64,000 bases of DNA from Limnochordales bacterium (GTDB lineage Bacteria > Bacillota > Limnochordia > Limnochordales > DUMU01). Of this stretch, positions 1 through 64,000 are shown in pieces (the first letter of the stretch is position 1; each line of letters opens with the position of its first letter). The stretch spans positions 124,001 through 188,000 of the forward strand of contig JADBKP010000001.1 in assembly GCA_014896315.1 (NCBI GenBank). The letters run 5' to 3'. The position numbers and the translations under genes were made by a program. The notes under the pieces were generated by a model. That model ran no database searches. It saw only the letters and a program-made list of their open reading frames with translations, and was not told where the DNA came from.

Positions 1-950
1 TCCGCCTGCCGGATCCAGTACTCGGCCACCCCGAGCAAGTAATCCCGGCACTCCGGGTTGCCAGTGTCCAGCTTCGGCATGCTGGCGATTCGGTTGGCAA
101 AGGTCTCGTAGTTGCAGACCTCCGGATTGACAGGGAAGGAGTGCAGATCATAAAACCAACCCGCGTACCTGGAATCCTTGCCCTTCTCGATCACGTCCCG
201 GAAGGCGAACCATTCCTTGCCCGCGTGATTGAAGACCGCATCCAGCAAGATCCGGATACCCCGCCCGTGCGCTTCCTTCACAAGCGCCTTCAACTCCTCT
301 TCGGTGCCAAACTGCGGATCGATACGGTAGTCGTCGGCAGTGTCGTACTTGTGATTGGAGGGCGCTGCAAAGATCGGCGTCAGGTAGATACAGCCGATTC
401 CAAGGTCTTGCAAGTAGTCAAGCTTCTGGCGGATGCCTGCCAGATCGCCACCCATCCTGTTGCTACCGGTCGGTGGCGTCCCCCAGGCTGCTACGTTCGG
501 GGGATCGTTGGTGGGATCGCCGTTACAGAAGCGGTCGGGAAAGATCTGATAGAAGACTGAATACCGCAACCACTCCGGCTGCGCAAAGGCATCGTTTCTA
601 TGAATGTACGGATACTCGAAGAACCCCCGGCGCGGGCGCCGGGGAGCGATTCCGTACTCCGTCAGCCAGGCGTAATCCCCATCCCGGCCCCGGACGTAGA
701 TAGAGTAGCGGATCCGCCGGGTGGGAGCCGGGATGGTGACACCCCAGTATTCGTGCACACCATCATCGCCCAGGCGTTCCATAGGAGTTGAGCGATCAAG
801 GTCGGGGGGCCAGGAATAACGGTCGCCGTGAACGCAAACAGCCGCAGCCAGATCTCCCCGGGCAGCCTTCAGTATAATTCGGAGGTGTTCAAGACCAACC
901 GGATAAGCGTATGGTGACCTGCAGGCGTGAAAGAGAGCGGCCAGCTGCAT
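1..950 (-). CDS. GH13 alpha-amylase/neopullulanase family protein, 3' end beyond window
   Basis: The frame opens with ATG at 950 (GGGGG about 8 bases upstream) and stays open to the left edge, so about 316 N-terminal residues are present. The first ~120 residues look like the N-terminal beta-sandwich of neopullulanases and cyclomaltodextrinases (PYAYP near the start, then LRIILKAARGDL). The catalytic barrel begins around SVFYQIFPDRFCNGDP and contains the GH13 region I motif DAVFNHAG; GGDLAGI and LGIGCIYLTPIF are also typical. The family cleaves alpha-1,4 (and alpha-1,6) glucans. No signal peptide is seen, so it is probably cytoplasmic, acting on imported maltodextrins. It lies just downstream of a sugar-binding protein on the same strand, separated by a stem-loop. 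The catalytic Asp and Glu regions lie outside the window, so activity cannot be judged. Family certain, exact specificity not. Confidence 0.9.
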   Translation of the reverse strand, partial: MQLAALFHACRSPYAYPVGLEHLRIILKAARGDLAAAVCVHGDRYSWPPDLDRSTPMERLGDDGVHEYWGVTIPAPTRRIRYSIYVRGRDGDYAWLTEYGIAPRRPRRGFFEYPYIHRNDAFAQPEWLRYSVFYQIFPDRFCNGDPTNDPPNVAAWGTPPTGSNRMGGDLAGIRQKLDYLQDLGIGCIYLTPIFAAPSNHKYDTADDYRIDPQFGTEEELKALVKEAHGRGIRILLDAVFNHAGKEWFAFRDVIEKGKDSRYAGWFYDLHSFPVNPEVCNYETFANRIASMPKLDTGNPECRDYLLGVAEYWIRQA

Positions 951-978
951 CTGATGTACCCCCGATCTGATCGGCAAC

Positions 979-1013
979 GGAGGGACGCCGCTTGCGCCGG
1001 AGGGCGTCCCTCC
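979..1013 (-). terminator. Intercistronic stem-loop between binding protein and amylase
   Basis: A perfect 11-bp inverted repeat, GGAGGGACGCC (979-989) and GGCGTCCCTCC (1003-1013), with a 13-base loop. There is no T-run on either side, so it is more likely an mRNA-stabilising or attenuating hairpin after the binding-protein gene than a full intrinsic terminator. Confidence 0.6.
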
Positions 1014-1027
1014 GAGATACCAACGTT

Positions 1028-2356
1028 CTATTTCTTCCGATACTCGGATATTGCCTTCTGGAGCCTTGCCTCAGCCACGGGCAGGTAGGCAGCTATCCCT
1101 GTTTGCAGGTCTCTCCTGCCGAACATCGCATCCCGGATCACGTCGCCAAAGCCATCGGCGAAGACCGGGCCGAAGTTGGGTACCTTGGCCCAGTACATCG
1201 GCATGGACTCAAAAGCTGCCAGGAAGAAGTTGGAGTAGTACGGATCCTTGGTGATGCCGAGCTCCTTGGCAAGCTCAATATACGAAGGCATCGCCCAGCC
1301 GGTGGAGACCATGTGCTTCTGTCCCTTTGGACCGGCAAGGAAGCTGAGAAGCTTCCAGGCTGCCTCTCTGCGAACCGGGTCCTTAATACCGCCCGCCATG
1401 CCCCAGCCAGCTTCCATCACAAACGTGGTAGAGTGGACTTTATAGATGGGAGGTATGACGGTACCCCAGCGGAGCTTCGTCTCGTTTCGCCAGCGGTTGA
1501 TCGGCCAGTTACCGTATATGACTATAGAAGCCTTTCCGCCGAAAAACGCCCCTTCAGCATGTCCTATTGCATCCCGTTCCGCCCAACCATTAGGCCCGAT
1601 CTTGTACTTGGCGGCAAGATCAATAAAGAACTGCATAGCCTTGATGGCTTCGGGATTATCGAGATAACCTTTAAACGTCATGAAATTCTTGTCCATTATC
1701 GTGTAGCCGGCACCCCAAGCGAAAGAAAGGGTGAGGGCAACCCACTCAGGATCGGTGAAGATACCGTAGCGGATCACCTTACCAGAAGCATCTCGCCTGG
1801 TCAACTTCTGGCCCCAAACGAGAGCTTCGTTCCAGGTCCACTTGTTAGTAGGATAAGGGATTCCCGCCTCATCAAAATGATCTTTGTTGTAGAAAATGCC
1901 CATCGTAGAGAAATCTTTTGACATGGTATAGAAGTTGCCGTCGGGCTGGCGATGCTGGTTCACAATGGTGGGAACGTAGGCGTTAAGATCTATCTTGTCC
2001 CGTTCTATGTATGGAGTAAGGTTCTCGAGGACGCCGGCACGGTAGAACTCAGCATAGTCCCAGTCGCCGACCATGAACACGTCGGGTGCGGTCCCTGCTG
2101 CCAGAGCGGCCAACAACTTCGGCTTGTAATCTGCCGTAACTGACTCAAGCTTTGTCTTGATCCCCGTCTCCTTTGTGAACTCATCGAGAGCATCCTGGAT
2201 AGGTTTGCTCCCATCCGGCCCATCCCAGGTCCAGACCCGCAATACGAGATCTGCCGCCGATACCGTGGACGAGGCAGCACCAACCATCGTAATAGACACA
2301 ACTGCCGCCATAACCGTCAGGACAAGCCCATGGCGAAAGCCGCTCATCGTCTTCAT
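1028..2356 (-). CDS. Extracellular sugar-binding protein of an ABC transporter
   Basis: 442 residues, family 1 extracellular solute-binding protein. I start at the ATG at 2356 because GGGAGGT sits just upstream and the protein then opens with a classical Sec signal peptide (MKTMSGFRHGLVLTVMAAVV... ending near VSAAD). The mature part has the usual periplasmic/lipid-surface binding fold signs: VWTWDGPDGSKPIQDALDEFTKETGIK, the LAALAAGTAPDVFMVGD segment, and ITKDPYYSNFF near the end. There is no lipobox cysteine after the signal, unlike most Gram-positive binding proteins. It probably captures an oligosaccharide for import. No permease genes are adjacent; the neighbour downstream is the GH13 enzyme, which suggests a maltodextrin-like ligand (inference). 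Family confidence is high, ligand unknown. Confidence 0.88.
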   Translation of the reverse strand: MKTMSGFRHGLVLTVMAAVVSITMVGAASSTVSAADLVLRVWTWDGPDGSKPIQDALDEFTKETGIKTKLESVTADYKPKLLAALAAGTAPDVFMVGDWDYAEFYRAGVLENLTPYIERDKIDLNAYVPTIVNQHRQPDGNFYTMSKDFSTMGIFYNKDHFDEAGIPYPTNKWTWNEALVWGQKLTRRDASGKVIRYGIFTDPEWVALTLSFAWGAGYTIMDKNFMTFKGYLDNPEAIKAMQFFIDLAAKYKIGPNGWAERDAIGHAEGAFFGGKASIVIYGNWPINRWRNETKLRWGTVIPPIYKVHSTTFVMEAGWGMAGGIKDPVRREAAWKLLSFLAGPKGQKHMVSTGWAMPSYIELAKELGITKDPYYSNFFLAAFESMPMYWAKVPNFGPVFADGFGDVIRDAMFGRRDLQTGIAAYLPVAEARLQKAISEYRKK

Positions 2357-2595
2357 GATCTTGAACCTCCCTTGTGAGCGCTTGTATAGCCGGTCGCCAT
2401 ACCTGACGTTCCAGTTACCGAGGTCATGCTCTCGTCTTCCGTCGGCCCGCCGCCAATCCCGAACCTGCTGCCCTTGTCCAACCATGAACTACATCTCAGA
2501 TCCCCCCTCCCGCGGGCCACATCGCAGGTGGTCCGGCAGGGCGAGTCTCGACCATCAAGGTTTCCAATCGTTTGCACCGAGTAGCCAAATGACTG
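2357..2595. other. Intergenic region upstream of the binding protein
   Basis: About 240 bases between the binding-protein start and the end of the lipoprotein gene. Apart from the ribosome site next to 2356 I see no convincing promoter pair, hairpin or small gene. Confidence 0.3.
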
Positions 2596-3387
2596 CTACC
2601 GGCCAGTCTCTGCCAACGGAGAACCGATGAGCAGAGTAAACCGGGGCTTCGTATCTCCTACCATCGACCAGCGCGCTTCCAACGGCATGTAGCGGTCGGG
2701 AAGAGGCTTGATCACGATCCCATAGTTTGGCTCTCCCTGCAACCAGCCTTTGGCCAGGTCTGTCAGATCGAGCCGCAGCAACTGCTCTGACGGGCTTGGA
2801 ATTACCGGCCATTGGTTTACGGCGGTCACTTTGGTGGGTATCGCCTGACAGGTCAGGTTAAACGTAAAGAACGGATCGGTTTCTGTAGCCAGCGGCCAGT
2901 GCGACATAAGATTCATGAGCAGGGTGTAGTGGTCGGTGGGCGGTTCCGGCGGTTGCATAGAGGCAGGTATCCGTGCATTTTGACGCCAGTCTTTGACAAT
3001 CCGGTAGACCCCGAATGCCGCTGCCCCGTCCTCCTTAGCCGTGCCCAAAAGAGAAACATCCAGAAAGACTTTCTCGATCGCCTCAATGTCGATATCGGAC
3101 GGCAGGTCCTTACGGGATAAGGGAATGTATACGATCGTTTGGGCCTTCTCCCCCAACCCAAATCCGAGGGAGTAGGTTCCCCTGACCGTTCGATCATCGA
3201 AGGGGAAGCTCTTGTCAAGAACCGTCACCGTATGAGCCCTTTCGGATCGCGTCGCCACGAAGATATCCGGCTTTATAGTGACTGAACTGCATCCCGTCGC
3301 CAGGACCAGAAGGCCAGCCGGGAGCATGCCGAGAAACACACGCCGCACCCGCTGCATAGCTGCCAATACGAGCAGGCCTTTCCACAT
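2596..3387 (-). CDS. Putative lipoprotein with DNRLRE/CBM96-like domain
   Basis: 263 residues starting at ATG 3387, preceded by GGGGAGGTCC at good spacing. The N-terminus is a lipoprotein signal: hydrophobic LPAGLLVLATGCSS gives a lipobox with the modified cysteine in LATGC. The rest resembles the DNRLRE/CBM96-type beta-sandwich found on secreted carbohydrate enzymes: a segment like IEKVFLDVSLLG, a VYRIVKDW stretch, then LDLTDLAKGWLQGEPNYGIVIKP and a closing RFTLLIG strand. Such domains bind surfaces or glycans and have no catalytic role. It lies 62 bases downstream of the VanZ-like gene on the same strand and may be co-transcribed with it. The family call rests on remembered motif order and could be a more distant surface lipoprotein. 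Confidence 0.6.
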   Translation of the reverse strand: MWKGLLVLAAMQRVRRVFLGMLPAGLLVLATGCSSVTIKPDIFVATRSERAHTVTVLDKSFPFDDRTVRGTYSLGFGLGEKAQTIVYIPLSRKDLPSDIDIEAIEKVFLDVSLLGTAKEDGAAAFGVYRIVKDWRQNARIPASMQPPEPPTDHYTLLMNLMSHWPLATETDPFFTFNLTCQAIPTKVTAVNQWPVIPSPSEQLLRLDLTDLAKGWLQGEPNYGIVIKPLPDRYMPLEARWSMVGDTKPRFTLLIGSPLAETGR

Positions 3388-3449
3388 TTTCCGGACCTCC
3401 CCGGTACAAGCAAGACGACTCGTCCGCCAGTCTAAATCCCGCCAGTACC

Positions 3450-3899
3450 TTAGGCGCGGCCGGGCTGATTCCTTGGCCTTCTGAGCCATATCCACAGGAC
3501 GGGAACGCCCCCGGCTATCCCCAGGAAATCGGAGATCAGATCGGCAGCCTGGCCAGAACGATAAGGCAATGGTATTTGCGCCACCTCGACGAGAACACCA
3601 AAAAGTGCAGAGAAAACAACTGCTTGCCTTATGCGTCGCCAAACCCCCGGGCGGACGCCCCTATCCTCCGGCCCGCTCCGCCCCGTCCACCACCCGGCCA
3701 GGACTACGTGCACGATGAAAGCCGCTACGTGGTGCAGTTTGATCGTCAACTCGCCGACCTCGACTTCCGCCCCGATCGGGCGGATAACGGCCAGTACGAG
3801 CAACGCTAGTGAGTAGGGCCAGACCAAATACGGGCCAATCTGCGTCAACCAGGTGAAGTAGCTGACTTCCTGAGGGTTCGTCTTCCCAAAATCCTCCAT
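3450..3899 (-). CDS. VanZ-like membrane protein
   Basis: 149 residues with ATG at 3899 and CAGGAGTG upstream. Four hydrophobic segments are visible (around residues 20-42, 54-70, 92-108 and 122-140). The third and fourth contain the VanZ-type signature: VLVEVAQIPLPYRSGQAADLISDFLG, i.e. an acidic residue and Gln followed by R-x(6)-D-x(3)-D-x-(N/G)-x-x-G. VanZ-like proteins are membrane proteins of unclear mechanism, linked in enterococci to teicoplanin resistance. The neighbour downstream is a lipoprotein gene; the gene upstream is divergent. A -10-like TATAAT lies on this strand at 3945-3940, about 40 bases before the start. Function in this organism is unknown. Confidence 0.75.
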   Translation of the reverse strand: MEDFGKTNPQEVSYFTWLTQIGPYLVWPYSLALLVLAVIRPIGAEVEVGELTIKLHHVAAFIVHVVLAGWWTGRSGPEDRGVRPGVWRRIRQAVVFSALFGVLVEVAQIPLPYRSGQAADLISDFLGIAGGVPVLWIWLRRPRNQPGRA

Positions 3900-3939
3900 G
3901 CTTCACTCCTGAAAGTACTATACTGGAAACTGCCTTCAC

Positions 3940-3945
3940 ATTATA
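3940..3945 (-). promoter_or_regulatory. Possible -10 element for the VanZ/lipoprotein pair
   Basis: Perfect TATAAT on the minus strand, 40 bases before the VanZ start codon. No good TTGACA-like -35 is found 16-18 bases upstream, so the promoter is only a suggestion. Confidence 0.3.
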
Positions 3946-4111
3946 CTGCCTCGGACTACCGCAGAAGCCGCCTGGGGAGGACCTCGGCGGCAAGCAGTTC
4001 AACGTAGCTGAGAGCAAGCAGGATTAAGCCGTATTAAAATCTCATTTGATGGGCAGATAGCCGCGGACAAGCCGCGAGCAGTACAGACTTGGGAAGGGAC
4101 TGAATCAGCAA

Positions 4112-5287
4112 ATGAATAGCTATCTGGTACGGCTAGGTGTCATCGGTACGGGACGCCGGGCAGCGATGGTCAAATCCTGGCTGCAGGCGGATAAGCGAGC
4201 CAGGCTGGTGGCTGCCGCCGACCCCAACCCGGCTAACCTCAAGAGATTCCGCGACTTGATCGGACAGGAAGTGCCAATTGCAGAGAGTACCGACTGGCAC
4301 GAACTGCTGGAGAGGGATGACGTAGACGCCGTCGCCATTATTACCCCCGACTTCACCCATGACGAGATCGCGGTGGCGGCTTTGCAGGCAGGAAAGGCGG
4401 TCTACTGCGAGAAGCCCATGGCAATCACCGTCGAAGGGTGCGACAGGATGCTGGAGGCGGCGCAGGAGACCGGGAAGCTCCTTTTCATTGGTCACAACAT
4501 GCGATACATGCCCATCTTCCAGACCATGAAGGAGATCGTGGAGTCGGGTGTAATAGGCGAGATAAAGGCAGTCTGGGTGCGCCACTTTGTCAGCTGGGGA
4601 GGCTATTACTACTATCACGACTGGCACGGCCTGCGTCGCAACATCACCAGCCTCCTGCTGCAGAAAGGTTCTCACGATATCGACATGATCCACTGGATTA
4701 CCGGCAGGTACGGCGAGAAGGTCGCAGCCTTTGGCAACCTCAGCTACTTTGGCGGCGACCGTGATAACCAGCTGCAATGTCTGGACTGCCCAGAACAAAG
4801 ATCCTGCCGGGAGGCTAAGCTCGAACCGGGTGCTCTCTGCGCCTTTCGCCAGGAGATCGACGTAGAGGACAACATGTCCATGTTGATACAGCTCGAGGGC
4901 GGCATCATCGCCAACTACTCGGAGTGCCACTTTGCCCCCGACTACCACCGCAACTACACGTTTATCGGCACGGAAGGGCGGCTGGAAAACTCCGAGCTGG
5001 AAGGGAAGGTGTGGGTGTGGACGCGCCGTTCCGGCACGTACCGGGAACTGACCGACCGGACCTACACTCTAAAGTCCAGCTTCCCCGGCGGAACCAGCCA
5101 CCAGGATGCCGACCGGCTGATATTCATCGATTTCCTTGACGCCCTGCTTGAGGGGAAGAAGCCGGTAGCCGACCCGGTGGACGCCCGCATGGCGGTGGCT
5201 GTGGGTTGTGCGGGAGCAGAGTCGATGCGTTCGGGCGGGAAGGTGGTGAACGTTCAGCCGCTGCCGCTGCCAAGCATGCGGCGCTAA
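4112..5287 (+). CDS. Gfo/Idh/MocA family NAD(P)-dependent oxidoreductase
   Basis: 391 residues. The N-terminal Rossmann fold is clear: LGVIGTGRRAAM is the dinucleotide loop, and the family EKP motif appears in GKAVYCEKPMAI, whose lysine is catalytic in relatives. The C-terminal alpha/beta domain includes the substrate-side HDIDMIHWITG, with the usual D-x3-H arrangement. Members oxidise or isomerise sugars and inositols. An unusual segment around residues 224-251 contains CLDCPEQRSC and a fourth cysteine (GALC), a possible metal-binding patch found in some subfamilies of this family. It heads a run of three genes with a ZIP transporter (11 bases downstream) and a sugar-isomerase-like protein, which points to catabolism of an unusual sugar. 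Substrate not predictable from sequence. Confidence 0.88.
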   Translation: MNSYLVRLGVIGTGRRAAMVKSWLQADKRARLVAAADPNPANLKRFRDLIGQEVPIAESTDWHELLERDDVDAVAIITPDFTHDEIAVAALQAGKAVYCEKPMAITVEGCDRMLEAAQETGKLLFIGHNMRYMPIFQTMKEIVESGVIGEIKAVWVRHFVSWGGYYYYHDWHGLRRNITSLLLQKGSHDIDMIHWITGRYGEKVAAFGNLSYFGGDRDNQLQCLDCPEQRSCREAKLEPGALCAFRQEIDVEDNMSMLIQLEGGIIANYSECHFAPDYHRNYTFIGTEGRLENSELEGKVWVWTRRSGTYRELTDRTYTLKSSFPGGTSHQDADRLIFIDFLDALLEGKKPVADPVDARMAVAVGCAGAESMRSGGKVVNVQPLPLPSMRR

Positions 5288-5298
5288 GGAGTGATGTG

Positions 5299-6102
5299 AT
5301 GCTCAGGGAGATCTTTACCGGCATGATCGGTACAAACTTGATCCTGCAAGGATTGGCGGGCGGCATCTTCATCGCCTTCCTCAACCTGCTCGGAGCGGCC
5401 GTGGTGGTCGCCTGGCGGAATCCTTCGGAACGGCTGCTCGATGCCGCGCTGGGTTTTGCCGCCGGAGTAATGCTGGCAGCCAGCTTTACCAGCCTGATCC
5501 TTCCCGGTATCGAACAGGGGGGAGTCATCCCGGTTATCATCGGGATCATGCTGGGCATCGTTGTCCTGGACCAGGCCGACCGCTGGGTACCCCATGTTCA
5601 CGTCCTTGTGACCGGACGCGTTCGGGAGGACCCCAGCCAGACCGATCACAGCCGCATCGCCTCGGTGCTACTCTTCATCGTGGCGATCACCCTTCATAAC
5701 CTGCCCGAGGGTCTGGCCGTCGGTGTAGGCTTCGGTTCGGGCAACCTCGACGAAGCGATCCCGCTCATGCTGGCCATCGGGTTGCAGAACATTCCGGAGG
5801 GGCTGGCCGTCTCGGTGGCGGCCCTTAACGCCGGCTTCAATCGGCGTTTTTACGCCGCCTTTACGGGCATCCGGGCCGGTCTGGTAGAAGTCCCGCTGGC
5901 CGTACTGGGAGCATCGGCGGTCAGCCTTGCCTCCTCGCTCCTCCCGTATGCCATGGGCTTTGCCGCCGGCGGCATGCTCTACGTCATCAGCGACGAGATC
6001 ATCCCCGAGACGCACGGAAGGGGTCACGAGCGGATCTCCACCTGGGGCACCATGCTGGGCGTCCTAGTAATGCTCTACCTTGACGTGGCTCTCGGTGGGT
6101 GA
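5299..6102 (+). CDS. ZIP family divalent-metal transporter
   Basis: 267 residues from ATG 5299, with AAGGAGTG immediately upstream (overlapping the previous stop region). About eight hydrophobic helices. The two metal-site helices are recognisable: HNLPEGLAVGVGFGSG and QNIPEGLAVSVAAL, the first being the canonical HNxPEG of ZIP proteins and the second with Gln in place of His. A later DEIIPETHGRGHE provides another E-x3-E/H cluster. ZIP proteins import Zn2+, Fe2+ or related cations down gradient. The gene sits between an oxidoreductase and a TIM-barrel isomerase, 11 bases and 34 bases away, so the three are probably one transcript; a metal supply for the isomerase is a reasonable guess but not shown. 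Confidence 0.87.
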   Translation: MLREIFTGMIGTNLILQGLAGGIFIAFLNLLGAAVVVAWRNPSERLLDAALGFAAGVMLAASFTSLILPGIEQGGVIPVIIGIMLGIVVLDQADRWVPHVHVLVTGRVREDPSQTDHSRIASVLLFIVAITLHNLPEGLAVGVGFGSGNLDEAIPLMLAIGLQNIPEGLAVSVAALNAGFNRRFYAAFTGIRAGLVEVPLAVLGASAVSLASSLLPYAMGFAAGGMLYVISDEIIPETHGRGHERISTWGTMLGVLVMLYLDVALGG

Positions 6103-6136
6103 GATACGGAGTCCCGGACGAAGGAGAGGACAGCAC

Positions 6137-6997
6137 GTGAAGATTCTGATGCATAGCTATACGTATCGCCGTTATCCGCTGGAGAGAGCTCTGAAGAAGG
6201 CAGCGGAATTAGGTTATGACGGGATCGAACTTTCGACAGTTCACCTTCCGCCGCAAGACCCGCTTGCTGGCATACCGGCTGCGGTGGAGCAGGCTGCAAA
6301 GCTTGGCGCTCCGGTACGGGTTTTGAGTTTCGGGGCGGACCTGACTCACAAGGATGAGAATGTCCGGCAGCAGAGCCTGGAAAGAGCCGTCGGGTTCATT
6401 CGCACCGCCGGCAGGCTGGGGATTCCCCTGGTGAACGGCGGGGTGGCCAACCTGGTAGGCCCGCGCTGGGACAGATGGGGCGAGAACGGCAGCAAGCTGG
6501 CGACCGATGAACACTACCGGCTGATTGCTCAAGGCTTGCGGGTGCTGGATCAGGCGGCGAGTGAGGCCGGGGTCAGGGTCGCACTGGAGATTCACCCCAA
6601 CTCGGTGCACGACACGGCCGCCTCCACGCTCCGCATCCTCGAGGAGAGCGGCGCCCAGAACATCGTGGCCAATCTGGATGCCGGCAACATGTACGGCACC
6701 CCGCACGCCGAAGAGGCCACCCAGGCCATCGCCATGCTCAGCAAACATCTGGGGTACGTGCACCTGAAAAATTGCCGGCGGTTACCCGGTGCAGAGTCCG
6801 CCGACTACTCCTGGACACTGGAGATGGGTCACCTCGACTACTACCGGATTCTTGAAGCCCTGTACCGGACCGGGTATTCCGGCTTTCTCACGATCGAGTA
6901 CTGCGGACAGGGTGATCCGTCAGTAGCCGCCGCCGCCGATATCCGCTACGTGCGCCAGATACTGGCCGAGATTGCCGCGACCGGCGCCAGCAGTTGA
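6137..6997 (+). CDS. Sugar phosphate isomerase/epimerase family (xylose-isomerase-like TIM barrel)
   Basis: 286 residues from GTG 6137, chosen because AAGGAGAGGA precedes it and the fold begins at once with MKILMHSYTYRRYPLERAL. The protein has the features of the AP-endonuclease-2/xylose isomerase-like superfamily: KKAAELGYDGIELS (strand-helix 1 with a metal-site Glu region), VALEIHPNSVHDTA (metal-binding Glu and His), ANLDAGNMYG (metal Asp) and FLTIEYCG near the end (last metal Glu). Enzymes of this group isomerise or epimerise sugars and inosose with a divalent metal. Together with the Gfo/Idh/MocA enzyme upstream it suggests an inositol- or rare-sugar pathway. The specific substrate cannot be told. 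Confidence 0.85.
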   Translation: MKILMHSYTYRRYPLERALKKAAELGYDGIELSTVHLPPQDPLAGIPAAVEQAAKLGAPVRVLSFGADLTHKDENVRQQSLERAVGFIRTAGRLGIPLVNGGVANLVGPRWDRWGENGSKLATDEHYRLIAQGLRVLDQAASEAGVRVALEIHPNSVHDTAASTLRILEESGAQNIVANLDAGNMYGTPHAEEATQAIAMLSKHLGYVHLKNCRRLPGAESADYSWTLEMGHLDYYRILEALYRTGYSGFLTIEYCGQGDPSVAAAADIRYVRQILAEIAATGASS

Positions 6998-7029
6998 GAG
7001 GAGGCTGCAGACCTGCGAGCGGAGGACGC

Positions 7030-7512
7030 TCAGAAGCTGATCTCCATGGCCAGAAAGGAGATGCCAAGCTCGATTGCGAGGGCCGTACCCATCTCCGCTC
7101 TGGGCTGGCGAATCATCCCGCTATGGCTGGGGTAGTAGCTACGTTTGCTGACGCCGGCATGTTTCAGAGCATGTTCAGCGTCGGGAAACATGCCGGCAAC
7201 CCCACCGGCAGCAATGAGCCTCCAATTGGCCTCCCCCTGGTGCAGCAACTGGTAGGCGAAGAGCGTGGCCAGCAGGGCTGTGATCACAGGTGTTTCCACT
7301 GCCCTGTCGTCGTGCGGGATGGCATCCAGCAGCATATGGCTGGCCAAGCCAAGCGCGAAGGCCTCCCATTCGTTGTCAGCTAAAGCATGGGCCAGGCCGG
7401 CACCAACGATAAAATGAGTCCCCAGCGTCATCGCCCCGGCCGGAGCCGGCGTTGCCACAATGAGGCCCAGGAAAAGCAGACTTACTGTGAGAAGCTTCAG
7501 AAGCGCCCTCAT
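7030..7512 (-). CDS. Putative membrane or exported protein, metal-dependent-hydrolase-like
   Basis: 160 residues, ATG at 7512 preceded by ATAGGTGA. A signal peptide or first helix (LLKLLTVSLLFLGLIVATPAPAGA) is followed by a conserved-looking set of His and Asp residues: GTHFIVGAGLAHALADNEWEAFALGLASHMLLDAIPHDD, FPDAEHALKH and YPSHSG. Spacing of His/Asp next to hydrophobic helices recalls the YdjM/DUF457 membrane-bound metal-dependent hydrolases, but the match is loose. It is convergent with the isomerase gene, 32 bases away. I do not recognise a definite family. Confidence 0.5.
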   Translation of the reverse strand: MRALLKLLTVSLLFLGLIVATPAPAGAMTLGTHFIVGAGLAHALADNEWEAFALGLASHMLLDAIPHDDRAVETPVITALLATLFAYQLLHQGEANWRLIAAGGVAGMFPDAEHALKHAGVSKRSYYPSHSGMIRQPRAEMGTALAIELGISFLAMEISF

Positions 7513-7745
7513 TCTTCACCTATCCCATGTTTTGCCCGTTTTCCATGTTAGGCTCACGATTGCCTAGATATTGTTTCGCTTTACAACCAGAGAATCATCC
7601 AGGGAAAAACCTCCGCGCGGGATGTACTGCAGGCCACGCAATTTTCCGGTTTCCCGGCCAGGCGCCACCTCTGTTGTTACAGCAGCGCTGTAAGCGGGAA
7701 AGTCTGCTTCGACGTCGAATTTAACAAGAAGGAGGCGATAGGATC

Positions 7746-9794
7746 ATGGCTTGCGCCAAGTTGCAGATCGACTTCAACGCTGTTCCAGAGGAATTGCGGG
7801 CGGGGCTGATCGAGATAATCGCCGACCGCCCGGACCTTTTCTGCTTTGCCGGCCGCTGCGATTGTGACGATGAGTGCCACGACTCCGACAGCTGCTGCTC
7901 AGAGTGCGAGTGCGACGACGAGGCGTGTGCCCATATCACCGTCACCTTCGCCCACGACGAGGCGCTCGGCAACAGGTTGGCGCTGGCACTTGACGTGGAG
8001 GGGGATGGCCGGCAGGTCCGGATCACCTACGGGCAGAAGGCAGCGGCCTTTCGGGCGCTGGGGCGACTGCTCGGACAGCTCCTCACCCAGCCCGATGCAG
8101 GCAATACCGTCACCATCTCACCCTTCCGGGAAGAGTCCGGATTCACTATGCTTGGCATCATGATCGATGCTTCCCGCAACGGCGTCCTGCGGGTAGATGC
8201 CGCCAAACAGTTCCTGCGGCATGTGGCCCTGATGGGCATCAACACCTGCATGCTCTACACCGAGGACACCTACGAGGTGCCGGGGCTACCCTTCTTCGGT
8301 TACCTGCGCGGCCGCTACACCCAGGCTGAATTGAAAGAGCTCGACGATTACGCTTTCAACCTGGGTATCGAGATGATCCCCTGTATCCAGACGCTGGCCC
8401 ATCTGGAGCAGATTCTCCAGTGGCCGGCCTTTGCCGAATATCGGGATACCTCCGGAGTGCTCCTGGCCGAAGAGGAAAAAACCTATGAGCTCCTTGAGAA
8501 GATGATCCTGGCCGCCAGCAGCCCCTTCCGCACCAAGCGGATCCACGTGGGAATGGACGAAGCTTTTGGGATTGGTGCCGGGCGCTATAAGCAGCTGCAC
8601 GGCGAGAAGCGGCCCTTTGACATCCTCAACACGCACCTAAGCAAGGTCCGCGAGATCTGCCAGCGCCACGGGCTGCGGCCGATGATCTGGAGCGACATGT
8701 ACTTCCGGCTCGGTTCAAAGAACCACGAATACTACGACAAGAACACCGTCATTCCTGAAGACGTAAAGAAGGGCATCCCCAAAGACGTCGATCTCGTCTA
8801 CTGGGACTATTACCACCTGGACAGTGACTTCTACGCAGAGTGGATTGAACGGCATCGGGAGCTGGGGTCGGAGCCGGTAATGGCCGGCGGCGTCTGGACC
8901 TGGGATCGGTTCTGGGCTTCGCTGCCCTTCTCGTTCACGACCACGGACGCCTGCATGCGGGCTTGCAAGCAGAAGGGCCTGCGGGAGGTGTTCGTCACCA
9001 TGTGGGGCGACGACGGTATGGAGTGCGACGTCTTCAGCGCCCTGCCCGGGATTCAGTTCTTCGCGGAACACGGCTATACGGCGGGTGAGACCGTCGATCA
9101 GCAACTGCTGCGGATGAACTTCCGGGGGGCATGCGGAGCCGATGCCGATTTCGACGACTGGGTGAAGGCCAGTGCTGTGGACGCCCCGCCCGGTGTCGAC
9201 GATCCCGGCAAATGCCACGGCAACCCAGGCAAATGGCTGCTCTGGCAGGATCCGTTGCTGGCGATCATGGATCCTCTTGTTGAAGGCCTTCCCTTGCGGG
9301 AACATTACGAGAAGCTGGCACAAGCGTTGTTTACCGCGGCGGAGAAAGCAAACGGCGCCAGCCAGTGGGACAGCAGCCGGTGGGGGCGGCGGCTTCTCTT
9401 CCCCGCCCATCTCGCTCATGCCCTGGCGCTCAAGAGCGAGTTGCGCCGGCGTCTGGCGGAGGCTTATTCACGGGGAGACCGGGCTGCCTTGCGGCAGATG
9501 CTGGCCACCGACATCCCGGCGCTGCGAGCCGCGGTTGAGGATCTGTGGCATATCCATCGTGAGATCTGGATGTCCACATACAAGCCGTTTGGTTGGGAAG
9601 TGGTGGAGGGACGGTACGGCGGCCTGCTGGCCAGGCTGGCAACGCTCGCCGACGTTCTCGAGGCCTACCTTGACGGTGAACTGGAGGAGATCCCCGAACT
9701 TGCAGTTAAGCTTGAGAAGCCCATGTGGTCGGCTCCGGGTATGCTGCCCGAAGTGCATTACGCCAGAGTAGTGACGCCGAGTGTGATCAAGTAA
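7746..9794 (+). CDS. GH20-family beta-N-acetylhexosaminidase-like enzyme with Cys-rich insert
   Basis: 682 residues from ATG 7746 with AAGGAGG upstream. Residues 1-120 resemble the small domain that precedes GH20 barrels (AFRALGRLLGQLL). The barrel starts near residue 132 (GFTMLGIMIDASRNGVL) and carries the GH20 catalytic Asp-Glu pair in HVGMDEA (Asp271, Glu272), where Glu is the acid and Asp orients the substrate N-acetyl group. VWTWDRFWA and FVTMWGDDG are later active-site loops. No signal peptide: it is probably cytoplasmic and acts on imported GlcNAc/GalNAc-containing fragments. Odd: residues 33-61 hold nine cysteines among many acidic residues (RCDCDDECHDSDSCC...), an insert I do not know from GH20 enzymes. 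A C-terminal helical domain of about 200 residues follows the barrel. A strong terminator follows. Confidence 0.82.
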   Translation: MACAKLQIDFNAVPEELRAGLIEIIADRPDLFCFAGRCDCDDECHDSDSCCSECECDDEACAHITVTFAHDEALGNRLALALDVEGDGRQVRITYGQKAAAFRALGRLLGQLLTQPDAGNTVTISPFREESGFTMLGIMIDASRNGVLRVDAAKQFLRHVALMGINTCMLYTEDTYEVPGLPFFGYLRGRYTQAELKELDDYAFNLGIEMIPCIQTLAHLEQILQWPAFAEYRDTSGVLLAEEEKTYELLEKMILAASSPFRTKRIHVGMDEAFGIGAGRYKQLHGEKRPFDILNTHLSKVREICQRHGLRPMIWSDMYFRLGSKNHEYYDKNTVIPEDVKKGIPKDVDLVYWDYYHLDSDFYAEWIERHRELGSEPVMAGGVWTWDRFWASLPFSFTTTDACMRACKQKGLREVFVTMWGDDGMECDVFSALPGIQFFAEHGYTAGETVDQQLLRMNFRGACGADADFDDWVKASAVDAPPGVDDPGKCHGNPGKWLLWQDPLLAIMDPLVEGLPLREHYEKLAQALFTAAEKANGASQWDSSRWGRRLLFPAHLAHALALKSELRRRLAEAYSRGDRAALRQMLATDIPALRAAVEDLWHIHREIWMSTYKPFGWEVVEGRYGGLLARLATLADVLEAYLDGELEEIPELAVKLEKPMWSAPGMLPEVHYARVVTPSVIK

Positions 9795-9837
9795 GTAGTG
9801 CAGCCACAAGCGGCGTGATCAATGGATAACTGGATAA

Positions 9838-9862
9838 CGGCCCGGACCACCGGGCCGTTTTT
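9838..9862 (+). terminator. Intrinsic terminator after the GH20 gene
   Basis: Perfect 8-bp stem CGGCCCGG / CCGGGCCG with a 4-base loop, followed by TTTTT. It lies 44 bases after the stop codon. Confidence 0.88.
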
Positions 9863-9897
9863 CATTCTTGTCTAACCTGACGGGGCTGCATCGTTTT

Positions 9898-10161
9898 TCA
9901 TTTCCCGTACTGGGAAGCAACAATTCCAAACACCAGAAGGAGAATGCTGAGCTTGAATGCCGTGTACCAGGAAATGCTCCCAGCTACTAAACCCTGAGCT
10001 ACTGCCCCCGGAAACAGGTCCGGGACAACCCAACCCCACAGTAGCTGAATAAGAAAGGGTATAACGGCACTTACAGCCAAGCCAATGACAAGAACCACAA
10101 GGAGAATACCGCCAACTTTCAGACGCCCGGAGAGACTCTTCACTATCCGGTTCGCATTCAT
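9898..10161 (-). CDS. Small two-helix membrane protein, function unknown
   Basis: 87 residues, ATG at 10161 with GGGAAGGGGG upstream. Basic N-terminus followed by a long hydrophobic segment (about residues 16-48, possibly two helices with a kink at IPF) and a second near residues 66-82. It resembles no family I can name. It is convergent with the GH20 gene, sharing the terminator region. Confidence 0.5.
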   Translation of the reverse strand: MNANRIVKSLSGRLKVGGILLVVLVIGLAVSAVIPFLIQLLWGWVVPDLFPGAVAQGLVAGSISWYTAFKLSILLLVFGIVASQYGK

Positions 10162-10606
10162 CGGACAGCCCCCTTCCCTAGCTAATCAATCCCATTTTAC
10201 TCCAACGTCGGCCCTCCGGCTACCGTACGCACGGCATCTTCGCCGTGCAACCACCGAAGACCGGCCGGCCAACCTCGCTCAGCCATTTCCAGGATTGAAC
10301 GGTAGTAGGGGTTGAGCCCGCTGGGGTCATAGTTGTACTTTTCTCGTTCCCAGACAACAGACAAAGTAGTTTGCAATGCAGGCCCCCGTGAATTGGCCTG
10401 GCTCAGCATACGAAATCATGTGGATCGTTCCTGAGCATGACCTCGTATGCAGGTCCGAACTGCGATGAAGACACCGGCGGGTGTATCACCCGGTTCAATT
10501 CAGAAGAAAACCAGGCAGGTGGGCGAAAAGGCCCAATATGGTAGAATGGTTCGTTGGCCCGCTCGCCGGCGAGGTAGCGAGCAAGTGAGCTAAGAAGGTG
10601 AGCCTG
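10162..10606. other. Gap with one doubtful small reading frame
   Basis: About 445 bases before the ABC exporter genes. A 70-codon frame on the minus strand (10197-10409) encodes a plausible-looking peptide rich in aromatic residues (KYNYDPSGLNPYYRSILEMA) but has no ribosome site; it may be a gene remnant. TAGAAT near 10540 could be a -10 element for the exporter, without a clear -35. GCTCGCCGGCGAG repeats near 10561 form a short palindrome. Confidence 0.3.
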
Positions 10607-12550
10607 ATGGAGTCGGCTGCCCGGTCAAACACCCCTCTGCGCGCACAGCGGCAGGCCTGGCGCGCCTATCTCAGGGCAATAGGTGTGGCCCGGCGCCACT
10701 GGTTGAGGATGATCCTGGCCTTTACCGGGATGATGATCGACTCGATGACCATTCTGCTGGTCCCCTTGCTGTTGCGGTGGGCGATTGACGTCTTAACCCA
10801 GCATGGGGCTGGGGTCGGCGGAGCGCCTCTTGCAGCCGGCGCTGCTCAACTTTCCGCGGCCACCTGGCAGCTGGCAAAGATCGCTCTGATTGCAGCCGGT
10901 CTGGCCCTTCTGCGGGCGGGCGGAATCTACCTTGAGATATTCATGCAGGAGTCGGTGGGTAACTGGATCGCCAGGGACATCCGCAGCCTCCTCTTTCAGA
11001 AGATGCTTCGCCTTCCGTTCGCGTTCTTTGACCGTCATCAGACGGGCGACATCATGTCCCGTTTGACGAAAGATGTCGATGCGGTGCGGGATGGTACCGG
11101 CTTCGTAGTGCTGATCACCGTAGTCAACATCGTGCAGGTCGCCGGCACGATCACAGCCATGCTGTTGCTCGATCCCACCCTGACGCTGGTGGCCATGTTG
11201 ATCGCACCGCCCATTGCCCTGATCACGCTGGCCTACACCAAAGCGGTAAGCCCCTTGTACCGGGAAGTAGAGGCTCGTTCCGGCACTTTGCACACGGTTG
11301 CACAGGAGAACATCTCGGGGATCCGTGTGGTAAAGGCCTTCACCCGGGCCCCTCAGGAGATTGAGAAGTTTGAACGGGAAAACAGAGCGCTCTTCAAAGC
11401 CAACCTTGATATTGCCAGGCTCAACAGCCTCGTCAACCCCTCTCTGGATCTGATGGGGGTCCTCATGTCGCTGGTGATCCTCGGGTACGGAGGATACAGA
11501 GTGGCGACCGGGTCCATGGACCTGGGCGTCCTTATGGCCTTCAGCAGCTATGCAGGCTTCCTGTATTGGCCGCTGCGGCAGACCGGCTGGCTGGCCGACC
11601 TTATCAGCAAAGCGCTGGCAGGAGCGGTCCGTATCTTTGAGTTGCTGGACGAGCGGGAGCAGCCGCTGGGAGGAAAGCAGGATGGAGCTTACGGGAATTC
11701 GGAGCGAGTTCGCGGGCTTCTGGAATTCCGCGACGTGTACTTTGCCTATACCGACGAGCATACCACCGATGATGCTGGCGACTCCCGTGACCGGCAGCCG
11801 GTTCACAAAGAAGACGATACCAGCCCTGATTATGCGCTGCGCGGGTTCAACCTGGTAATACGCCCTGGTGAACGAGTGGCGATCATGGGCGGCACAGGTT
11901 CAGGCAAGACAACCGTAGCCAACCTCATCCCTCGTTTCTATGACCCTACCGCCGGGCAGATCCTGCTGGACGGCCGAGATCTGCGGGAGTGGCCCCTGGA
12001 GCAGCTCCGACGCCAGATAGGATTCGTCTTCCAGGACAACTTCCTGTTTTCCCTCTCGATCCGGGACAACATCTGCCTGGGCAACCCCGAGAGCGACCAG
12101 GCCAGGGTGCAGGAGGTGGCGGAGGCGGCTCAGATTGCGGCCACCATTGAGAGGTTGCCGCACGGTTACGAAACGGTGGTCGGGGAGCGGGGGATCGGAC
12201 TGTCAGGTGGCGAGCGGCAGCGCATAGCGCTGGCCAGAGCATTGCTGCTCGATCCCCCCATCCTGGTGCTGGATGATTCCACAGCCAGTCTGGATGCACA
12301 CACGGAGAAGGCGGTGCAGGCTGCACTGGACCGTCTGGCAGCAGGGCGTACGGTTGTGATCATCACCTCGCGGGTGGCTACTGCAATGCGGGCGGACCGT
12401 ATCGTGGTCATGGACAAAGGGAGCATTGTGGAGGCAGGGACTCACGCCGAACTCCTGGCCCAGGATGGCATATACGCGCAACTATACCGGGAGCAGATGT
12501 CCTTGCGGGCCGGGATACTGGGGGTAGATCAGGTTGTCGGAGAAAGATGA
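10607..12550 (+). CDS. ABC exporter subunit with degenerate nucleotide site (heterodimer partner 1)
   Basis: 647 residues from ATG 10607, preferred over GTG 10598 because AAGGTGA then lies at the right distance. A six-helix exporter membrane domain (residues ~30-330) precedes an ATPase domain with Walker A GGTGSGKTT near residue 428, Q-loop VFQDN and signature LSGGERQR. Walker B is followed by Asp instead of Glu (ILVLDDSTASLD, near residue 555), and the switch His is replaced by Ser (VIITSRVATAM). These are the hallmarks of the non-hydrolysing half of heterodimeric exporters such as TM287/288, BmrCD and TmrAB. An inserted stretch (YTDEHTTDDAGDSRDRQP) interrupts the start of the ATPase domain. 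The canonical partner follows with a 17-base overlap. Such pumps export drugs or lipids. Confidence 0.9.
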   Translation: MESAARSNTPLRAQRQAWRAYLRAIGVARRHWLRMILAFTGMMIDSMTILLVPLLLRWAIDVLTQHGAGVGGAPLAAGAAQLSAATWQLAKIALIAAGLALLRAGGIYLEIFMQESVGNWIARDIRSLLFQKMLRLPFAFFDRHQTGDIMSRLTKDVDAVRDGTGFVVLITVVNIVQVAGTITAMLLLDPTLTLVAMLIAPPIALITLAYTKAVSPLYREVEARSGTLHTVAQENISGIRVVKAFTRAPQEIEKFERENRALFKANLDIARLNSLVNPSLDLMGVLMSLVILGYGGYRVATGSMDLGVLMAFSSYAGFLYWPLRQTGWLADLISKALAGAVRIFELLDEREQPLGGKQDGAYGNSERVRGLLEFRDVYFAYTDEHTTDDAGDSRDRQPVHKEDDTSPDYALRGFNLVIRPGERVAIMGGTGSGKTTVANLIPRFYDPTAGQILLDGRDLREWPLEQLRRQIGFVFQDNFLFSLSIRDNICLGNPESDQARVQEVAEAAQIAATIERLPHGYETVVGERGIGLSGGERQRIALARALLLDPPILVLDDSTASLDAHTEKAVQAALDRLAAGRTVVIITSRVATAMRADRIVVMDKGSIVEAGTHAELLAQDGIYAQLYREQMSLRAGILGVDQVVGER

Positions 12551-14354
12551 GCTCGAGGGTGTAAGAACGCGTGGTTCGAAAGGGTTCGCAGCCCTATGGG
12601 CGTTCCGGCCATACCTGCGGCCCCACCGGATGCGTCTTCTGGCAGCCACGGTCCTGATGCTGGTGAGTGCGGCCACCACCATGTTCCTGCCGTACGCCAG
12701 CCGGATCGCCCTCGACAATTACATCATCCCCCAGCGCCCGCAAGGCCTGCTACAGTTTATTGCTCTCACGATAGCTGTGGCCGGGCTTGGCGCGCTGGCA
12801 ACAACCGGCCGCGCCCGCTTGATGGCTTACGTAGGCCAGGAGTCGATCCGCAGCATCCGACGGGATCTATTTGCCCATATTCAGGAACTGCCGGTCTCCT
12901 TTTTCGACCGCATCCCGGTGGGAAAAGTGATGACCCGCCTGACCAGCGACGTGGATGCCCTGGCCGATCTGCTCAGCGGGACGATCATCCAGATGTTCGG
13001 AGACGCGCTGACGCTGGTGGGCTTCCTGGTCATTATGTTCGCCGTCGACTGGCGGCTGGCGCTGGTCACGGTGGCAGGGCTACCGCCCCTGGTGTTCGCC
13101 TTTTCTTATCTTAGTGGACAGATCGAGCGGGCCGAAGACACCGTACGGGAACGCGCCTCAGCGGTCAACGCGACGCTGCAAGAGAACGTATCCGGTATCC
13201 GGGTGATACAGGCCTTCTGGGCTCACCGCAAGTTCGGCGAACGGTTCGAGCAGGTAAACCAGAGCTTATTTGCGGCCAGCCAGCGAGCTCTCTTCGTGTT
13301 CGCCTTCTTCTGGCCGACGGTGGATTTCACCTGGGTTGCCAGCACCGGGCTGCTCCTGTTTGCCGGTGGTTACTGGGTCCTGCAGGGGACGCTGACCATC
13401 GGAACTCTGTCGGCTTTCATCGGGTACGGAGGCCAATTTTTTGGACCTCTGCACGGGTTGTCACAGGCCTACAGGGTCATCCAGCGGGCGCTGGCGGGAG
13501 CCGTACGGATTCAAGAGGTCCTGAAAACATCAAGTGAACGTCTGCCCGGGTTGCCGGCCATGCCACCCATCTTAGGGGAGGTCGAGTTCGACCACGTTAC
13601 GTTCGGTTACGAAGCAGGCCGGCCGGTTTTGCAGGACATCTGCCTGCGAGCCGCGCCGGGTGAGACCGTAGCCCTGGTGGGACACACGGGAGCAGGTAAG
13701 ACATCGATAATCAACCTTCTGTGCCGCTTCTACGAGCCGCAGGCGGGAGTAATCCGGGTGGACGGGCAGGACATCAGCCAGGTGGATCTCGACTCCTACC
13801 GCAGGCAGACTGCTCTGGTATTGCAGGAACCATTTCTTTTCTCCGGTACGGTGCGGGAAAACCTGCGCTACGGAAACATCCATGCCACCGACGAAGAGAT
13901 GCGGGCGGCGCTGGCCGCTGCCGGGCTGGATCTGCCGCTGGACCTGGTACTGCACGAACGGGGGGGAAACCTCTCCTCGGGGCAGCGCCAGCTTCTCTCC
14001 TTTGCCCGGGCGATCCTGGCCAATCCCCGTATCTTGATCCTGGACGAAGCGACGGCCCATGTCGATACGTTGACGGAGCGGAAGGTTCAGGCAGCCATGC
14101 AACGACTCTTGCAAGGGCGGACCGCTTTTGTCATCGCCCACCGACTTTCCACCATCCAGTCGGCCAGCCAGATCCTGGTCATCGAGGGTGGGCGCGTGGT
14201 CGAGCGCGGCACGCACGACAAGCTGCTCGCGGCACGCGGCAGGTACTGGCAGCTGTGCCAGGAGCAGAACCTCCTGGATGGAGAAGCGGAGGAGGCGGAG
14301 AAGGCGGATGCGCAGGTCGCCTCCGGGTACGACGGCGTGGCGGGCACTTCTTGA
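12534..14354 (+). CDS. ABC exporter subunit with canonical nucleotide site (heterodimer partner 2)
   Basis: 606 residues. The start is TTG at 12534 inside the end of the previous gene, with GGGGTAGATCAGG upstream; no ATG in frame nearby does better, so translational coupling is likely. Membrane domain of six helices (residues ~20-310), then Walker A GHTGAGKT near 384, Q-loop VLQEPFLFSG, signature LSSGQRQL, Walker B with catalytic Glu (ILILDEATAHVD) and switch His (VIAHRLSTIQ). The signature has Ser at the second position, which in TM288-like subunits faces the degenerate site of the partner. Together the two genes make a complete heterodimeric type IV exporter with one active ATP site. The C-terminus carries an acidic Glu/Ala tail. 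Confidence 0.92.
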   Translation: MSEKDELEGVRTRGSKGFAALWAFRPYLRPHRMRLLAATVLMLVSAATTMFLPYASRIALDNYIIPQRPQGLLQFIALTIAVAGLGALATTGRARLMAYVGQESIRSIRRDLFAHIQELPVSFFDRIPVGKVMTRLTSDVDALADLLSGTIIQMFGDALTLVGFLVIMFAVDWRLALVTVAGLPPLVFAFSYLSGQIERAEDTVRERASAVNATLQENVSGIRVIQAFWAHRKFGERFEQVNQSLFAASQRALFVFAFFWPTVDFTWVASTGLLLFAGGYWVLQGTLTIGTLSAFIGYGGQFFGPLHGLSQAYRVIQRALAGAVRIQEVLKTSSERLPGLPAMPPILGEVEFDHVTFGYEAGRPVLQDICLRAAPGETVALVGHTGAGKTSIINLLCRFYEPQAGVIRVDGQDISQVDLDSYRRQTALVLQEPFLFSGTVRENLRYGNIHATDEEMRAALAAAGLDLPLDLVLHERGGNLSSGQRQLLSFARAILANPRILILDEATAHVDTLTERKVQAAMQRLLQGRTAFVIAHRLSTIQSASQILVIEGGRVVERGTHDKLLAARGRYWQLCQEQNLLDGEAEEAEKADAQVASGYDGVAGTS

Positions 14355-14389
14355 GGACCCGGCCTGAGCCTGAGGCAATCCATGCAGCC

Positions 14390-14436
14390 GCCTGGCTTTT
14401 CGCGGAGACCTTTTTTGCCCAAGCGGAAAGCCAGGC
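14390..14436 (+). terminator. Hairpin at the end of the exporter operon
   Basis: Inverted repeat GCCTGGCTTTTCGC (14390-14403) and GCGGAAAGCCAGGC (14423-14436), with the loop containing TTTTTT. It lies between converging genes and may terminate both. Confidence 0.55.
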
Positions 14437-14547
14437 ATCCTCTCATGGCAAGATACCCTCTCGCCTCAGCTTCAGGAGGAGGAGGTAGCGATCCTCATCA
14501 GGTTTGCGCAGTAATCTTCCTCGGGCATTGTGGAGTAGATCGGAGTA

Positions 14548-16407
14548 CGGGAGTTTGACAGTGAAATGCCCATTTGAGCGCGTGTCCGGAGAAGAAGCGC
14601 TGCTTAATGCATATCCCGGGTGATCGCGCGTGTGACGGGGTAGTGCCAAAGCCATGGTTATTGGCGTGAAGATAATATGTTGCGCTTGGATGGTATGCGT
14701 GATATGGTTCGTAGTGGAAGGAGGTGACGCCGGGTGTTCCTGCGCCGTAAGATCGTCCGTCAGTCCGGTAAGGAGTACGTCTATTGGCAGCTGGTAGAGA
14801 ATGAGCGACGCAACGGCAAGGTCAGGCAGAAGGTGATCTGCACGGTTGGCCGAGAGGATGAGATGGATCGGGATCGAGTGGACAAGATGGTCGCCGCCCT
14901 GGCCAGTCAGACCCACAAGCTGCAGGTGCTGGACCTGGAAAAAGACCTGATACTCAAGCATACCCGGGAGTACGGAGCCTTAGTGGTACTGCAACGGCTT
15001 TGGGATGAACTCGGCATCGGAGACGAAATCCGGCGACAGATCAGAGACCGGGCCTTCACCTTCGATGTGGAAGCCGCGATCAGGGGTATGGTCTTCAACC
15101 GCTTGCTTGATCCCTTCAGTGATCGTGGTACGTATGATTGGCTTGTCAATGACGCTGACTTCCCGGAAGCCAAGAGCCTCAGCCTTCACCACCTTTACCG
15201 CGCGCTGGACGTCCTTCACGAGTACAAAGAACCGATCGAAGAAGGGCTCTTCCTGCGTATGCGAGATCTCTTCTCTTTGGACGTGAGCCTCGTCTTTTAC
15301 GATGCGACTCTCATCCGTAGCTACGGAAGGGAGTCAGAACTGATCCAGTACGGTCGGGACGGCGAGTTAGAGTTCCTCCTCACTCTTGCCAACAGCCGGG
15401 AGGGATTGCCCTTCGCTCATGAGGTGGAACCCGGCGCCACCGCTGACGTAACGACCGTGGAGAAAATGGTTAATGCCCTGCAGCGGCGGTTCCATGTCAC
15501 CCACTGTATCTTCGTGGGTGATCGCGGGATGCTGAGCGAAGAGAACCTGGAGCTACTGCGGGAAGCCGGCATCCACTACATCGTTGGCTGCCCGTTGCGA
15601 CGGGCCGGAGAGGTCCGAGACATCGTCTTGGCCTGGCCCGGTCGCTATCGCGAAGTGGCCGAGAACCTCAGGGTGAAAGAGGTCCGGGTCGAGGACCGCC
15701 GCTATATTGTCTGCTTCAATCCCATCGAGGCTGAATACGACCGCCAGACCCGGGAGTCCATCGTGGAGGAGCTTCGGGCCGAGCTGGAAGGTCTCGATCC
15801 CTGGTCACGGGAGGCCGCCAGGCTCTACTCCCACCCGGGTAAGGGCCGGTATCTCATGCGTCTCGATGACGGCCGTATCTGTTTGGACGAGGCCCGAATC
15901 CGGGAAGAAGCCCGTTATGACGGCAAGTACGTGATCCGAACCAGCTACGAGCAGCTTGACAGCGCGGAGGTGGCCAGAGCCTACCGGGATCTCCAAACGA
16001 TTGAGCGTTCCTTCCGGAGTCTGAAGAGCTTGGAAGAGATCAATCCCGTGTATCACTGGCGGGAGCGTCGTATCCGGGCGCATGTGCATGTGTGCGTGCT
16101 GGCCCACCTCCTGGAGCGCTATCTGGAGAAGAAGCTTCATGCGAAAGGGATCAAGATGACGGCGGCGGAGGCGCTCAAGCACCTCTCTCGGATCAAGTCA
16201 GCCTATATCGAGATCAAGGGAGCGATGTATCGCCTGCGCTCCGAGGCCTCCCCGGAGGCGGTTACCATCTTCCAGGCCCTGGGATACCGCATTCCACCAC
16301 GCATCGAGCCCCTGGCGAAGGACGACCGTGATGCCAAAACGGAGGCCTCGCGCGCCCAAAACGCCCTTGTATAGCCATTTCTTTGCATTACGGGTGTCAA
16401 AGTGCCG
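14548..16407 (+). mobile_element. IS1634-family insertion sequence, copy 1
   Basis: 1860 bp. Ends were placed by comparing the two copies in the window: terminal inverted repeats CGGGAGTTTGACA (14548-14560) and, inverted, CGGCACTTTGACA (16395-16407) match at 11 of 13. A 5-bp direct repeat GAGTA flanks it (14543-14547 and 16408-16412), proving transposition into this site. It differs from copy 2 by only two bases (15363 C/T and 15372 G/A), both silent. Confidence 0.93.
14734..16374 (+). CDS. IS1634-family transposase
   Basis: 546 residues, start GTG 14734 with GGAGGTGA upstream. The protein belongs to the IS4-superfamily DDE transposases, IS1634 type: the DDE residues are readable in VFYDATLIRS (first Asp), VGDRGMLSEEN (second Asp) and YRDLQTIERSFRSLK (Glu of the Y-(2)-R-(3)-E-(6)-K type signature). 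N-terminal FLRRKIVRQSGKEYVYWQLVEN is typical of the family. It is full length and intact, so the element may still be active. The protein is identical in sequence to that of the second copy at 21805-23445. Confidence 0.95.
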   Translation: MFLRRKIVRQSGKEYVYWQLVENERRNGKVRQKVICTVGREDEMDRDRVDKMVAALASQTHKLQVLDLEKDLILKHTREYGALVVLQRLWDELGIGDEIRRQIRDRAFTFDVEAAIRGMVFNRLLDPFSDRGTYDWLVNDADFPEAKSLSLHHLYRALDVLHEYKEPIEEGLFLRMRDLFSLDVSLVFYDATLIRSYGRESELIQYGRDGELEFLLTLANSREGLPFAHEVEPGATADVTTVEKMVNALQRRFHVTHCIFVGDRGMLSEENLELLREAGIHYIVGCPLRRAGEVRDIVLAWPGRYREVAENLRVKEVRVEDRRYIVCFNPIEAEYDRQTRESIVEELRAELEGLDPWSREAARLYSHPGKGRYLMRLDDGRICLDEARIREEARYDGKYVIRTSYEQLDSAEVARAYRDLQTIERSFRSLKSLEEINPVYHWRERRIRAHVHVCVLAHLLERYLEKKLHAKGIKMTAAEALKHLSRIKSAYIEIKGAMYRLRSEASPEAVTIFQALGYRIPPRIEPLAKDDRDAKTEASRAQNALV

Positions 16408-16742
16408 GAGTAGTTCACGACTACAAGTCTAAACCCATTCGCTTTCGCCCACTCCTTACGCCTCTCTTCGTATATTCGCCGCTGTTCGCCGCGGGAGACA
16501 CCACTGATGGTCGGCTTGTTATCCATAATCGGCACAGGCTGGGCATGCTGTCGCTCGTGGTATTCTACGATCAACCTGGCGTGAGGAAAATATCCATCAA
16601 CCGGTAGTCTCTGACGCCGGCCGTTCTTCCCAGGATCACCCAAGAGCGTTGAAAACCGGTGTTGGCGCAGGCAACGTTCCCCCAAGAGCTCCTCAAGTAG
16701 ATCGAGTACATAATACTCGTCACTCGCTGCTCGGCGGGACAT

Positions 16743-16988
16743 AGATCACGGCCTCCCCCCATGCCACCGGCTGTAAAGAAATGTTACACGAGGAAGCGCG
16801 ACTAGCGAAGCCTGGAGTTAGAGGAATCCCCAACAAGAAGATGAACTAAAGGAAAGCTACCACGCATCTGCCGCGACGGTCGGGACAAACTGTCTTGAAA
16901 ACGCGCTCCGTTCCGCTCAGGTAGATCAAACAAGTTTTGGCCTGCGAAAGACGGTAAGACGGCAGTTCACAAGGAGGACGGTAACAAA
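16743..16988. other. Intergenic region before the family-10-like glycosidase
   Basis: About 245 bases. Holds the ribosome site AAGGAGG just before 16989 and that of the split nuclease gene on the other strand. No convincing promoter or hairpin seen. Confidence 0.3.
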
Positions 16989-19148
16989 ATGAGCAAAACG
17001 CATCGCCGGCCAGGAGATCCCGTCGGTAGGCGGGCATCCATGGCCAGCATAGCGGTTACCGGGGCCGCACTGCTTTTTGCGCTGGCGTCACTCTGGCTTT
17101 CACCTGAAGCCGACTCAGCCTCGACCGGAACCGCGCCGCAGCTCGGCCCTAACCTGGTTGTCAATGGGTCATTCGAGAAGGATGCAAACAAAGACGGCCG
17201 GCCCGACGGGTGGACCATCGAGTGGATGTGGGTGAAAAGCCCCAACCGGGTTGAGCTGGCCACGGACACGGCCGCCGAAGGGCAGCGCTCGCTCCACGTT
17301 GTGGTGACGGAGACGCGCGTCCCCCAAGGCTGGGGCGGCCGGGCTTTCCAGGACATCAGGATCACTCCTGGGACCACCTACCGCGTGAGCGGGTCGATCA
17401 AGATGAAAGGCTGGCAGTCGTTGACGGCAGTCGAAGGCGTCGCGATCACTGCGCTCGGGCACTTTACCGACGGGTCCTGGAGTGAACCGCAGAAGCCCAT
17501 CACGCAAGAGCTTTTTGCCGGCGACTTCGACTGGAAACGCTTCGAGGGCCGGATCACCGCTCCCGCCGGAGCAGACCGTCTCCGGTTGGCTGTCTGGGCC
17601 AATACAGGCACCGGCGAGATCTGGTTCGACGACATCCGGCTTCAAGCAGAGCTTGCAGAGACCGAGATAGGAGAGGAAGGCGGGCAGGCTGACCGGCCGG
17701 CCGGTCAAGAGGAAGGTTCACAGGCTACGACATCCACACAGCAGGGAACCTGGTCGCTCACGCTAAAACCGCGTCCGGTCGAAGCCCGGGCGGTCTGGAT
17801 CGACGAGTATACGCTGGCCTCCCTTACCGGCCGGGAGAGCGTGGCCCGGCTCATGGATCAGCTGCAGCAGGCCGGGATCAACATGGTCTTCCCCTTTGTC
17901 TGGATGGGCGGCTATGCTCTCTGGCAAAGCGAAGTAGCAACCGTCAGTGCCGCCGTCGAGGTCTGGGGCGAGGATCCCCTGCAGGTGATGGTGGAAGAAG
18001 CGCACCGCCGGGGTATCGAGATCCATCCGGTTGCGGTTATCTTCATGGTTGGCTCAAAGAGCGATCCCGGACCTATCGCCACCGCCCATCCAGACTGGGT
18101 CGAGCTGGACAGGAACGGCAATTCCGTCAGCTCCTACGACCTGATCTGGGTCTCGCCCGCCCTGCCGGAAGTTCAGGACTTTGTGATGTCCGTGCTGAAG
18201 GAGATGGTCTCCAAATACGACATCGACGGGCTGCAGCTGGATTACATCCGCTACGAACTGGCTTTGCCCACCCCCTTTGGGTACAACCCCCGAGCTCTTG
18301 CCCGTTACAAGGAGGAGACCGGTGTGGACGCCCGACAGCTCACCCCCGGCAGTGAGGGTGAGCTGGCCTTCGCCAGCTGGCGGACGGAGCAGGTAACCCG
18401 CTTCGTCGAGCGTGCGCATCGTGAACTGAAGGCTATCAAACCCCACCTGCTTCTTTCCGCAGACGTCGACCCCGACTACCGGTCCGCCCTTTCCATGCGT
18501 TACCAGGACTGGAAGCTCTGGGTGGAAAAGGGGTATCTCGATCTCGTTTTCCCCATGGCGTACAGCACCAATGTGAACGAAGTGCGGAACTGGATGAAGA
18601 ACAACCTCTACCTGAACGGTCTGGCCAGCGGGAAAGCTCTGGTTTATGCCGGTATCGGGTCCTACCTGCTGCGGACTCCCGAGCAGATCGTGGAGCAGGT
18701 GGAACTAGTCCGGGAGCTGGGAGTCCCGGGTAACGCCCTCTTCTGCACGCTCCAACTGGAGAGCTGGGATTATGACGCCCTGGCCTCAGGACCTTACCGG
18801 TATCCGGCGGTCCCTCCCCACCGGGCGCCGGGGGCGGCAGCAGCGGCCACGGTCCGTGCACTGGCTGACCAGGTCAAGGCCGCCGAGGGTGCACCGGCGC
18901 CGCTGGTCCAGGATTTCGATCACCTGGCAACCCGCATCGAGAAACTGGCGGAGGCCCCCAGTCCGCCCACCCCTGCGGAGATTGATTCCATCCGTAGCAG
19001 CCTGACCAGGACTATCGAAGATCTTCAGCCAGGTGGTCGCCTGGGAAGGTTGATTGCGGAAGAAACAGCAGCGGAGCTGCGTACCGAACTTACCGTTGCC
19101 GACCAGATACTGCTCTACTGGTCCTTCCACCCGGGGGCCAGCAAGTAA
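16989..19148 (+). CDS. Secreted family-10-like glycoside hydrolase (GHL10/DUF187) with N-terminal CBM
   Basis: 719 residues, ATG 16989 preceded by AAGGAGG. An N-terminal signal peptide or anchor (ASMASIAVTGAALLFALASLWL) is followed by a carbohydrate-binding module of the CBM4/9-like type (residues ~55-220: NLVVNGSFEKDANKDG ... GEIWFDDIRL). A Glu/Gln/Thr-rich linker leads to the GHL10 barrel at about 260 (VEARAVWIDEYTLASL, INMVFPFVWMGGYALW, IEIHPVAVIF, YDIDGLQLDYIRYE, LLLSADVDPDYRSA, DLVFPMAYS). The last ~110 residues are helical and unassigned. Relatives degrade cell-wall or surface glycans, including peptidoglycan-linked sugars. The next gene is a NamZ-like muramidase, supporting a wall-recycling or predatory role. 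A terminator follows. Confidence 0.85.
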   Translation: MSKTHRRPGDPVGRRASMASIAVTGAALLFALASLWLSPEADSASTGTAPQLGPNLVVNGSFEKDANKDGRPDGWTIEWMWVKSPNRVELATDTAAEGQRSLHVVVTETRVPQGWGGRAFQDIRITPGTTYRVSGSIKMKGWQSLTAVEGVAITALGHFTDGSWSEPQKPITQELFAGDFDWKRFEGRITAPAGADRLRLAVWANTGTGEIWFDDIRLQAELAETEIGEEGGQADRPAGQEEGSQATTSTQQGTWSLTLKPRPVEARAVWIDEYTLASLTGRESVARLMDQLQQAGINMVFPFVWMGGYALWQSEVATVSAAVEVWGEDPLQVMVEEAHRRGIEIHPVAVIFMVGSKSDPGPIATAHPDWVELDRNGNSVSSYDLIWVSPALPEVQDFVMSVLKEMVSKYDIDGLQLDYIRYELALPTPFGYNPRALARYKEETGVDARQLTPGSEGELAFASWRTEQVTRFVERAHRELKAIKPHLLLSADVDPDYRSALSMRYQDWKLWVEKGYLDLVFPMAYSTNVNEVRNWMKNNLYLNGLASGKALVYAGIGSYLLRTPEQIVEQVELVRELGVPGNALFCTLQLESWDYDALASGPYRYPAVPPHRAPGAAAAATVRALADQVKAAEGAPAPLVQDFDHLATRIEKLAEAPSPPTPAEIDSIRSSLTRTIEDLQPGGRLGRLIAEETAAELRTELTVADQILLYWSFHPGASK

Positions 19149-19177
19149 GTAGAGCTGTGCACCAACGTTAGAAAACA

Positions 19178-19209
19178 GGGCTTCCGACCGCCAGGCCGGA
19201 AGCCCTTTT
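19178..19209 (+). terminator. Intrinsic terminator after the GHL10 gene
   Basis: Stem GGGCTTCCG / CGGAAGCCC (9 bp, perfect) with a 10-base loop and TTTT following. Confidence 0.85.
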
Positions 19210-19308
19210 CGGTTTGCTTACATCGGCCTCCGAGGAAATCGCTGTGTTAGGGAGAAGATTAGAGTAGCAGCCAGACACCGCGCAGGACGAACGGGAGGGC
19301 CATTCTTG

Positions 19309-20730
19309 ATGAGATCGCTTCACGGCCGGCAGAGCGGAGGTCACTCAACTCGTGATATAGCAGCGCTTATCACAGCAGTGGTTCTCCTTGGCGTCTGCGT
19401 GACGGCTCTGGCCGTCGTATGGATGATGCCCTGGCAGGGGGCTGCTGATGAACCCCTGACCTCGGCCGCGGTCGTTACCACTGCCGCTGCTGCGCCTGAA
19501 GGCAAAGTAACAAGCGCGCCATCGGAACAGCAGGTCGCAACCGTACAACAAACGGAGACAGTTCAGCTGGGGATTGACGTGTTGCTGACAGATGAAGGGT
19601 GGCGGGCACGGCTGCGGGGCAAGCGTGTCGGGCTGGTAACGAACCAGGCAGCGGTGGATGCACACCTGCAGGCGACGGCAGATCGTCTGGCATCCGCCCT
19701 TCCAGGGCTTGGGGGCGGCAAGCTCGTAGCGCTGTTCGCCCCTGAGCACGGGTTGCGGGGCGATCGGCCGGCGGGGCAGACGGTTCCCGACGAGATAGAC
19801 CCGGTCACCGGTGTGAAGGTTTACAGCCTTTACGGTTCCAACCGTGCTCCCACCCCCGCCCAGCTGCAGGGCCTGGACCTGCTCATCATCGACCTGCCGG
19901 ATATCGGGTGGCGGCATTACACCTACATCTCAACTATGGCGTACGTGCTGCAGGCGGCGGCCTCGGCCCGTCTGCCCGTCCTCGTCCTCGATCGGCCCAA
20001 CCCCATCGGCGGGGAGATCATCGAAGGGCCAGTGGCAGAGCCGGACTTCCTCTCCTTCGTCGGCATCTACCCAATCCCGCTCCGGCATGGGATGACCATA
20101 GGTGAGCTGGCTCTGTACTTCAACCGGGAGTTTAAGCTGGGGGCGCAGCTAGAGGTCGTCCCCATGAAGGGCTGGCGGCGCTGGATGCTTTGGGCCGATA
20201 CCGGTCTGCCCTGGGTTTCGCCCTCGCCCCAGATCCCGACGCCGGAAGCCGCCCTGCTCTTCGGCCTGGGCGGGGTGCTTGGCGAGACGCTAAACTTGAG
20301 CGACGGGGTTGGCACGGCCAAACCCTTCTCCTACATTGGAGCGGAATGGATCGACCCCTTCCGGCTGGCAGCCGCGGCCAACGCAGCGGCTAACGCTACG
20401 GGGCTGTACTTTCGCCCCACCTATATCGTGCCCTTCGGGTACAAGTTTGCAGGTAAACGGCTGGGAGCTGTCGAGATCCACCTGGTGAATCCCCGCCTGG
20501 CCCGTCCCGCTGCCGCCGGCATCGAGCTCCTCGTGCTGCTACATAAGTTGTGGCCGGGAAAGGTACAGTTCCCCACCGGACAGCGCAACATGTTCGACCT
20601 GATCGTGGGAACTGCTTCCGTACGCAAGCAGGTGGTTGCCGGCAGTTCAGCAGCGGAGATTCTGGCGGGCTTCCAGGCAGAGCTGGAGCGCTTCGCCACT
20701 CGGCGGAAAGCGTATCTTCTGTACAACTAG
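19309..20730 (+). CDS. NamZ-like exo-beta-N-acetylmuramidase (DUF1343)
   Basis: 473 residues. ATG 19309 (or TTG 19306) follows GGGAGGG. An N-terminal transmembrane segment (LITAVVLLGVCVTALAVVWMM) anchors or exports it; a low-complexity spacer of about 60 residues follows. The DUF1343 core is clear: LGIDVLL, GKRVGLVTNQAAVDA, LFAPEHGLRGDRPAGQ, VYSLYGSNRAPT, LLIIDLPDIGWRHYTYISTM, VLDRPNPIGG, EGPV, FSYIGAEWIDP and FQAELERFATRRKAYLLY. NamZ releases MurNAc from the non-reducing end of peptidoglycan fragments. It follows a secreted glycosidase and fits peptidoglycan salvage. The family is confident, the exact substrate inferred from characterised NamZ. Confidence 0.88.
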   Translation: MRSLHGRQSGGHSTRDIAALITAVVLLGVCVTALAVVWMMPWQGAADEPLTSAAVVTTAAAAPEGKVTSAPSEQQVATVQQTETVQLGIDVLLTDEGWRARLRGKRVGLVTNQAAVDAHLQATADRLASALPGLGGGKLVALFAPEHGLRGDRPAGQTVPDEIDPVTGVKVYSLYGSNRAPTPAQLQGLDLLIIDLPDIGWRHYTYISTMAYVLQAAASARLPVLVLDRPNPIGGEIIEGPVAEPDFLSFVGIYPIPLRHGMTIGELALYFNREFKLGAQLEVVPMKGWRRWMLWADTGLPWVSPSPQIPTPEAALLFGLGGVLGETLNLSDGVGTAKPFSYIGAEWIDPFRLAAAANAAANATGLYFRPTYIVPFGYKFAGKRLGAVEIHLVNPRLARPAAAGIELLVLLHKLWPGKVQFPTGQRNMFDLIVGTASVRKQVVAGSSAAEILAGFQAELERFATRRKAYLLYN

Positions 20731-20745
20731 CCAACCCATTCGCGA

Positions 20746-21408
20746 CTAGCTGATGCCCGGCCGGCCGAGCGATGGCGCGGTTGCTGCCGCTACCTGACTC
20801 CCCGCAAGAATGCCGATCTCCTGCAGCAGACGGGAAGCGTCGCGGCGGGTGGCTGTAAGGGTGAGCTTCCAGGCCGCCCGCAGCATGGCCGTATAAAGCT
20901 TGCGGCGTGCCCGGTCACAGCGGTCGCGGTCACCCCGGGTAGGAAAACGCCCTTCGGTAACACGACAGATGAAGACGATGGGAAACTCGATTCCCTTGGC
21001 GCTGTAAGTAGTGATCAGTTTGACAGACGGGTGGGTCACATCCAGCGCCTTGCTCCCGTCGGGCTTGAGGAAGAGTTCATAGGGAACGTCGTACTCGGCC
21101 AGCCCGGCGGCTACCTCGCGGAGAAATCGTCCGTCGTCGGCGAAGACGGCGATCGTTTCGGGAGGAGAGCCGGCAGCCAACTCGTTCCAGATCTCTTCAA
21201 CGACGCAGTCCTTCTCGGACTCCGGTGAGTCAGCCAAGATCAGGCGAGGTGCGGGACCATCTTCGGGCACACCCGAATCCGGAAGTACGAGGTCCTCCCC
21301 AAGCCGTTCATGCTGGTTAGCGATGAGTGGCTTGGCCGCTTCGATGATGGCCCGGGTCGTCCGGTAGCAGGTACGCAGAATGGTCACATGCCCGCCCGTC
21401 ACTGCCAT
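20746..21408 (-). pseudogene. C-terminal remnant of a UvrD-like superfamily 1 helicase
   Basis: About 220 codons that match only the C-terminal half of UvrD/Rep-type helicases: VTILRTCYRTTRAIIEAA (motif IV region), VKLITTYSAKGIEFPIVFICRVTEG (motif V) and RARRKLYTAMLRAAWKLTLTATR (motif VI). Walker A and B are absent. Upstream the frame continues as SSNER and then meets TGA near 21437, and the next 180 bases up to IS1634 copy 2 show no helicase motifs. It is therefore a 5'-truncated remnant. It converges with the NamZ gene. Confidence 0.8.
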
Positions 21409-21618
21409 CCGCTCGTTGCTTGATACATTCCGCCTTCTTCAAATGCTTCCTGCCATCGGGGAGTGCAAATGCCGGCAAGACCCGCCACGTGGGAGGCGGT
21501 CGCTTTCGGCGAAGTGGCAACCTGCGGTTGCCCGACAGGCCCGCCGTTCAACGACATATACCAAAGTACCGCCTGCTCCGCATGGTACAATGGCAGTTAA
21601 GGGAGAAAGTAGGCCCAA

Positions 21619-23478
21619 CGGGAGTTTGACAGTGAAATGCCCATTTGAGCGCGTGTCCGGAGAAGAAGCGCTGCTTAATGCATATCCCGGGTGATCGCGC
21701 GTGTGACGGGGTAGTGCCAAAGCCATGGTTATTGGCGTGAAGATAATATGTTGCGCTTGGATGGTATGCGTGATATGGTTCGTAGTGGAAGGAGGTGACG
21801 CCGGGTGTTCCTGCGCCGTAAGATCGTCCGTCAGTCCGGTAAGGAGTACGTCTATTGGCAGCTGGTAGAGAATGAGCGACGCAACGGCAAGGTCAGGCAG
21901 AAGGTGATCTGCACGGTTGGCCGAGAGGATGAGATGGATCGGGATCGAGTGGACAAGATGGTCGCCGCCCTGGCCAGTCAGACCCACAAGCTGCAGGTGC
22001 TGGACCTGGAAAAAGACCTGATACTCAAGCATACCCGGGAGTACGGAGCCTTAGTGGTACTGCAACGGCTTTGGGATGAACTCGGCATCGGAGACGAAAT
22101 CCGGCGACAGATCAGAGACCGGGCCTTCACCTTCGATGTGGAAGCCGCGATCAGGGGTATGGTCTTCAACCGCTTGCTTGATCCCTTCAGTGATCGTGGT
22201 ACGTATGATTGGCTTGTCAATGACGCTGACTTCCCGGAAGCCAAGAGCCTCAGCCTTCACCACCTTTACCGCGCGCTGGACGTCCTTCACGAGTACAAAG
22301 AACCGATCGAAGAAGGGCTCTTCCTGCGTATGCGAGATCTCTTCTCTTTGGACGTGAGCCTCGTCTTTTACGATGCGACTCTCATCCGTAGCTACGGAAG
22401 GGAGTCAGAACTGATCCAGTACGGTCGGGACGGTGAGTTAGAATTCCTCCTCACTCTTGCCAACAGCCGGGAGGGATTGCCCTTCGCTCATGAGGTGGAA
22501 CCCGGCGCCACCGCTGACGTAACGACCGTGGAGAAAATGGTTAATGCCCTGCAGCGGCGGTTCCATGTCACCCACTGTATCTTCGTGGGTGATCGCGGGA
22601 TGCTGAGCGAAGAGAACCTGGAGCTACTGCGGGAAGCCGGCATCCACTACATCGTTGGCTGCCCGTTGCGACGGGCCGGAGAGGTCCGAGACATCGTCTT
22701 GGCCTGGCCCGGTCGCTATCGCGAAGTGGCCGAGAACCTCAGGGTGAAAGAGGTCCGGGTCGAGGACCGCCGCTATATTGTCTGCTTCAATCCCATCGAG
22801 GCTGAATACGACCGCCAGACCCGGGAGTCCATCGTGGAGGAGCTTCGGGCCGAGCTGGAAGGTCTCGATCCCTGGTCACGGGAGGCCGCCAGGCTCTACT
22901 CCCACCCGGGTAAGGGCCGGTATCTCATGCGTCTCGATGACGGCCGTATCTGTTTGGACGAGGCCCGAATCCGGGAAGAAGCCCGTTATGACGGCAAGTA
23001 CGTGATCCGAACCAGCTACGAGCAGCTTGACAGCGCGGAGGTGGCCAGAGCCTACCGGGATCTCCAAACGATTGAGCGTTCCTTCCGGAGTCTGAAGAGC
23101 TTGGAAGAGATCAATCCCGTGTATCACTGGCGGGAGCGTCGTATCCGGGCGCATGTGCATGTGTGCGTGCTGGCCCACCTCCTGGAGCGCTATCTGGAGA
23201 AGAAGCTTCATGCGAAAGGGATCAAGATGACGGCGGCGGAGGCGCTCAAGCACCTCTCTCGGATCAAGTCAGCCTATATCGAGATCAAGGGAGCGATGTA
23301 TCGCCTGCGCTCCGAGGCCTCCCCGGAGGCGGTTACCATCTTCCAGGCCCTGGGATACCGCATTCCACCACGCATCGAGCCCCTGGCGAAGGACGACCGT
23401 GATGCCAAAACGGAGGCCTCGCGCGCCCAAAACGCCCTTGTATAGCCATTTCTTTGCATTACGGGTGTCAAAGTGCCG
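21619..23478 (+). mobile_element. IS1634-family insertion sequence, copy 2
   Basis: 1860 bp, same orientation as copy 1 and offset by exactly 7071 bases. Same terminal inverted repeats. Flanked by a different 5-bp target duplication, CCCAA (21614-21618 and 23479-23483), so it arose by an independent insertion. Its right end lies 54 bases before the start of the DUF488 gene cassette. Confidence 0.93.
21805..23445 (+). CDS. IS1634-family transposase
   Basis: 546 residues, GTG start with GGAGGTGA; protein identical to the copy at 14734-16374, with the same DDE residues (FYDATLI, GDRGML, QTIERSFRSLK). Two silent base differences from copy 1: 22434 T for C and 22443 A for G. Intact, so either copy could act on both. 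Confidence 0.95.
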   Translation: MFLRRKIVRQSGKEYVYWQLVENERRNGKVRQKVICTVGREDEMDRDRVDKMVAALASQTHKLQVLDLEKDLILKHTREYGALVVLQRLWDELGIGDEIRRQIRDRAFTFDVEAAIRGMVFNRLLDPFSDRGTYDWLVNDADFPEAKSLSLHHLYRALDVLHEYKEPIEEGLFLRMRDLFSLDVSLVFYDATLIRSYGRESELIQYGRDGELEFLLTLANSREGLPFAHEVEPGATADVTTVEKMVNALQRRFHVTHCIFVGDRGMLSEENLELLREAGIHYIVGCPLRRAGEVRDIVLAWPGRYREVAENLRVKEVRVEDRRYIVCFNPIEAEYDRQTRESIVEELRAELEGLDPWSREAARLYSHPGKGRYLMRLDDGRICLDEARIREEARYDGKYVIRTSYEQLDSAEVARAYRDLQTIERSFRSLKSLEEINPVYHWRERRIRAHVHVCVLAHLLERYLEKKLHAKGIKMTAAEALKHLSRIKSAYIEIKGAMYRLRSEASPEAVTIFQALGYRIPPRIEPLAKDDRDAKTEASRAQNALV

Positions 23479-23532
23479 CCCAAGGCAGCCGAGCAACCCA
23501 TGGCAAGACAGGATCATCGACGGGGAGGCAAG

Positions 23533-23997
23533 ATGGTGAATAACAGCACTTCAGGCAAGCCTGTACTCTGCACGATCGGTTACACGAAAAAGAGCTTGCG
23601 CCGCTTTATTCAGCTGCTGCTTGATGCTGGCGTCGAGAAGGTGGTTGATATTCGGCGTAACAATACCTCGCAGCTGGCCGGATTTAGCAAAAAGGACGAC
23701 CTCGCCTATATCCTGAGTCTAGTCAATATAGACTATGAGCACATAATCGACTTGTCCCCCTCCGCGCAGCTGCTCGCGCGCTATCATAAAGATCACGACT
23801 GGGCGGCTTTCGTAGCCGACTTTCGCAAAGAGGGCAAGGAACGACAAATGCTCGAGCTGGCCAAGCAGCTGGCCTACTCCCCGCAGAGACTCTGCCTGCT
23901 CTGTACCGAAGATCGCCCCGATCACTGTCACCGCCGTATAGTGGCGGAGTGGATAAAATCCTTGCGGCAAGAGATCGAGATAATCCACCTCGTATGA
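23533..23997 (+). CDS. DUF488 family protein, first of two
   Basis: 154 residues from ATG 23533, with GGGGAGGCAAG upstream. The DUF488 pattern is clear: LCTIGYTKKSLRRFIQLLLDAGVEKVVDIRRNNTSQLAGFSK at the N-terminus (start of an alpha/beta fold with an Arg-Asn pocket), then LSPSAQLLARYHKDHDW, and the C-terminal LLCTEDRPDHCHRRIVAEWI with the conserved Cys-x(2)-Glu and CHR triad. The biochemical activity of DUF488 proteins is not settled; the Cys and His residues suggest a nuclease- or thiol-chemistry role. It leads a cassette with another DUF488 protein, a dual-OB protein and a CRISPR-type CARF effector, so a defence function is likely. An IS element sits directly upstream and may have cut the native promoter. 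Confidence 0.82.
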   Translation: MVNNSTSGKPVLCTIGYTKKSLRRFIQLLLDAGVEKVVDIRRNNTSQLAGFSKKDDLAYILSLVNIDYEHIIDLSPSAQLLARYHKDHDWAAFVADFRKEGKERQMLELAKQLAYSPQRLCLLCTEDRPDHCHRRIVAEWIKSLRQEIEIIHLV

Positions 23998-24051
23998 AGA
24001 CCATCGCTTGAGAGTCATGACTGCCAGCGTTAACGAGAAGAAGGGAACTAA

Positions 24052-24552
24052 ATGCCAGGTAAGGTAATACTTGCTCATATCGGACAGGTATCCGAGCTAG
24101 GCGAGGCGGAGCGCTGGCTGATTACCCGCGGATACCGTTCAATCGCAGGCGTACAGTACCACCCGGAGCTTGCTCCCGACCCTGCCCTGTTCCGTTGGAT
24201 GCGCGAACAGAAGGTGAAGGGAGAACCCTGGTGGGAGGAATACACGCGGCGATTCATCGATGAAATGTCTACTCCCAAGTTTGAACAAGCTCTTAATTCC
24301 CTCCGTTGCCGCCTCGACCAGGGCCGCGATGTCGCTCTGATATGTTTTTGCCGTACAACTCAATGTCATCGTTACCTGGTCGGACAGCGGTTGGCAGCTC
24401 TAGGCTACGTAGTTGAGAGTTTGGACACTGAAAGCAGCAGTCGCAGCAAAGACGCGCCTACTACAGGCGAAACTCCAAATCGGACTCAGAACTCCTCCAA
24501 TAAGTCTGACAGCGGTGGGAGCGGTACGCAGCTCCGACTGTTCGACTGGTAA
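24052..24552 (+). CDS. DUF488-like protein, second of two, with QLRLF tail
   Basis: 166 residues, ATG 24052 with AAGGGA upstream, 54 bases after the first DUF488 gene. The pattern WWEEYTRRFIDEM ... RLDQGRDVALICFCRTTQCHRYLVGQRLAALGY is the form seen in the other DUF488 branch, with FC-x4-CHR as the conserved site. The N-terminal third (KVILAHIGQVSELGEAERW) lacks the usual TIGY motif, so it may be a divergent sister that pairs with the first protein. Residues 130-158 are a Ser/Thr/Asn-rich linker, and the last residues TQLRLFDW contain QLRLF, which fits the bacterial sliding-clamp binding consensus QLxLF. That link to the replication clamp is inference. Confidence 0.75.
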   Translation: MPGKVILAHIGQVSELGEAERWLITRGYRSIAGVQYHPELAPDPALFRWMREQKVKGEPWWEEYTRRFIDEMSTPKFEQALNSLRCRLDQGRDVALICFCRTTQCHRYLVGQRLAALGYVVESLDTESSSRSKDAPTTGETPNRTQNSSNKSDSGGSGTQLRLFDW

Positions 24553-24573
24553 CCGGTCAAGGAGCGGATCGTC

Positions 24574-25203
24574 GTGCCGGAAAGGATTATCCTGCTGGCG
24601 GTAACGGACATGCACAACGGCTATTTTTGCATTGCAGGAGTACGGGACGGACGCTGGGTAAGGCCAGTTTTGCCAGGTGCTCGTCAGCTTACCGCCGACG
24701 ACATCCAGACAGACGGTAAGCTATGGAGGCCATGGGATATTATCGAAGTGGACAGGTTCTTTCCAGTACCGGTTGTTTGGCCACATAGCGAGGATCTGGG
24801 CTTCGATCCGAAACTGGCTCGGTGCGTCGGGTCTATAGATGATCCTGGTCAACGGAGTGATCTTCTCGCGCAATACGCCTGTAATGATGGCTCGTGGTTG
24901 ACACTGCTAAACGGTGAAGGTCGCAAATCGCTTTGCCTTCTCCGGGCTGCTCAGATCAACTGGTTTCCAAGTACTCGCAATCCCAGTAAGCAACGAGCTG
25001 CACTGGTTGTTGGCCAGAAGCTCTATAACGGATACGGCGACGGTTACAGCATAGTCGATCACTATGCCTCGGACTGGTGCAATGGGAAGGAAAAGAGTTC
25101 ATCCGCCAAAGCTCCGTATGTACTGCTCGGGCTGAGCCGGCGCTACAACGAGCGCTTCTGGCCCATGGTGTTGCGCACATTCTGCGCTCCCAGTTACCGT
25201 TGA
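24574..25203 (+). CDS. Dual OB-fold domain protein, putative defence component
   Basis: 209 residues, GTG 24574 with AAGGAGCG upstream, 21 bases after the second DUF488 gene. The sequence has the look of the small dual-OB proteins that accompany CRISPR and DUF488 genes: a first half ILLAVTDMHNGYFCIAGVRDGRWVRPVLPG, then GKLWRPWDIIEVDRF, and a second half beginning KSLCLLRAAQINWFP with APYVLLGLSRRYNERFWPMVLRTFC at the end. OB folds bind single-stranded nucleic acid or nucleotides. No catalytic motif is visible. Its fixed place between DUF488 and CARF genes suggests a nucleic-acid recognition role. The domain name comes from memory of similar annotated proteins, not from a search. Confidence 0.65.
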   Translation: MPERIILLAVTDMHNGYFCIAGVRDGRWVRPVLPGARQLTADDIQTDGKLWRPWDIIEVDRFFPVPVVWPHSEDLGFDPKLARCVGSIDDPGQRSDLLAQYACNDGSWLTLLNGEGRKSLCLLRAAQINWFPSTRNPSKQRAALVVGQKLYNGYGDGYSIVDHYASDWCNGKEKSSSAKAPYVLLGLSRRYNERFWPMVLRTFCAPSYR

Positions 25204-25276
25204 AGAGAACTGCCCACGAGGGCTGGCCTTTTGTCCGGAAGAGGCCTGCCGATGTGTTCAGGGGGGGGATGATTCC

Positions 25277-26422
25277 ATGTCAGAGCGCAAACCGAGCAAA
25301 TCCAGGATGCTGGTCGTATCATCATGCGGTACGAGCCTGTTGTTGAACAATGTATATCAGAGCCGATGCGGGTCCGGGGATGAACTGCGCCGTCTCTTGC
25401 AGCGGCATGCCAACAGCAAAGAAACTGAGATCCCTGCCGAAGACAAAGCACGAATCGACTGCCGGATCAACGAATGCCGCACTGCGCTCTTGCAGGCCGG
25501 CCCTGTCGAGGCCCGGCAGTTGAGTGCCGAACTCAACGGCCTGCTCGGACTCTACAAAGATCTACGACCGCGTCGCCAGGATCTGCTTTTCTTTCTCTCC
25601 ACGGACACGTATCTGGGCGAGGCGGTCAGCAGAATAATCGCCGAGTGGCTGCGGCAGTTTGAGATATCTCCGCAGCTGATTGCAATTGAGAATTTGGCTA
25701 CGAATTCGGTGGAAACATTCCGCTGGGGAGTACAAGAACTCACCAGCTGGTGTCAGAAGACTCTCCCCGGATATCGTAAGGATTACCATATCGTTTTCAA
25801 CGTCACCGGGGGCTTCAAAGGCGTGCAAGGGATACTAACCACACTGGGCCACGTGTATGCTGATGAGATAGTTTATATCTTCGAAGGTAGCGATGCTTTG
25901 CTGCGCATTCCGCACCTGCCGGTGCGCTGGGAGATGAAAGAGATACTGATGGAGCATATTACTGTCTTTCGCCGGTTGGCAAACCGCCAACGCGTCCCCC
26001 TTGCTGAGCTGGAGGGCGTGCCTACCAGCCTGTTCGAGGTGGAGTATGACGGAATGGCAGTCTTGTCCATCCTGGGGTCGATCCTGTGGGAACAGCATAA
26101 ACAGGAGTTATACTCCGTCCGCCTGCTTCCGCCCCCCAGTGATCGTATCCGGTATTCACGCCGCTTTGAACGAGATGTGGAAAAAGTAACCGATTCAAGC
26201 CTGCTCTACGTTCTCAACGAACAAATCGATGATTTCCACCGTTATCTTATAGAGAATCGCACCTACAATCCCAGTTCGCTCAATGTACACGAGGTGCATG
26301 AACCTCCTGTTCCCGGAGTGACCCACGAGTTTTACGCCTGGTCGCACCGGGATGCAGAGCGAGTCTATTTCCACTTTGATGGTAATGGAGCTGTACTGGA
26401 CCATCTCGGACCACATCTTTGA
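25277..26422 (+). CDS. CRISPR-associated CARF protein (APE2256/TIGR02619 type) with RelE-like C-terminus
   Basis: 381 residues, ATG 25277 with a G-rich ribosome site. Residues 10-215 are a CARF domain of the APE2256/TIGR02619 kind: MLVVSSCGTSLLLNN (ligand loop), LLFFLSTDTYLGEAVSRIIAEWL and IVFNVTGGFKGVQGILTTLGHVYADEIVYIFEGSDALLRIP. CARF domains bind cyclic oligoadenylates made by type III CRISPR Cas10. After a helical linker the last ~90 residues end in HEFYAWSHRDAERVYFHFDGNGAVLDHLGPHL, which looks like the strands of a RelE/ParE toxin (R-V-x-F-H-F then L-D-x-L-x-x-H). This is the layout of Cami1, a CARF-RelE mRNA interferase; I infer a cOA-activated ribosome-dependent RNase. No Cas10 or other cas gene is adjacent. 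A ring-nuclease role of the CARF domain is the alternative. Confidence 0.78.
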   Translation: MSERKPSKSRMLVVSSCGTSLLLNNVYQSRCGSGDELRRLLQRHANSKETEIPAEDKARIDCRINECRTALLQAGPVEARQLSAELNGLLGLYKDLRPRRQDLLFFLSTDTYLGEAVSRIIAEWLRQFEISPQLIAIENLATNSVETFRWGVQELTSWCQKTLPGYRKDYHIVFNVTGGFKGVQGILTTLGHVYADEIVYIFEGSDALLRIPHLPVRWEMKEILMEHITVFRRLANRQRVPLAELEGVPTSLFEVEYDGMAVLSILGSILWEQHKQELYSVRLLPPPSDRIRYSRRFERDVEKVTDSSLLYVLNEQIDDFHRYLIENRTYNPSSLNVHEVHEPPVPGVTHEFYAWSHRDAERVYFHFDGNGAVLDHLGPHL

Positions 26423-26491
26423 TCCATTGAGTTCGTACGGGAATAGATACCCTTCCACGCCGCGCGGTCGCCGCACAGCATAGGGAAAGAT

Positions 26492-26527
26492 CGGGGGTTC
26501 GGAGCATCCGAGCCCCCGGTCTATAAT
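26492..26527 (+). promoter_or_regulatory. Hairpin followed by TATAAT upstream of the Bce-like operon
   Basis: GGGGGTTCGGA (26493-26503) pairs with TCCGAGCCCCC (26507-26517), 11 bp with one G-T wobble and a 3-base loop. TATAAT follows at 26522-26527. The hairpin may end the CARF cassette transcript, while the -10 box may serve the response regulator 87 bases on. No good -35. Confidence 0.4.
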
Positions 26528-26613
26528 ACGGAGAGGGATACGCTGGCTGATCGCTGGCAAGCTGTTTACGTGGGCCATACCGCGACGGGAAACGGAGGTG
26601 CAACCAGGATCGG

Positions 26614-27330
26614 ATGCAGGCCTATCATGTGATGATAGTGGAAGACGACACCAAGATCGCAGCAATCCTGGCCGAAGAACTGGAAAGGTATGGCCACAGG
26701 GTCTCTCTCGCCCGGGATTTTGGGCAAATAAAAGAGGAGTTTCTCCGCCTCAAGCCGGACCTGGTCATCCTGGACATCAACCTGCCACGGTTTGACGGCT
26801 ATTATTGGTGCCGGCAGATCCGCACCGTGTCTAAGGTCCCCATCGTCTTCATTTCGGCCCGGGACGACGACATCGACCAGGTGCGGGCACTGGAAAATGG
26901 GGGCGATGACTATATAACCAAGCCCTTCACCCTGGAATTGGTCCTGGCCAAAGTAAACAGCATTCTGCGCCGGACCTACGGCGAATACGCCATAGGGCGC
27001 GACCCGCAACTTCTCCGGGTAGGCGGCCTGCTGCTAAATAGCGCGACCAACCGGGTCGCCCGGGAGGAGAAGGAGAGCGAGCTCACCCCCAAGGAGTTTC
27101 GCCTTCTCTGGCTCCTGGCAGAACGGGCGGGGGAGATCGTCAGCCGGGAGGAGCTGCTTGAGGCTCTCTGGGACGACACCGAATTCGTCGATGACAACAC
27201 GCTAACGGTCAACGTCGCCCGCGTCCGCCGCCGGCTCGAGGAGCTCGGATTGCCGGGGGCAATCGAAACCAAGCGGGGTCAAGGCTACCGGCTCAATCTG
27301 ACCCCGAGCGGGGACGATCGCGTACCATGA
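26614..27330 (+). CDS. OmpR-family response regulator, BceR-like
   Basis: 238 residues. Receiver domain: acidic pair DD at 11-12, phosphoacceptor Asp54 in VILDINLP, conserved Lys103 in ITKPF. A winged-helix output domain follows (residues ~135-230: LTPKEFRLLWLLAERAGEIVSREELLEALWDD ... VDDNTLTVNVARVRRRLEELG ... ETKRGQGYRL). The gene overlaps the kinase start by 4 bases and is followed by an ABC transporter of the Bce type, so it is the regulator of a peptide-antibiotic sensing and detoxification module. A perfect BceR-type box lies in front of the transporter genes. Confidence 0.93.
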   Translation: MQAYHVMIVEDDTKIAAILAEELERYGHRVSLARDFGQIKEEFLRLKPDLVILDINLPRFDGYYWCRQIRTVSKVPIVFISARDDDIDQVRALENGGDDYITKPFTLELVLAKVNSILRRTYGEYAIGRDPQLLRVGGLLLNSATNRVAREEKESELTPKEFRLLWLLAERAGEIVSREELLEALWDDTEFVDDNTLTVNVARVRRRLEELGLPGAIETKRGQGYRLNLTPSGDDRVP

Positions 27331-27350
27331 GCATGAGCATGAGCATGAGC
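27327..27350 (+). repeat. (ATGAGC)4 hexanucleotide microsatellite
   Basis: Four perfect tandem ATGAGC units at the 5' end of the kinase gene. Gain or loss of units keeps the frame but changes the number of start codons and the spacing to the upstream ribosome site. Confidence 0.95.
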
Positions 27351-28514
27351 ATGGGCACGAACACAGGAATGATGAACATGCGAAGGTATATCTGGGCCTT
27401 CCTCCGCGACCGGGCAGTATACATAGCTGCATACGCCGCCTTCGGCACCGTGACCGTAGCCGTGGTCCAGCTCGATCTCTGGCTCTCCTCGGCAAGCCTC
27501 CAATTGAGCAACGTTCTGTACCTTTACCTTCTGGGCCTGGTAGGACTGGTCGTGGTGCTCGCCGTCGATTACCAGCGACAGGCAGCCTTCTGGCGCTGGT
27601 CCGAGGAGCGAAGCAGGCTCTGTACCGGAGAACCCCCCCGCTCCCTCTCTCTGGATGAACTGGCGCTCCTTCCGGAGCCCCGCACGCTGGAGCAGGAAAA
27701 CTTCTCTCAGGCCTGGTCCGCGCTTTACGGCCGTCTCCGGTCCGAGCTGGCCAGGGAACAAGAGCGAGGAAGGCGGAATATCCGGTTTCTCAGCCAGTGG
27801 GCGCACCACATGAAAACCCCGCTCGCCGTGATCGCCCTGGAGATCCAAAAAGGCCGCAAACACCCCCTGCCGCCCGAATTGGAGGCAATCCTGAGCAGCA
27901 TTGAGGAGGAGACCGAGCGGCTCAACCACTCGTTACAAATGTTGTTGAACGTCGTGCGCCTGGAAGACTTCACCGCCGATTTCCGGGTTGAGCCCGTCGA
28001 TCTGGTGGAGTTGTTGCGACGTCTGATCAACGACCACAAACGGTCGTTCATCAACCATCGTGTCTACCCTAAGCTGGAACTGGCAGAGGAGAGCCAACAG
28101 GCTCTTGCCGGCACCTGGCTTGTCCGCAGCGATGCCAAATGGCTCCGCTTTGTGCTGGAGCAGCTCCTCTCCAACGCCATCAAGTACTCATCCCGGCCCG
28201 AGCGCGATGGGCAGGTCATCTTCCGCCTGAGCCGTGCCGGAGAGGATACGGTGCTCGAGATCGCCGACAACGGCATCGGTATTCCCCCTGAGGATCTCGA
28301 CCGGGTCTTCGAACCGTTCTACACCGGCACCAATGGCCGGGCCTTCCCTCAGTCCACGGGCCTCGGGCTCTACCTCGCCTGGGAGGTCTGCAACCGGCTG
28401 GGTCACGGCCTGCGCCTGGAATCCCGCCGGGGCGAGGGCACGCGGGTCTTCCTGCACTTCCCGCACGACTACGCCATCTTTTCAGGCCTGGAGACTGAGA
28501 CCGTGATCAGCTGA
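27327..28514 (+). CDS. Sensor histidine kinase, BceS-like intramembrane type
   Basis: 395 residues if read from the first ATG, which overlaps the regulator stop (ATGA). The first 24 bases are four perfect copies of ATGAGC, giving MSMSMSMSM and several in-frame start codons; the conserved protein begins around MRRYIWAFLRDR. Two transmembrane helices (about 31-50 and 63-82) with almost no extracellular loop mark an intramembrane-sensing kinase. H-box FLSQWAHHMKTPLAVI has the phospho-His at about residue 160. N-box EQLLSNAIKYS, G1 DNGIGIPPEDLDRVFEPFYTG and G2 TGLGLYLAWEV are intact. BceS kinases do not sense antibiotics directly but through the BceAB transporter, which is encoded next. Confidence 0.9.
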   Translation: MSMSMSMSMGTNTGMMNMRRYIWAFLRDRAVYIAAYAAFGTVTVAVVQLDLWLSSASLQLSNVLYLYLLGLVGLVVVLAVDYQRQAAFWRWSEERSRLCTGEPPRSLSLDELALLPEPRTLEQENFSQAWSALYGRLRSELAREQERGRRNIRFLSQWAHHMKTPLAVIALEIQKGRKHPLPPELEAILSSIEEETERLNHSLQMLLNVVRLEDFTADFRVEPVDLVELLRRLINDHKRSFINHRVYPKLELAEESQQALAGTWLVRSDAKWLRFVLEQLLSNAIKYSSRPERDGQVIFRLSRAGEDTVLEIADNGIGIPPEDLDRVFEPFYTGTNGRAFPQSTGLGLYLAWEVCNRLGHGLRLESRRGEGTRVFLHFPHDYAIFSGLETETVIS

Positions 28515-28528
28515 GTGTGAAACAAACG

Positions 28529-28542
28529 TGACACGCTTGTAA
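28529..28542 (+). promoter_or_regulatory. BceR-type operator upstream of the ABC transporter
   Basis: TGACACGCTTGTAA matches the published BceR-type consensus TNACA-N4-TGTAA exactly. It lies between the kinase stop and the transporter ATPase, 125 bases before the latter. A second half site TGTAAG follows 21 bases later (28559-28564). Confidence 0.75.
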
Positions 28543-28666
28543 GACTTCCTAGCAGCAGTGTAAGCAAAATCGATGGCAACAACAAATGCCTTCCTTTACC
28601 CTTGCCTGGTGAGGGTCTGACAATACCCGATCAGTTGACCCGATCTGCTTAAGTAGGCATTGCACT

Positions 28667-29455
28667 ATGGTCATCCTGCAAGCCCGGGGCCTGACCAAGG
28701 TCTACGGCGGCGGGCGGGGCAAGGTAGCCACCCGCGCTCTTGACAATTTCTCCCTCGAAGTTCACAAAGGCGAATTCGTCGGCATCATGGGTCCGTCCGG
28801 CAGCGGCAAGACGACCCTCCTCAACCTGCTCGCCACCATTGACCGGCCTACGGCGGGGACAGTTCACATAGAGGGGGTTGACACCGCCACCCTGCGCGGC
28901 GAGGAGCTCGCGCTCTTTCGCCGTCGCCGCCTCGGCTTCATCTTCCAGGACTTTAACCTGCTCGACAGCCTGACCATCGGCGAGAACATCGCGCTTCCCC
29001 TGGTCCTCGACCGAGTGCCGGTGGCCAAGATCAAGGCCCGGGTCAACGCCATAACCCAGCGTCTGGGCATAGCCGGTATCCTCAACAAATACCCCTACGA
29101 AGTCTCCGGCGGCGAGCAGCAGCGGGCGGCCGCCACCCGGGCGATCATCCACGAACCGGCCATCATCCTGGCCGACGAACCTACCGGCAACCTCGACTCC
29201 CGTTCAGCCCGGGATCTCATGGAGACCCTCACCCTGCTCAACACGGCCGCTGGCGCCACCATCACCATGGTTACTCACGACCCCTTCGCCGCCAGCTTCT
29301 GCCGCCGCATCCTTTTCATCCGCGACGGCCGCCTCTACAACGAGATCCACCGGGGCGAGAGCCGGCAGCAGTTCTTCCAGCAGATCCTGGATGTTCTTTC
29401 GCTGATTGGGGGTGGTGCGGATGAACCGCATGAGTCTGTGGCATCTCGCCGCTAG
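28667..29455 (+). CDS. ABC transporter ATP-binding protein, BceA-like
   Basis: 262 residues. Walker A GPSGSGKTT (residues 42-50), Q-loop FIFQDFNLLDSLTIGEN typical of the MacB/LolD/BceA group, signature VSGGEQQR, Walker B IILADEPTGNLDS with catalytic Glu, and switch His in MVTHDPF. The start codon has only a weak ribosome site. The next gene, encoding the ten-helix permease, overlaps its end. With BceR/BceS-like proteins it forms a Bce module that senses and frees cell-wall antibiotics from lipid II-cycle targets. The operator box upstream supports inducible control by the regulator at 26614. Confidence 0.92.
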   Translation: MVILQARGLTKVYGGGRGKVATRALDNFSLEVHKGEFVGIMGPSGSGKTTLLNLLATIDRPTAGTVHIEGVDTATLRGEELALFRRRRLGFIFQDFNLLDSLTIGENIALPLVLDRVPVAKIKARVNAITQRLGIAGILNKYPYEVSGGEQQRAAATRAIIHEPAIILADEPTGNLDSRSARDLMETLTLLNTAAGATITMVTHDPFAASFCRRILFIRDGRLYNEIHRGESRQQFFQQILDVLSLIGGGADEPHESVASRR

Positions 29456-31490
29456 AAACGTCTGGCAAAACCGCGGCCGCTACCTGGCCTACCTGGGCAG
29501 CGCCGCCTTTGCCGTCATGATCTACTTTCTCTACAGTGCCCTCATCTACCACCCTGAACTGCAAAGCGGCTACCGGGGCGCCCGGTTTGCGGTGGAAGGC
29601 ATGCGGGCCGCGGCGGTGGTGGTCGCCGTCTCCACCTTTCTCTTCCTTCTCTACTCCAACTCCGCCTTCATCCGTTCCCGGATGAAAGAGTTCGGCCTTC
29701 TCAGCCTGCTCGGCTTCTCCCGCCGCCAGCTGGTGCGCCTGATCCTTGCCGAAAGCCTGATCGTGGGAACCTTTGCCGTGGCGAGCGGCCTCGGCTTGGG
29801 CCTGCTATTCCTGAAACTCTTCTTCCTGGCCGTCTCGGCCCTGCTGGGGCTTACGGAATCAGAGCAGATTCCCCTCTATGCCGGCACACCGGTCTGGGTC
29901 TCTACCATTCTGGTCTTCGGTTCATTCTTCGTGGTAGTCTCCCTGGCTTCTCTTGGAACGGTACTGCGCCGCAACATCATCGACCTGGTGCGGGCTGGGC
30001 GGCAACCCAGGGGCAGCCCTACGTTCTCCCGCTGGCTGGCCATCCTTGGCCTGCTCCTGGTAGTCGGAGGATACGTCTGGGCTTCCATACCCAGGCCGAT
30101 TGTAGTCATTTCAGGTGTAATACCGGTGACCGCCATGGTCTCCGTCGGTACATACTTCCTGATCCGCGAAGGGTCAATCGCCCTGCTCTCCTGGCTGCAC
30201 CGGCGTGAGGCTTTCTTCTACCGCCCCGTGCCCTTCTTGACCGTGAGCCAGCTGGTGTATAAGCTGCAGGACAACTACCGGGTGCTCTCCGCGGTGTCGA
30301 TCCTGGTGGCGGTCATTCTGACCGCGGTGGGCACGGCATATACCATGTACGTGATGGTGTTGCAGGATACCGTCGACAGTTACCCGCAAGCAATCCAGGT
30401 AGTGCAACGAGGTTCGGTTGAACCGTCAGCCACAGTCGCTCAGGTAGAAGCAGTACTGCGTAAGCACGGCGTAACCGGCATGCACTACCGGGAGCTACTC
30501 ACCTGGACCGCCAGTTTGCGCAGCGAGCCGCCCGGCGAAGACTACCAGGGCCAAAACCAGGGCCAGGGACAGGGACAGGGCAGTCAGGAAGCGGGCCGGC
30601 CAAACGAAATCGCGATCACGCCTATTCCTTACAGCTTTTACGCTAGCGTGGAGAGGCCGCAAGGAGAGCGCTTCCAGCTGGACCGGCCGGGAATGGCGAT
30701 CCGTGTATACCCCTTCATCATCCGCAAGCAATACCGAACGTCGCCCCAGCCTGTAACCCGCTACCTGGTCATTCCCGCGTCGGGAGCGGGCCTGGGGCAG
30801 GCGAGAAACAATTACATAACTCTTGAGGTTATCCCCGATCAGTCCGGCCGCCTCTTAAACCAGCTGCCGGAAGGGAACAACCTCCTCGTTCTCGATGACG
30901 GGGACTTCGCCAGTTTGCTGCAGCGCGTGCCGGCAGCACAGCGGATCCATATCGCTATGTGGAACGGGAAGGCATGGAAAGACCGGGCGGTGGAACGGGC
31001 GGTGGCCGAGCTCCGTACCCTTTTCCCGGCTGGCGGCCCGGTGCAGATAACCGCGGCGGTGGAGGGTTACCGGGCGTCGCTCAGCACCATGGGCGTGGTG
31101 CTCTTCATCGGCGTCTTCGTCTCCCTGGTCTTCTTTGCCGCCTGCTTCAGCCTGCTCTACTCCCGGCTCTTCACCGAGATCGAGGACGATCGCCGCTACC
31201 TGTGGCAGCTGGCACGGGTGGGGGTGAGCGGGCGGGAGCTCCGGCGTCTGGCTCTCCAACAGGCTGCCATCATCTTCTTCATCCCCTTCCTTGCCGGCCT
31301 GCTGCATTCCACCTTCGCCATGCAGGCCCTGGGCACGCTCACCGGGCGCATGGTGCTACAATACGGCTGGCTTGTAGCCTGCGGCTACCTGCTGCTCTAC
31401 GGCCTGGCCTTCGCCGCCACGGCCGGCTTCTACTGGCGCTCGCTGCATACCGGCTTGAGCGGCCGCATGGGCAGGGAGTTGGCCGTCTAG
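29421..31490 (+). CDS. FtsX-like ABC permease, BceB-like
   Basis: About 689 residues, start ATG 29421 with GGGGGTGG upstream (overlaps the ATPase gene by 35 bases). Ten predicted helices: one near the N-terminus, a block of FtsX-type helices (70-270), a large extracellular loop of about 220 residues between helices 7 and 8, and a last FtsX block (about 550-685) with YSRLFTEIEDDRRYLWQLARVG. That topology is the BceB signature; the large loop contacts the antibiotic target. Inside the loop lies a low-complexity stretch QGQNQGQGQGQGSQ encoded by tandem GGN-CAG units, probably a slippage product. It completes the regulator-kinase-transporter module. Confidence 0.9.
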   Translation: MNRMSLWHLAARNVWQNRGRYLAYLGSAAFAVMIYFLYSALIYHPELQSGYRGARFAVEGMRAAAVVVAVSTFLFLLYSNSAFIRSRMKEFGLLSLLGFSRRQLVRLILAESLIVGTFAVASGLGLGLLFLKLFFLAVSALLGLTESEQIPLYAGTPVWVSTILVFGSFFVVVSLASLGTVLRRNIIDLVRAGRQPRGSPTFSRWLAILGLLLVVGGYVWASIPRPIVVISGVIPVTAMVSVGTYFLIREGSIALLSWLHRREAFFYRPVPFLTVSQLVYKLQDNYRVLSAVSILVAVILTAVGTAYTMYVMVLQDTVDSYPQAIQVVQRGSVEPSATVAQVEAVLRKHGVTGMHYRELLTWTASLRSEPPGEDYQGQNQGQGQGQGSQEAGRPNEIAITPIPYSFYASVERPQGERFQLDRPGMAIRVYPFIIRKQYRTSPQPVTRYLVIPASGAGLGQARNNYITLEVIPDQSGRLLNQLPEGNNLLVLDDGDFASLLQRVPAAQRIHIAMWNGKAWKDRAVERAVAELRTLFPAGGPVQITAAVEGYRASLSTMGVVLFIGVFVSLVFFAACFSLLYSRLFTEIEDDRRYLWQLARVGVSGRELRRLALQQAAIIFFIPFLAGLLHSTFAMQALGTLTGRMVLQYGWLVACGYLLLYGLAFAATAGFYWRSLHTGLSGRMGRELAV
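30541..30592 (+). repeat. Gln/Gly hexanucleotide tract in the permease loop
   Basis: Repeating CAGGGN units encode alternating Gln and Gly in the extracellular loop of the permease. In frame, so length can vary without breaking the gene. Confidence 0.85.
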
Positions 31491-31628
31491 CATGTGGGGA
31501 ACCAAGAGGCCGGCTGGCCGCGCCGGGGCGTCCTCAGGTCGAAGCTGCCGACGTCCCGGCGCAAGGCCTCGCCCTTCCTAATCTCGCCGTGATTTCACCT
31601 GTGGATACGCTTCTCCTCACCAGCCGGC
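31491..31628. other. Convergent intergenic region
   Basis: 138 bases between the permease gene and the converging glycosidase gene. No T-run terminator or other element seen. Confidence 0.3.
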
Positions 31629-33386
31629 TCAATTCCCCGCTCTCGTCGCGAACACCCTGAAGAGAGCTGCGAGCTCTTCGGGGCGAACGAAAACGTACCT
31701 ATCGCCTGTGGACCGGGCGAGCTCCACCAGGTCCTCCATGGTATGTGACCAGTTATGAATGAAACCGTGCACGAACGCAGGTCGGGGCGCATCGTGCAAC
31801 AGGCGGTCCAGTTCGGCGCCCATTCTCACACCCCCGGATCCGAGAGCCCGGAAGACGGGAACGACGCGCTCCCCGGCGTTCAGCAGCATATTGGCCTGCT
31901 TATACCCGGCAACACGCTGGCCGTAGTCCGGGTAGATGGCCCGTAGCCCGGGAATGTGGCTGGCGTACAACTCCAGGACCCAGTCAGGAACTGGGCCTTC
32001 ACCCGCCATCGGCCAGATCATGTCGAGCCCCAGCCGCTCCATGTAGCGGGCAGTCAGCTTCAGGAAGCCCTCTACGGCCTCCTCGCGGGAAGCAAGAGCC
32101 TCTCCGTAATGCTCAAGATACGCGTACCCTATCCCCGATACCGCACACAAGAAGGAGTCGGACGGGCGACGAGTTCGCTGCAGGTAATCAAGGACGTCCG
32201 GCATCAGGTCGAGGGCAAGCGGACCGATCGTCCATCCTATCGGCACCTCGCCATGAGCGGGACTGTCCCAGTACTTGCGGAAAAAGTTGAGCCAGGCCTG
32301 CAGGTTATCCCCATCTGAGAGGATATACGAGATATACGCCGCATCTTCTCGCAACACACTCTCGCCCGCCCGTTCCGAACTGCCCAGATAAATGGGCACC
32401 TCCCTGGCTCCGCTATGAACGCTCAGGTTACTCGCATGATCTGTGGGAACAAGGTATTTCCCAAAACGGCTAAATAGCGTGACACCAGCCTGCTCACCCG
32501 GCCCGACGCCATCTCCACGCCAGGGATAACCAAGAACCGGGATGTTGACCGGTGAATCCCGCAGCACCTGCACTGTGACACGCATTTCATCAACGGGAGA
32601 GTTCCCGGGCTCCCGTCCATCCTTGCTGCCTGATTGCCACCAGACAAAGACGCGCTGCTGGATCAGATAGTCACGCAACGCCAGGATCGTCGGATGCAGC
32701 ATGGCCAGAACCCGGTCTGTGAGGTAGGGCCGCAACGTGGTCCATGCCCATTCATAAGCCTCAGCACTGGTTTTGAACCTGTCCCGTAGATCCTCTACGA
32801 TAGGAAGCTCATACCGGTCAGCATACCGTTCAGCATACTCAGGATAGGTGATAAGTAACTTCTTGACCCCGGCCAGCATCGTAGCCACGTTAACAGTAGC
32901 CGGCAGCTTCGGATCGACAACTACCTGGCCCTGGAGCTCGCCACGGAACTGGCGGATCAAGTCGAAGGTTTCCGTCAGCCCCAGTTGCTGCAGCTCATCC
33001 ACATCTCCCCGCTGCTTGAGCCACTCCGCCCACTGGCCGTCGAACTCGCCAAGCAGGAAGTATATCCGCGGCTGCTTCTGGTTGACTATGCCCTGCAACA
33101 AGAGCATGGTCAGCTGCAAATCTTCCGGAAAAGCCCGGAGGTCCGCCACCAGCAACCGCCGGGCGATCGCCGGTGTGGGGGGCAGTACACGCTCCCTCGC
33201 CACCTCTTCCACCCCTTCGCTCATGTTAACGGTATCACCGACCAGTGCCGGCTTGCCGTCGTCACACTGCGCTACCATGACCCAGCCAAGAACCGTGACC
33301 AGGAAGACCCCGAACAAGAGTCCAAACGGCAGCGGTCGCCACCTTATGAGTCCGACGACCTCTAAAGTTCGCAACCGCCCGCCCAT
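31629..33386 (-). CDS. GxGYxYP-type putative secreted glycosidase
   Basis: 585 residues from ATG 33386, with AAAGGAGG upstream. A signal peptide/anchor (PLPFGLLFGVFLVTVLGWVMVAQC) comes first. A short N-terminal alpha/beta domain (RRLLVADLRAFPEDLQLTMLLLQGIVNQKQPRIYFL) is the known partner of the GxGYxYP catalytic domain, whose signature appears as VSGIGYAYLEHYG near residue 420; DAAYISYILSDGDNLQAWLNFFRKYW is another conserved block. These proteins are predicted carbohydrate-active enzymes of unproven activity, often beside sugar-binding proteins. Here the upstream gene on the same strand is such a binding protein, separated by 114 bases with a strong stem-loop. The Tyr-Pro end of the motif is Tyr-Leu here. 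Confidence 0.82.
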   Translation of the reverse strand: MGGRLRTLEVVGLIRWRPLPFGLLFGVFLVTVLGWVMVAQCDDGKPALVGDTVNMSEGVEEVARERVLPPTPAIARRLLVADLRAFPEDLQLTMLLLQGIVNQKQPRIYFLLGEFDGQWAEWLKQRGDVDELQQLGLTETFDLIRQFRGELQGQVVVDPKLPATVNVATMLAGVKKLLITYPEYAERYADRYELPIVEDLRDRFKTSAEAYEWAWTTLRPYLTDRVLAMLHPTILALRDYLIQQRVFVWWQSGSKDGREPGNSPVDEMRVTVQVLRDSPVNIPVLGYPWRGDGVGPGEQAGVTLFSRFGKYLVPTDHASNLSVHSGAREVPIYLGSSERAGESVLREDAAYISYILSDGDNLQAWLNFFRKYWDSPAHGEVPIGWTIGPLALDLMPDVLDYLQRTRRPSDSFLCAVSGIGYAYLEHYGEALASREEAVEGFLKLTARYMERLGLDMIWPMAGEGPVPDWVLELYASHIPGLRAIYPDYGQRVAGYKQANMLLNAGERVVPVFRALGSGGVRMGAELDRLLHDAPRPAFVHGFIHNWSHTMEDLVELARSTGDRYVFVRPEELAALFRVFATRAGN

Positions 33387-33425
33387 CCTACCGCCTCCTT
33401 TGACGCCGGGCCTGTGGCAAGCTTT

Positions 33426-33458
33426 CGGGCTGCGGGCGGAAGATGCACCCGCAGCCCG
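33426..33458 (-). terminator. Intercistronic stem-loop between binding protein and glycosidase
   Basis: Perfect 11-bp inverted repeat CGGGCTGCGGG / CCCGCAGCCCG with an 11-base loop and no T-run. Same position and style as the hairpin at 979-1013: directly after a binding-protein gene and before an enzyme gene. Confidence 0.6.
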
Positions 33459-33500
33459 TTGCACGTGATGCTGCTCACCGCGTCACCGGGGGTAAAGCCT

Positions 33501-34796
33501 CTACTTGCTGGCGCGTCCCACGACCTTGTCCAGTTCGCGCTGGACCTCTTCAGTTACCTGGTCCAACAAGGCCTGCGGTACCTTGTTCTGCCGGATGGCC
33601 TGGTCGGTCGCCCAGGCAAGACGATCCCAGTAATAAGCACCGACCGGAATTACTGGCCGGCACCGGGAAACCTGCAACAGGGCGACGAAGACGCGATGAC
33701 GGGGGTCCTGCGTTAACAGGGGCGAGTTGAGCAACGAGCGGACAGTGGGCAGGTGGTACGTCTTCCTCATCCAGATCTCCTGCCCTTCGGGACCACAGAA
33801 GAACCTCATAAACTCGAAGGCTTCTTTCGGATGGGCGGCGCCTTGCGGGATGACCAGGCTCCAGCCTCCCGACCAGGTGGTCGGCTTTGCATCCTCAGCG
33901 TAAGGGAATGGACCGATGCTGTACTCGAGCTTGGGATTCTGGTTAGCGATCGTACCCAAGTGCCAGTCACCGTCGATAACCATAGCCAGTCTGCCGAAGA
34001 GAAATGGATCTTGCCCGGCCGAGCTGAAAAACGCATCGATATCGGCAATCTTGTAAATGTTACTCCACCGCTGCAACCACTCCAGAGCCTTAACCACTTT
34101 CGGATGGTTGGCAGTCACTTTACCGGAAGCTTCGTCATAGAACTCGCCGCCGAAGGCCCACCCCCATCCGTATAGCCATCCCTGTCCCCGCCAGGGTACA
34201 AAACCGAGGCTGGTGTAGCGGCCATCAGGTCCGCGTTGGGTCAGCTTCCTGGCCGCCTCCTCCACCTGTCCGATGGTGACCGGTGGTTTGGCGGGGTCGA
34301 GTCCTGCCTGTTCGAAAAGGTCGGTACGATAATACAGAGCCCTGGCGTCGGTGTCGTGGGGAATCGCATAGATCTTGCCCTTCCACGTACTCTCAGCGAT
34401 TGCAAAGGGAAGGTACTCCTGGCGCGGATCGACCTTAGCAGCTTTGAAGAAATCGTCAAGGGGAGTCAAAATTCCGGCATTGGCCCGTTCGGCCACGGTG
34501 AAGCGGTCCAGGTAGCAGACGTCTGGGCCAACGCCGCCCGCCATCGCGACAACCAGTTTCTCGACGTTTGTTTTGGACATATCAACGGCTTGCCCAACAA
34601 CCTCGATGCGATCCTGGCTCTGATTGAACCGATCTATGATCTCCTGGACTATCAGGCTCCACGGCGGTGTGCCAAACGTATGCCAGAACGTTACCTTGAC
34701 TTTCGCCTCGACGGGCACGCCCAGCACCAACCCGATCAGCAGCCCCGCGACAATGGCAACGCTAAACCTGAGGGTCCATCACATAGCATGCCACAT
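33501..34796 (-). CDS. Sugar-binding protein with in-frame TGA in its signal peptide
   Basis: Family 1 solute-binding protein: VTFWHTFGTPPWSLIVQEIIDRFN, AMAGGVGPDVCYLDRF, TWKGKIYAIPHDTDARALYYRTDLFEQAG and EAFEFMRFFCGPEGQEIWMR are diagnostic. The best start is ATG 34796 with AAGGATGAGG upstream, but the frame reads M-W-H-A-M-stop-W-T-L-R-F-S-V-A-I-V-A-G-L-L..., with TGA at 34781-34779. After the stop no ATG, GTG or TTG occurs until TTG 34730, which already lies inside the hydrophobic core of the signal peptide. So either the gene carries a nonsense mutation at codon 6, or translation restarts oddly, or the base is a sequencing error. The remaining 410 residues are intact. It precedes the GxGYxYP enzyme and may be co-transcribed with it. 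Confidence 0.8.
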
Positions 34797-35286
34797 CCTC
34801 ATCCTTCTCCCTCGCTTTCTGTGGTGGTGTCCACTTTCTCTCGCATCTGCGCTGCCAGACTACGGACTTAGCGTCGCTTGCCCCTGCCCAATTGCCTCCC
34901 GGGTTTCTGACCTCGTCTCACCTCCAATGAACTGCCCACAGAACGCGCTGCCTCCCCCTACCCGGCCGGCCAAGTTGCCGCATCGGCACGAAGTCGGCGA
35001 CTGAGCTGAACCCGGCGTATGCATATATATGCGGTATGCCTATACGTACAGGGCACATATTGAGTTCTACGCGGCCTGTTCAACTCCTGCATCACAATGG
35101 CCCGAGAGCACCGACCACCTTCAACTGTGGAGCTGCCGTAGAGCTACCCGTGGGGCCACAGCAAATGCGCAGCGCCAGGGTCACATGGGTTATGTACGGA
35201 CATGTGTATATCACCTGTCCCCGCTGTGCTGCCGTTGCTAACGGTCACCCGTTTGCTGTTGACACAGCCGCCAAAGCGAGGTAACT
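34797..35286. other. Long intergenic region between the binding protein and the hydrogenase maturation operon
   Basis: About 490 bases without a credible gene. It contains the 12-bp palindrome at 35021-35032 and otherwise no feature I can support. Confidence 0.4.
35021..35032. promoter_or_regulatory. GCATATATATGC palindrome
   Basis: Perfect 12-bp palindrome in an AT-rich spot between divergent transcription units; a possible operator or melting region. No regulator assigned. Confidence 0.35.
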
Positions 35287-35302
35287 TGTGAGTGAGTTCA
35301 CA
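35287..35302 (+). promoter_or_regulatory. CRP/FNR-like palindrome upstream of the hydrogenase maturation operon
   Basis: TGTGAGTGAGTTCACA matches TGTGA-N6-TCACA perfectly. It lies 239 bases before the first gene of the operon, just ahead of the structured leader, so a CRP/FNR-family regulator may control it. Confidence 0.55.
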
Positions 35303-35481
35303 TTTCTCCGGCCGAAGTGGGTCCGGTTGAGGCGGGCGGTTTATCGCCCGGCTGAGACCGGGCCGGATGGCCCGAGGAGACAAAAAGCAAGCGGCAGCCT
35401 GACGAAGGGTTTTACCCGACGAAGGGCGGGGCAGCCAGGGTGCATCGACATCTTTGCCGTTCCCGCCGGGACGGCTTTTTT
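35303..35481 (+). ncRNA. Candidate structured leader RNA of the hydrogenase maturation operon
   Basis: About 180 bases able to fold into several successive hairpins before an intrinsic terminator: GGGCG-GTTTAT-CGCCC (about 35333-35349), CGGGCC-GGAT-GGCCCG (about 35359-35374), then twin small hairpins CCTGACGAAGG and CCCGACGAAGGG that share the loop GACGAA, framed by two copies of GGCAGCC (about 35393 and 35431). A regulatory RNA ending in a terminator before a gene is the plan of a riboswitch or attenuator. I recognise no known class. Transcript start and folding are inferred. Confidence 0.45.
35456..35481 (+). terminator. Intrinsic terminator in the leader of the hydrogenase maturation operon
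   Basis: GCCGTTCCC pairs with GGGACGGC (one bulged T) and is followed by TTTTTT. It stands 45 bases before the first gene, so it probably acts as a conditional terminator. Confidence 0.75.
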
Positions 35482-35525
35482 CTTTGCCCGCCGCCCTCCC
35501 CCGGAAGAAAGGATGGCAAATTGCG

Positions 35526-35942
35526 GTGAACAGCCCAAAGAGTAGTCCGGAAACTGCATGCGGTACCAAGCCCCGGGAAAGCACCAGCGTCGCCTCCGCC
35601 TCTGCCCCTCCCGCTTCTCCCCTGCCCGGCGAGAGACGACTGGGAGTTGTGGGCATTGTCGTGGAGCGTCGCAAGGAGACCGCTCCTCTGGTGAACCAGC
35701 TGCTAACCGAATTCGGCGATATCATCGTGGGGCGCATGGGAGTCCCCTACCGGGAGGCGGGGGTCTCTGTGATCGCCCTGATCGTGGATGGCACTACCGA
35801 CGAGATCGGTGCTCTAACCGGGCGGCTCGGCCAGATCCAGGGAGTCACCGTTAAGTCGGCTTTGACCCGGTACTCTCATTCTCATCACGGGGAAGCTCGG
35901 GAGCGGACGCCAGGTGCAACTGCAACAACTACAAGTGAGTAA
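35526..35942 (+). CDS. TM1266-family iron-only hydrogenase system regulator
   Basis: 138 residues if GTG 35526 is the start (AAAGGATGG about 10 bases upstream); the conserved core begins at residue 37 so the start is uncertain. The core reads RRLGVVGIVVERRKETAPLVNQLLTEFGDIIVGRMGVPYREAGVSVIALIVDGTTDEIGALTGRLGQIQGVTVKSAL, the ferredoxin-like fold of the TM1266 (hyd) regulator family, related to ACT/NikR-C-type folds. Family members always travel with hydE/hydG/hydF and are thought to regulate or assist the hydrogenase system. A Ser/Ala/Pro-rich N-terminal extension and a His/Thr-rich tail are unusual. It overlaps the hydE start. Confidence 0.85.
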   Translation: MNSPKSSPETACGTKPRESTSVASASAPPASPLPGERRLGVVGIVVERRKETAPLVNQLLTEFGDIIVGRMGVPYREAGVSVIALIVDGTTDEIGALTGRLGQIQGVTVKSALTRYSHSHHGEARERTPGATATTTSE

Positions 35943-37131
35943 CGAAGCCGAGTATCGTGAACTTCTTCACGATATCACCTGCCGGACGTCGGCCTTTCTG
36001 GCACGGGCCGGAGTTGGAGACGGGGCACGCCCGAGCGCCGGGCAGAAAGCAGGGCCGGTCCACGCAACCCAGGAGGAGGTGGTGGCACTCCTCACGCCAC
36101 CTACCCCTGCCGCGGAAAAGGCGCTCTTTGCCGCCGCCGACCGGGTGCGACGAGCGGCCGTAGGGGACGCCGTTCACCTGCGGGCGATCATCGAGTTCTC
36201 CAACCATTGTGAAAGAAGCTGCTGGTATTGCGGGCTGCGGCGGTTCAACCGGAAACTGCCCCGCTATCGCATGACGGTAGACGAGGTGGTGGAGGCCGCC
36301 CGGGCTGCCATCGCCCTCGGCTTCCGCACGGTGGTGTTGCAGTCGGGAGAGGACTCCTGGTACGACGAGCGTACGATCTGCACCATCATCCGCCGGATCA
36401 AGGCGATTTCGCTTCCTTCCTCCTCCGGCACGGTGGCTATCACCCTTTCCCTGGGCGAGAGGCCGCGGGCGGAGTATGCGGCCTTTCGGGAAGCCGGTGC
36501 GGACCGCTACCTTCTCAAACATGAGACGGCCGACCCGGAGCTTTACCGGCGGCTGCACCCCGGCATGTCGTTCACCAATCGCAAAGAGTGCCTGCACTGG
36601 CTGCGGGAGCTCGGCTACCAGGTAGGCTCTGGCAACATCGTGGGGCTGCCGGGCCAGACCGTCTCCACGCTGGCCGCGGATATAGGTTTCCTGAGCGAGC
36701 TGGACGTGGAGATGGCCGGCATCGGGCCGCTCATCGTGCATCCGGAGACACCCCTTGGCAAGCTTGTAGAAAGAAGCAACGGGAAGGAAGCCGGGCTGCC
36801 GGCCGATGCCGTGACGATGACGCTCCGCACGGTGGCCGCAGCCCGGCTGCTTCTGCCCCTGGCCCATCTGCCCGCTACATCCGCCCTGGGCACGGCCGAT
36901 CCCAGGGGACGCCAGCGGGCGCTGCAGGCCGGAGCAAATGTGGTCATGCCGGACCTTACACCCACGCGTTACCGGCGTCATTATGAGATCTACCCCAACA
37001 AGATCTGCATCTTTGAAGACCCAAGCAGCTGTTTCAACTGCTTGAGCCGCATGATCACCGGCCTGGGCCGCTTCGTAGCCACCGATCCCGGTCATAGCCC
37101 GAAGTGGCAGCTGCCTGTGGGACGCCGGTAA
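35914..37131 (+). CDS. hydE: [FeFe]-hydrogenase H-cluster radical SAM maturase HydE
   Basis: 405 residues; GTG 35914 with GGAG ten bases upstream (GTG 35935 is an alternative). Radical SAM cluster motif C-x3-C-x2-C in NHCERSCWYCGLR (Cys99, 103, 106), followed by HydE-typical RYRMTVDEVVEAARAAIALGFRTVVLQSGEDSWY, LSLGERP, RYLLKHETADPELYRRLHPG and GNIVGLPGQT. The C-terminal region has the PNKICIFEDPSSCFNCL stretch with several Cys that in some HydE bind a second cluster. HydE processes the organometallic precursor toward the dithiolate-bridged 2Fe subcluster. Part of a tight operon with hydG and hydF. The N-terminal ~45 residues are extended and low in conservation. Confidence 0.93.
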   Translation: MQLQQLQVSNEAEYRELLHDITCRTSAFLARAGVGDGARPSAGQKAGPVHATQEEVVALLTPPTPAAEKALFAAADRVRRAAVGDAVHLRAIIEFSNHCERSCWYCGLRRFNRKLPRYRMTVDEVVEAARAAIALGFRTVVLQSGEDSWYDERTICTIIRRIKAISLPSSSGTVAITLSLGERPRAEYAAFREAGADRYLLKHETADPELYRRLHPGMSFTNRKECLHWLRELGYQVGSGNIVGLPGQTVSTLAADIGFLSELDVEMAGIGPLIVHPETPLGKLVERSNGKEAGLPADAVTMTLRTVAAARLLLPLAHLPATSALGTADPRGRQRALQAGANVVMPDLTPTRYRRHYEIYPNKICIFEDPSSCFNCLSRMITGLGRFVATDPGHSPKWQLPVGRR

Positions 37132-37189
37132 ACAAGGTGACAGGCGTGCGGCTGTGACCGAGCTGTTGATTAGGAAGGAGTACCCGGTA

Positions 37190-38641
37190 ATGATAGATTT
37201 GCAAGAGCTTGAACGGTATCCCGCCGATTTCATCGATACCGCCCTCATCGATGACCTGCTGCGAGAGGCAAAACCCCCTTCCGCCCCCGAGGTGGCCGAC
37301 ATCCTCGCCCACGCTCGCGAAGCCCGGGGGATCTCGCTGCAGGAGGCGGCGCGCCTGCTCTTCCTGGAAGATCCCGAACTGCTCGCCGAAGTCTACGCCA
37401 CCGCCCGGTTCGTAAAGGAACGGATCTACGGTAAGCGGATGGTCTTCTTCGCTCCGCTTTACATCAGCGACTATTGTGTGAATAACTGCGTCTACTGCGG
37501 CTACAAACACAGGAACGAGTTCCCCCGCCGCCGCCTCACTCTGGACGAGGTCCGGGAGGAGGTCAGGATTCTTGAGTCGCTCGGCCACAAGCGGCTAGCA
37601 CTGGAGGCGGGCGAAGATCCAGTTAACTGTCCCATCGACTATGTGCTGGACGTCATCGGCGCGATCTACGAGACCACCGAGGACCATGGCGAGATTCGCC
37701 GCGTCAACGTAAACATTGCGGCAACTACGGTCGCCGAGTACCGCCTCTTAAAAGCTGCCAAAATCGGCACGTACGTCCTCTTCCAGGAGACCTACCATCC
37801 GGAGACCTACCGCCGGATGCACCCCTCCGGACCGAAATCCAACTACGCCTGGCATCTGACGGCCATGGATCGGGCGATGGAGGCCGGTATCGATGACGTG
37901 GGGCTCGGGGTACTATTCGGGCTGTACGACTACCGGTTCGAAGTCCTGGCGCTGCTGCTGCACGCGCAGCACCTTGAAGAGCGGTTTGGGGTAGGGCCGC
38001 ATACTATCTCCGTTCCCCGGCTGCGCCCGGCAAGGGGGGTCACACTGGAGAACTTCCCCTACCTGGTCAGCGACGAGCAGTTCAAGAAGGTGGTGGCGGT
38101 GCTGCGGCTCGCCGTCCCCTACACCGGCATGATCCTCTCCACCCGTGAACGGCCCGGCTTCCGTGACGAGGTGCTGGCGCTAGGCATTTCGCAACTGAGC
38201 GCCGGTTCGTGCACGGGCGTAGGCGGGTACCGGCATGAATACGGAATGCCTGCTACCTCCAGGAACGGGGTCACGGCGAATCAGAACGACGAGTCGCCCC
38301 AATTTGCGGTGGAGGACCGGCGCAGCCCGGATGAGATGATCCGCAGCCTCTGCCAGGCTGGCTTTCTGCCCAGCTTCTGCACGGCCTGCTACCGGCGGGG
38401 GCGTACCGGCGACCGATTTATGCGGCTGGCAAAGACGGGGCACATCCAGAACATCTGCCAGCCCAACGCCATTCTGACGTTCAAGGAGTACTTGCTGGAC
38501 TACGCCTCACCCGCCACCCGTGAACTGGGCGAGCAGGTCATCGCCGCCCACCTGCAAGAGATCGGCAAGGAGCGGGTCAGAGAGGAGACCAGGCGCAGAC
38601 TGCGGAGGCTTGAGCAAGGTGAAAGAGATCTCTACTTCTAA
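37190..38641 (+). CDS. hydG: [FeFe]-hydrogenase H-cluster radical SAM maturase HydG
   Basis: 483 residues from ATG 37190 (GGAAGGAG about ten bases upstream). Radical SAM cysteines in YCVNNCVYCGYKHRNE (Cys96, 100, 103). The C-terminal auxiliary-cluster motif C-x2-C-x22-C is present (Cys397, 400 and 423, in CTACYRRGRTG ... ICQPN). Conserved blocks LALEAGEDPVNCPIDYVL, FQETYHPETYRRMHPSGPKSNYAWHL and GVLFGLYDYRFEVLALLLHA identify HydG, which cleaves tyrosine to give the CO and CN- ligands of the H-cluster. It overlaps hydF by 23 bases. All catalytic cysteines are intact. Confidence 0.95.
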   Translation: MIDLQELERYPADFIDTALIDDLLREAKPPSAPEVADILAHAREARGISLQEAARLLFLEDPELLAEVYATARFVKERIYGKRMVFFAPLYISDYCVNNCVYCGYKHRNEFPRRRLTLDEVREEVRILESLGHKRLALEAGEDPVNCPIDYVLDVIGAIYETTEDHGEIRRVNVNIAATTVAEYRLLKAAKIGTYVLFQETYHPETYRRMHPSGPKSNYAWHLTAMDRAMEAGIDDVGLGVLFGLYDYRFEVLALLLHAQHLEERFGVGPHTISVPRLRPARGVTLENFPYLVSDEQFKKVVAVLRLAVPYTGMILSTRERPGFRDEVLALGISQLSAGSCTGVGGYRHEYGMPATSRNGVTANQNDESPQFAVEDRRSPDEMIRSLCQAGFLPSFCTACYRRGRTGDRFMRLAKTGHIQNICQPNAILTFKEYLLDYASPATRELGEQVIAAHLQEIGKERVREETRRRLRRLEQGERDLYF

Positions 38642-40136
38642 TAGCCACGCTGACCGCGGGCAATCGGTCGCGACTAGCACTCCCGTCGTTTCTCGCGGGC
38701 CAGCCGCATTCCGGTCGGATGTGCCACGGTCGGAAAGGCTACACATCGGCCTTCTCGGACGTCGGAATGCCGGCAAGTCGAGCTTGCTCAACGCCCTGGC
38801 CGGGCAGAACGTCGCCGTGGTCTCTGCAACCCCCGGGACTACCACTGACCCTGTCTTCAAGGCCATGGAGCTGCAGCCGCTTGGGCCGGTGGTCTTCGTA
38901 GATACCGCCGGGCTCGACGACGAAGGCGAGGTCGGTTCGCTGCGGGTGGAGAAGACCCGCAAGGTACTGCGGCGTCTGGACATGGCACTTCTGGTCGTTG
39001 ACGCAGCTTTGGCCCTGCAACTAGAGGGCACGGCGGCCGGGCAGCACCTTGACAAGGAGTTAGCTATCCTGACCGAGTTCCGCCGCCGCCATCCGAACGC
39101 CCCGGTACTGGTGGTTTGGAACAAGATCGACCAGCTGGAATCCGCCCAGATCGCCTCGCAGCCACGGGAAGAGGCCAACGGCAACGGCCAGGGCAAGGAC
39201 AAGACCACCTGGGCTGCCACACCGGAGCTTGCCCAGGTCCTGGCCGCGGCCACCGCATTTCTGCAAGCGGGAGAGCACGGCAGCTCCCACCGTTCAACGC
39301 CGCTGCGCCACATCGCCGTCAGCGCCCGCACGGGCCAGGGCATTGAGCAGCTCAAACAGCTGATCATCGCGGCCGCCCATGAAGGCCGTCTGGCCGGGTC
39401 GGTACCGTCGGTGCCGCTCGTCGAGGACCTCGTCGCTCCCGGGGACACAGTTATCCTGGTCACCCCCATCGACAGCGAGGCGCCGGCCGGACGGCTGATC
39501 CTTCCCCAACAGCAGGTGCTGCGAGCTCTGCTCGACCATGGCGTCGTAACCCTGGTCGTACGCGAAACGGAACTGGCCATCGCCCTCGAGCGCTTGCGCC
39601 GTCCACCCTCCCTGGTCATCACCGACTCCCAGGCCTTCGCCCAGGTGGCAAGGGTGCTGCCGGCCGACGTGCCGCTCACTTCCTTCTCCATCCTCTTTGC
39701 CCGGTACAAAGGTGACCTCGAGCAGCTCCTCGCCGGCGTCGATGCTGTAGCCCGCCTGCAGCCCGGCGACCGAGTCCTGGTCGCCGAGGCCTGCACCCAC
39801 AGCCCGTCCACCGAGGTGGATATCGGCCGGGTCAAGATCCCCCGCCTATTGGAAGCACGGGTTGGGGGGAAACTCGAGTGGACGTGGTTCACAGGGTACG
39901 ATTTCCCCGCTGAACTGCAAACTTACCGACTCGTGATCCACTGCGGCGGCTGCATGCTCAACCGGCGGGAGATGCAAAGTCGGCTGCAGCTGCTCCGGCA
40001 GGCGGGAGTGCCGGTCGTCAACTACGGCGTACTCCTCGCCTATCTCACGGGCACCCTGCCCCGGGCCATACAGCCGCTCCGCTCGTACAGGGATGCCGGC
40101 GCTCTTGGCCACGGCTCATGCAATAGCGGCTGTTAA
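38619..40136 (+). CDS. hydF: [FeFe]-hydrogenase maturation GTPase/scaffold HydF
   Basis: 505 residues from GTG 38619 inside the hydG end, with GGAGG ten bases upstream. The GTPase domain has P-loop GRRNAGKSSLLNAL, switch PGTTTDPV, Walker B DTAGLDDEG and NKID. The dimerisation and cluster domains follow; the [4Fe-4S] ligands are Cys392 in EACTHSP and the pair Cys442/Cys445 in IHCGGCML. HydF is the scaffold on which HydE/HydG products are assembled and from which the 2Fe subcluster is passed to the hydrogenase. Between NKID and the SARTG motif there is an inserted loop of about 60 residues (Gln/Asn/Gly-rich), larger than usual. It closes the operon; the hydrogenase structural gene is not in this window. 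Confidence 0.94.
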   Translation: MKEISTSNSHADRGQSVATSTPVVSRGPAAFRSDVPRSERLHIGLLGRRNAGKSSLLNALAGQNVAVVSATPGTTTDPVFKAMELQPLGPVVFVDTAGLDDEGEVGSLRVEKTRKVLRRLDMALLVVDAALALQLEGTAAGQHLDKELAILTEFRRRHPNAPVLVVWNKIDQLESAQIASQPREEANGNGQGKDKTTWAATPELAQVLAAATAFLQAGEHGSSHRSTPLRHIAVSARTGQGIEQLKQLIIAAAHEGRLAGSVPSVPLVEDLVAPGDTVILVTPIDSEAPAGRLILPQQQVLRALLDHGVVTLVVRETELAIALERLRRPPSLVITDSQAFAQVARVLPADVPLTSFSILFARYKGDLEQLLAGVDAVARLQPGDRVLVAEACTHSPSTEVDIGRVKIPRLLEARVGGKLEWTWFTGYDFPAELQTYRLVIHCGGCMLNRREMQSRLQLLRQAGVPVVNYGVLLAYLTGTLPRAIQPLRSYRDAGALGHGSCNSGC

Positions 40137-40173
40137 AAGCTGGCAATCGCATTGTGCAGGTGCCAGGTGCGAT

Positions 40174-40209
40174 GTGCGGGAACTGTCGGCCCGGCCGCAG
40201 TCCCCGCAC
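40174..40209 (+). terminator. Hairpin between converging hydF and binding-protein genes
   Basis: GTGCGGGAACTG (40174-40185) pairs with CAGTCCCCGCAC (40198-40209), 12 bp with one mismatch. No T-run, so termination strength is uncertain. Confidence 0.45.
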
Positions 40210-40241
40210 CTCGCGTTGACCTCTTACCCATTACCTACTCT

Positions 40242-41630
40242 CTACTTCCGCTGCTTCGCCCAATAGTCGTCGAGCAGCTGCTGCACTTTCTCGTTGAGAG
40301 ACTTCAAAGCCGTGGTTACATCTACTTTCATAGCTTTAATGTCGTCCTCGACACTCTTCCGGAGAGTGGAGATCTCCTGGTACGCCGGATGCCAGGGCTC
40401 AGGTGCGGCGGCATATGGGAGTCCCTTGATGAAGACCATCCAGTCCACATCACGCTTTATCGCGGCCATCTCCTTGGCCCATTGTACGGCCCCCTCAGCC
40501 GTGGGCGGAATCGCCCGCAAGCCGTATATGGCCAGCCTCGTAAGCACGTCGGGCTGCGAGATAAACTTGACCCACTCCCAGGCCAATTCCTTATTGGGGG
40601 AGCTGGCCACGATGTTGATCGTGTCCGAATAGAGCAGCACCTTCGGACCGGCCGGCCCGCGCGGCTTGGCAGCCAGATCCCAATTCAGATTAGGTACGTT
40701 CAGCAGGTTGCGATAGCGGCTGGTAAAATCGATCAGCATACCGACTTTGCCGGTGGGGAACCCCACCCCGCCTAGCCCCTGGGCCACCCGCTCCTGGTAG
40801 GTCGGCGTCACGCGGCTCCGGAAAACGCTTTGCAAATACTCGAAGCCGGCCCTCATTTGGGGGGTGTCGAAAAGCGCGGTCTTCAAGTCGGGGGTGAACT
40901 GCTCGGCCCCGAACGACCGCAAAAAGACCAGGGTGTTACCCACTCCATCTATTCCCCAGATCTCCGGTGTTCCGTCGCCGTTGATGTCCTTCGTAATCTT
41001 CTTGGCGTAGCTGATATACTTATCCCACGTCCAGCTGGGATCATCATAAGAGTGCGGTGGATCGGGCAGGCCGGCTTGCTCCAGCAAATCCTTGTTGTAG
41101 AAAACAGCATCAGTATAGATGCCGACCGGCATGCCGTAACGTATGCCCTTCCAGGAAGTTTCCTTCCAAACTGCTTCAAAATACTTGCTGGTATCGACCC
41201 GATCTCGCGCAATGTACGGATCGAGATCAAGCCATACCCCCTGATCCAGATAGTCCAAAGTCAAACCGGGAACAACCGCGTCGGGTGGGGCGCCGGCGGC
41301 TAACATGGTGTTGAACTTGGGCACCCAGGGCCAAACAACCGGGACATACTCAACCTTTACATCGGGATGTTTCTTCTCAAACTCTTGCCGGATTTTTTCC
41401 TGTTCCGGTAGTTGTGTCGGCTCAGCTGCACCGGTAAAAATAACCAACTTCTTGACCTGGCTTTGTGCTGCCATCACCGGTTGAACATTTGCAAGTGAAC
41501 CGAAAACAAGTACGAAAGGGCCCAACAGCAACGAGAGAAGCAGAAATTGCCAACGCAGGCAACCGGGCTGAGATCGGGAAGCGGGGCAGAGATCCTCATG
41601 TCCGACATTCGGTCTTATCACGTCCGACAT
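40242..41630 (-). CDS. Extracellular sugar-binding protein of an ABC transporter
   Basis: 462 residues. AGAGGGG lies right before ATG 41630; a GTG three codons on (41621) has better spacing and could be the true start. The N-terminus is a signal sequence (LRWQFLLLSLLLGPFVLVFGSLANVQPVMAA). The mature part shows the family-1 binding-protein features KLVIFTGAAEPTQLPEQEKIRQEFEKKHPDVKVEYVPV, NTMLAAGAPPDAVVPGLTLDYLDQG, GIYTDAVFYNKDLLEQAGLPDPP and WTWDKYISYAKKI. Again no lipobox is seen. Divergent from the GH36-like gene, with which it shares a 223-base region. The ligand may be an alpha-galactoside if the two are linked. No permeases nearby. Confidence 0.87.
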   Translation of the reverse strand: MSDVIRPNVGHEDLCPASRSQPGCLRWQFLLLSLLLGPFVLVFGSLANVQPVMAAQSQVKKLVIFTGAAEPTQLPEQEKIRQEFEKKHPDVKVEYVPVVWPWVPKFNTMLAAGAPPDAVVPGLTLDYLDQGVWLDLDPYIARDRVDTSKYFEAVWKETSWKGIRYGMPVGIYTDAVFYNKDLLEQAGLPDPPHSYDDPSWTWDKYISYAKKITKDINGDGTPEIWGIDGVGNTLVFLRSFGAEQFTPDLKTALFDTPQMRAGFEYLQSVFRSRVTPTYQERVAQGLGGVGFPTGKVGMLIDFTSRYRNLLNVPNLNWDLAAKPRGPAGPKVLLYSDTINIVASSPNKELAWEWVKFISQPDVLTRLAIYGLRAIPPTAEGAVQWAKEMAAIKRDVDWMVFIKGLPYAAAPEPWHPAYQEISTLRKSVEDDIKAMKVDVTTALKSLNEKVQQLLDDYWAKQRK

Positions 41631-41853
41631 CCCCTCTAGTTAGTTAACTGTTTTTACTTTTCTCGCCTCCCGTTTATTTTCCTGCCTCACCATTTACTTA
41701 CTTCTTCTTAAGCCTTCTTCCCGGCAGACCTGCCAACCGGGCCGCTGATCGCTGCCGGTACTAACCTGCAGCACACTCCTCGCCCCGGCAGGGTTTCTTA
41801 TAGCTCGTGCAAAACTTTGTGCTTATCGAGTTGAAAGGAGCATCCAGCCGCGC

Positions 41854-44386
41854 ATGCAACAAACACAAGGTAGAGAACTGGTACTAACTCGCAAGAACGG
41901 GACTGCCGTTGCCCGCATCCTGGCGGCCAGCGCCGGTATCGGCGGCCGGGGAGCGGCTGCCAGCAGCTTTGCTAGCTTGAGGGTGACGTTGCCAACCCCT
42001 TCTGATTCTGAGCCCGCGGAAACAATAGTTGCGTCACTGAGCTATGATGCAGAGGGACGTCCCCTTGTAGATCAGCCCGAAGAAGCTCAGCAGCCACCTG
42101 TCCGTCCCGCCACAGAACTTTCTCTGACTGTACGTGCCCGTGAAGAGCGACCGCATCTCGCCGGAACAACCGGCCTCACCACCTGGGTCGCCCGGCTCAC
42201 CGGCGGGACGACCTTTGAGGTCGTCGCGAGCCGGGGCGGCTTCGACGGACGAGAGACAGCCCTCCTCCGCCTGCGGATTCCCGAAGCACGCCGAATCCAC
42301 GCGAGCTACCTCTTCTCCGACTGGTGGACCCGCCCAGCTTTCCCACGGCAGATGGCTGACGTTCCCGCCCGCACCCAGTTCCTTCTTTGGGAACGTACAG
42401 ATGGACTCTTCTGCTGCCTTGTACCGCTGGTGAACGGTGACCTGCGCGCCACTCTCCAGGGCGCGGCAGCCAGCACCCGTCTGCAAACCGATGCTGCTGC
42501 CAGCGCCGCTCACGCCGTCAGTCCGACTCAGTCGGCAACAGTTGACTTTACCGCTGCTGATCTGGACATCCTGGTGGCCACGGAGAAATCTGGTCTGAGT
42601 TCGTTTGCGGGCCTCATTTTTGTACTGGGAACCGGTCCCGATCCCTACTCCCTGGTTGAGGCCGTGTATCGCCGGGCTCTCCAAGCTATTAACCTGAACG
42701 AGCTGGCGGCCGAAACGGTCGGCAATGCTCCCGCATATCGCGCTCCCGCGTACGTCGCCCGTGGCCGCCGCGACAAACGTTTCCCGGACGTCTTCGAATA
42801 TCTCGGCTGGTGCAGCTGGGATGCCTTCTATCAACAGGTGAATGCCGCCGGCCTGCTGGAGAAGGCGCGTGAGCTTCGCTCCCTGCAGCTTCCGGTGAGG
42901 TGGGTGCTGATCGATGACGGCTGGTCGCCAGTTCAAAACAGGTTGCTAGCCGGATTTGGCAGTGATAAGGAAAAGTTCCCCGCCGGCCTCGCCTCCGTCA
43001 TACGGGAGCTAAAAGCCGAACTGGGCTTCGGTTGGGTCGGCGTCTGGCACGCTCTTACCGGTTACTGGCGGGGTGTTGATCCCGCCGCGCCGGAAATGGC
43101 AACAGTTGCCGGAAACTTGCTGCTGACATCAGCCGGCACTACCGTCCCAGGGTTCACCCCCGAAGCAGCTTTTGGCTTTTATCATGCCTGGCACAGCCGG
43201 CTGCAACAGCAGGGCGTCGATTTCATCAAGGTGGACAACCCAGGGCGCGGTCTACCGCCACGCCCGGGAATCGTCCCCCATCGCCCGGGCCGCCGCCGCC
43301 TGGCAGTACGGCCTGCAGGCCTCAGCCGGTCTCCACTTCGACGGGCGACTGCTCAACTGTATGGCCATGAGCTGCGACCTCGTCTGGTTCTGGAACGCCT
43401 CGAATGTGGCCCGTTCCAGCGATGACTTCTTCCCCAACCGGGAGGGTAGCGCGCGAGAACATGCGCTGCAAAATATTTACAATTCCCTCTGGCTGGGTGA
43501 GCTCGCCTGGCCCGACTGGGATATGTGGTGGACCAACCACCCCCAAGCCCGGTATCACCAGGCGTTGCGGGCGATAAGCGGCGGCCCGGTCTATGTTAGC
43601 GATCCCCTGGGAAAAACCGATCCCGAGCTCCTTTGGCCGTTGATTTTTAGTGATGGACGAGTCCTCCGGTGTGACGAGCCGGCGCGCCCGACCCGGGATA
43701 CCCTCTTTAGCCAACCGACTGCGCTGAAAGCCTTTAACCGCGTCGGCAATAGCGGTATATTGGGGATGTTTTGGGCGGGCGACGGAGAGAGTTCAGTGCA
43801 GACAACGGCTTCCGTAGCCGACGTGGAAGGTTTGGGTGTGCCGGCGGGGCAGGCAAACGGAGCGGAAGCGGGAACGCCCCTGTTTGCGCTCCATGAATAC
43901 TACACCGGCCAGCGGTTGCTGGTATCACCTGAGGAAAAGTTAGAGGTGGTACTGAAGCCCTGGGAAGCGCGGGTGTATAGCTTCGTACCCGTACAGCGCC
44001 TAACTGCTCCTATCTCCCTTGCCTTTGCGCCCATCGGGTTGGTGAACAAGATCATCTCGCCCCGAGCGGTGTTGGATTGCGAGCTCGAGCGCATTGAGCC
44101 GATTCAGGATGCGCTGCAGGGGCGTCCTGGGGGCTGCCTGCGGGGCAGGATCACCCTGTACGAAGGTGGTCGCTTCCTCGCCTATTGTGACCGGCGACCA
44201 TTGAGGGTAGAGGTTATAAGCACGATAAGCATAAGTACGGGCGAAAGGGCGACCGATTCAGCGGCGAGCAAGCGACCGCTGGAAGGAAATCTTCTCACCT
44301 GGAGCTGGGCAGAGAACTGGCTTGAGGTGGATATACCGGCAGGCTTGCTGCGACCGACCATTGAGATTGTCTGGCAGGAGAACTAG
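41854..44386 (+). pseudogene. GH36 / raffinose-synthase-like alpha-galactosidase with a frameshift
   Basis: Two overlapping frames together make one 843-residue protein. The first runs to DFIKVDN and the second continues with QGAVYRHARESSP...; the break falls in CCC at 43239-43241, where deleting one C restores the family sequence KVDNQ. With that single base removed the length is exactly 844 codons including the stop. The barrel has the raffinose-synthase/Sip1 signatures YLGWCSWDAFYQQVNAAGLLEKARELR and RWVLIDDGWSP; the Asp in KVDN is the expected nucleophile. N-terminal beta domain ~300 residues, C-terminal beta domain after about 650. The family hydrolyses or transfers alpha-galactosides. 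Recent inactivation or a sequencing error are both possible. Confidence 0.8.
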
Positions 44387-44430
44387 AACCTGAATCTCAA
44401 GTCTCTTAAAAACTCCAGGGAGGACTGCGT

Positions 44431-46278
44431 GTGAACCTTACGAGCCTGATTCCGGGAACTACCGGGTGTGCGGCGCTGCTCGTGCTGGGCTTGACTCTCG
44501 TCACCATTACCATCACCATCACGATAGCACCGCCGGCAGCAGCCCGAACCACCAGTGTTGACCAAAACTCCAACCGGCTTGTCAACGTTGCTCTGCACCG
44601 CCCCTACCGGGTAGTGGCAACCGCCCCCGACCCCGTCTGGCAGGAGGCGGAGAGCCGCAACTATCCCGACACCGGGGGCAAGGAGCTAACCGATGGCGTG
44701 TTCGCCCCCCAGGGTTCAAACTTCTCCCACCCGGCCTGGCAGGGGTGGCAGAACCAGGAGTCCCGCATTGTTACCATTGACTTGGGGCGACCGGTTACGG
44801 TGCATTACGTTGCTGCCAACTTCCTGCAATATAGCCCGGCCGGCATCTGGTTCCCGGAGCAGATTAGCGTTGTAACCTCCCCCGACGGTTGCCACTGGTC
44901 GGCCCCGGTCACCGTTCCCTCAGATATACCGCTCAACCAACCCGGATTGCTGACGCAAACGATGACGGTGGAGTTGCCCGCTCGGCCCCGGGCTCGCTTT
45001 GTGCAACTGAAGGTGCCCACCGGGGTCTGGATCTTCATCGACGAGGTCCAGGTCTGGGGGATGCCAGAGAGCGAAACCGCAGAGTCACAGCAATCAGGCC
45101 GGACGGAGGAAGCCGGCCACAGCAGTCAGGAGGATCAATCCCCGACCGAACTCGATCTTATAGTGCAACAACGTCGGGGGTTGCTGGCCCCACCGCCCGA
45201 GCGTGGCTGGCTGCCGCCAGGCGCTCCGCAAGCTGCCGGTGCCCGACACATCGCGCTCATCTACTCAAGCGGTGATCCGGCCAGGCCCAGCAACCTCGAC
45301 CTGGCACACTTTCTACCTTACGTAGCCTACATTGATCGATGTTGGCAAATCCGGGATACAATGTTCGACACTCTTCTCTTCTTGCCGATCGGCAAGCTTT
45401 CCACCGGACGGGATTACGGCACCGTCGACAAGCCTTCGCTCCTCACTGACTGGCAGGGATACCTCGACGAGCTCTTCCGCCCCAACTTCCAGCTGGCCGC
45501 GGCCGATCGGGCCGTGGCGCTGGCCTGGCAGAGGCTTGACAGCCTCGTTTTGCGAGAGGCCGAGGCCGAACCAGGGGCTGCGGCGGCTCTCCGTCATCCG
45601 GAGCGGGTCAAAGTGATCATCGCCGTCCCGTTCCCCAGTCCCCGTGCAAGCAATTTCGGCACGCTTCCGGGTGACAGCGAGCCCCTGAACTTTGCCGACC
45701 CAATCCACGGGCAAGCAGCCCGGGAACGGGCGCTACGCTGGTACATAGACGAGGTGCTCGCCCGCTGGCGGGCTGCCGGATTCCCGCACCTCGAGCTGAT
45801 CGGCTTGTACTGGTTCCGCGAGACCGTCGAGCCGTATGACCGGGCTATAGTCCAGAATACCGCTGCTTACATCCACGCTCTCGGCTACCGGTTCTTCTGG
45901 ATCCCCTACTATCAGGCGCGGGGCTTCACAGAGTGGGACCGGCTGGGCTTTGACGTGGCCATGATGCAGCCCAACCTCTCCTTCGCCCCCATTCCGCCCG
46001 AACAGGCAGAGGCCCGACTGGCCATGGCCGCGCAATTGGCCCAGCGCTATGGCATGGGCCTCGAGATCGAACTGCACTGGACTCTCACAGATCCGGCCGA
46101 GCGGGCCAAATACCTGGCCTACCTCGAGGCCGGGCGCAAGCTGGGCTATATGACCGGGGCCGTTCTCTCGTACTACCAGTCGGTAGATAGCCTGGCCAAG
46201 GCGATGGCGAGTTCTGACCCGGATATACGGGCGCTTTATGACGAGAGCTATCGGTTCATCAAGGGATTACGAGAGTAA
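44431..46278 (+). CDS. Secreted DUF4855 protein with N-terminal discoidin-like domain
   Basis: 615 residues, GTG 44431 with GGGAGGAC upstream. The signal peptide contains TITITITI, encoded by ACCATC-type repeats. Residues ~45-210 resemble an F5/8-type (discoidin) carbohydrate-binding domain (VNVALHRPYRV ... ELTDGVF ... IVTIDLGRPVTVHYVAANFLQ ... WFPEQISVVTSPDGCHW ... RFVQLKV). The DUF4855 module follows from about 270 (HIALIYSSGDPARPSNLDLAHFLPYVAYIDR, LFLPIGKL, LIGLYWFRETV, FFWIPYYQARGF, FDVAMMQPNLSFA, GLEIELHW). DUF4855 is thought to be a glycosidase-like TIM barrel of unknown substrate. It lies 44 bases after the GH36-like gene and is probably co-transcribed. Confidence 0.82.
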   Translation: MNLTSLIPGTTGCAALLVLGLTLVTITITITIAPPAAARTTSVDQNSNRLVNVALHRPYRVVATAPDPVWQEAESRNYPDTGGKELTDGVFAPQGSNFSHPAWQGWQNQESRIVTIDLGRPVTVHYVAANFLQYSPAGIWFPEQISVVTSPDGCHWSAPVTVPSDIPLNQPGLLTQTMTVELPARPRARFVQLKVPTGVWIFIDEVQVWGMPESETAESQQSGRTEEAGHSSQEDQSPTELDLIVQQRRGLLAPPPERGWLPPGAPQAAGARHIALIYSSGDPARPSNLDLAHFLPYVAYIDRCWQIRDTMFDTLLFLPIGKLSTGRDYGTVDKPSLLTDWQGYLDELFRPNFQLAAADRAVALAWQRLDSLVLREAEAEPGAAAALRHPERVKVIIAVPFPSPRASNFGTLPGDSEPLNFADPIHGQAARERALRWYIDEVLARWRAAGFPHLELIGLYWFRETVEPYDRAIVQNTAAYIHALGYRFFWIPYYQARGFTEWDRLGFDVAMMQPNLSFAPIPPEQAEARLAMAAQLAQRYGMGLEIELHWTLTDPAERAKYLAYLEAGRKLGYMTGAVLSYYQSVDSLAKAMASSDPDIRALYDESYRFIKGLRE

Positions 46279-46299
46279 AGAGCAAGACTAAGAGTAAGA

Positions 46300-46364
46300 G
46301 TAGCTGCGAAGACGGCGGCTTTTCTGCCCTTCTCTGCCCTTCCGTCCTCGCAGCTCGCAGCTAC
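46300..46364. terminator. Large bidirectional hairpin between converging genes
   Basis: GTAGCTGCGA (46300-46309) pairs with TCGCAGCTAC (46355-46364), with further inner pairing through GACGG / CCGTC. It separates the DUF4855 gene from the converging ABC-2 permease gene. Confidence 0.6.
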
Positions 46365-46387
46365 CAACTTTTCTTACTCTTTCACTT

Positions 46388-47224
46388 TCAATTGACGGCG
46401 TTCGGGTAGAGCCGGGCGGCAATCCGGAGAAGTATCAGCAACACCAAAGCTTGCACCGCAAAGTCGATACCAAGGCCCACGGCAGCCCGGCCACCTTCCA
46501 CCATGAGCGCGCGCAGCGCGTCTACCTGGTAGGTGAGCGGATTGATGTGCGAGATGAACCTCAGCCATTGCGGCATGAGGGAGAGCGGATAGATGGCGTT
46601 GCTCGCAAAGAAGAGCGGCATCGTCAGCACCTGGCCGATGCCCATGAACCGTTCTCTCGTCTTTACAAGGCACGCAACCACCAGGGAAAACGTCGAGAAG
46701 ATAGCCGCTCCCAAAAAGATTGCGAACAGCACGCCAACTATGGCCAGCAGCGTCAGTTTCAGGTGCACGCCCAGGGCAAGCGACAGAAGATAGACGATAA
46801 AGGCCTGGGTGAGCGCACGCAGGCCAGCTGACACGGCCTTGCCACAAACCAATGCACCGCGGTAGGCGGGACTGACCAGGTATTTATGCAAAACTCCGAG
46901 GTCTCGTTCCCAGATCAGGGAAATGCCATAGAAAATGGCAATGAAGATCACGCTCTGAGCGAGAATGCCCGGAGCCATAAAGTCGAGGTAGCTCATCTCG
47001 CCCGTGGGGATAGCGCGCACGCGGCTCATCACCTGGCCAAAGACCACAAGCCAGAGGGTAGGCTGCACCGCCCGGGTAAAAAGCTCCATGGGGTCGTGCC
47101 GAAGCTTGCGAGCCTCGGCCTCGGCAACGGCCAGCACCTGCTTGACAAACTCGAGGACGGCGACGGCCGCTCCCCCGCCGGTTTTAACCCAAACGCCGCA
47201 CTGTCCGTCGCGTCCGCAGTGCAT
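46388..47224 (-). CDS. ABC-2 type permease of a drug-resistance (Drr-like) transporter
   Basis: 278 residues from ATG 47224 (GGAGGG ten bases upstream). Six hydrophobic helices, beginning with the family-typical amphipathic lead KLRHDPMELFTRAVQPTLWLVVFGQVM and containing YLDFMAPGILAQSVIFIAIFYGISLIWERDLGVLHKYLVSPAYRGALVCGK and FRFISHINPLTYQVDALRALM-like blocks (here LRFISHINPLTYQVDALR). This is the membrane subunit of DrrAB/ABC-2 exporters. It overlaps the upstream ATPase gene by 41 bases and completes a MarR-ATPase-permease operon, probably for drug or lipid export. Confidence 0.9.
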   Translation of the reverse strand: MHCGRDGQCGVWVKTGGGAAVAVLEFVKQVLAVAEAEARKLRHDPMELFTRAVQPTLWLVVFGQVMSRVRAIPTGEMSYLDFMAPGILAQSVIFIAIFYGISLIWERDLGVLHKYLVSPAYRGALVCGKAVSAGLRALTQAFIVYLLSLALGVHLKLTLLAIVGVLFAIFLGAAIFSTFSLVVACLVKTRERFMGIGQVLTMPLFFASNAIYPLSLMPQWLRFISHINPLTYQVDALRALMVEGGRAAVGLGIDFAVQALVLLILLRIAARLYPNAVN

Positions 47225-48206
47225 CACGGAACGACCCTCCCGTCTCGATCGAGCTTCCGGTATAGTGAACAAAGACATCGTCGAGGCTTGCCTCAGGGCC
47301 AACGGCGGCTTTGAGTGCAGTCGGTGTCCCCACGGCGGCCACCCGCCCCAGGTGAACGATAGCCACTTCATCACAGAGTTCATCGGCTTCTTCCATGTAA
47401 TGGGTTGTAATGAGAACGGTGACGCCGGAGCGGCGACGCAGTTCCCGTACATGTTCCCAGACGGCCCGCCGCGCTACCGGATCAAGACCCACGGTCGGTT
47501 CATCCATGAAGAGCACAGACGGCCGATGGAGCACTGCCTGGGCAATCTCGAGACGACGAATCATTCCCCCCGAGTATTGGCGCACGAGCATATGGGCGGC
47601 CTCTTTCAATCCCATCAGCTCGAGAGCCTGCCAGATCCGCTCTTCCCGCTCCGCCCGCGGCACGCCGTAGAGCTTGGCAAAGATCAGGAGATTCTCGTAG
47701 CCGGTAAGGGCCCCGTCGGCCGACAAGAGTTGCGGAACATACCCGATCCGCCGGCGCACTTCTCGCGCCTCCCGCACCACATCACACCCGGCCACCCGCG
47801 CGCTGCCCTCGCTTGGCGGCAGCAAGGTGGTGAGCATTTTGATCGTGGTGCTCTTGCCAGCCCCATTCGGGCCGAGCAGTCCGAAGATAGAACCGGCCCG
47901 GACGGACAGCGTCAGGTTGTCTACCGCCACGAGCGAGCCAAAGCGCCGCGTCAGCCCAAAAGTCTCGATAGCCGGTGGCGCAGCCTCAGCCGGCGGCGTA
48001 GCCTCCGCCTGCGCCTGTGCCTGCGGCTGTGCCTGTGACTGCGCCTGCGACTCTGCCACCGTACTTCTGCCACCGTTCATCGGCCCGCTCGCACCTGTCC
48101 TTCCGCCTGCACTTGCGCCTGCACCAGCCGCTGCACCTGCGCCTGTACCTGCCCAGGTACCTGCGGGCGGGTCCCGGCGCGCAAGTACATCATCCTTCTC
48201 GCTCAT
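47184..48206 (-). CDS. ABC transporter ATPase, DrrA family, with low-complexity N-terminal extension
   Basis: 340 residues. The ATPase core starts near residue 80: FGLTRRFGSLVAVDNLTLSV, Walker A LLGPNGAGKSTTIKML, signature YSGGMIRRL, Walker B VLFMDEPTVGLDP, switch TTHYMEEADELCD; the end HYTGSSIET is typical of DrrA. Residues 15-78 are an unusual Gly/Ala and Gln/Ala-rich extension (GTGAGAAAGAGASAGG, AQSQAQPQAQAQA) encoded by hexanucleotide-like repeats, with no counterpart in the family; a start nearer the core cannot be excluded. It overlaps the MarR gene by 17 bases and the permease by 41. Confidence 0.88.
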   Translation of the reverse strand: MSEKDDVLARRDPPAGTWAGTGAGAAAGAGASAGGRTGASGPMNGGRSTVAESQAQSQAQPQAQAQAEATPPAEAAPPAIETFGLTRRFGSLVAVDNLTLSVRAGSIFGLLGPNGAGKSTTIKMLTTLLPPSEGSARVAGCDVVREAREVRRRIGYVPQLLSADGALTGYENLLIFAKLYGVPRAEREERIWQALELMGLKEAAHMLVRQYSGGMIRRLEIAQAVLHRPSVLFMDEPTVGLDPVARRAVWEHVRELRRRSGVTVLITTHYMEEADELCDEVAIVHLGRVAAVGTPTALKAAVGPEASLDDVFVHYTGSSIETGGSFRDALRTRRTVRRLG

Positions 48207-48702
48207 CCACCATCACCTGCTCCCCCTGCAGCGCAAAAGCACGCCGCAACACGGCCAGACCTTCATTCAGGCAGCGCAGTTCACGCTGGGAAAGCGTGGC
48301 CAGCGCCTGCGCCAGCTTGTCGCGGGTAAGACCACGCGCCCGCTCGAGCAGCGCCACACCATCGGCCGTCAGCCGCAACACCGCCCGCCGCCGCTCTTCC
48401 GAATGCTGGGCGCGCTCCACCAGTCCCCGGCGTACCAGGCGATCCACCATAGCGGAAGCCGTGGGATTGGTAACGCCAAGATGCCCGGCCACATCCGCCA
48501 GGCAAGCTCCCGGGTTGCGTCCGAGATACGCCAGCACACGCAACTGCGGCACTGAGAGCTGCCCGCTCACCTGCTGGCGCATCTCGGTCCGGATCAACCG
48601 CATCAGCGGTGGCACCAGCTCCATGATCTGCCGTGCACAGGTCTCGGGAGTAGCCGCCAGTTCACGCTCGTCAGAGGTCCGGTCCTGCTGCTGCATGGTC
48701 AT
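48190..48702 (-). CDS. MarR-family transcriptional regulator
   Basis: 170 residues, ATG 48702 with GGGAG upstream. The winged-helix core is clear: LSVPQLRVLAYLGRNPGACLADVAGHLGVTNPTASAMVDRLVRRGLVERAQHSEERRRAVLRLTADG. It is the first gene of the operon with the Drr-like exporter, so it is likely a ligand-responsive repressor of it. Directly upstream TATAGT and overlapping TTAG/CTAA repeats (48709-48738) mark the probable promoter and operator. Confidence 0.9.
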   Translation of the reverse strand: MTMQQQDRTSDERELAATPETCARQIMELVPPLMRLIRTEMRQQVSGQLSVPQLRVLAYLGRNPGACLADVAGHLGVTNPTASAMVDRLVRRGLVERAQHSEERRRAVLRLTADGVALLERARGLTRDKLAQALATLSQRELRCLNEGLAVLRRAFALQGEQVMVDEREG

Positions 48703-48708
48703 ATAGTC

Positions 48709-48738
48709 TCCCTAACATTTAGTGTAGCTAACTATACC
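48709..48738 (-). promoter_or_regulatory. Probable promoter/operator of the MarR operon
   Basis: On the minus strand TATAGT is followed by TTAGCTACACTAA and another TTAG just before the ribosome site; the short TTAG/CTAA inverted repeats overlapping a -10-like box suit autoregulation by the MarR protein. Confidence 0.4.
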
Positions 48739-49113
48739 CTGGAGTCGCCCGCCCGTCAATACCGTCCCGACCGCAGGGTCGTCGCCACCAGGATGGATGT
48801 CCTTCGCAGCCGAATCGATAATTGATTAAGAAGTTTTCGCTTGATGAAATTCCGTGGCGACACACCGCCAGAGGGTTTCGGCGGGTATTGCAAGGAAAGC
48901 TCTCAGCGTCTTGTGCGACTTCGTTTTTGAAGAAGTCCTACCAGTAGTCCTTTGGGGACGGGGGATCAAGCTCTCATCAGGGCCAGTGAAGGGCCCCGCG
49001 CTTGGTGTCGCGCTGGCCGCTGAAACTGGGGTTGTCCCTGACGGTCGCGCATCAGGCTACCATTCCACCACCTCCCGCTTCGCTTCTTTGAGCCGGTTCC
49101 GGCAGGTGCTGCA
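48739..49113. other. Gap without a credible gene
   Basis: About 375 bases between the MarR operon promoter and the ADP-ribosylglycohydrolase remnant. I see no gene, hairpin or repeat worth naming; probably decayed sequence. Confidence 0.3.
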
Positions 49114-49425
49114 TCAACAGCGGGTCTCCTCCCACCGCCCCACGAATCCGGCGGCAAGGCCCTCAAGCCAGAAACGGTATTCCAGTCTTTCGAAATACGC
49201 GGCCGGAATCCCGCTCGCTCCGTTGTAGGCCCCGCTCAGGGTACAGGCCATAGCCCCGGTAGTGTCCGAGTCTTCGCGGATGTTCACGGCATCCAGCAGG
49301 GTTCGCCGGAAATCTCCAGGGCTTTGCAGAAAACAAAAGAGGGCGAAGGGCAGGCTCTCGAGGACATAGGATGAACTTCCAAACTCCTGCTGCACTTGTG
49401 CCGCTGTCGCCCCTGCGGCGAACAG
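49114..49425 (-). pseudogene. C-terminal remnant of an ADP-ribosylglycohydrolase
   Basis: About 104 codons open after a TAA at 49428-49426. The text VLESLPFALFCFLQSPGDFRRTLLDAVNIREDSDTTGAMACTLSGAYNGASGIP is the C-terminal metal-site region of DraG/ARH enzymes (the DSDTTGAMA motif supplies Asp ligands of the two Mg2+ ions). The N-terminal three quarters are missing and upstream frames are broken, so it is a dead fragment. Confidence 0.78.
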
Positions 49426-49508
49426 TTAAGGAAGCTTGCTGCCGACACGACGGTAGAGTGTGTCCGGCACCCCATCGCGGCTGCGGTAGTTGCCCGCCGT
49501 GTCCACAG

Positions 49509-50270
49509 TCACCTTGCAGGTGCAGCTTGCCTCATACCTTCGGCAAGCCAATCGAACTGACGCACACAACCCTGCTCGTCAAACTCAGTTACGGTCGAGT
49601 GATCAACCCAGTCCCCGGTGTTTATATAATAGCTCTCAGAGGAGGATGGAGACTGAGGATGATGCGTATGACCAAAAACCACGTAGTCGTACCCATCTTT
49701 GCTGTGTAGCTGTTCAGCCTGGGCTTCCCATCTCGCAAATAAGACACTATCAGAAACGCCCACTTCATTAGTTTTGCCTTCTCGCTTGGCCCGTTGGAGG
49801 AACCTCGTTGTGGCCTTCCACCAGTCAACTGCTATCTTGCCCAAATCGTAGCCTGTCATTTTCTTGAGCCCATCCAGTATGTCATACATACCATTAAAAA
49901 GAGGATCATAGTAGTGACCATGTTCAACGTAAACCTTCTTTGGGCCTGCTTGAAACACGAACCTCGGATAGACAAGTCGTATTCTTTGAAGCGAAAAAGG
50001 CAGGCCGCGCAGCGCGATGTCGTGGTTTCCAGGTATGTAAACGACCTCCACTCCAAAAATCGGAAGCGTAAGAAGTTCACCCAAAATTCTCTTATCCCTG
50101 CTCGACAACTCTTCGCCATCTATTGGAGGAAAGTCCAAAATGTCTCCGTTGATTATGAGCCTATTAGCGTTCGCCTTCACGTAAGACAAGAAGTGAGAAA
50201 AAGCTTCCTCGCGGCTACGATCATGCCATTTGTCGATATGAAGATCTGAAATAATGATAGTTCTTGCCAT
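49509..50270 (-). CDS. Metallophosphoesterase family protein
   Basis: 253 residues from ATG 50270 with AAAGGAGGT upstream. All five calcineurin-type motifs are present: ISDLHID, NGDILD, PGNHD, EHGHYYDP and FGHTHHP, binding two metals. The middle part with HYYDPLFNGMYDILDGLKKMTGYDLG resembles UDP-2,3-diacylglucosamine-hydrolase-like and other membrane-associated phosphoesterases. The gene is visibly richer in A+T than its neighbours and stands alone among gene remnants, which suggests recent transfer. Substrate unknown. Confidence 0.88.
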   Translation of the reverse strand: MARTIIISDLHIDKWHDRSREEAFSHFLSYVKANANRLIINGDILDFPPIDGEELSSRDKRILGELLTLPIFGVEVVYIPGNHDIALRGLPFSLQRIRLVYPRFVFQAGPKKVYVEHGHYYDPLFNGMYDILDGLKKMTGYDLGKIAVDWWKATTRFLQRAKREGKTNEVGVSDSVLFARWEAQAEQLHSKDGYDYVVFGHTHHPQSPSSSESYYINTGDWVDHSTVTEFDEQGCVRQFDWLAEGMRQAAPAR

Positions 50271-50428
50271 TAGACCTACCTCCTTTTCATTTGGCCGTGG
50301 CTTAGGCGTCGCGTCCTCAACGGTTGTCCTTCGACGACCTTTCCTGTACAAATACTTGCGCTGATGTGCATGCTCGCGTTTCGTGGTGGTGCGTTCAGGC
50401 GCTCACGGCAGCACCTCCTCCGTGGGGT

Positions 50429-50457
50429 CCCGAACGCGAGGCACCATCGGGTTTTTT
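50429..50457 (+). terminator. Intrinsic terminator-like hairpin
   Basis: CCCGA / TCGGG with a 13-base loop, followed by TTTTTT. No intact gene precedes it on this strand, so it is probably left over from a lost gene or leader. Confidence 0.5.
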
Positions 50458-51301
50458 AGTCTAATACTATAGTCTTCTATGTCACGCTGGATTTTCCTTC
50501 TTATTTACACGAGTTGTTCGAGTTGTGGCTATCACTTTGATGTCCGCGTAGCCTTAGGGCTCCAAGAATGACGGTCTCACCCCGGCCCGCACTGCATCCA
50601 TCGATCGCGACCTGCTCCCACGTCGACCACCGTAGCTACGCTTTCGTCGTTGCCGACAGAAAGCGTGAGGAGGTACACGCCATGCCGCTTGGACCGCGGG
50701 CTGAACTGAAAAAGCAACACGAACGAGGTGGCGGTTAGATTAGGTGCTCCTCAACCTGGCCACGAGGGCGAGCGCTTTCTCCGGAAGCTGGATGCCGAGC
50801 GTCTCAACCGGGTGGTAGTCCCGATCTGGTTCTGCGAGATCACGACAGAAAAGTCGACAGTTCGCAAGGCTCCGCGCGGCGCCCTCGAGCACGAACGCGA
50901 ACACACTCGTAACATCCTGCAGACCCTGCAAGGCCACGGGTACACCGTTCTTAACAACATAAATGCCGCGATTAACATATTGAATTCCCAGGGCCAAACG
51001 TATTACATTTATCAATGGCCGTATCAATGTGGCACAGATCCTGGTGCGCCTACTCCTAGTGGCTCTGGAGGCGGGCAACGCCAGCGGCCAATGCCGGCAG
51101 AGGCAAGTCGAGCGCTTTCTACCAGAGTACAGGAGTTCGTCCCGAGGGCAAGGCACGGGCAAGCCGCTGGCTTCGGCAGCAACTCAAGTGGGTACCGCCC
51201 TTGGCCCAAGGCAGCGATCTCACCAAGAGGAGGGGCCACTGTGTCATGTCGTTCATGCGCACTGTTGTTGCGGCTGCTGAGTGAGAGCCGACCTTATGCC
51301 A
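50458..51301. other. Decayed region without an intact gene
   Basis: About 840 bases with broken frames on both strands. The only suggestive word is NNINAAINIL at 50953-50982 on the plus strand, like the C-terminal end of TnpB-type proteins, but with no further support. Confidence 0.4.
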
Positions 51302-51451
51302 GGTATCGCGCACCGACTAAACACGGTGACCAATGCCGACCGTATCCTGGTCATGGACGGCGGGCAGATTGTGGAAGAGGGAACTCATGCAGAGCTGCTG
51401 GCGCGGGGTGGTGCTTACGCTCGTTTGTGGCAGGCAGGCACTGAGCAGTAG
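51302..51451 (+). pseudogene. C-terminal remnant of an ABC exporter ATPase
   Basis: 50 codons from the switch His to the stop: [43 protein letters not shown]. This is the very end of an exporter-type ATPase (MsbA/BmrA group). All earlier motifs are absent. Confidence 0.85.
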
Positions 51452-51455
51452 GGCA

Positions 51456-52270
51456 ATGCTGTTGCCTCCATCCCTGGGGGATTGGCTGCCGGAAGGTCAC
51501 CTCGCCCGCTTTGTCAACGATTTGGTGGACGAGATTGATCTGACCCCCGATCACCCGGTGGCATGAAGTGAATAAGGGGCTCCGGGGGCAGCTACCCTAC
51601 AATCCCCGGACAGCGGTGAAGGTTCTCTTCTATGCCCTGGCGACCGGGACTTTTTCCTCCCCGCAGATTGCCCGCCGTCTGTACGACGACGTGGCCTTCC
51701 GGTATCTCTCCGCCAACACGCGACCGGATTTTCGTACGATCGACAACTTCCGCCAGCGTCACCGAGAGGAAATGATTCACCTCTTCGCCCAGTTGGTACA
51801 AGTAACACACAAAGCCAGCATCGTAACCTTACGCCATGTAAGCATTGACAGTACCAGGCTGAAGGCAAGTGCTTCCAAGTACAAGGCGATGAGGTACGCG
51901 CGGTTGAAGCACGAGCTGGAGAACCTGAAGCCGAGATTAGATAGCTGATGGCCAAACCGGACGCTATCGACCGGCAAGAGGATGAGGTTCGACCCCGACC
52001 GGCAGGGTGACAGCCCTTCCAAACTCGTCCAGGCATATAACGGACAGTTAGATGTGAATGGAGACTACTAGATCATTGTAGCTGCGATGGTGACCAATCA
52101 GGCCAACGCCAAAGGTCTTCTGACGCCAATGGTAGAAATGACACAGCAGCTTGGCGGCCAAACTCCCGATACCGTTCTCGCTGACGCAGGCTACTTTGGC
52201 CAAATCGAGCTCCAGGATCTGGAAGATAGAGGTATCAACGTTCTTGTCTCGCCTGAAAAGCTAGCACTGC
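51456..52270 (+). pseudogene. Degenerate IS1182-family transposase
   Basis: Consecutive fragments in different frames, all from one IS1182 transposase: MLLPPSLGDWLPEGHLARFVNDLVDEIDL, then GLRGQLPYNPRTAVKVLFYALATGTFSSPQIARRLYDDVAFRYLSAN with DFRTIDNFRQRH and HVSIDSTRLKASASKYKAM (first catalytic Asp), then, after stops around 51946-52080, VTNQANAKGLLTPMVEMT and DTVLADAGYFGQIELQDLEDRGI (second Asp). The C-terminal part with the Glu is missing. The element is dead; no ends were found. Confidence 0.85.
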
Positions 52271-52289
52271 TGACGCGTCAAGAATCCAC

Positions 52290-52604
52290 TTACTCACGAC
52301 CGGCCTCCCCTCGTCGCTCAGCGATCAGTTCGCTGGTCAAGGATCGATTGGTAGCAACATAGCGGCGCACTATTTCCTGCGCGTACCGAACCGCCCGTGA
52401 CGCAGCGAACATCCGCAGCTCCTCTCCCTCCAATCGGATAATGACCTCGTCACCGACCCTCAGTCCCAAAGCCTTCCGGTATTCGGCGGGTACGACCAGG
52501 CGTCCACCCCCGCCTCGGAGAGTATACCACCTACGTAACCCTATGGCAAAATGTGCTCTAGTGGCAGCCGATGAATCGCCACGCAAGCCGGGCAAGCCCG
52601 GCAA
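52290..52604 (-). CDS. AbrB/MazE-type (SpoVT-AbrB) DNA-binding antitoxin, orphan
   Basis: Up to 104 residues; the true start is unclear because the first ~25 residues look unrelated. The AbrB swapped-hairpin core is RLVVPAEYRKALGLRVGDEVIIRLEGEELRMFAASRAVRYAQEIVRRYV, typical of VapB/MazE antitoxins with a helical toxin-binding tail (NRSLTSELIAERRGEA). The toxin gene should follow downstream on the same strand, but that side holds the IS1182 remnant, so the toxin has probably been lost. Confidence 0.72.
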   Translation of the reverse strand: MPGLPGLRGDSSAATRAHFAIGLRRWYTLRGGGGRLVVPAEYRKALGLRVGDEVIIRLEGEELRMFAASRAVRYAQEIVRRYVATNRSLTSELIAERRGEAGRE

Positions 52605-52686
52605 CAGGGGCAGCTGCTCCTGCTTCTGCTTCTGCTCTTGCTTATGTTCCTGGTTCTACTCCAGCCCCTTCCCGGGCGTCGCCGCG
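52605..52686. repeat. TGCTYC-type low-complexity tract
   Basis: Short run of TGCTCC/TGCTTC/TGCTCT units between the antitoxin and DUF1848 genes, of the same hexanucleotide style as tracts inside several genes of this window. Confidence 0.6.
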
Positions 52687-53580
52687 TCAGTCAGAAGTCT
52701 GATCCACTTCATAGTGTCCCACCAGCGAAGGTGAGGTGGGGTCGTGAGGTTCTAGCTTTGTCGCCGGAAGCCCGGAGGCATAGCAGTAGATGCACCCGTG
52801 GCGGCAAGTTCCGTATACGCCGATATCGCGGCTCAGCACGCAGCCACAGGCTGGGCGCTGCCCGGTATCTTTTTTCGCACCCACGCGGATACCAAACAAT
52901 CGGTAGATCAACTCGTCATCAATGCACTTGCCCGGCCGTATTCCAAACGGTCGAAGATCGTAGGGCTCTGCACAAGCTACTATCTCCATTTCCGCCGATC
53001 GGGCGATCTCGGCCATCCGGCGCAGAAGAGAGGCCACGCCCACGTCTTCGGGCGTGCACGGCCTCAGACCCTGTAGCGAGGCCATGCGCCTGCCCGCCTC
53101 CCGGTAATCATCAACGAGGCTGATCACCACCCGCTCCGTGTACCCCTGCAGGGCGGCAGCGATCTGGGAGAATCTCTGCGCGTGGTACTCCTCATTGAAG
53201 TCGGCAGCCCAGATGATGGGATCATAGCGCCAGATGACCCGCTGCGGCGTAAGCCTTTGGGACAGTTCCTTAAACGTCTCAAGGCTATCCTCCAGCGAGG
53301 GAACACGAGGCTCTATCTCCCGGGGATATCCATTCACGGTAAACTGAAAGTAGTAACGGTACCCCCGTTCATCCAGCTCCTTCAGATGCTGCATCAGCGG
53401 ACGGGGATTCTTGGTCCAGAAAACAATAACATCCACATCTTCTGGCTTCAACGAGACTTGCACCACCTGTTTGCGGTTGAACGGATTCGGGTAGGTGCAG
53501 AAACCGGCCCGAATGCGGTTCATGAACCACTCGCTGTAGAACCTGGGGATGTCCGTGCGTCGACTAGCGCTGATGATCAT
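52687..53580 (-). CDS. DUF1848 family protein, cysteine-rich
   Basis: 297 residues. ATG 53580 is preferred (GGGGAGCGG about eight bases upstream); GTG 53586 is possible. It begins IISASRRTDIPRFYSEWFMNRIRAGFC, the DUF1848 hallmark, then VDVIVFWTKNPRPL and YRYYFQFTVNGYP, and ends in ACGCVLSRDIGVYGTCRHGCIYCYA, a Cys cluster resembling an iron-sulfur site. The fold is thought to be related to radical SAM/TIM-barrel enzymes. No substrate is known. The reading frame is intact. Confidence 0.85.
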   Translation of the reverse strand: MIISASRRTDIPRFYSEWFMNRIRAGFCTYPNPFNRKQVVQVSLKPEDVDVIVFWTKNPRPLMQHLKELDERGYRYYFQFTVNGYPREIEPRVPSLEDSLETFKELSQRLTPQRVIWRYDPIIWAADFNEEYHAQRFSQIAAALQGYTERVVISLVDDYREAGRRMASLQGLRPCTPEDVGVASLLRRMAEIARSAEMEIVACAEPYDLRPFGIRPGKCIDDELIYRLFGIRVGAKKDTGQRPACGCVLSRDIGVYGTCRHGCIYCYASGLPATKLEPHDPTSPSLVGHYEVDQTSD

Positions 53581-53628
53581 TTTCACCGCTCCCCATCTGC
53601 CACCTGCAGGTTTAGCTTCTCCAGAAGG

Positions 53629-54399
53629 TCAGGGCCACAGTAGAAGACGGAAGAGAAGCAAGGCGAGGACCAGACCGAAGACCGGTTTGATGATCTTGGC
53701 ACCGCCCCCAATGGCCAGGCCAGCGCCCAGCCAATTACCTGCGATGTTGGCGATGCTCATGATAAGGGCTACGGGCCAGTTCACCTGGGATGAGAGGCCG
53801 AAAGCGATCACTGCGGCAGCGTTACTTGCCAGGTTGACAAGCTTTGCGTTGCCGTTTGCCCTGGCAAAACCGAAACCAAATAGCAAGACGAAGGCAAAAG
53901 CCAGGAACGTCCCCGTCCCCGGGCCAAAGAACCCGTCATAAAAGCCTATAACCAGACCAACCGCAGCCGCAAGCAGGTAGTGACGAACTCGTGCCACCTC
54001 AAAGCTGTCATGAACTCCAAACTCACGCCGGGCGAAGGTCACCACCGCTACTACTACAATAAGAGGAGGCAGCAGAGCCGCTATTCTCTCGGACGGCAGG
54101 ACCAAAGCCACAGTAGAGCCGGCATACGAACCTATCAGGGAAAAGGCTGACGCTGTCAGAGCAATCGGCACGTGCACCTGTCGGTGTCGAATGTAACGAA
54201 CCGTACTGAACGTCGTTCCCAGGCAGCTTTGCACTTTGTTCGTACCTAATGCGAGATGGGGCGGCACCCCGGCCGCCAGCAGAGCCGGTAGGGTGATAAG
54301 GCCTCCGCCACCCGCCATCGAGTCGACCAGGCCAGCGAAGAAGGCGGCCAACGCCAGGAACGCCAGCATCTCACCCATTGTGTCCACACCCAGCTCCAT
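53629..54399 (-). CDS. TSUP (TauE/SafE) family permease
   Basis: 256 residues from ATG 54399 (GGAG nine bases upstream); ATG 54378 is an alternative. Eight or so helices with the two family repeats: LAAFFAGLVDSMAGGGGLITLPALLAAGVPPHLALGTNKVQS and GLVIGFYDGFFGPGTGTFLAFAF. TSUP proteins export sulfite, sulfoacetate or other C1-C2 organosulfur anions. The first helix G-x-x-D-S-x-x-G-G-G-G motif is intact. It is 48 bases from the DUF1848 gene, on the same strand upstream, so the two are probably co-transcribed. Substrate unknown. Confidence 0.88.
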   Translation of the reverse strand: MELGVDTMGEMLAFLALAAFFAGLVDSMAGGGGLITLPALLAAGVPPHLALGTNKVQSCLGTTFSTVRYIRHRQVHVPIALTASAFSLIGSYAGSTVALVLPSERIAALLPPLIVVVAVVTFARREFGVHDSFEVARVRHYLLAAAVGLVIGFYDGFFGPGTGTFLAFAFVLLFGFGFARANGNAKLVNLASNAAAVIAFGLSSQVNWPVALIMSIANIAGNWLGAGLAIGGGAKIIKPVFGLVLALLLFRLLLWP

Positions 54400-54593
54400 A
54401 CGCCCCGCTCCATTATACGGCGGCAGGACCCCGGCAGTGCGGCTCTCCGGCCGCCGGTGCGATCCCAAAATGCGAGCGTAAACTCGCCCAGTGCAAGGCG
54501 CGGGAAGGAATTGCCCCCGGCGGGATGAAGTACGAGTTGTGCTGGTACGCCTGGCGCACACTCGCCAAGAAGGGGGCGGAGTCCGTGCGTGGT

Positions 54594-56681
54594 ATGCGAG
54601 TCAAGTTATGTGGAGTTAGAGCCGCGCTCTCAGCCATCCTCTGCCTCGTCACCAGCCTGCCTGCGGCCAGCTTCGCTCTCTTATCTGTCGTGTCTGTCGG
54701 GCCGCCGGCGTGTGCTGCGAATGCCGGACCGGCGGGCACATCTGAGGCTCTCGGGCAGCAACAGAAGGGAACAGTAGTCGGTTTGGTGATCACACCCGAC
54801 GGTCGGGGCGTGGCCGGAGCGCGAGTGCACGTAAAAGGGACCACCCTTGAGACTGCCACTGGCGCAGATGGGGAATACAAGCTCGAAGGCGTTCCGGCCG
54901 GCTGGCAGACCGTCGAGGTAACGTGTGAGGGCATGGTGGCTGCCAACAGCCTAGCGCTGACTGTCAACGGTGAGCTGCGTTTGCTGCAGGATTCTGACGG
55001 TGGAGACGCCGGCAGATTAGAGCCGCAGACCGGGCAGCCGGAGCAGCCCAGGCAGGATGCAGTGCAGCAAGCCCAGGCCTCGGCGCAGACTAATCCGCAG
55101 GCCGAGGGGCAGGCCAATTCGCAGGCCAAGGCCCAAGCACCGGCGCAGGCGGGGGCACAAGCCGTGGCCGAAGCTGAGGCGCAGGCCGCAGCACCGGGCC
55201 AGCCGCGGGCCGAAGCAGCGACCGAAGCACAGGCCGAAGCTCGGGCTGAAGCCCAGAGGAAAACAGAGCCGGCCAGCCTGGCGATTCTCATGGCCCGGGC
55301 ATCACCCGAGCAGCTGGCACCCCTGGACCGGTGGCGGGCAGGAAACCCTGGTCGGCCCGCAGCCGACGTGGTATCCGCCAGAGTACGGGTAGGGGTGATC
55401 GCCGACCAAGTGGTCCGGGCCCCCGAAGTTGTATTGACCTCTCAAAGCGCCGACTCGGATTACATCAGTCTTGCAACCCTTACTCCCGGGCCCCAGAGCG
55501 ACCTCACGGAGGACTACCCTGGCACGTTCGTAGCTGAGGTGGATTATCGCTTGAAGAGCCAACCGACGGGCACGATCAGGCTTTTCCTCGTCGATGACCG
55601 GGGTAAACTGGTCACGCCCCCCGGCCCCGAATCTTCTGTCACCGTCGCAGGGGGTGAGGGTCGGGTAACCGTCCGGCAACCCCTCTCCGTTCCCAAGGGA
55701 ACGGCCCTGGTACAACCCCTTGTCGGTCTCTTCCCCGGTGACAGTCCGGAAACCCTGACGTGGACGTTCTCGCTGCCCTGCCGCGTCCGGCTACTGGCCT
55801 ACGTTTACTCTTCCGATCGCGTAACCAACCTGATGGCTCACCCGGAGCAGCCCACTGCTTACGTGGCAATCGATCAGCCCGATCAGGAGAACGACCGCCT
55901 GGTCGCCTTAGCTTACAACCGGCGACCGCCCACAACTTCCATGGCCACCATAAGTGCTGACTCCGGACCAATGGCCATCTCCGATGACGGCCGAACCCTT
56001 TATGTTGCCAGCCGTACCGCTCCTGTCGTGACCGTAGTTCACACGGATGGCCTGGCAGCGAGAGAGGTACAAGTTGAACATGGTGATATTGTTAGCATAG
56101 CCGCCATCGGGCCGGATCTGATCGCTTACATATATAAGAAGCAGAACAGCGACCGTTATGCGGGAGTAGTACACGACATACGGACCAATAAGGAATACCC
56201 CTGGATAGATGATACAGACTTCCCGAGTCCTGCGGTCGGGATCGCCTCGCTTGGGATCATTTACACGGTCCGTAATGGTTATCTGGAGAAATGGCAGTAC
56301 TACTACGGCCAGTACACGCCCATGCGTCTTGAAAAGCGAGCTTCCCAGTCACTGGGTAATCACCGTTACCTCCTGCTGGACAAGGCGAAAGGAGTTGTAT
56401 ACTACGGCCGCTACAAACTCGACAGCGAAAATCTGCAGCGTATCCATGCTGCCGTTTCCGATGAAACGCAGGAGTTTATCGCCCTCTCGCCGGATGGCAG
56501 GTGGGTAGTTGATAGCAGCTATACGATTTATGAAACCGAGCACCTCTTTCCCGTTGTTGAACTTGGCAGGGGCGACTCACCGAAACCCCGGGCTGCCTTC
56601 ACCAGTGACGGCGTGATCTGGTTGAGTGAGGCTTCCCGGCTGCTGGCGTTCCGACTTCCTCGCCAGGAGGCGGAAAGGTAA
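54594..56681 (+). CDS. Secreted protein: carboxypeptidase-regulatory-like domain, Gln/Ala-rich linker, propeller-like C-terminus
   Basis: 695 residues if ATG 54594 is used (GGGGGCGGAG upstream; in-frame codons further up exist). A signal peptide (ALSAILCLVTSLPAASFALLSVVSV) is followed by a small beta-sandwich like CarboxypepD_reg (GLVITPDGRGVAGARVHVKGTTLETATGADGEYKLEGVPAGWQTVEV). Residues ~150-225 are a Gln/Ala/Glu low-complexity linker (AQAQASAQTNPQAEGQA...). The C-terminal half has repeated strands like DSGPMAISDDGRTLYVASRTAP and FIALSPDGRWVVDSS, suggesting a beta-propeller. Function unknown; probably a surface protein. IS66 now stands between this gene and its likely terminator at 59254. 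Confidence 0.65.
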   Translation: MRVKLCGVRAALSAILCLVTSLPAASFALLSVVSVGPPACAANAGPAGTSEALGQQQKGTVVGLVITPDGRGVAGARVHVKGTTLETATGADGEYKLEGVPAGWQTVEVTCEGMVAANSLALTVNGELRLLQDSDGGDAGRLEPQTGQPEQPRQDAVQQAQASAQTNPQAEGQANSQAKAQAPAQAGAQAVAEAEAQAAAPGQPRAEAATEAQAEARAEAQRKTEPASLAILMARASPEQLAPLDRWRAGNPGRPAADVVSARVRVGVIADQVVRAPEVVLTSQSADSDYISLATLTPGPQSDLTEDYPGTFVAEVDYRLKSQPTGTIRLFLVDDRGKLVTPPGPESSVTVAGGEGRVTVRQPLSVPKGTALVQPLVGLFPGDSPETLTWTFSLPCRVRLLAYVYSSDRVTNLMAHPEQPTAYVAIDQPDQENDRLVALAYNRRPPTTSMATISADSGPMAISDDGRTLYVASRTAPVVTVVHTDGLAAREVQVEHGDIVSIAAIGPDLIAYIYKKQNSDRYAGVVHDIRTNKEYPWIDDTDFPSPAVGIASLGIIYTVRNGYLEKWQYYYGQYTPMRLEKRASQSLGNHRYLLLDKAKGVVYYGRYKLDSENLQRIHAAVSDETQEFIALSPDGRWVVDSSYTIYETEHLFPVVELGRGDSPKPRAAFTSDGVIWLSEASRLLAFRLPRQEAER

Positions 56682-56749
56682 CCCTGGCCGCCCTGTCGCC
56701 TCGAAGAGTATATAAACGTAAGCGTCAAATCGTGACCACGTTGACGGCG

Positions 56750-56776
56750 AAAAGCCCCCGCCATGTGAGCGGGGGC
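56750..56776 (-). terminator. Terminator of the IS66 operon
   Basis: GCCCCCGC / GCGGGGGC with a 7-base loop; on the minus strand it is followed by TTTT. It lies just inside the left end of the element. Confidence 0.8.
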
Positions 56777-56809
56777 CCATAGAGCCTATGAAGACAACAG
56801 GCGAAGGGA

Positions 56810-58414
56810 TCAGGCGGTAGGCGATGCAGGCACCCGGCAGGTGGCCGGCAGGTTGGCAGACCACGGCAGCAGGTCGTCCAGGGCCGCCGGGTTCCCAATG
56901 TCCACGTTCAGAAGCCGGTCGAGCAGATACGTTAGGTAGGCGAAGGGATTGAGCCCGTTCTCCTTGGCCGTCTCCACGATGCTGTAGATGATGGCGCTCG
57001 AACGTGCACCGCGAGGAGTGTTGGCGAACAGCCAGTTCTTGCGCCCGATGACGAACGCCTTGATCGACCGTTCGCTACGGTTGTTGTCCAGTTCCAACCG
57101 GCCGTCCTGGAGGAACGCCGTCAGTTTGCTCCATTGGTTGAGACAGTACTGGACCGCCTGCCCAAAGGCGCTTTTCGGTAGAGCACAGGCCGCCTGGCGC
57201 TCAAGCCAAGTATGAAACTCCTCTAGCACCGGCCGGCTGCGTTCCAGACGGGCGGCCTGGCGCTCTGCCGGCGTGACATCGGCCAACTCTCGCTCGAGCG
57301 CAAACAGGCGGTTACAGAATTCCAACCCTTCTTGCGCCGCCACTCGTTTGCCGGCGCGGGCAGATGGAGGAAGCGCTTTGAGAGCTTCGTCGAACTTGCG
57401 CCGTGCATGCGCCCAACAACCCACCAGGGTAACGTTGGGCAGCCCGTCGTAGCCGGAATAACCGTCCACATGCAGGTAACCCGAAAAGCCCGACAGGAAT
57501 TTGCGGGCGTGCTCCCCCGCACGAGTCTGCTGATACTCGAAGAGAACGATGGGTGGTCCATCTCGTCCCGTGCGATACAGCCAAAAATATGACTGAGTCT
57601 GTGCCGCTCGTCCTGGTTCGTGGAGCACCTGTACGGTGGTCTCATCCGCATGGAGGATCTCTTGTCGGAGCAGGTGTTCGTGCATCCGCTCGTAGAGCGG
57701 GCTCAACCACCGGTCAGCAGCGATGAGCATCCAGTTGGCCAGGGTTTGACGGGAGAGAGCGATCCCGAGCCGTTCAAACTGCTGCTCCTGGCGGTAGAGA
57801 GGCAAACCCTCCACGAACTTCTGGGTCATTACGTAGGCGACGGTCGAGGCAGAAGCCAGACTTCCCGGAATTACAGGTGCAGGCATCGGCGCAGGGACGA
57901 TGGAAGCAGTGACCTCCTCTCGCTCACAGTGCCGGCAGCCATAGATGTGGCGAACATGCTCGATCACTTTCGCCTGAGCCGGGATGATCTGAAGTTCCTG
58001 CCTAACTTCCGTACTCATCTCGTGCAATGGGCCACCGCAAGCCGGGCAGATCTGCTCCGCCTCAGGGAGACGGTACTCAATGGTCTCCACCGGAAGGTCT
58101 TGAAGCATGGCTTCACGATGGCCGCGGGCCTTGCGACGGCGATAAGAGTTGACCGTCTCCAGCGTCGGTTCCGGCGGAGCTGGGCTGGCTGCTTCGACCT
58201 CGGCTTCGTTGAAGATCAATGGTTGCTGTTCTGTCGGGGTACGTTCACTGGAAGCACCAAACTGGCGGTGCCTCGCTAAACGAAATTGCTCCTCAAACCA
58301 ATGCAGCTTTGCCGTCAGCTCAGCAATCTGTTGCAACAATGCAGCGTTCTGCTGTTCCAAAGCAGCGCATCGGTGGCGAAGATCTTCAGTGGTTGCGTCG
58401 GAAGAAAGTGTCAT
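56810..58414 (-). CDS. tnpC: IS66 transposase TnpC
   Basis: 534 residues. N-terminal leucine-zipper-like segment ([40 protein letters not shown]), a zinc-finger-type CPACGGPL ... YGCRHC, and the DDE core: [10 protein letters not shown] (first Asp), [11 protein letters not shown] (second Asp), and [27 protein letters not shown] with the catalytic Glu. The C-terminal segment [24 protein letters not shown] (here [18 protein letters not shown]) is also typical. Intact; transposes IS66 together with TnpA/TnpB. Confidence 0.96.
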
Positions 58415-58478
58415 GATAGTCTCATTCGCCGTTGTTACGTCGATCTCCTCTTGCTTAGCAAGTTTTTTCGCCTCGATC

Positions 58479-58835
58479 TCAAATGATCGTCCGGGCGGTT
58501 ACCTCTGGATGAGCCTCCCGCTGTTCAAGGGGGAGACCGTCGAGTAACCAGCGCAACTGGCGACGAGTGATAGCCAGCGGAGTAGCACTGGGCTTTGCCG
58601 GCCATTGAAAGTGACCCCGCTCTAGCCGCCGGTAATGCAGCCAAAATCCGTTGTGGTCCCACTGGAGAATCTTGAGCTTGTCCCGGCGGCGATTGCAGAA
58701 AACAAACAGGCAAGAGGAGAATGGGTCCAGCGCAAATGCCTCACGCACTAACGCTGCCAAGCCGTCGATCGACTTGCGCAGGTCCGTGCTGCCGCACGCC
58801 AGATAGACCCGGTCCGGGCCGATATCGGTCAGCAT
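58479..58835 (-). CDS. tnpB: IS66 accessory protein TnpB
   Basis: 118 residues. Recognised from [65 protein letters not shown] (IS66 Orf2 signature). It is required with TnpA for IS66 transposition. It overlaps tnpA by 7 bases and precedes tnpC by 64. Confidence 0.96.
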
Positions 58836-59149
58836 AATGCCGTCAGCACCCGCACAACGGCTGTTAGCAATTCCGGATCGAACCCCGATTGCACCTCAAT
58901 AACGGCTGAGCCCACTCGCACAAGCAACCCGTTGCCGGTATGGGGGAGCTCCCGGTCGTCTACCACCACCGGCAGCCATTGTGACGCTTTCTTTGTACGT
59001 GCTGGTACGGGTGCCAGCCGTCTGATCCAATAGTACATCTGATGGGGTTTGATTCCTTGGGCTCTACACCACGCCGCCACAGTCTGCCCGCTGGCCAAAA
59101 AGGCTGTAACCCGTGCCTGCCACTCTTCTCGTTGTTCGGTATTGGTCAT
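58829..59149 (-). CDS. tnpA: IS66 accessory protein TnpA
   Basis: 106 residues: EEWQARVTAFLASGQTVAAWCRAQGIKPHQMYYWIRRL is the helix-turn-helix of IS66 OrfA. It begins 87 bases inside the right end and overlaps tnpB, suggesting translational coupling. Confidence 0.93.
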   Translation of the reverse strand: MTNTEQREEWQARVTAFLASGQTVAAWCRAQGIKPHQMYYWIRRLAPVPARTKKASQWLPVVVDDRELPHTGNGLLVRVGSAVIEVQSGFDPELLTAVVRVLTALC

Positions 59150-59253
59150 CCGACGACAACCTCCCCTGCATAACTCTGGAGGAGATTATCGCCAAGGGCA
59201 GGCCGCCGGGCCAGGTGGTTACGGTTTGACGCTTACATATAAACATTAAGCAT

Positions 59254-59291
59254 AAGGTATCGACCCGCTCCACAGGGCGGGCCGATACCTT
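59254..59291. terminator. Strong hairpin between converging genes, separated from its gene by IS66
   Basis: AAGGTATCGACCCGC pairs with GCGGGCCGATACCTT, 14 of 15 pairs, 8-base loop. Without the IS it would lie about 45 bases after the gene ending at 56681, so it was probably that gene's terminator and also that of the converging gene at 59383. Confidence 0.7.
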
Positions 59292-59382
59292 CAAATCCAG
59301 TGTCGATACTCCCAATCAGCGTGAGCCAGGTGGCTTTCTGCCGGCCGGATGTCCTGGAACGTCGACGCCGCGCTCCTCCACT

Positions 59383-59943
59383 CTACCAGCTATATCCGAT
59401 GCTTATGTCCCCGATCGGGATGGTTCCAAGTTCTCCCTGGCTGATCGAAAACGAACCCGATCTTGCCGTTAGCATGTTGTATGTCACTCCATAGCCGATC
59501 CGAAGGTCCAGAGTGAAGCCGCTCCACACACCCTTCCACCCCAGGACTGCACCCGCTGCACCGCCAAGTCCGTTCACCGATGCATCGGCGCTGCTGGCTC
59601 TCACGTAAGCCAGTGACGCCACGGGACCAACATACCAGCCCCTGATGGACTGCCCGTTAAAGTAGAAACGGTACGTGAACCCGAACCCCACTCCGCCCGC
59701 GGTGTACTGACCATCCACCTTCTGCAGGTACAGCTGGGGGGCGATGTCGACGCTGCGGCCAGGCGACACCTGTGTCTCGTATCCTGCCGTGATCACCCCG
59801 AATAAGGCGGACGACGGTACGGTGAGCGAGCGCTGTATCTCCGCAGCAGCACCCGCCACGCTTGTGGTAACACCCATGACCATGAGTGAAACCGCGCACA
59901 AGACTACAGCGACAAGCCCCGATTTTCTTAGCTCCATTATCAT
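59383..59943 (-). CDS. Small secreted beta-barrel-like protein
   Basis: 186 residues from ATG 59943, with AAGGAGG upstream. A cleavable signal peptide (LVAVVLCAVSLMVMGVTTSVAGAAA) is followed by alternating strands: SALFGVITAGYETQVSPGRSVDIAPQLYLQKVDGQYTAGGVGFGFTYRFYFN, GWYVGPVASLAYVRAS, LGGAAGAVLGWKGVWSGFTLDLRIGYGVTYN, and a C-terminal aromatic residue (ISIGYSW). A terminal Trp/Phe and eight or so amphipathic strands are features of small outer-membrane barrels (DUF3575-like). If so, the host has an outer membrane. The call is structural inference from pattern only. Confidence 0.55.
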   Translation of the reverse strand: MIMELRKSGLVAVVLCAVSLMVMGVTTSVAGAAAEIQRSLTVPSSALFGVITAGYETQVSPGRSVDIAPQLYLQKVDGQYTAGGVGFGFTYRFYFNGQSIRGWYVGPVASLAYVRASSADASVNGLGGAAGAVLGWKGVWSGFTLDLRIGYGVTYNMLTARSGSFSISQGELGTIPIGDISIGYSW

Positions 59944-60041
59944 GCTTAACCCTCCTTGGAAATGCCAGCATATCAAGCCTTGACATTCGAGCACATAAGA
60001 GCCGGGTACGCACATAAGCGCCAGGTACATCGTTCTAGTTG

Positions 60042-60422
60042 CTATATCTCGTCAAGGTCCGATAGGTCAATATCCAGATCAATGACGACGGGATGACCCC
60101 ACAGCGCCTCACACGGCTCCCTAGCTACTCCCGGAAGTCGCACGTTAAGGCAGACGATCCGCTCTTGCGAGTCGCCAGTATGGTAAACACTGGCCAACAC
60201 GCAAGGTTCATCCTTATCCTCGAAAGGCAGAGGACTCTTGTCGTAATACCCCCACTCGATTACCATCCGTTTTTCTTCAGCCATCCTGCGAATTCCATTC
60301 ACTACTTGCGCTATTGGAGTCTCGCCAGTGAACCAGAGGGTGACACGAAAGTTGCTCGAGTATGGATAATAAGCGCGCGCAAACTCGAAGAGAGTTTGCC
60401 AGCAGGTCTCATCTGCCGCCAA
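60042..60422 (-). CDS. Conserved-looking hypothetical protein
   Basis: 126 residues, TTG 60422 directly after an in-frame stop; AGGAG is about 14 bases upstream, longer than ideal. Soluble, mixed alpha/beta, with aromatic and acidic residues (FRVTLWFTGETPIAQVVNGIRRMAEEKRMVIEWGYYDKSPLPFED) and an acidic C-terminus (DLDIDLSDLDEI). I recognise no family. It lies between the barrel-like protein and the CRISPR-associated pair, same strand. Confidence 0.5.
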   Translation of the reverse strand: MAADETCWQTLFEFARAYYPYSSNFRVTLWFTGETPIAQVVNGIRRMAEEKRMVIEWGYYDKSPLPFEDKDEPCVLASVYHTGDSQERIVCLNVRLPGVAREPCEALWGHPVVIDLDIDLSDLDEI

Positions 60423-60607
60423 CGTAGCTCACCAACTCCTTTTGTCAAGGATCGCACCTGGCATACTCAGAATAGCAAAGCGACAACGCGGCCTATCCGG
60501 GCGCACGTTGTCGCTTCAGTAAGCTGGGAGGAGCCTCCCTAAGTCGCCAGTGGCGTGGCAGCGATCAGCTCAGCCAGGCCTTTTGGAGATCAGCTCGATA
60601 CGCTGCC
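60423..60607. other. Intergenic region after the CRISPR-associated pair
   Basis: About 185 bases, no gene or terminator recognised. Confidence 0.25.
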
Positions 60608-62185
60608 TCAGCCGGGTGGAAGTAAGATCTCCTTCTCAAGACCTTTAAACATCCCCTCAACAATGCTTAGCGGATCGGACACACCGAGGGCGCGCAGCAC
60701 TCTCACGGCCGGGCCACCGTTATACAAGAAACGCGGGGGTTGATTATTAGACCAGACACCCGCTACCTTAAACTCCGTCTCCGCACGTCTACGGTCATCC
60801 CGCACAAGCCGGCCGTGAACAGCCGCGTTACGGTAGTTCCTGATCGCCGGCCGGCGGTCGTCCAGTGCCTGCTGCATCACCTTTAACTCTGTCCTGATAG
60901 GTTCGTCCAGTACGTCAAGCCAGCGATCAACGTGCTCTCGGTGCGTATGATACCAATAACAGCCAGGCCGTCCCGGGATCGGTGTGAGAGGTGCCCTGGA
61001 TTCATGAGGCCCAAGCAGCACATCGGGGGGCTTATGTCCCGGTCTGGCCTCCAATTCGCGTTCGATCTCGTTCAAGCTGCTGACCCAGTTCGCCCTCTGT
61101 ATAGCATCGAGCAGGGCCGTATCCCAGAAGGTGACGGAGTTGATGACCGCTTCCTGTATTCTTCCTGCCCGTAACGCCGCCTGAGCGCGGGCTGCCGCCC
61201 AGAAGCAGCGCAAGGGTATATTGAGGCGTGTCAGGTATTTGGGAGCGCCAGCCGGAACAGGACTGCGACCGGCCAACCAGTCGGCCGCGACAATGACCGG
61301 CTCGGCCCAGTGTTGCTCCCACTCGTCCCCGAGCACCCTCTCGGCGAATGAGGCTGCCCCCTCGAGATCTCCCTTGCGAATGCGGGCAAGGGCTGCCTCG
61401 CGGAGCCGGTAGGCTTCTTGTGGAGCCTTCTGCAAATAGGCGCCGTACCTGACCAGGTGATTACTGTGCTGGGGTACTTCCACGATCTCGACACGTTCTG
61501 AACCGAAAATGAGGTTGGCAACCTGAACGATTAGCTCTTTGAGCGCAGGAAATCCCCCAGTTCTCGCGATTATCACATGAGATGGTCTAAGATCCTCCTG
61601 CAGTCGCGCAAGAGCGAGGTGAAGCCGCCTCACCAGTTCCTGTGCCAATGGCCGCTGGACCGGGTCACTGCCCTCCAGTCGCTCCCTGCCTTGCAAGAGA
61701 TTTACCCATTGCGCTCCTCCCGGCCATTTGGAGTGCGCAGGATCCCAGGGCTCGCGTCGCTGCAAAGCCAACTCACGGGCTAACGTAATGTCGCCTCTGT
61801 TTCGTGCCTCGATCCACCCTGCCAGCACCGGGCCTGCCGCGGCCGGCTCGGAGCGAAAGATCTCCGGATCACGTTGTGTACTGAATATTACGGCCGCAGT
61901 TACACGCTCTAGCCGGTCAAGAACGTACTTTAACTTCGCCGGAACCAGCCGGATCCTGCCGTCTGTATCGCGAAGACAATCCGTAATATCAGGACCTATT
62001 CCCCCGCGTGCCTCGAATTCCCTTATCTGAACCGCTTCTTCGTCTACGACCCAGTCTTCACCATTCAGCAGACTCTCATGGAAAACTCGTGTCTCTGCTA
62101 CAGTTGTCCGGCGTTCCTCACCTGCATGCCTGATTACCACTTGCAGATCGGTTTCGCCAGCCGGTACAAGCAGCAGCGTGGTCAT
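60608..62185 (-). CDS. CARF-HEPN ribonuclease (Csm6/Csx1-like), CRISPR type III ancillary protein
   Basis: 525 residues, ATG 62185 with AGGAGG eight bases upstream, overlapping the RAMP gene by 4 bases (ATGA). N-terminal half reads as a CARF-type Rossmann domain: TTLLLVPAGETDLQVVIRH at the start, AAVIFSTQRDPEIFRSEP and SHVIIARTGGFPALKELIVQVANLIFG, where the TGGF loop is a CARF landmark. The C-terminal helical domain contains the HEPN RNase motif R-x4-H in RNYRNAAVHG (Arg452, His457). Such proteins are switched on by cyclic oligoadenylate and cut RNA without sequence preference. The exact Csx family is not certain. Its translational coupling to a RAMP protein shows it belongs to a type III locus extending past the right edge. 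Confidence 0.75.
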   Translation of the reverse strand: MTTLLLVPAGETDLQVVIRHAGEERRTTVAETRVFHESLLNGEDWVVDEEAVQIREFEARGGIGPDITDCLRDTDGRIRLVPAKLKYVLDRLERVTAAVIFSTQRDPEIFRSEPAAAGPVLAGWIEARNRGDITLARELALQRREPWDPAHSKWPGGAQWVNLLQGRERLEGSDPVQRPLAQELVRRLHLALARLQEDLRPSHVIIARTGGFPALKELIVQVANLIFGSERVEIVEVPQHSNHLVRYGAYLQKAPQEAYRLREAALARIRKGDLEGAASFAERVLGDEWEQHWAEPVIVAADWLAGRSPVPAGAPKYLTRLNIPLRCFWAAARAQAALRAGRIQEAVINSVTFWDTALLDAIQRANWVSSLNEIERELEARPGHKPPDVLLGPHESRAPLTPIPGRPGCYWYHTHREHVDRWLDVLDEPIRTELKVMQQALDDRRPAIRNYRNAAVHGRLVRDDRRRAETEFKVAGVWSNNQPPRFLYNGGPAVRVLRALGVSDPLSIVEGMFKGLEKEILLPPG

Positions 62186-63957
62186 CGTCTCTGCCTCCTA
62201 CCACGAGAATGCTCTTTGCGAATTTCTGCATGAAAGGCGAAGATTTTACCACCACGGCTCGGATATGGCGCCCATTCCGTATCACGAAAATCGTGAATAG
62301 CGAGCCATCTTCCTAGTGATCGAGTATCGATCAGCTTAGCCGCCTCAGCAACACACTCGCATAGCGACGTTTCATCCAATAACTCCAGGCGATAGCCGTT
62401 ATCACCATCACATAGCCGATAAGCCGCATCAACAGTGACGACAACGCTGCCCCAACCTAGGGGACGGGCGTGGCCTAACTTGGTGGCATAGCGAGGTTGA
62501 TTGGGAGTACCGTCGGTCTTAACACCGGCTTCGTTCCGAATTGCTTCCGGCAGCATGCGAACAAACTGGTCCGGGCAGAGGGCAATCAGGAGGGCACCCA
62601 GCTCTGCCGGGCTCAAATCACGGAACCGGACCTTAAATCTAAACTGCGTTCCGGGAGTGCTGACAAAACGAGCAATGGTAGCCCGTTCGTTGAGGAGGTC
62701 ACCATCGCTGTCTGCACTGTAATCCCTGGCGCTTACAGCAGCTGCCGGGTTATGCTGGTAAAACTTCCGGCCGGCCAGATCACCCGGCGGGTCCCAGTCC
62801 GGCAGATCGCCGTAGGTAACAACCACTCCCCGGTCCAGCCGCTGCCGTTCGCCTAACTTGGACTGGTCGATGTAAAACTCAACCGCACTCGGCTTGGGTG
62901 CCGCCAGCTCTTTAAGAGATATGGCAAAACCGCGGTTGGGAGCCAGAAAGCGCTGCGCATCCGTCCTTCCCGGCGGAATCTGCTCTACGGCCATGTTGAA
63001 CGAGACACGGCCGGCAAGTTGTGTAAAGTCACCGCTCCCGATCCCGGCACTGCCGGGGTTATCGCCTGTGTAGCCAAAAAGAGCCCGGGCGCCCGTCAGG
63101 TGGAGGGGACGGCCGGCAGGATCTTTCTCAAGCTCTGCAGGCCGAGGAGAAACCTCCGGCCGCAGCACCCAGCTGCCATCCTCAGCTCGCCGGCGGCAAA
63201 CTGTATTCACATAGCGCCAGCGGTAATAATAGTGGTGACCGTAGGATACGACACGCTTCTTTTGCGTGTCCCACTCTACGAAAATGAGGTCTCCCTTAGC
63301 AAAACCTCGTTCAGCTGCTCGCTTGAGATGACCAATCGCCTGCGACCGCTTTTCGTGGTCGTTACCCAGGGAAGGGTGACGTGGACTTACGTGTCCCCCT
63401 TCAGGATCAACCAGGTGGAGGTAGGTCTCAACCCAAAAAGTATGAACTGAGTCGTCAATCGGCACATTTCTTATTGGAGGAACGGGAGTCCTGGAAGCCT
63501 TCGGGTCGGCCGAAATATTCAGCAATCGATTACTAAGGACAGGCTTGTCATTGAACTCGGCCTCCCAGCCCTCCATTCCTCCTCTATACCTGTGCTGCAG
63601 AGTGCTATCGCGGCAAAAACGCGCCCGTTCCATAGGATATATGTCCACAATAGAAGGCAATCGATAACACCGGCCTGCATATTGGAAGTCACGAACCTCC
63701 CTGACGATGGCCGGACGCGGTTCTAGAATCAGTCTAACTGGTTGCTGGTTTCCTCCCTTTGGCCACATAAGGTTCGGCCGGTAGGAGAACGACTGGTCCC
63801 AAACCCGCTCCATCGGCGCTCCCAAAAGCGCTCCTATCGACTGGCGGACCATGCCCTTAATCTGCTCGCCAGGGATCAGTACCCGCCCCCGCTCGTCTCG
63901 CAGCGGCTCAAGAACAGTACGGTTACCATGCACCCGTCGTCCCGGGAACCAGGGCAC
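62182..63957 (-). CDS. TIGR03986-like CRISPR-associated RAMP protein, N-terminus probably incomplete
   Basis: 591 residues from GTG 63957. RAMP features: VLIPGEQIKGMVRQSIGALLG (the glycine-rich PGxxxKGxxR loop), GARALFGYTGDN, AGRVSFNMAVEQ, FLAPNRGFAIS, LAGRKFYQHNPAAAV and LGHARPLGWGSVVV near the C-terminus. The order fits TIGR03986, a large multi-RAMP protein of type III-associated loci. The usual beta1 strand before the PGxxxKG loop is very short: the first 20 residues are PWFPGRRVHGNRTVLEPLRD, and an in-frame TAG lies directly before the start codon. So either translation starts here, coupled to a gene ending at TAG, or a frameshift hides the true N-terminus beyond 63958. It overlaps the CARF-HEPN gene by 4 bases. 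Confidence 0.72.
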   Translation of the reverse strand: MPWFPGRRVHGNRTVLEPLRDERGRVLIPGEQIKGMVRQSIGALLGAPMERVWDQSFSYRPNLMWPKGGNQQPVRLILEPRPAIVREVRDFQYAGRCYRLPSIVDIYPMERARFCRDSTLQHRYRGGMEGWEAEFNDKPVLSNRLLNISADPKASRTPVPPIRNVPIDDSVHTFWVETYLHLVDPEGGHVSPRHPSLGNDHEKRSQAIGHLKRAAERGFAKGDLIFVEWDTQKKRVVSYGHHYYYRWRYVNTVCRRRAEDGSWVLRPEVSPRPAELEKDPAGRPLHLTGARALFGYTGDNPGSAGIGSGDFTQLAGRVSFNMAVEQIPPGRTDAQRFLAPNRGFAISLKELAAPKPSAVEFYIDQSKLGERQRLDRGVVVTYGDLPDWDPPGDLAGRKFYQHNPAAAVSARDYSADSDGDLLNERATIARFVSTPGTQFRFKVRFRDLSPAELGALLIALCPDQFVRMLPEAIRNEAGVKTDGTPNQPRYATKLGHARPLGWGSVVVTVDAAYRLCDGDNGYRLELLDETSLCECVAEAAKLIDTRSLGRWLAIHDFRDTEWAPYPSRGGKIFAFHAEIRKEHSRGRRQRR

Positions 63958-64000
63958 CTACCATTGCCCGGAGTCTTGGTACGGCGAACAGGTACGTTTG

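What the first reader, a model, noticed from the sequence alone, without database searches (positions are those of the whole stretch)
23533..26422. Four-gene cassette: two DUF488 proteins, dual-OB protein and CARF-RelE-like effector, without Cas genes
The genes are packed on one strand with gaps of 54, 21 and 73 bases, so they are likely one unit. The last protein is a clear APE2256/TIGR02619-type CARF protein whose C-terminus looks like RelE, the layout of Cami1. CARF effectors normally work with Cas10-made cyclic oligoadenylate, yet no Cas10, Csm/Cmr or array is nearby. The DUF488 pair has two different site types (CTED...CHR and CFC...CHR), which suggests a heteromeric enzyme. It could be a stand-alone nucleotide-sensing defence system, or a satellite of the type III locus 34 kb away.
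Basis: partly seen in the sequence, partly recalled or inferred. Interest (0 to 1): 0.78.

Follow-up and report, generated by a model that had tools for sequence, protein, structure and literature searches.

The report
Defence trio beside CRISPR-type ribosome toxin
Four neighbouring bacterial genes turn out to be two known kinds of (candidate) antiviral parts placed side by side: a widespread three-gene defence candidate of unknown mechanism, and an RNA-cutting toxin of a family whose owners nearly always also carry a type III CRISPR system, here encoded elsewhere in the same genome.

Summary
In detail: four same-strand genes (23533-26422), gaps 54/21/73 bp, two DUF488 proteins with different cysteine sites, a dual-OB protein and a CARF protein. 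The idea of a recurrent four-gene, Cas-free system is not supported. The first three genes are a variant of PADLOC's candidate system PDC-M45 (DUF488+DUF488+DuOB), which recurs as a contiguous trio in at least a dozen genomes, without this CARF gene. The fourth is a Cami1-type CARF-wHTH-RelE effector: AlphaFold pLDDT 93, best PDB matches Cami1, ligand-pocket residues S20/K181 invariant in 48 relatives. 53 of 80 relatives' loci hold type III cas genes within 8 kb; all 27 family-positive genomes of the phylum sample show type III evidence against 26% expected. Only 1 of 80 relatives' loci has the trio's genes nearby. The window's genome does encode a GGDD Cas10 (III-D locus, another contig), so the CARF protein most likely works in trans with it. 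The trio is not tied to Cas10 (5/12 genomes) and probably acts on its own; its mechanism is unknown. One lead: the modelled DuOB matches HIN-200 DNA-sensing domains best, but weakly (pLDDT 70). All four genes are GC-poor and sit 62 bp from an IS1634 copy.

The parts
23533..23997 (+). DUF488-a (154 aa), CxE...CHR site; counterpart of PDC-M45C
   Evidence: Pfam DUF488 1.1e-25; PADLOC PDC-M45C 9e-42 over residues 12-153; 36-49% identical to the ~145-aa DUF488 of recurring trios
24052..24552 (+). DUF488-b (166 aa), DUF488-N3a subclade, CFC...CHR site; stands where PADLOC's PDC-M45B normally is
   Evidence: Pfam DUF488-N3a 3.3e-17; relatives next to DUF488-a and DuOB in L067, L070, L075; two relatives weakly match DUF4326
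24574..25203 (+). DuOB, dual OB-fold protein (209 aa), divergent PDC-M45A
   Evidence: Pfam DuOB 3e-12; PDC-M45A only 1e-3 over residues 3-67; 16-24% identity to trio DuOBs with shared invariant residues; AlphaFold pLDDT 70, Foldseek top matches HIN-200 domains, E >= 1.3e-3
25277..26422 (+). CARF-wHTH-RelE effector (381 aa), Cami1-type
   Evidence: Pfam Cas_APE2256 4e-27; PADLOC CARF7--CARF_RelE 1e-106; AlphaFold pLDDT 92.9 and Foldseek best matches Cami1 8phb/8phj; S20 and K181 invariant in 48 sequences
26488..26521 (+). strong hairpin after the CARF gene, possible end of the transcription unit
   Evidence: 16-pair stem, fold of 26440-26530 -44 kcal/mol, z -4.7; no U-run follows; not tested as a terminator
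21625..23471 (+). IS1634-family insertion sequence ending 62 bp before the first DUF488 start
   Evidence: NCBIfam IS1634 7e-107; 99.9% identical to a second copy at 14554-16400
20746..21408 (-). UvrD-type helicase C-terminal fragment upstream of the insertion sequence; possible remnant of a defence gene
   Evidence: PADLOC NERD+UvrD 3e-16 and GajB 6e-13, matching only the C-terminal ends of the profiles
60608..62185 (-). CARF-HEPN protein, second possible trans effector (CARF_m10)
   Evidence: PADLOC CARF_m10--CARF_HEPN 5e-75
62182..63957 (-). Cas7-type III-D RAMP protein without cas10 nearby
   Evidence: PADLOC Csm3/Cas7_IIId 5e-43; ORFs of L006

Best explanation
A foreign, GC-poor block that puts two separate defence elements end to end. 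(1) A PDC-M45-type trio: two DUF488 (rhodanese/phosphatase-like) proteins, one with a CxE...CHR and one with a CxC...CHR site, plus a DuOB nucleic-acid-binding protein; inferred to form one complex in which DuOB recognises nucleic acid and the DUF488 pair does thiol chemistry on it or on a nucleotide (inference; nothing shown). (2) A Cami1-type CARF-wHTH-RelE ribonuclease: most likely the cyclase-competent Cas10 of the III-D locus on contig C20 senses invader RNA and makes cyclic oligoadenylate (cA4 in studied Cami1), which binds the CARF dimer and switches on ribosome-dependent mRNA cleavage. Shown here: genes, folds, pocket residues, GGDD Cas10 in the genome, family-wide link to type III. 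Inferred: signalling in trans, co-transcription, activity. The neighbourhood of the two is probably accretion in a defence patch rather than one mechanism.
For: CARF part. Type III link: 53/80 relatives' loci with cas10/RAMP genes within 8 kb although many contigs are short; closest PDB relative by fold is Cami1; 24 of 27 CARF-RelE genomes of the phylum have Cas10 at E<=1e-10 against 99/379 (p 6e-12) and the other three have type III loci by inspection; 11 of 14 genomes with an unlinked copy have a Cas10 elsewhere. Own genome: GGDD Cas10 III-D locus and CRISPR array; no CARF effector recognised beside that Cas10. Trio; Cas10 in 5/12 DuOB genomes, no link (p 0.31). Composite: trio genes in 1/80 CARF loci, no CARF-RelE beside the trios. 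Foreign block: GC 53-55% against 59-64%, insertion sequence next door.
Against: Short gaps, one strand, similar base composition, no strong hairpin between the genes and one after the last fit a single operon, so a working link is not excluded. Trio and CARF genes also meet in two other type III islands: L143 (CARF-RelE 1.9 kb from DuOB-DUF488, a Cas6-like ORF downstream) and Allochromatium tepidum pAt1 (DuOB-DUF488-DUF488 beside csm6, csx16, cas1). The two closest CARF relatives are unlinked to cas genes and one of their genomes shows no Cas10. The window's RelE domain has H338 where 77% of relatives have K, so activity is uncertain.
Confidence: 0.66

Rival explanations
1. One four-gene defence system: the DUF488-DuOB complex senses invader nucleic acid and makes, modifies or removes a nucleotide signal that controls the CARF-RelE toxin, without Cas10.
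For: Tight same-strand packing and shared composition; unlinked CARF-RelE genes exist, one in a genome with no Cas10 found; some plasmid trios carry an mSLOG domain, a nucleotide-binding fold by established knowledge, fused to the partner protein; trio and CARF genes meet in two other loci.
Against: The order is not found in 80 CARF loci or in the DuOB loci inspected; CARF-RelE tracks Cas10 across genomes (p 6e-12); no nucleotide-polymerising domain in the trio; the own genome has a cyclase Cas10.
Confidence: 0.13
2. The trio is an accessory of type III CRISPR, for example limiting or resetting signalling or handling crRNA or target RNA, and its place beside a CARF effector reflects that.
For: Neighbourhoods L063 (csm6, csx16, cas1), L143 (CARF-RelE and Cas6-like) and L061 (a DUF488-b relative near cas6).
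Against: Cas10 in only 5/12 DuOB genomes against 26% background (p 0.31); most trios sit elsewhere: beside Wadjet-like genes (L069, L071), CBASS (L197), or among housekeeping genes and plasmid backbones.
Confidence: 0.14
3. Chance neighbours left by insertion-sequence traffic; some genes may be decaying and without present function.
For: Two near-identical IS1634 copies, one 62 bp upstream; a truncated UvrD helicase beside it; divergent DuOB, and H338 in place of the usual K in the RelE domain.
Against: All four frames are open and full length, signature residues are kept, and the trio gene set matches trios elsewhere.
Confidence: 0.07

Closest known systems
Cami1 (CARF-RelE, PDB 8phb/8phj; PADLOC CARF7--CARF_RelE, PDLC01934)
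   Same: CARF-wHTH-RelE layout, full-length structural match, sequence match over CARF and linker, conserved ligand-pocket residues, family found in type III loci
   Different: C-terminal domain not alignable to Cami1 by sequence; gene unlinked from cas genes; H338 in the RelE domain; only about 21% identity in the structural alignment
PDC-M45 (PADLOC candidate defence system; PDC series from Payne et al. 2024, as cited in PMC12988326)
   Same: DUF488 (C) and DuOB (A) plus a second DUF488-clan protein, adjacent and on one strand
   Different: DUF488-b does not match the PDC-M45B model and has a CxC...CHR site; DuOB is divergent; order a-b-DuOB; a CARF gene follows
Plasmid DuOB - DUF488 - mSLOG/DUF4326 cassettes (L199, L201, L202)
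   Same: DuOB and DUF488 with a third small protein; DUF488-b relatives weakly match DUF4326
   Different: third protein is DUF4326 with an mSLOG part; no CARF gene
APE2256-family ring nucleases (Sis0811, SSO1393)
   Same: same CARF subfamily; S12 and K169 of Sis0811 correspond to S20 and K181
   Different: ring nucleases lack the RelE domain

Membership tests
Cami1 (CARF-RelE effector) | APE2256-type CARF domain with conserved ligand-pocket residues | tested here: met
   Cas_APE2256 4e-27; S20/K181 equal Sis0811 S12/K169 by the phmmer alignment and are invariant in 48 sequences
Cami1 (CARF-RelE effector) | C-terminal RelE fold after a winged-helix linker | tested here: met
   AlphaFold2 pLDDT 92.9; Foldseek best matches 8phj/8phb over 384-393 alignment columns, E about 1e-15, though the global TM-score is only about 0.5
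Cami1 (CARF-RelE effector) | RelE catalytic residues present | tested here: inconclusive
   T349, R362 invariant and H350, E351 at 96-98%, but position 338 is H where 77% have K; catalytic residues of Cami1 not mapped here
Cami1 (CARF-RelE effector) | Activation by cA4 and ribosome-dependent mRNA cleavage | not testable with these tools
   needs purified protein
Cami1 (CARF-RelE effector) | Encoded in a type III CRISPR locus (usual context, not strictly defining: unlinked relatives exist) | tested here: not met
   no type III locus within 30 kb; III-D locus with GGDD Cas10 on contig C20 of the same genome
PDC-M45 | DuOB protein (A) | tested here: met
   Pfam DuOB above cut-off, but PDC-M45A only 1e-3
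PDC-M45 | DUF488 ~145 aa (C) | tested here: met
   PDC-M45C 9e-42
PDC-M45 | DUF488 ~204 aa (B) | tested here: not met
   DUF488-b has no PDC-M45B match; the same replacement occurs in L067, L070, L075. Hence filed as a variant, not as a strict member
PDC-M45 | Anti-phage activity | not testable with these tools
   candidate only; no paper in the library mentions PDC-M45
Stand-alone four-gene system | The four genes recur together | tested here: not met
   trio genes near 1 of 80 CARF-RelE loci, not contiguous; no CARF-RelE beside the DuOB loci
Stand-alone four-gene system | Present in genomes without Cas10 | tested here: not met
   own genome has a GGDD Cas10

The most novel reading that the evidence does not exclude
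The DUF488-DUF488-DuOB trio is a bacterial nucleic-acid-sensing defence module whose sensor has the tandem OB fold of animal HIN-200 DNA sensors (AIM2, IFI16), and in this genome it has been joined to a CARF-RelE toxin in one operon that it helps to control.
Probability: 0.07. Interest if true: 0.8.

Novelty: new variant of a known kind. Interest (0 to 1): 0.42.

Why it matters
It turns a striking-looking 'Cas-free CARF system' into two testable statements. First, CARF-RelE genes unlinked from cas loci are not rare (for example in cyanobacteria) and their genomes usually hold a Cas10 elsewhere, which supports effectors working in trans, a question raised for type III loci by Hoikkala et al. 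(PMC11229360). Second, the untested candidate PDC-M45 is broader than its PADLOC models: the B position can be a CxC...CHR DUF488 or an mSLOG/DUF4326 protein, and its DuOB part may resemble HIN-200 DNA sensors.

Tried and rejected
Rfam and tandem-repeat scans of the window: no RNA family, no CRISPR array. Viral-contig searches with DuOB, DUF488-b and the CARF alignment: no relatives; phages: no DuOB. Window DuOB against plasmids: nothing. PDB sequence searches with DUF488-a, DUF488-b and DuOB: no credible match. Cas10-palm hits at low score include GGDEF proteins (the E. coli control rings), so weak hits in two orphan genomes were read individually and discarded. The rhodanese/DUF488 survey that I remember as naming DuOB and DUF488-N3 (10.1093/nargab/lqad029) is not in the library, so nothing is taken from it.
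Full report
WHAT IS THERE. Four + strand genes occupy 23533-26422 with gaps of 54, 21 and 73 bases. Pfam gives DUF488 (1e-25), DUF488-N3a (3e-17), DuOB (3e-12) and Cas_APE2256 (4e-27). PADLOC gives PDC-M45C for the first (9e-42), a weak PDC-M45A for the third and CARF7--CARF_RelE end to end for the fourth (1e-106). Their GC content is 53-55% against 59-64% for the flanks, and an IS1634 copy, 99.9% identical to one 7 kb upstream, ends 62 bases before the first start codon. A hairpin of 16 pairs follows the CARF gene (z -4.7); no comparable one was seen in the two gaps folded. One transcript is plausible but not shown.

THE CARF PROTEIN. An AlphaFold2 model from 48 sequences has mean pLDDT 92.9 with a CARF domain (about 1-215), a winged-helix linker and a C-terminal domain of helices and three strands. 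The four best PDB matches are all chains of Cami1, over 384-393 alignment columns (E about 1e-15; TM about 0.5 with large rmsd, as expected if domains are placed differently), followed by APE2256 ring nucleases. Sequence search also finds these, but only over the CARF and linker part. Residues S12 and K169 of Sis0811, the ones mutated in the PDB entries, fall on S20 and K181, invariant in all 48. In the RelE part T349 and R362 are invariant and H350/E351 nearly so; position 338 is K in 77% but H here. So it looks like Cami1 by anatomy; activity is untested.

IS IT TIED TO TYPE III CRISPR? A scan of about 85,000 genomes gave 213 relatives; the best 80 were inspected. Within 8 kb, 53 have Cas10 or RAMP genes, a lower bound because many contigs are short. 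Fourteen unlinked copies were followed to their genomes: 11 have a Cas10 elsewhere (ten with a visible GGDD, one cut by the assembly), three do not. In a sample of the window's own phylum, 27 of 399 genomes have this family; 24 of these 27 have a Cas10 at E<=1e-10, against 99 of 379 overall (Fisher p 6e-12). The other three are the window's own genome, which has a III-D Cas10 by PADLOC, and G101 and G382, whose CARF genes lie in Cmr-type loci. These counts are not corrected for shared ancestry, but they span many families.

THE OWN GENOME. It has a III-D locus with a GGDD Cas10, Csm3-like, Csx10-like, Csm2 and Csx21 genes on contig C20, a CRISPR array of about seven repeats on the same contig, a III-F-like locus (Cas10 with HD and without GGDD, Cas5, Cas7) about 60 kb downstream of the cassette, and a CARF-HEPN plus lone Cas7 at the window's right end. 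No CARF effector was recognised beside the C20 Cas10. So the premise 'no Cas10' holds for the neighbourhood, not for the cell.

THE TRIO. DUF488-a, DUF488-b and DuOB are a recurrent unit. Of 12 DuOB genomes in the phylum sample, nine have a contiguous trio and one more is cut by a contig end; more occur in a second phylum and on plasmids. Some lie beside other defence genes: Wadjet-like genes (L069, L071, read from the sequence), CBASS (L197), or a type III island with csm6, csx16 and cas1 (L063). The second DUF488 comes in two forms: a ~204-aa form with CxE...CHR (PADLOC's B) and the short form with CxC...CHR seen here and in L067, L070 and L075. Several plasmids have instead an mSLOG/DUF4326 protein, and two short-form relatives weakly match DUF4326. 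DuOB genomes have Cas10 in 5 of 12 cases, no clear excess (p 0.31).

DO THE FOUR BELONG TOGETHER? Among 80 CARF-RelE loci only L143 has DuOB and DUF488 nearby (1.9 kb away, other genes between). No CARF-RelE was found beside the DuOB loci, searched within 1.5 kb in all and several kb in ten (only the window's CARF protein was used as query). Co-occurrence of the two in genomes is borderline (3 where 0.9 expected, p 0.05) and unlinked in the other two cases. The simplest account is accretion of two defence elements on imported DNA.

HOW IT PROBABLY WORKS. CARF part: Cas10-made cyclic oligoadenylate (cA4 in studied Cami1; PMC11229360) binds the CARF dimer and activates mRNA cleavage in the ribosome, slowing phage production. 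Trans signalling between loci has been proposed for type III systems (PMC11229360). Trio: DuOB binds nucleic acid, and the DUF488 pair carries out cysteine chemistry on it or on a nucleotide; this is inference from fold classes only. The DuOB model is of moderate quality (pLDDT 70); its first 31 PDB matches are all HIN-200 domains, the tandem-OB DNA sensors of animal innate immunity, but with E no better than 1.3e-3 and TM about 0.35. That is a lead, not a result.

VERDICT. Observation confirmed; interpretation partly supported. An unlinked Cami1-type effector next to a variant of candidate system PDC-M45. Moderately interesting for trans signalling and for widening PDC-M45; not a new Cas-free CARF system on present evidence.

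Noticed in passing
window 24574-25203 (DuOB model m3517d763a42f): The first 31 PDB matches of the modelled DuOB are all HIN-200 domains (AIM2/IFI16/p202 type DNA sensors); weak (E >= 1.3e-3, pLDDT 70) but uniform.
   Followed up: partly
window 60608-63957 and L006: CARF-HEPN gene overlapping a lone Cas7-III-D gene, without cas10 nearby; second possible trans effector.
   Followed up: partly
L184:7039-10933 (G000:C1:209039-212933): Type III-F-like locus: Cas10 with an N-terminal HD motif but no GGDD, Cas5 and Cas7.
   Followed up: partly
L009:7086-7700 (G000:C14): Short CARF7 relative (204 aa) without a RelE part, possibly a broken effector.
   Followed up: no
L199, L201, L202: Plasmids of Citrobacter and Acinetobacter carry DuOB - DUF488 - mSLOG/DUF4326 cassettes, apparently the same defence candidate with another third protein.
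   Followed up: partly
L063 (Allochromatium tepidum pAt1): DuOB-DUF488-DUF488 directly beside csm6, with csx16 and cas1 close by.
   Followed up: no
window 14554-16400 and 21625-23471: Two 99.9% identical IS1634-family copies in the same orientation, 5.2 kb apart.
   Followed up: partly
window 20746-21408: UvrD-type helicase C-terminal fragment, most like NERD-UvrD and GajB proteins, beside the insertion sequence.
   Followed up: no
window 27326-27357: Hexanucleotide repeat at the start of a sensor kinase gene gives an MSMSMSMSM protein start; may be a phase-variable start.
   Followed up: no

Follow-up and report, generated by a model that had tools for sequence, protein, structure and literature searches.

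What is a gene pair made of a RAMP protein and a CARF-HEPN RNase, when it stands by itself at the end of the sequence in hand? The question is raised by the right edge of the window, that is, the whole stretch of 64,000 nucleotides analysed here (G000:C1:124001-188000), where a RAMP gene of the TIGR03986 family runs on the reverse strand into a CARF-HEPN gene (Table 1). A previous sequence-only reading supposed that the remainder of a type III locus lay beyond the edge and that the pair might represent a compact variant of type III. The window lies inside a 598-kb contig, about 410 kb of which continue past it, and the neighboring sequence could be read. Both genes and their ATGA coupling were found as that reading had described them; related operons show the same pairing, the 4-base overlap recurs in five of them (L041, L044, L045, L046 and L047), and the type III origin of the pair is supported. 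Its interpretation is another one: the pair is very probably what remains of the 3' end of an operon like type III-Dv (III-D2) that underwent a single internal deletion.

Table 1. Coordinates of the features at the right edge, in positions of the window
Feature	Position	Strand	Basis
CARF-HEPN RNase gene (CARF_m10 family, Csm6-like), 525 codons, intact	60608..62185	-	PADLOC profile, conserved columns, model
HEPN motif R452-x4-H457 (R-N-A-A-V-H)	60815..60832	-	Alignment of ten sequences
ATGA, overlap of RAMP stop and CARF-HEPN start	62182..62185	-	Sequence
TIGR03986-family RAMP ORF, 591 codons	62182..63957	-	ORF call
Truncated TIGR03986 RAMP (Cas7-insertion-like), part homologous to relatives	62182..63924	-	TIGR03986 profile, alignments
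Deletion joint, 28 bases assigned without certainty to either side	63925..63952	-	Between cas10 and RAMP homology
3' part of the 28-codon cas10 stub	63953..64000	-	Cas10 homology

The identity of the RNase, proposed from its sequence, held under closer analysis. The PADLOC profile CARF_m10--CARF_HEPN matches it along its whole length (E 1.7e-75), and R452, N453 and H457 of the HEPN R-x4-H motif are invariant in the alignment with nine relatives. G10, D13 and G211 are invariant as well and, together with the full-length profile match and the fold comparison, they indicate an N-terminal CARF domain. The protein retains 16 of the 18 columns that are invariant among its relatives. Its structure model (pLDDT 76) returned Csm6 structures as the first matches in a PDB fold search (E 2.5e-5, probability 1.00). 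The resemblance to Csm6 RNases, such as that of Enterococcus italicus (PDB 6tug), concerns the fold ranking and the HEPN motif, whereas sequence identity is about 10%, the whole-chain TM-scores are low (0.26-0.31) and the protein is assigned to the CARF_m10 family. The CARF-HEPN protein would thus be an RNase switched on by cyclic oligoadenylate. CARF_m10 was present in this genome only among 399 genomes of the phylum, plasmids queried with the protein gave no match, and a PDB sequence search with its profile gave a chance match only. Just downstream of the gene lies a 126-codon ORF with no Pfam match (60042-60422, reverse strand) and, 1.5 kb downstream, there are genes of an IS66-family transposon (TnpC, TnpB and a probable TnpA; 56810-59149, reverse strand).

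The operons of relatives provide the measure of what is missing. The plasmid pTs485 of Candidatus Thiodictyon syntrophicum (NZ_CP020372.1) carries a complete operon whose Cas10 contains GGDD, and of 12 loci recovered when genome contigs were scanned with this Cas10, nine hold a full operon (L039, L040, L041, L043, L044, L045, L046, L047 and L049; the CARF-HEPN of L049 was assigned from position and alignment only). The full order is cas10, a Cas7/Cas5 fusion, a double Cas7, in some cases csx19, the TIGR03986 RAMP and the CARF-HEPN gene. In the operons of pTs485 and L039-L049 the RAMP is homologous to that of the window (31-41% identity), a homologous CARF-HEPN comes immediately after it and the N-terminus of Cas10 is the same; unlike the locus studied here, these operons are complete, and in Thiodictyon a reverse transcriptase-Cas1 fusion, Cas2 and a CRISPR array are present in addition. 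The gene order of the parent operon is that of the Synechocystis type III-Dv (III-D2) operon (PMC11026444; PDB 8s9t), with csx19 present in Thiodictyon. The locus of the window differs from that of Synechocystis in what it keeps, namely the C-terminal portion of the Cas7-insertion gene and no more than 28 codons of cas10, and in the place of its effector: the CARF-HEPN gene comes after the RAMP here, but the Csm6 and Csx1 genes of Synechocystis stand upstream of the cas operon (PMC11026444). In Synechocystis the target is cleaved by three aspartates, which belong to the Cas7-Cas5-Cas11 and Cas7-2x subunits (PMC11026444); the counterparts of both subunits are lost here.

Several of these relatives have surroundings of their own. 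In Roseiflexus sp. (Chloroflexota; L045:912-19966) and in a member of Myxococcota (L047:2884-21458), the complete III-D2-like operon sits inside a BREX-related Type-1 operon, with a Snf2 helicase and a DUF1156 methyltransferase before it and a Swt1-HEPN/DUF499 ATPase after it; in both, the end of the methyltransferase gene overlaps the start codon of cas10, and a search of the stretch found no CRISPR array. The paper defining BREX-related Type-1 systems (PMC12839542) does not mention Cas10. The window's own genome also has a DUF1156 methyltransferase gene (G000:C18:21544-21759), which is unlinked to the CARF-HEPN locus. A Methylococcales locus presents a CRISPR-like array between RAMP and CARF-HEPN (L040:12989-13563), and Cas3-like genes of an adjoining type I system stand directly upstream of two III-D2-like operons (L042:7240-9729 and L046:3332-6478).

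Measured against these operons, the RAMP of the window is incomplete. It exceeds the curated TIGR03986 cut-off (167 versus 161.35 bits, E 1.1e-48), which confirms the family named in the earlier reading; the description as a large multi-RAMP protein found no support, the nearest solved counterparts being the single Cas7 subunit with an insertion from type III-Dv and the final Cas7 portion of Cas7-11. Because the RAMP profile matches PDB 8s9t_E in a PDB sequence search, the Cas10 of a relative matches 8s9t_C, and PADLOC names the Thiodictyon genes Cas10d, Cas5_IIId, Cas7_IIId and Csx19, the most fitting description of the protein is an insertion-containing Cas7 that has been truncated. Its AlphaFold model was too poor for use (pLDDT 48), so that, of the two proteins proposed for modelling, the CARF-HEPN could be compared by structure and the fold of the RAMP is read from its sequence. 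Homology to the relatives begins at about residue 12 of the ORF and covers only residues 180-832 of the Thiodictyon RAMP; the N-terminal 130-260 residues (approximately) of the relatives are lacking, including the block PYxFVxLP ... RLSGE ... LTPLLVG common to nine other RAMPs. What remains retains 88 of the 97 columns invariant in the relatives, leaving out the internally shortened L044. A frameshift was considered in place of a deletion and rejected, because the missing N-terminus occurs in no upstream frame. In a phylogenetic tree the RAMP groups with those of the full operons (100/99) and separately from three further TIGR03986 proteins belonging to the phylum, a placement that holds at the level of the group and gives no firm position inside it. 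Searches for homologues found none at E <= 1e-8 in 73 genomes of the class besides its own, and neither a scan of genome contigs with a two-sequence RAMP alignment nor a search of viral contigs gave a match.

The sequence past the edge points to where the lost part was. A short frame, MLVPVHIEFRRVQTYLFAVPRLRAMVGA, stands directly before the RAMP and out of frame with it; it starts 36 bases past the window end (C1:188036 = L001:5037), has a start codon preceded by a ribosome-binding site (GGAGGT) and ends after 28 codons at a TAA (63923-63925). Its translation is 88% identical over 25 aa to the start of the L047 Cas10, the sole match of that Cas10 in the whole genome (E 5.9e-7), and 75% identical over 24 aa to the Thiodictyon Cas10 (E 1.5e-9), whose counterpart IVRIEIQRIQTFLFAVPRLRAMLGANALLG lies near the N-terminus. 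The PADLOC Cas10 profile matches the stub independently with its profile positions 6-29, a weak match when taken alone (E 0.012). A stop codon immediately precedes the RAMP frame; 278 bp farther comes the end of a gene for a secreted phosphoesterase of 1545 aa, which combines phosphodiester glycosidase, cohesin and purple acid phosphatase domains, and between this gene and the stub on the RAMP side there is a hairpin with a T run. These elements, and not the remainder of a cas locus, occupy the sequence directly beyond position 64000: the stub was all that was found of a cas operon at this place. A complete cas10 with its GGDD palm is absent from the locus, as are the Cas7-Cas5(-Cas11) fusion and the double Cas7, and the insertion-containing Cas7 gene is present without its N-terminal part. 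No match to a sigma-70-type promoter was found upstream of the stub, and no CRISPR array in the window or in the stretches L001 and L002.

Cas10 start, RAMP and CARF-HEPN follow each other in the same order as in the full operons, and removal of 5813-6419 bp from the nine intact operons would give the present locus. One internal deletion of about 5.8-6.4 kb would have joined codon 28 or so of cas10 to the middle of the RAMP, removing the body of Cas10, the Cas7/Cas5 fusion, the double Cas7, any csx19 that the parent had and the N-terminus of the RAMP. Because no sister strain with an intact operon was at hand, the deletion is deduced from distant relatives and its breakpoints are approximate. 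That the two genes instead form a working compact system is very improbable: both ORFs are open and coupled, but the conserved N-terminus of the RAMP is missing, the cas10 stub upstream reveals a loss, and no operon of RAMP and CARF-HEPN alone occurs among the relatives examined. An assembly error, in which the organism would have a complete operon and the assembler skipped about 6 kb or mixed deleted and undeleted strains into one sequence, is unlikely, if less so. The joint is known from one assembly, consisting of 20 contigs and with read support not given, but it sits inside the 598-kb contig and shows no evident repeat that could have misled the assembly, as judged without an intact parent for comparison. 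Moreover, the assembly is stated to be 96.8% complete and the lost genes are on no other contig: Cas10 and RAMP queries found no displaced copies, and queries of the whole assembly with PF03787 and the L045 double Cas7 matched only in unrelated loci on contig C20 and of type III-F.

After such a deletion, the locus would be unable to form its own crRNA complex or to make cyclic oligoadenylate, and the RAMP fragment would no longer be a working backbone subunit, while the intact CARF-HEPN may still be capable of acting as a Csm6-like RNase if the signal were supplied from elsewhere. The number of invariant columns kept in both proteins implies either a young deletion or continuing constraint on the genes; the little decay of their motifs would fit a recent deletion as well as retained function.

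The genome contains other type III loci. About 21 kb past the gene pair, type III-F-like genes (Cas10f-, Cas5f- and Cas7f-like) are found on the reverse strand (L002:9039-12933; C1:209-213 kb), with no GGDD seen in their Cas10. Contig C20 carries a type III-D operon (L003:7404-17207) with a GGDD Cas10, Csx10, Csm3-like proteins, Csx19, a short TIGR03986-like RAMP and Csx21; some 35-40 kb from it are Cas6/Cas1/Cas2-like genes, assigned by position and sequence (L005:9962-13395), and a small CRISPR array (L005:12332-12799). Since the Cas10 of this III-D locus has GGDD and the tested genes of its operon include no CARF gene, use of the CARF-HEPN in trans is possible. The proposal that the RNase was kept by selection and is activated by the cyclic oligoadenylate of the C20 system builds on the deletion and competes with mere decay; we regard it as tentative and rather doubtful. 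It is favored by an intact CARF-HEPN with conserved motifs, by the retained cas10 start codon and ribosome-binding site, and by genome searches in which the CARF profile PDLC01163 matched this protein alone and the Csx1_HEPN profile gave no match. A young neutral remnant would nevertheless look identical, there is no close relative for a selection test, the searches covered only some of the CARF and SAVED families, and that of the genome with PF09670, in which no control matched, carries no weight; the lack of a promoter match upstream of the stub also speaks against the proposal. That the gene is now a cyclic-oligoadenylate effector of the other III-D locus, driven in addition by the leftover cas10 start region, is slightly more doubtful still.

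The locus represents a known kind of system in broken form, and an apparently minimal pair of RAMP and CARF-HEPN is explained as the product of a deletion with a traceable joint, which cautions against taking gene pairs at the edge of a contig for new compact systems. Its interest lies mainly in the clear joint and the intact effector gene. The locus is also a natural setting in which to ask if an effector RNase can survive the loss of the CRISPR complex it belonged to and enter the service of a second complex of that cell.
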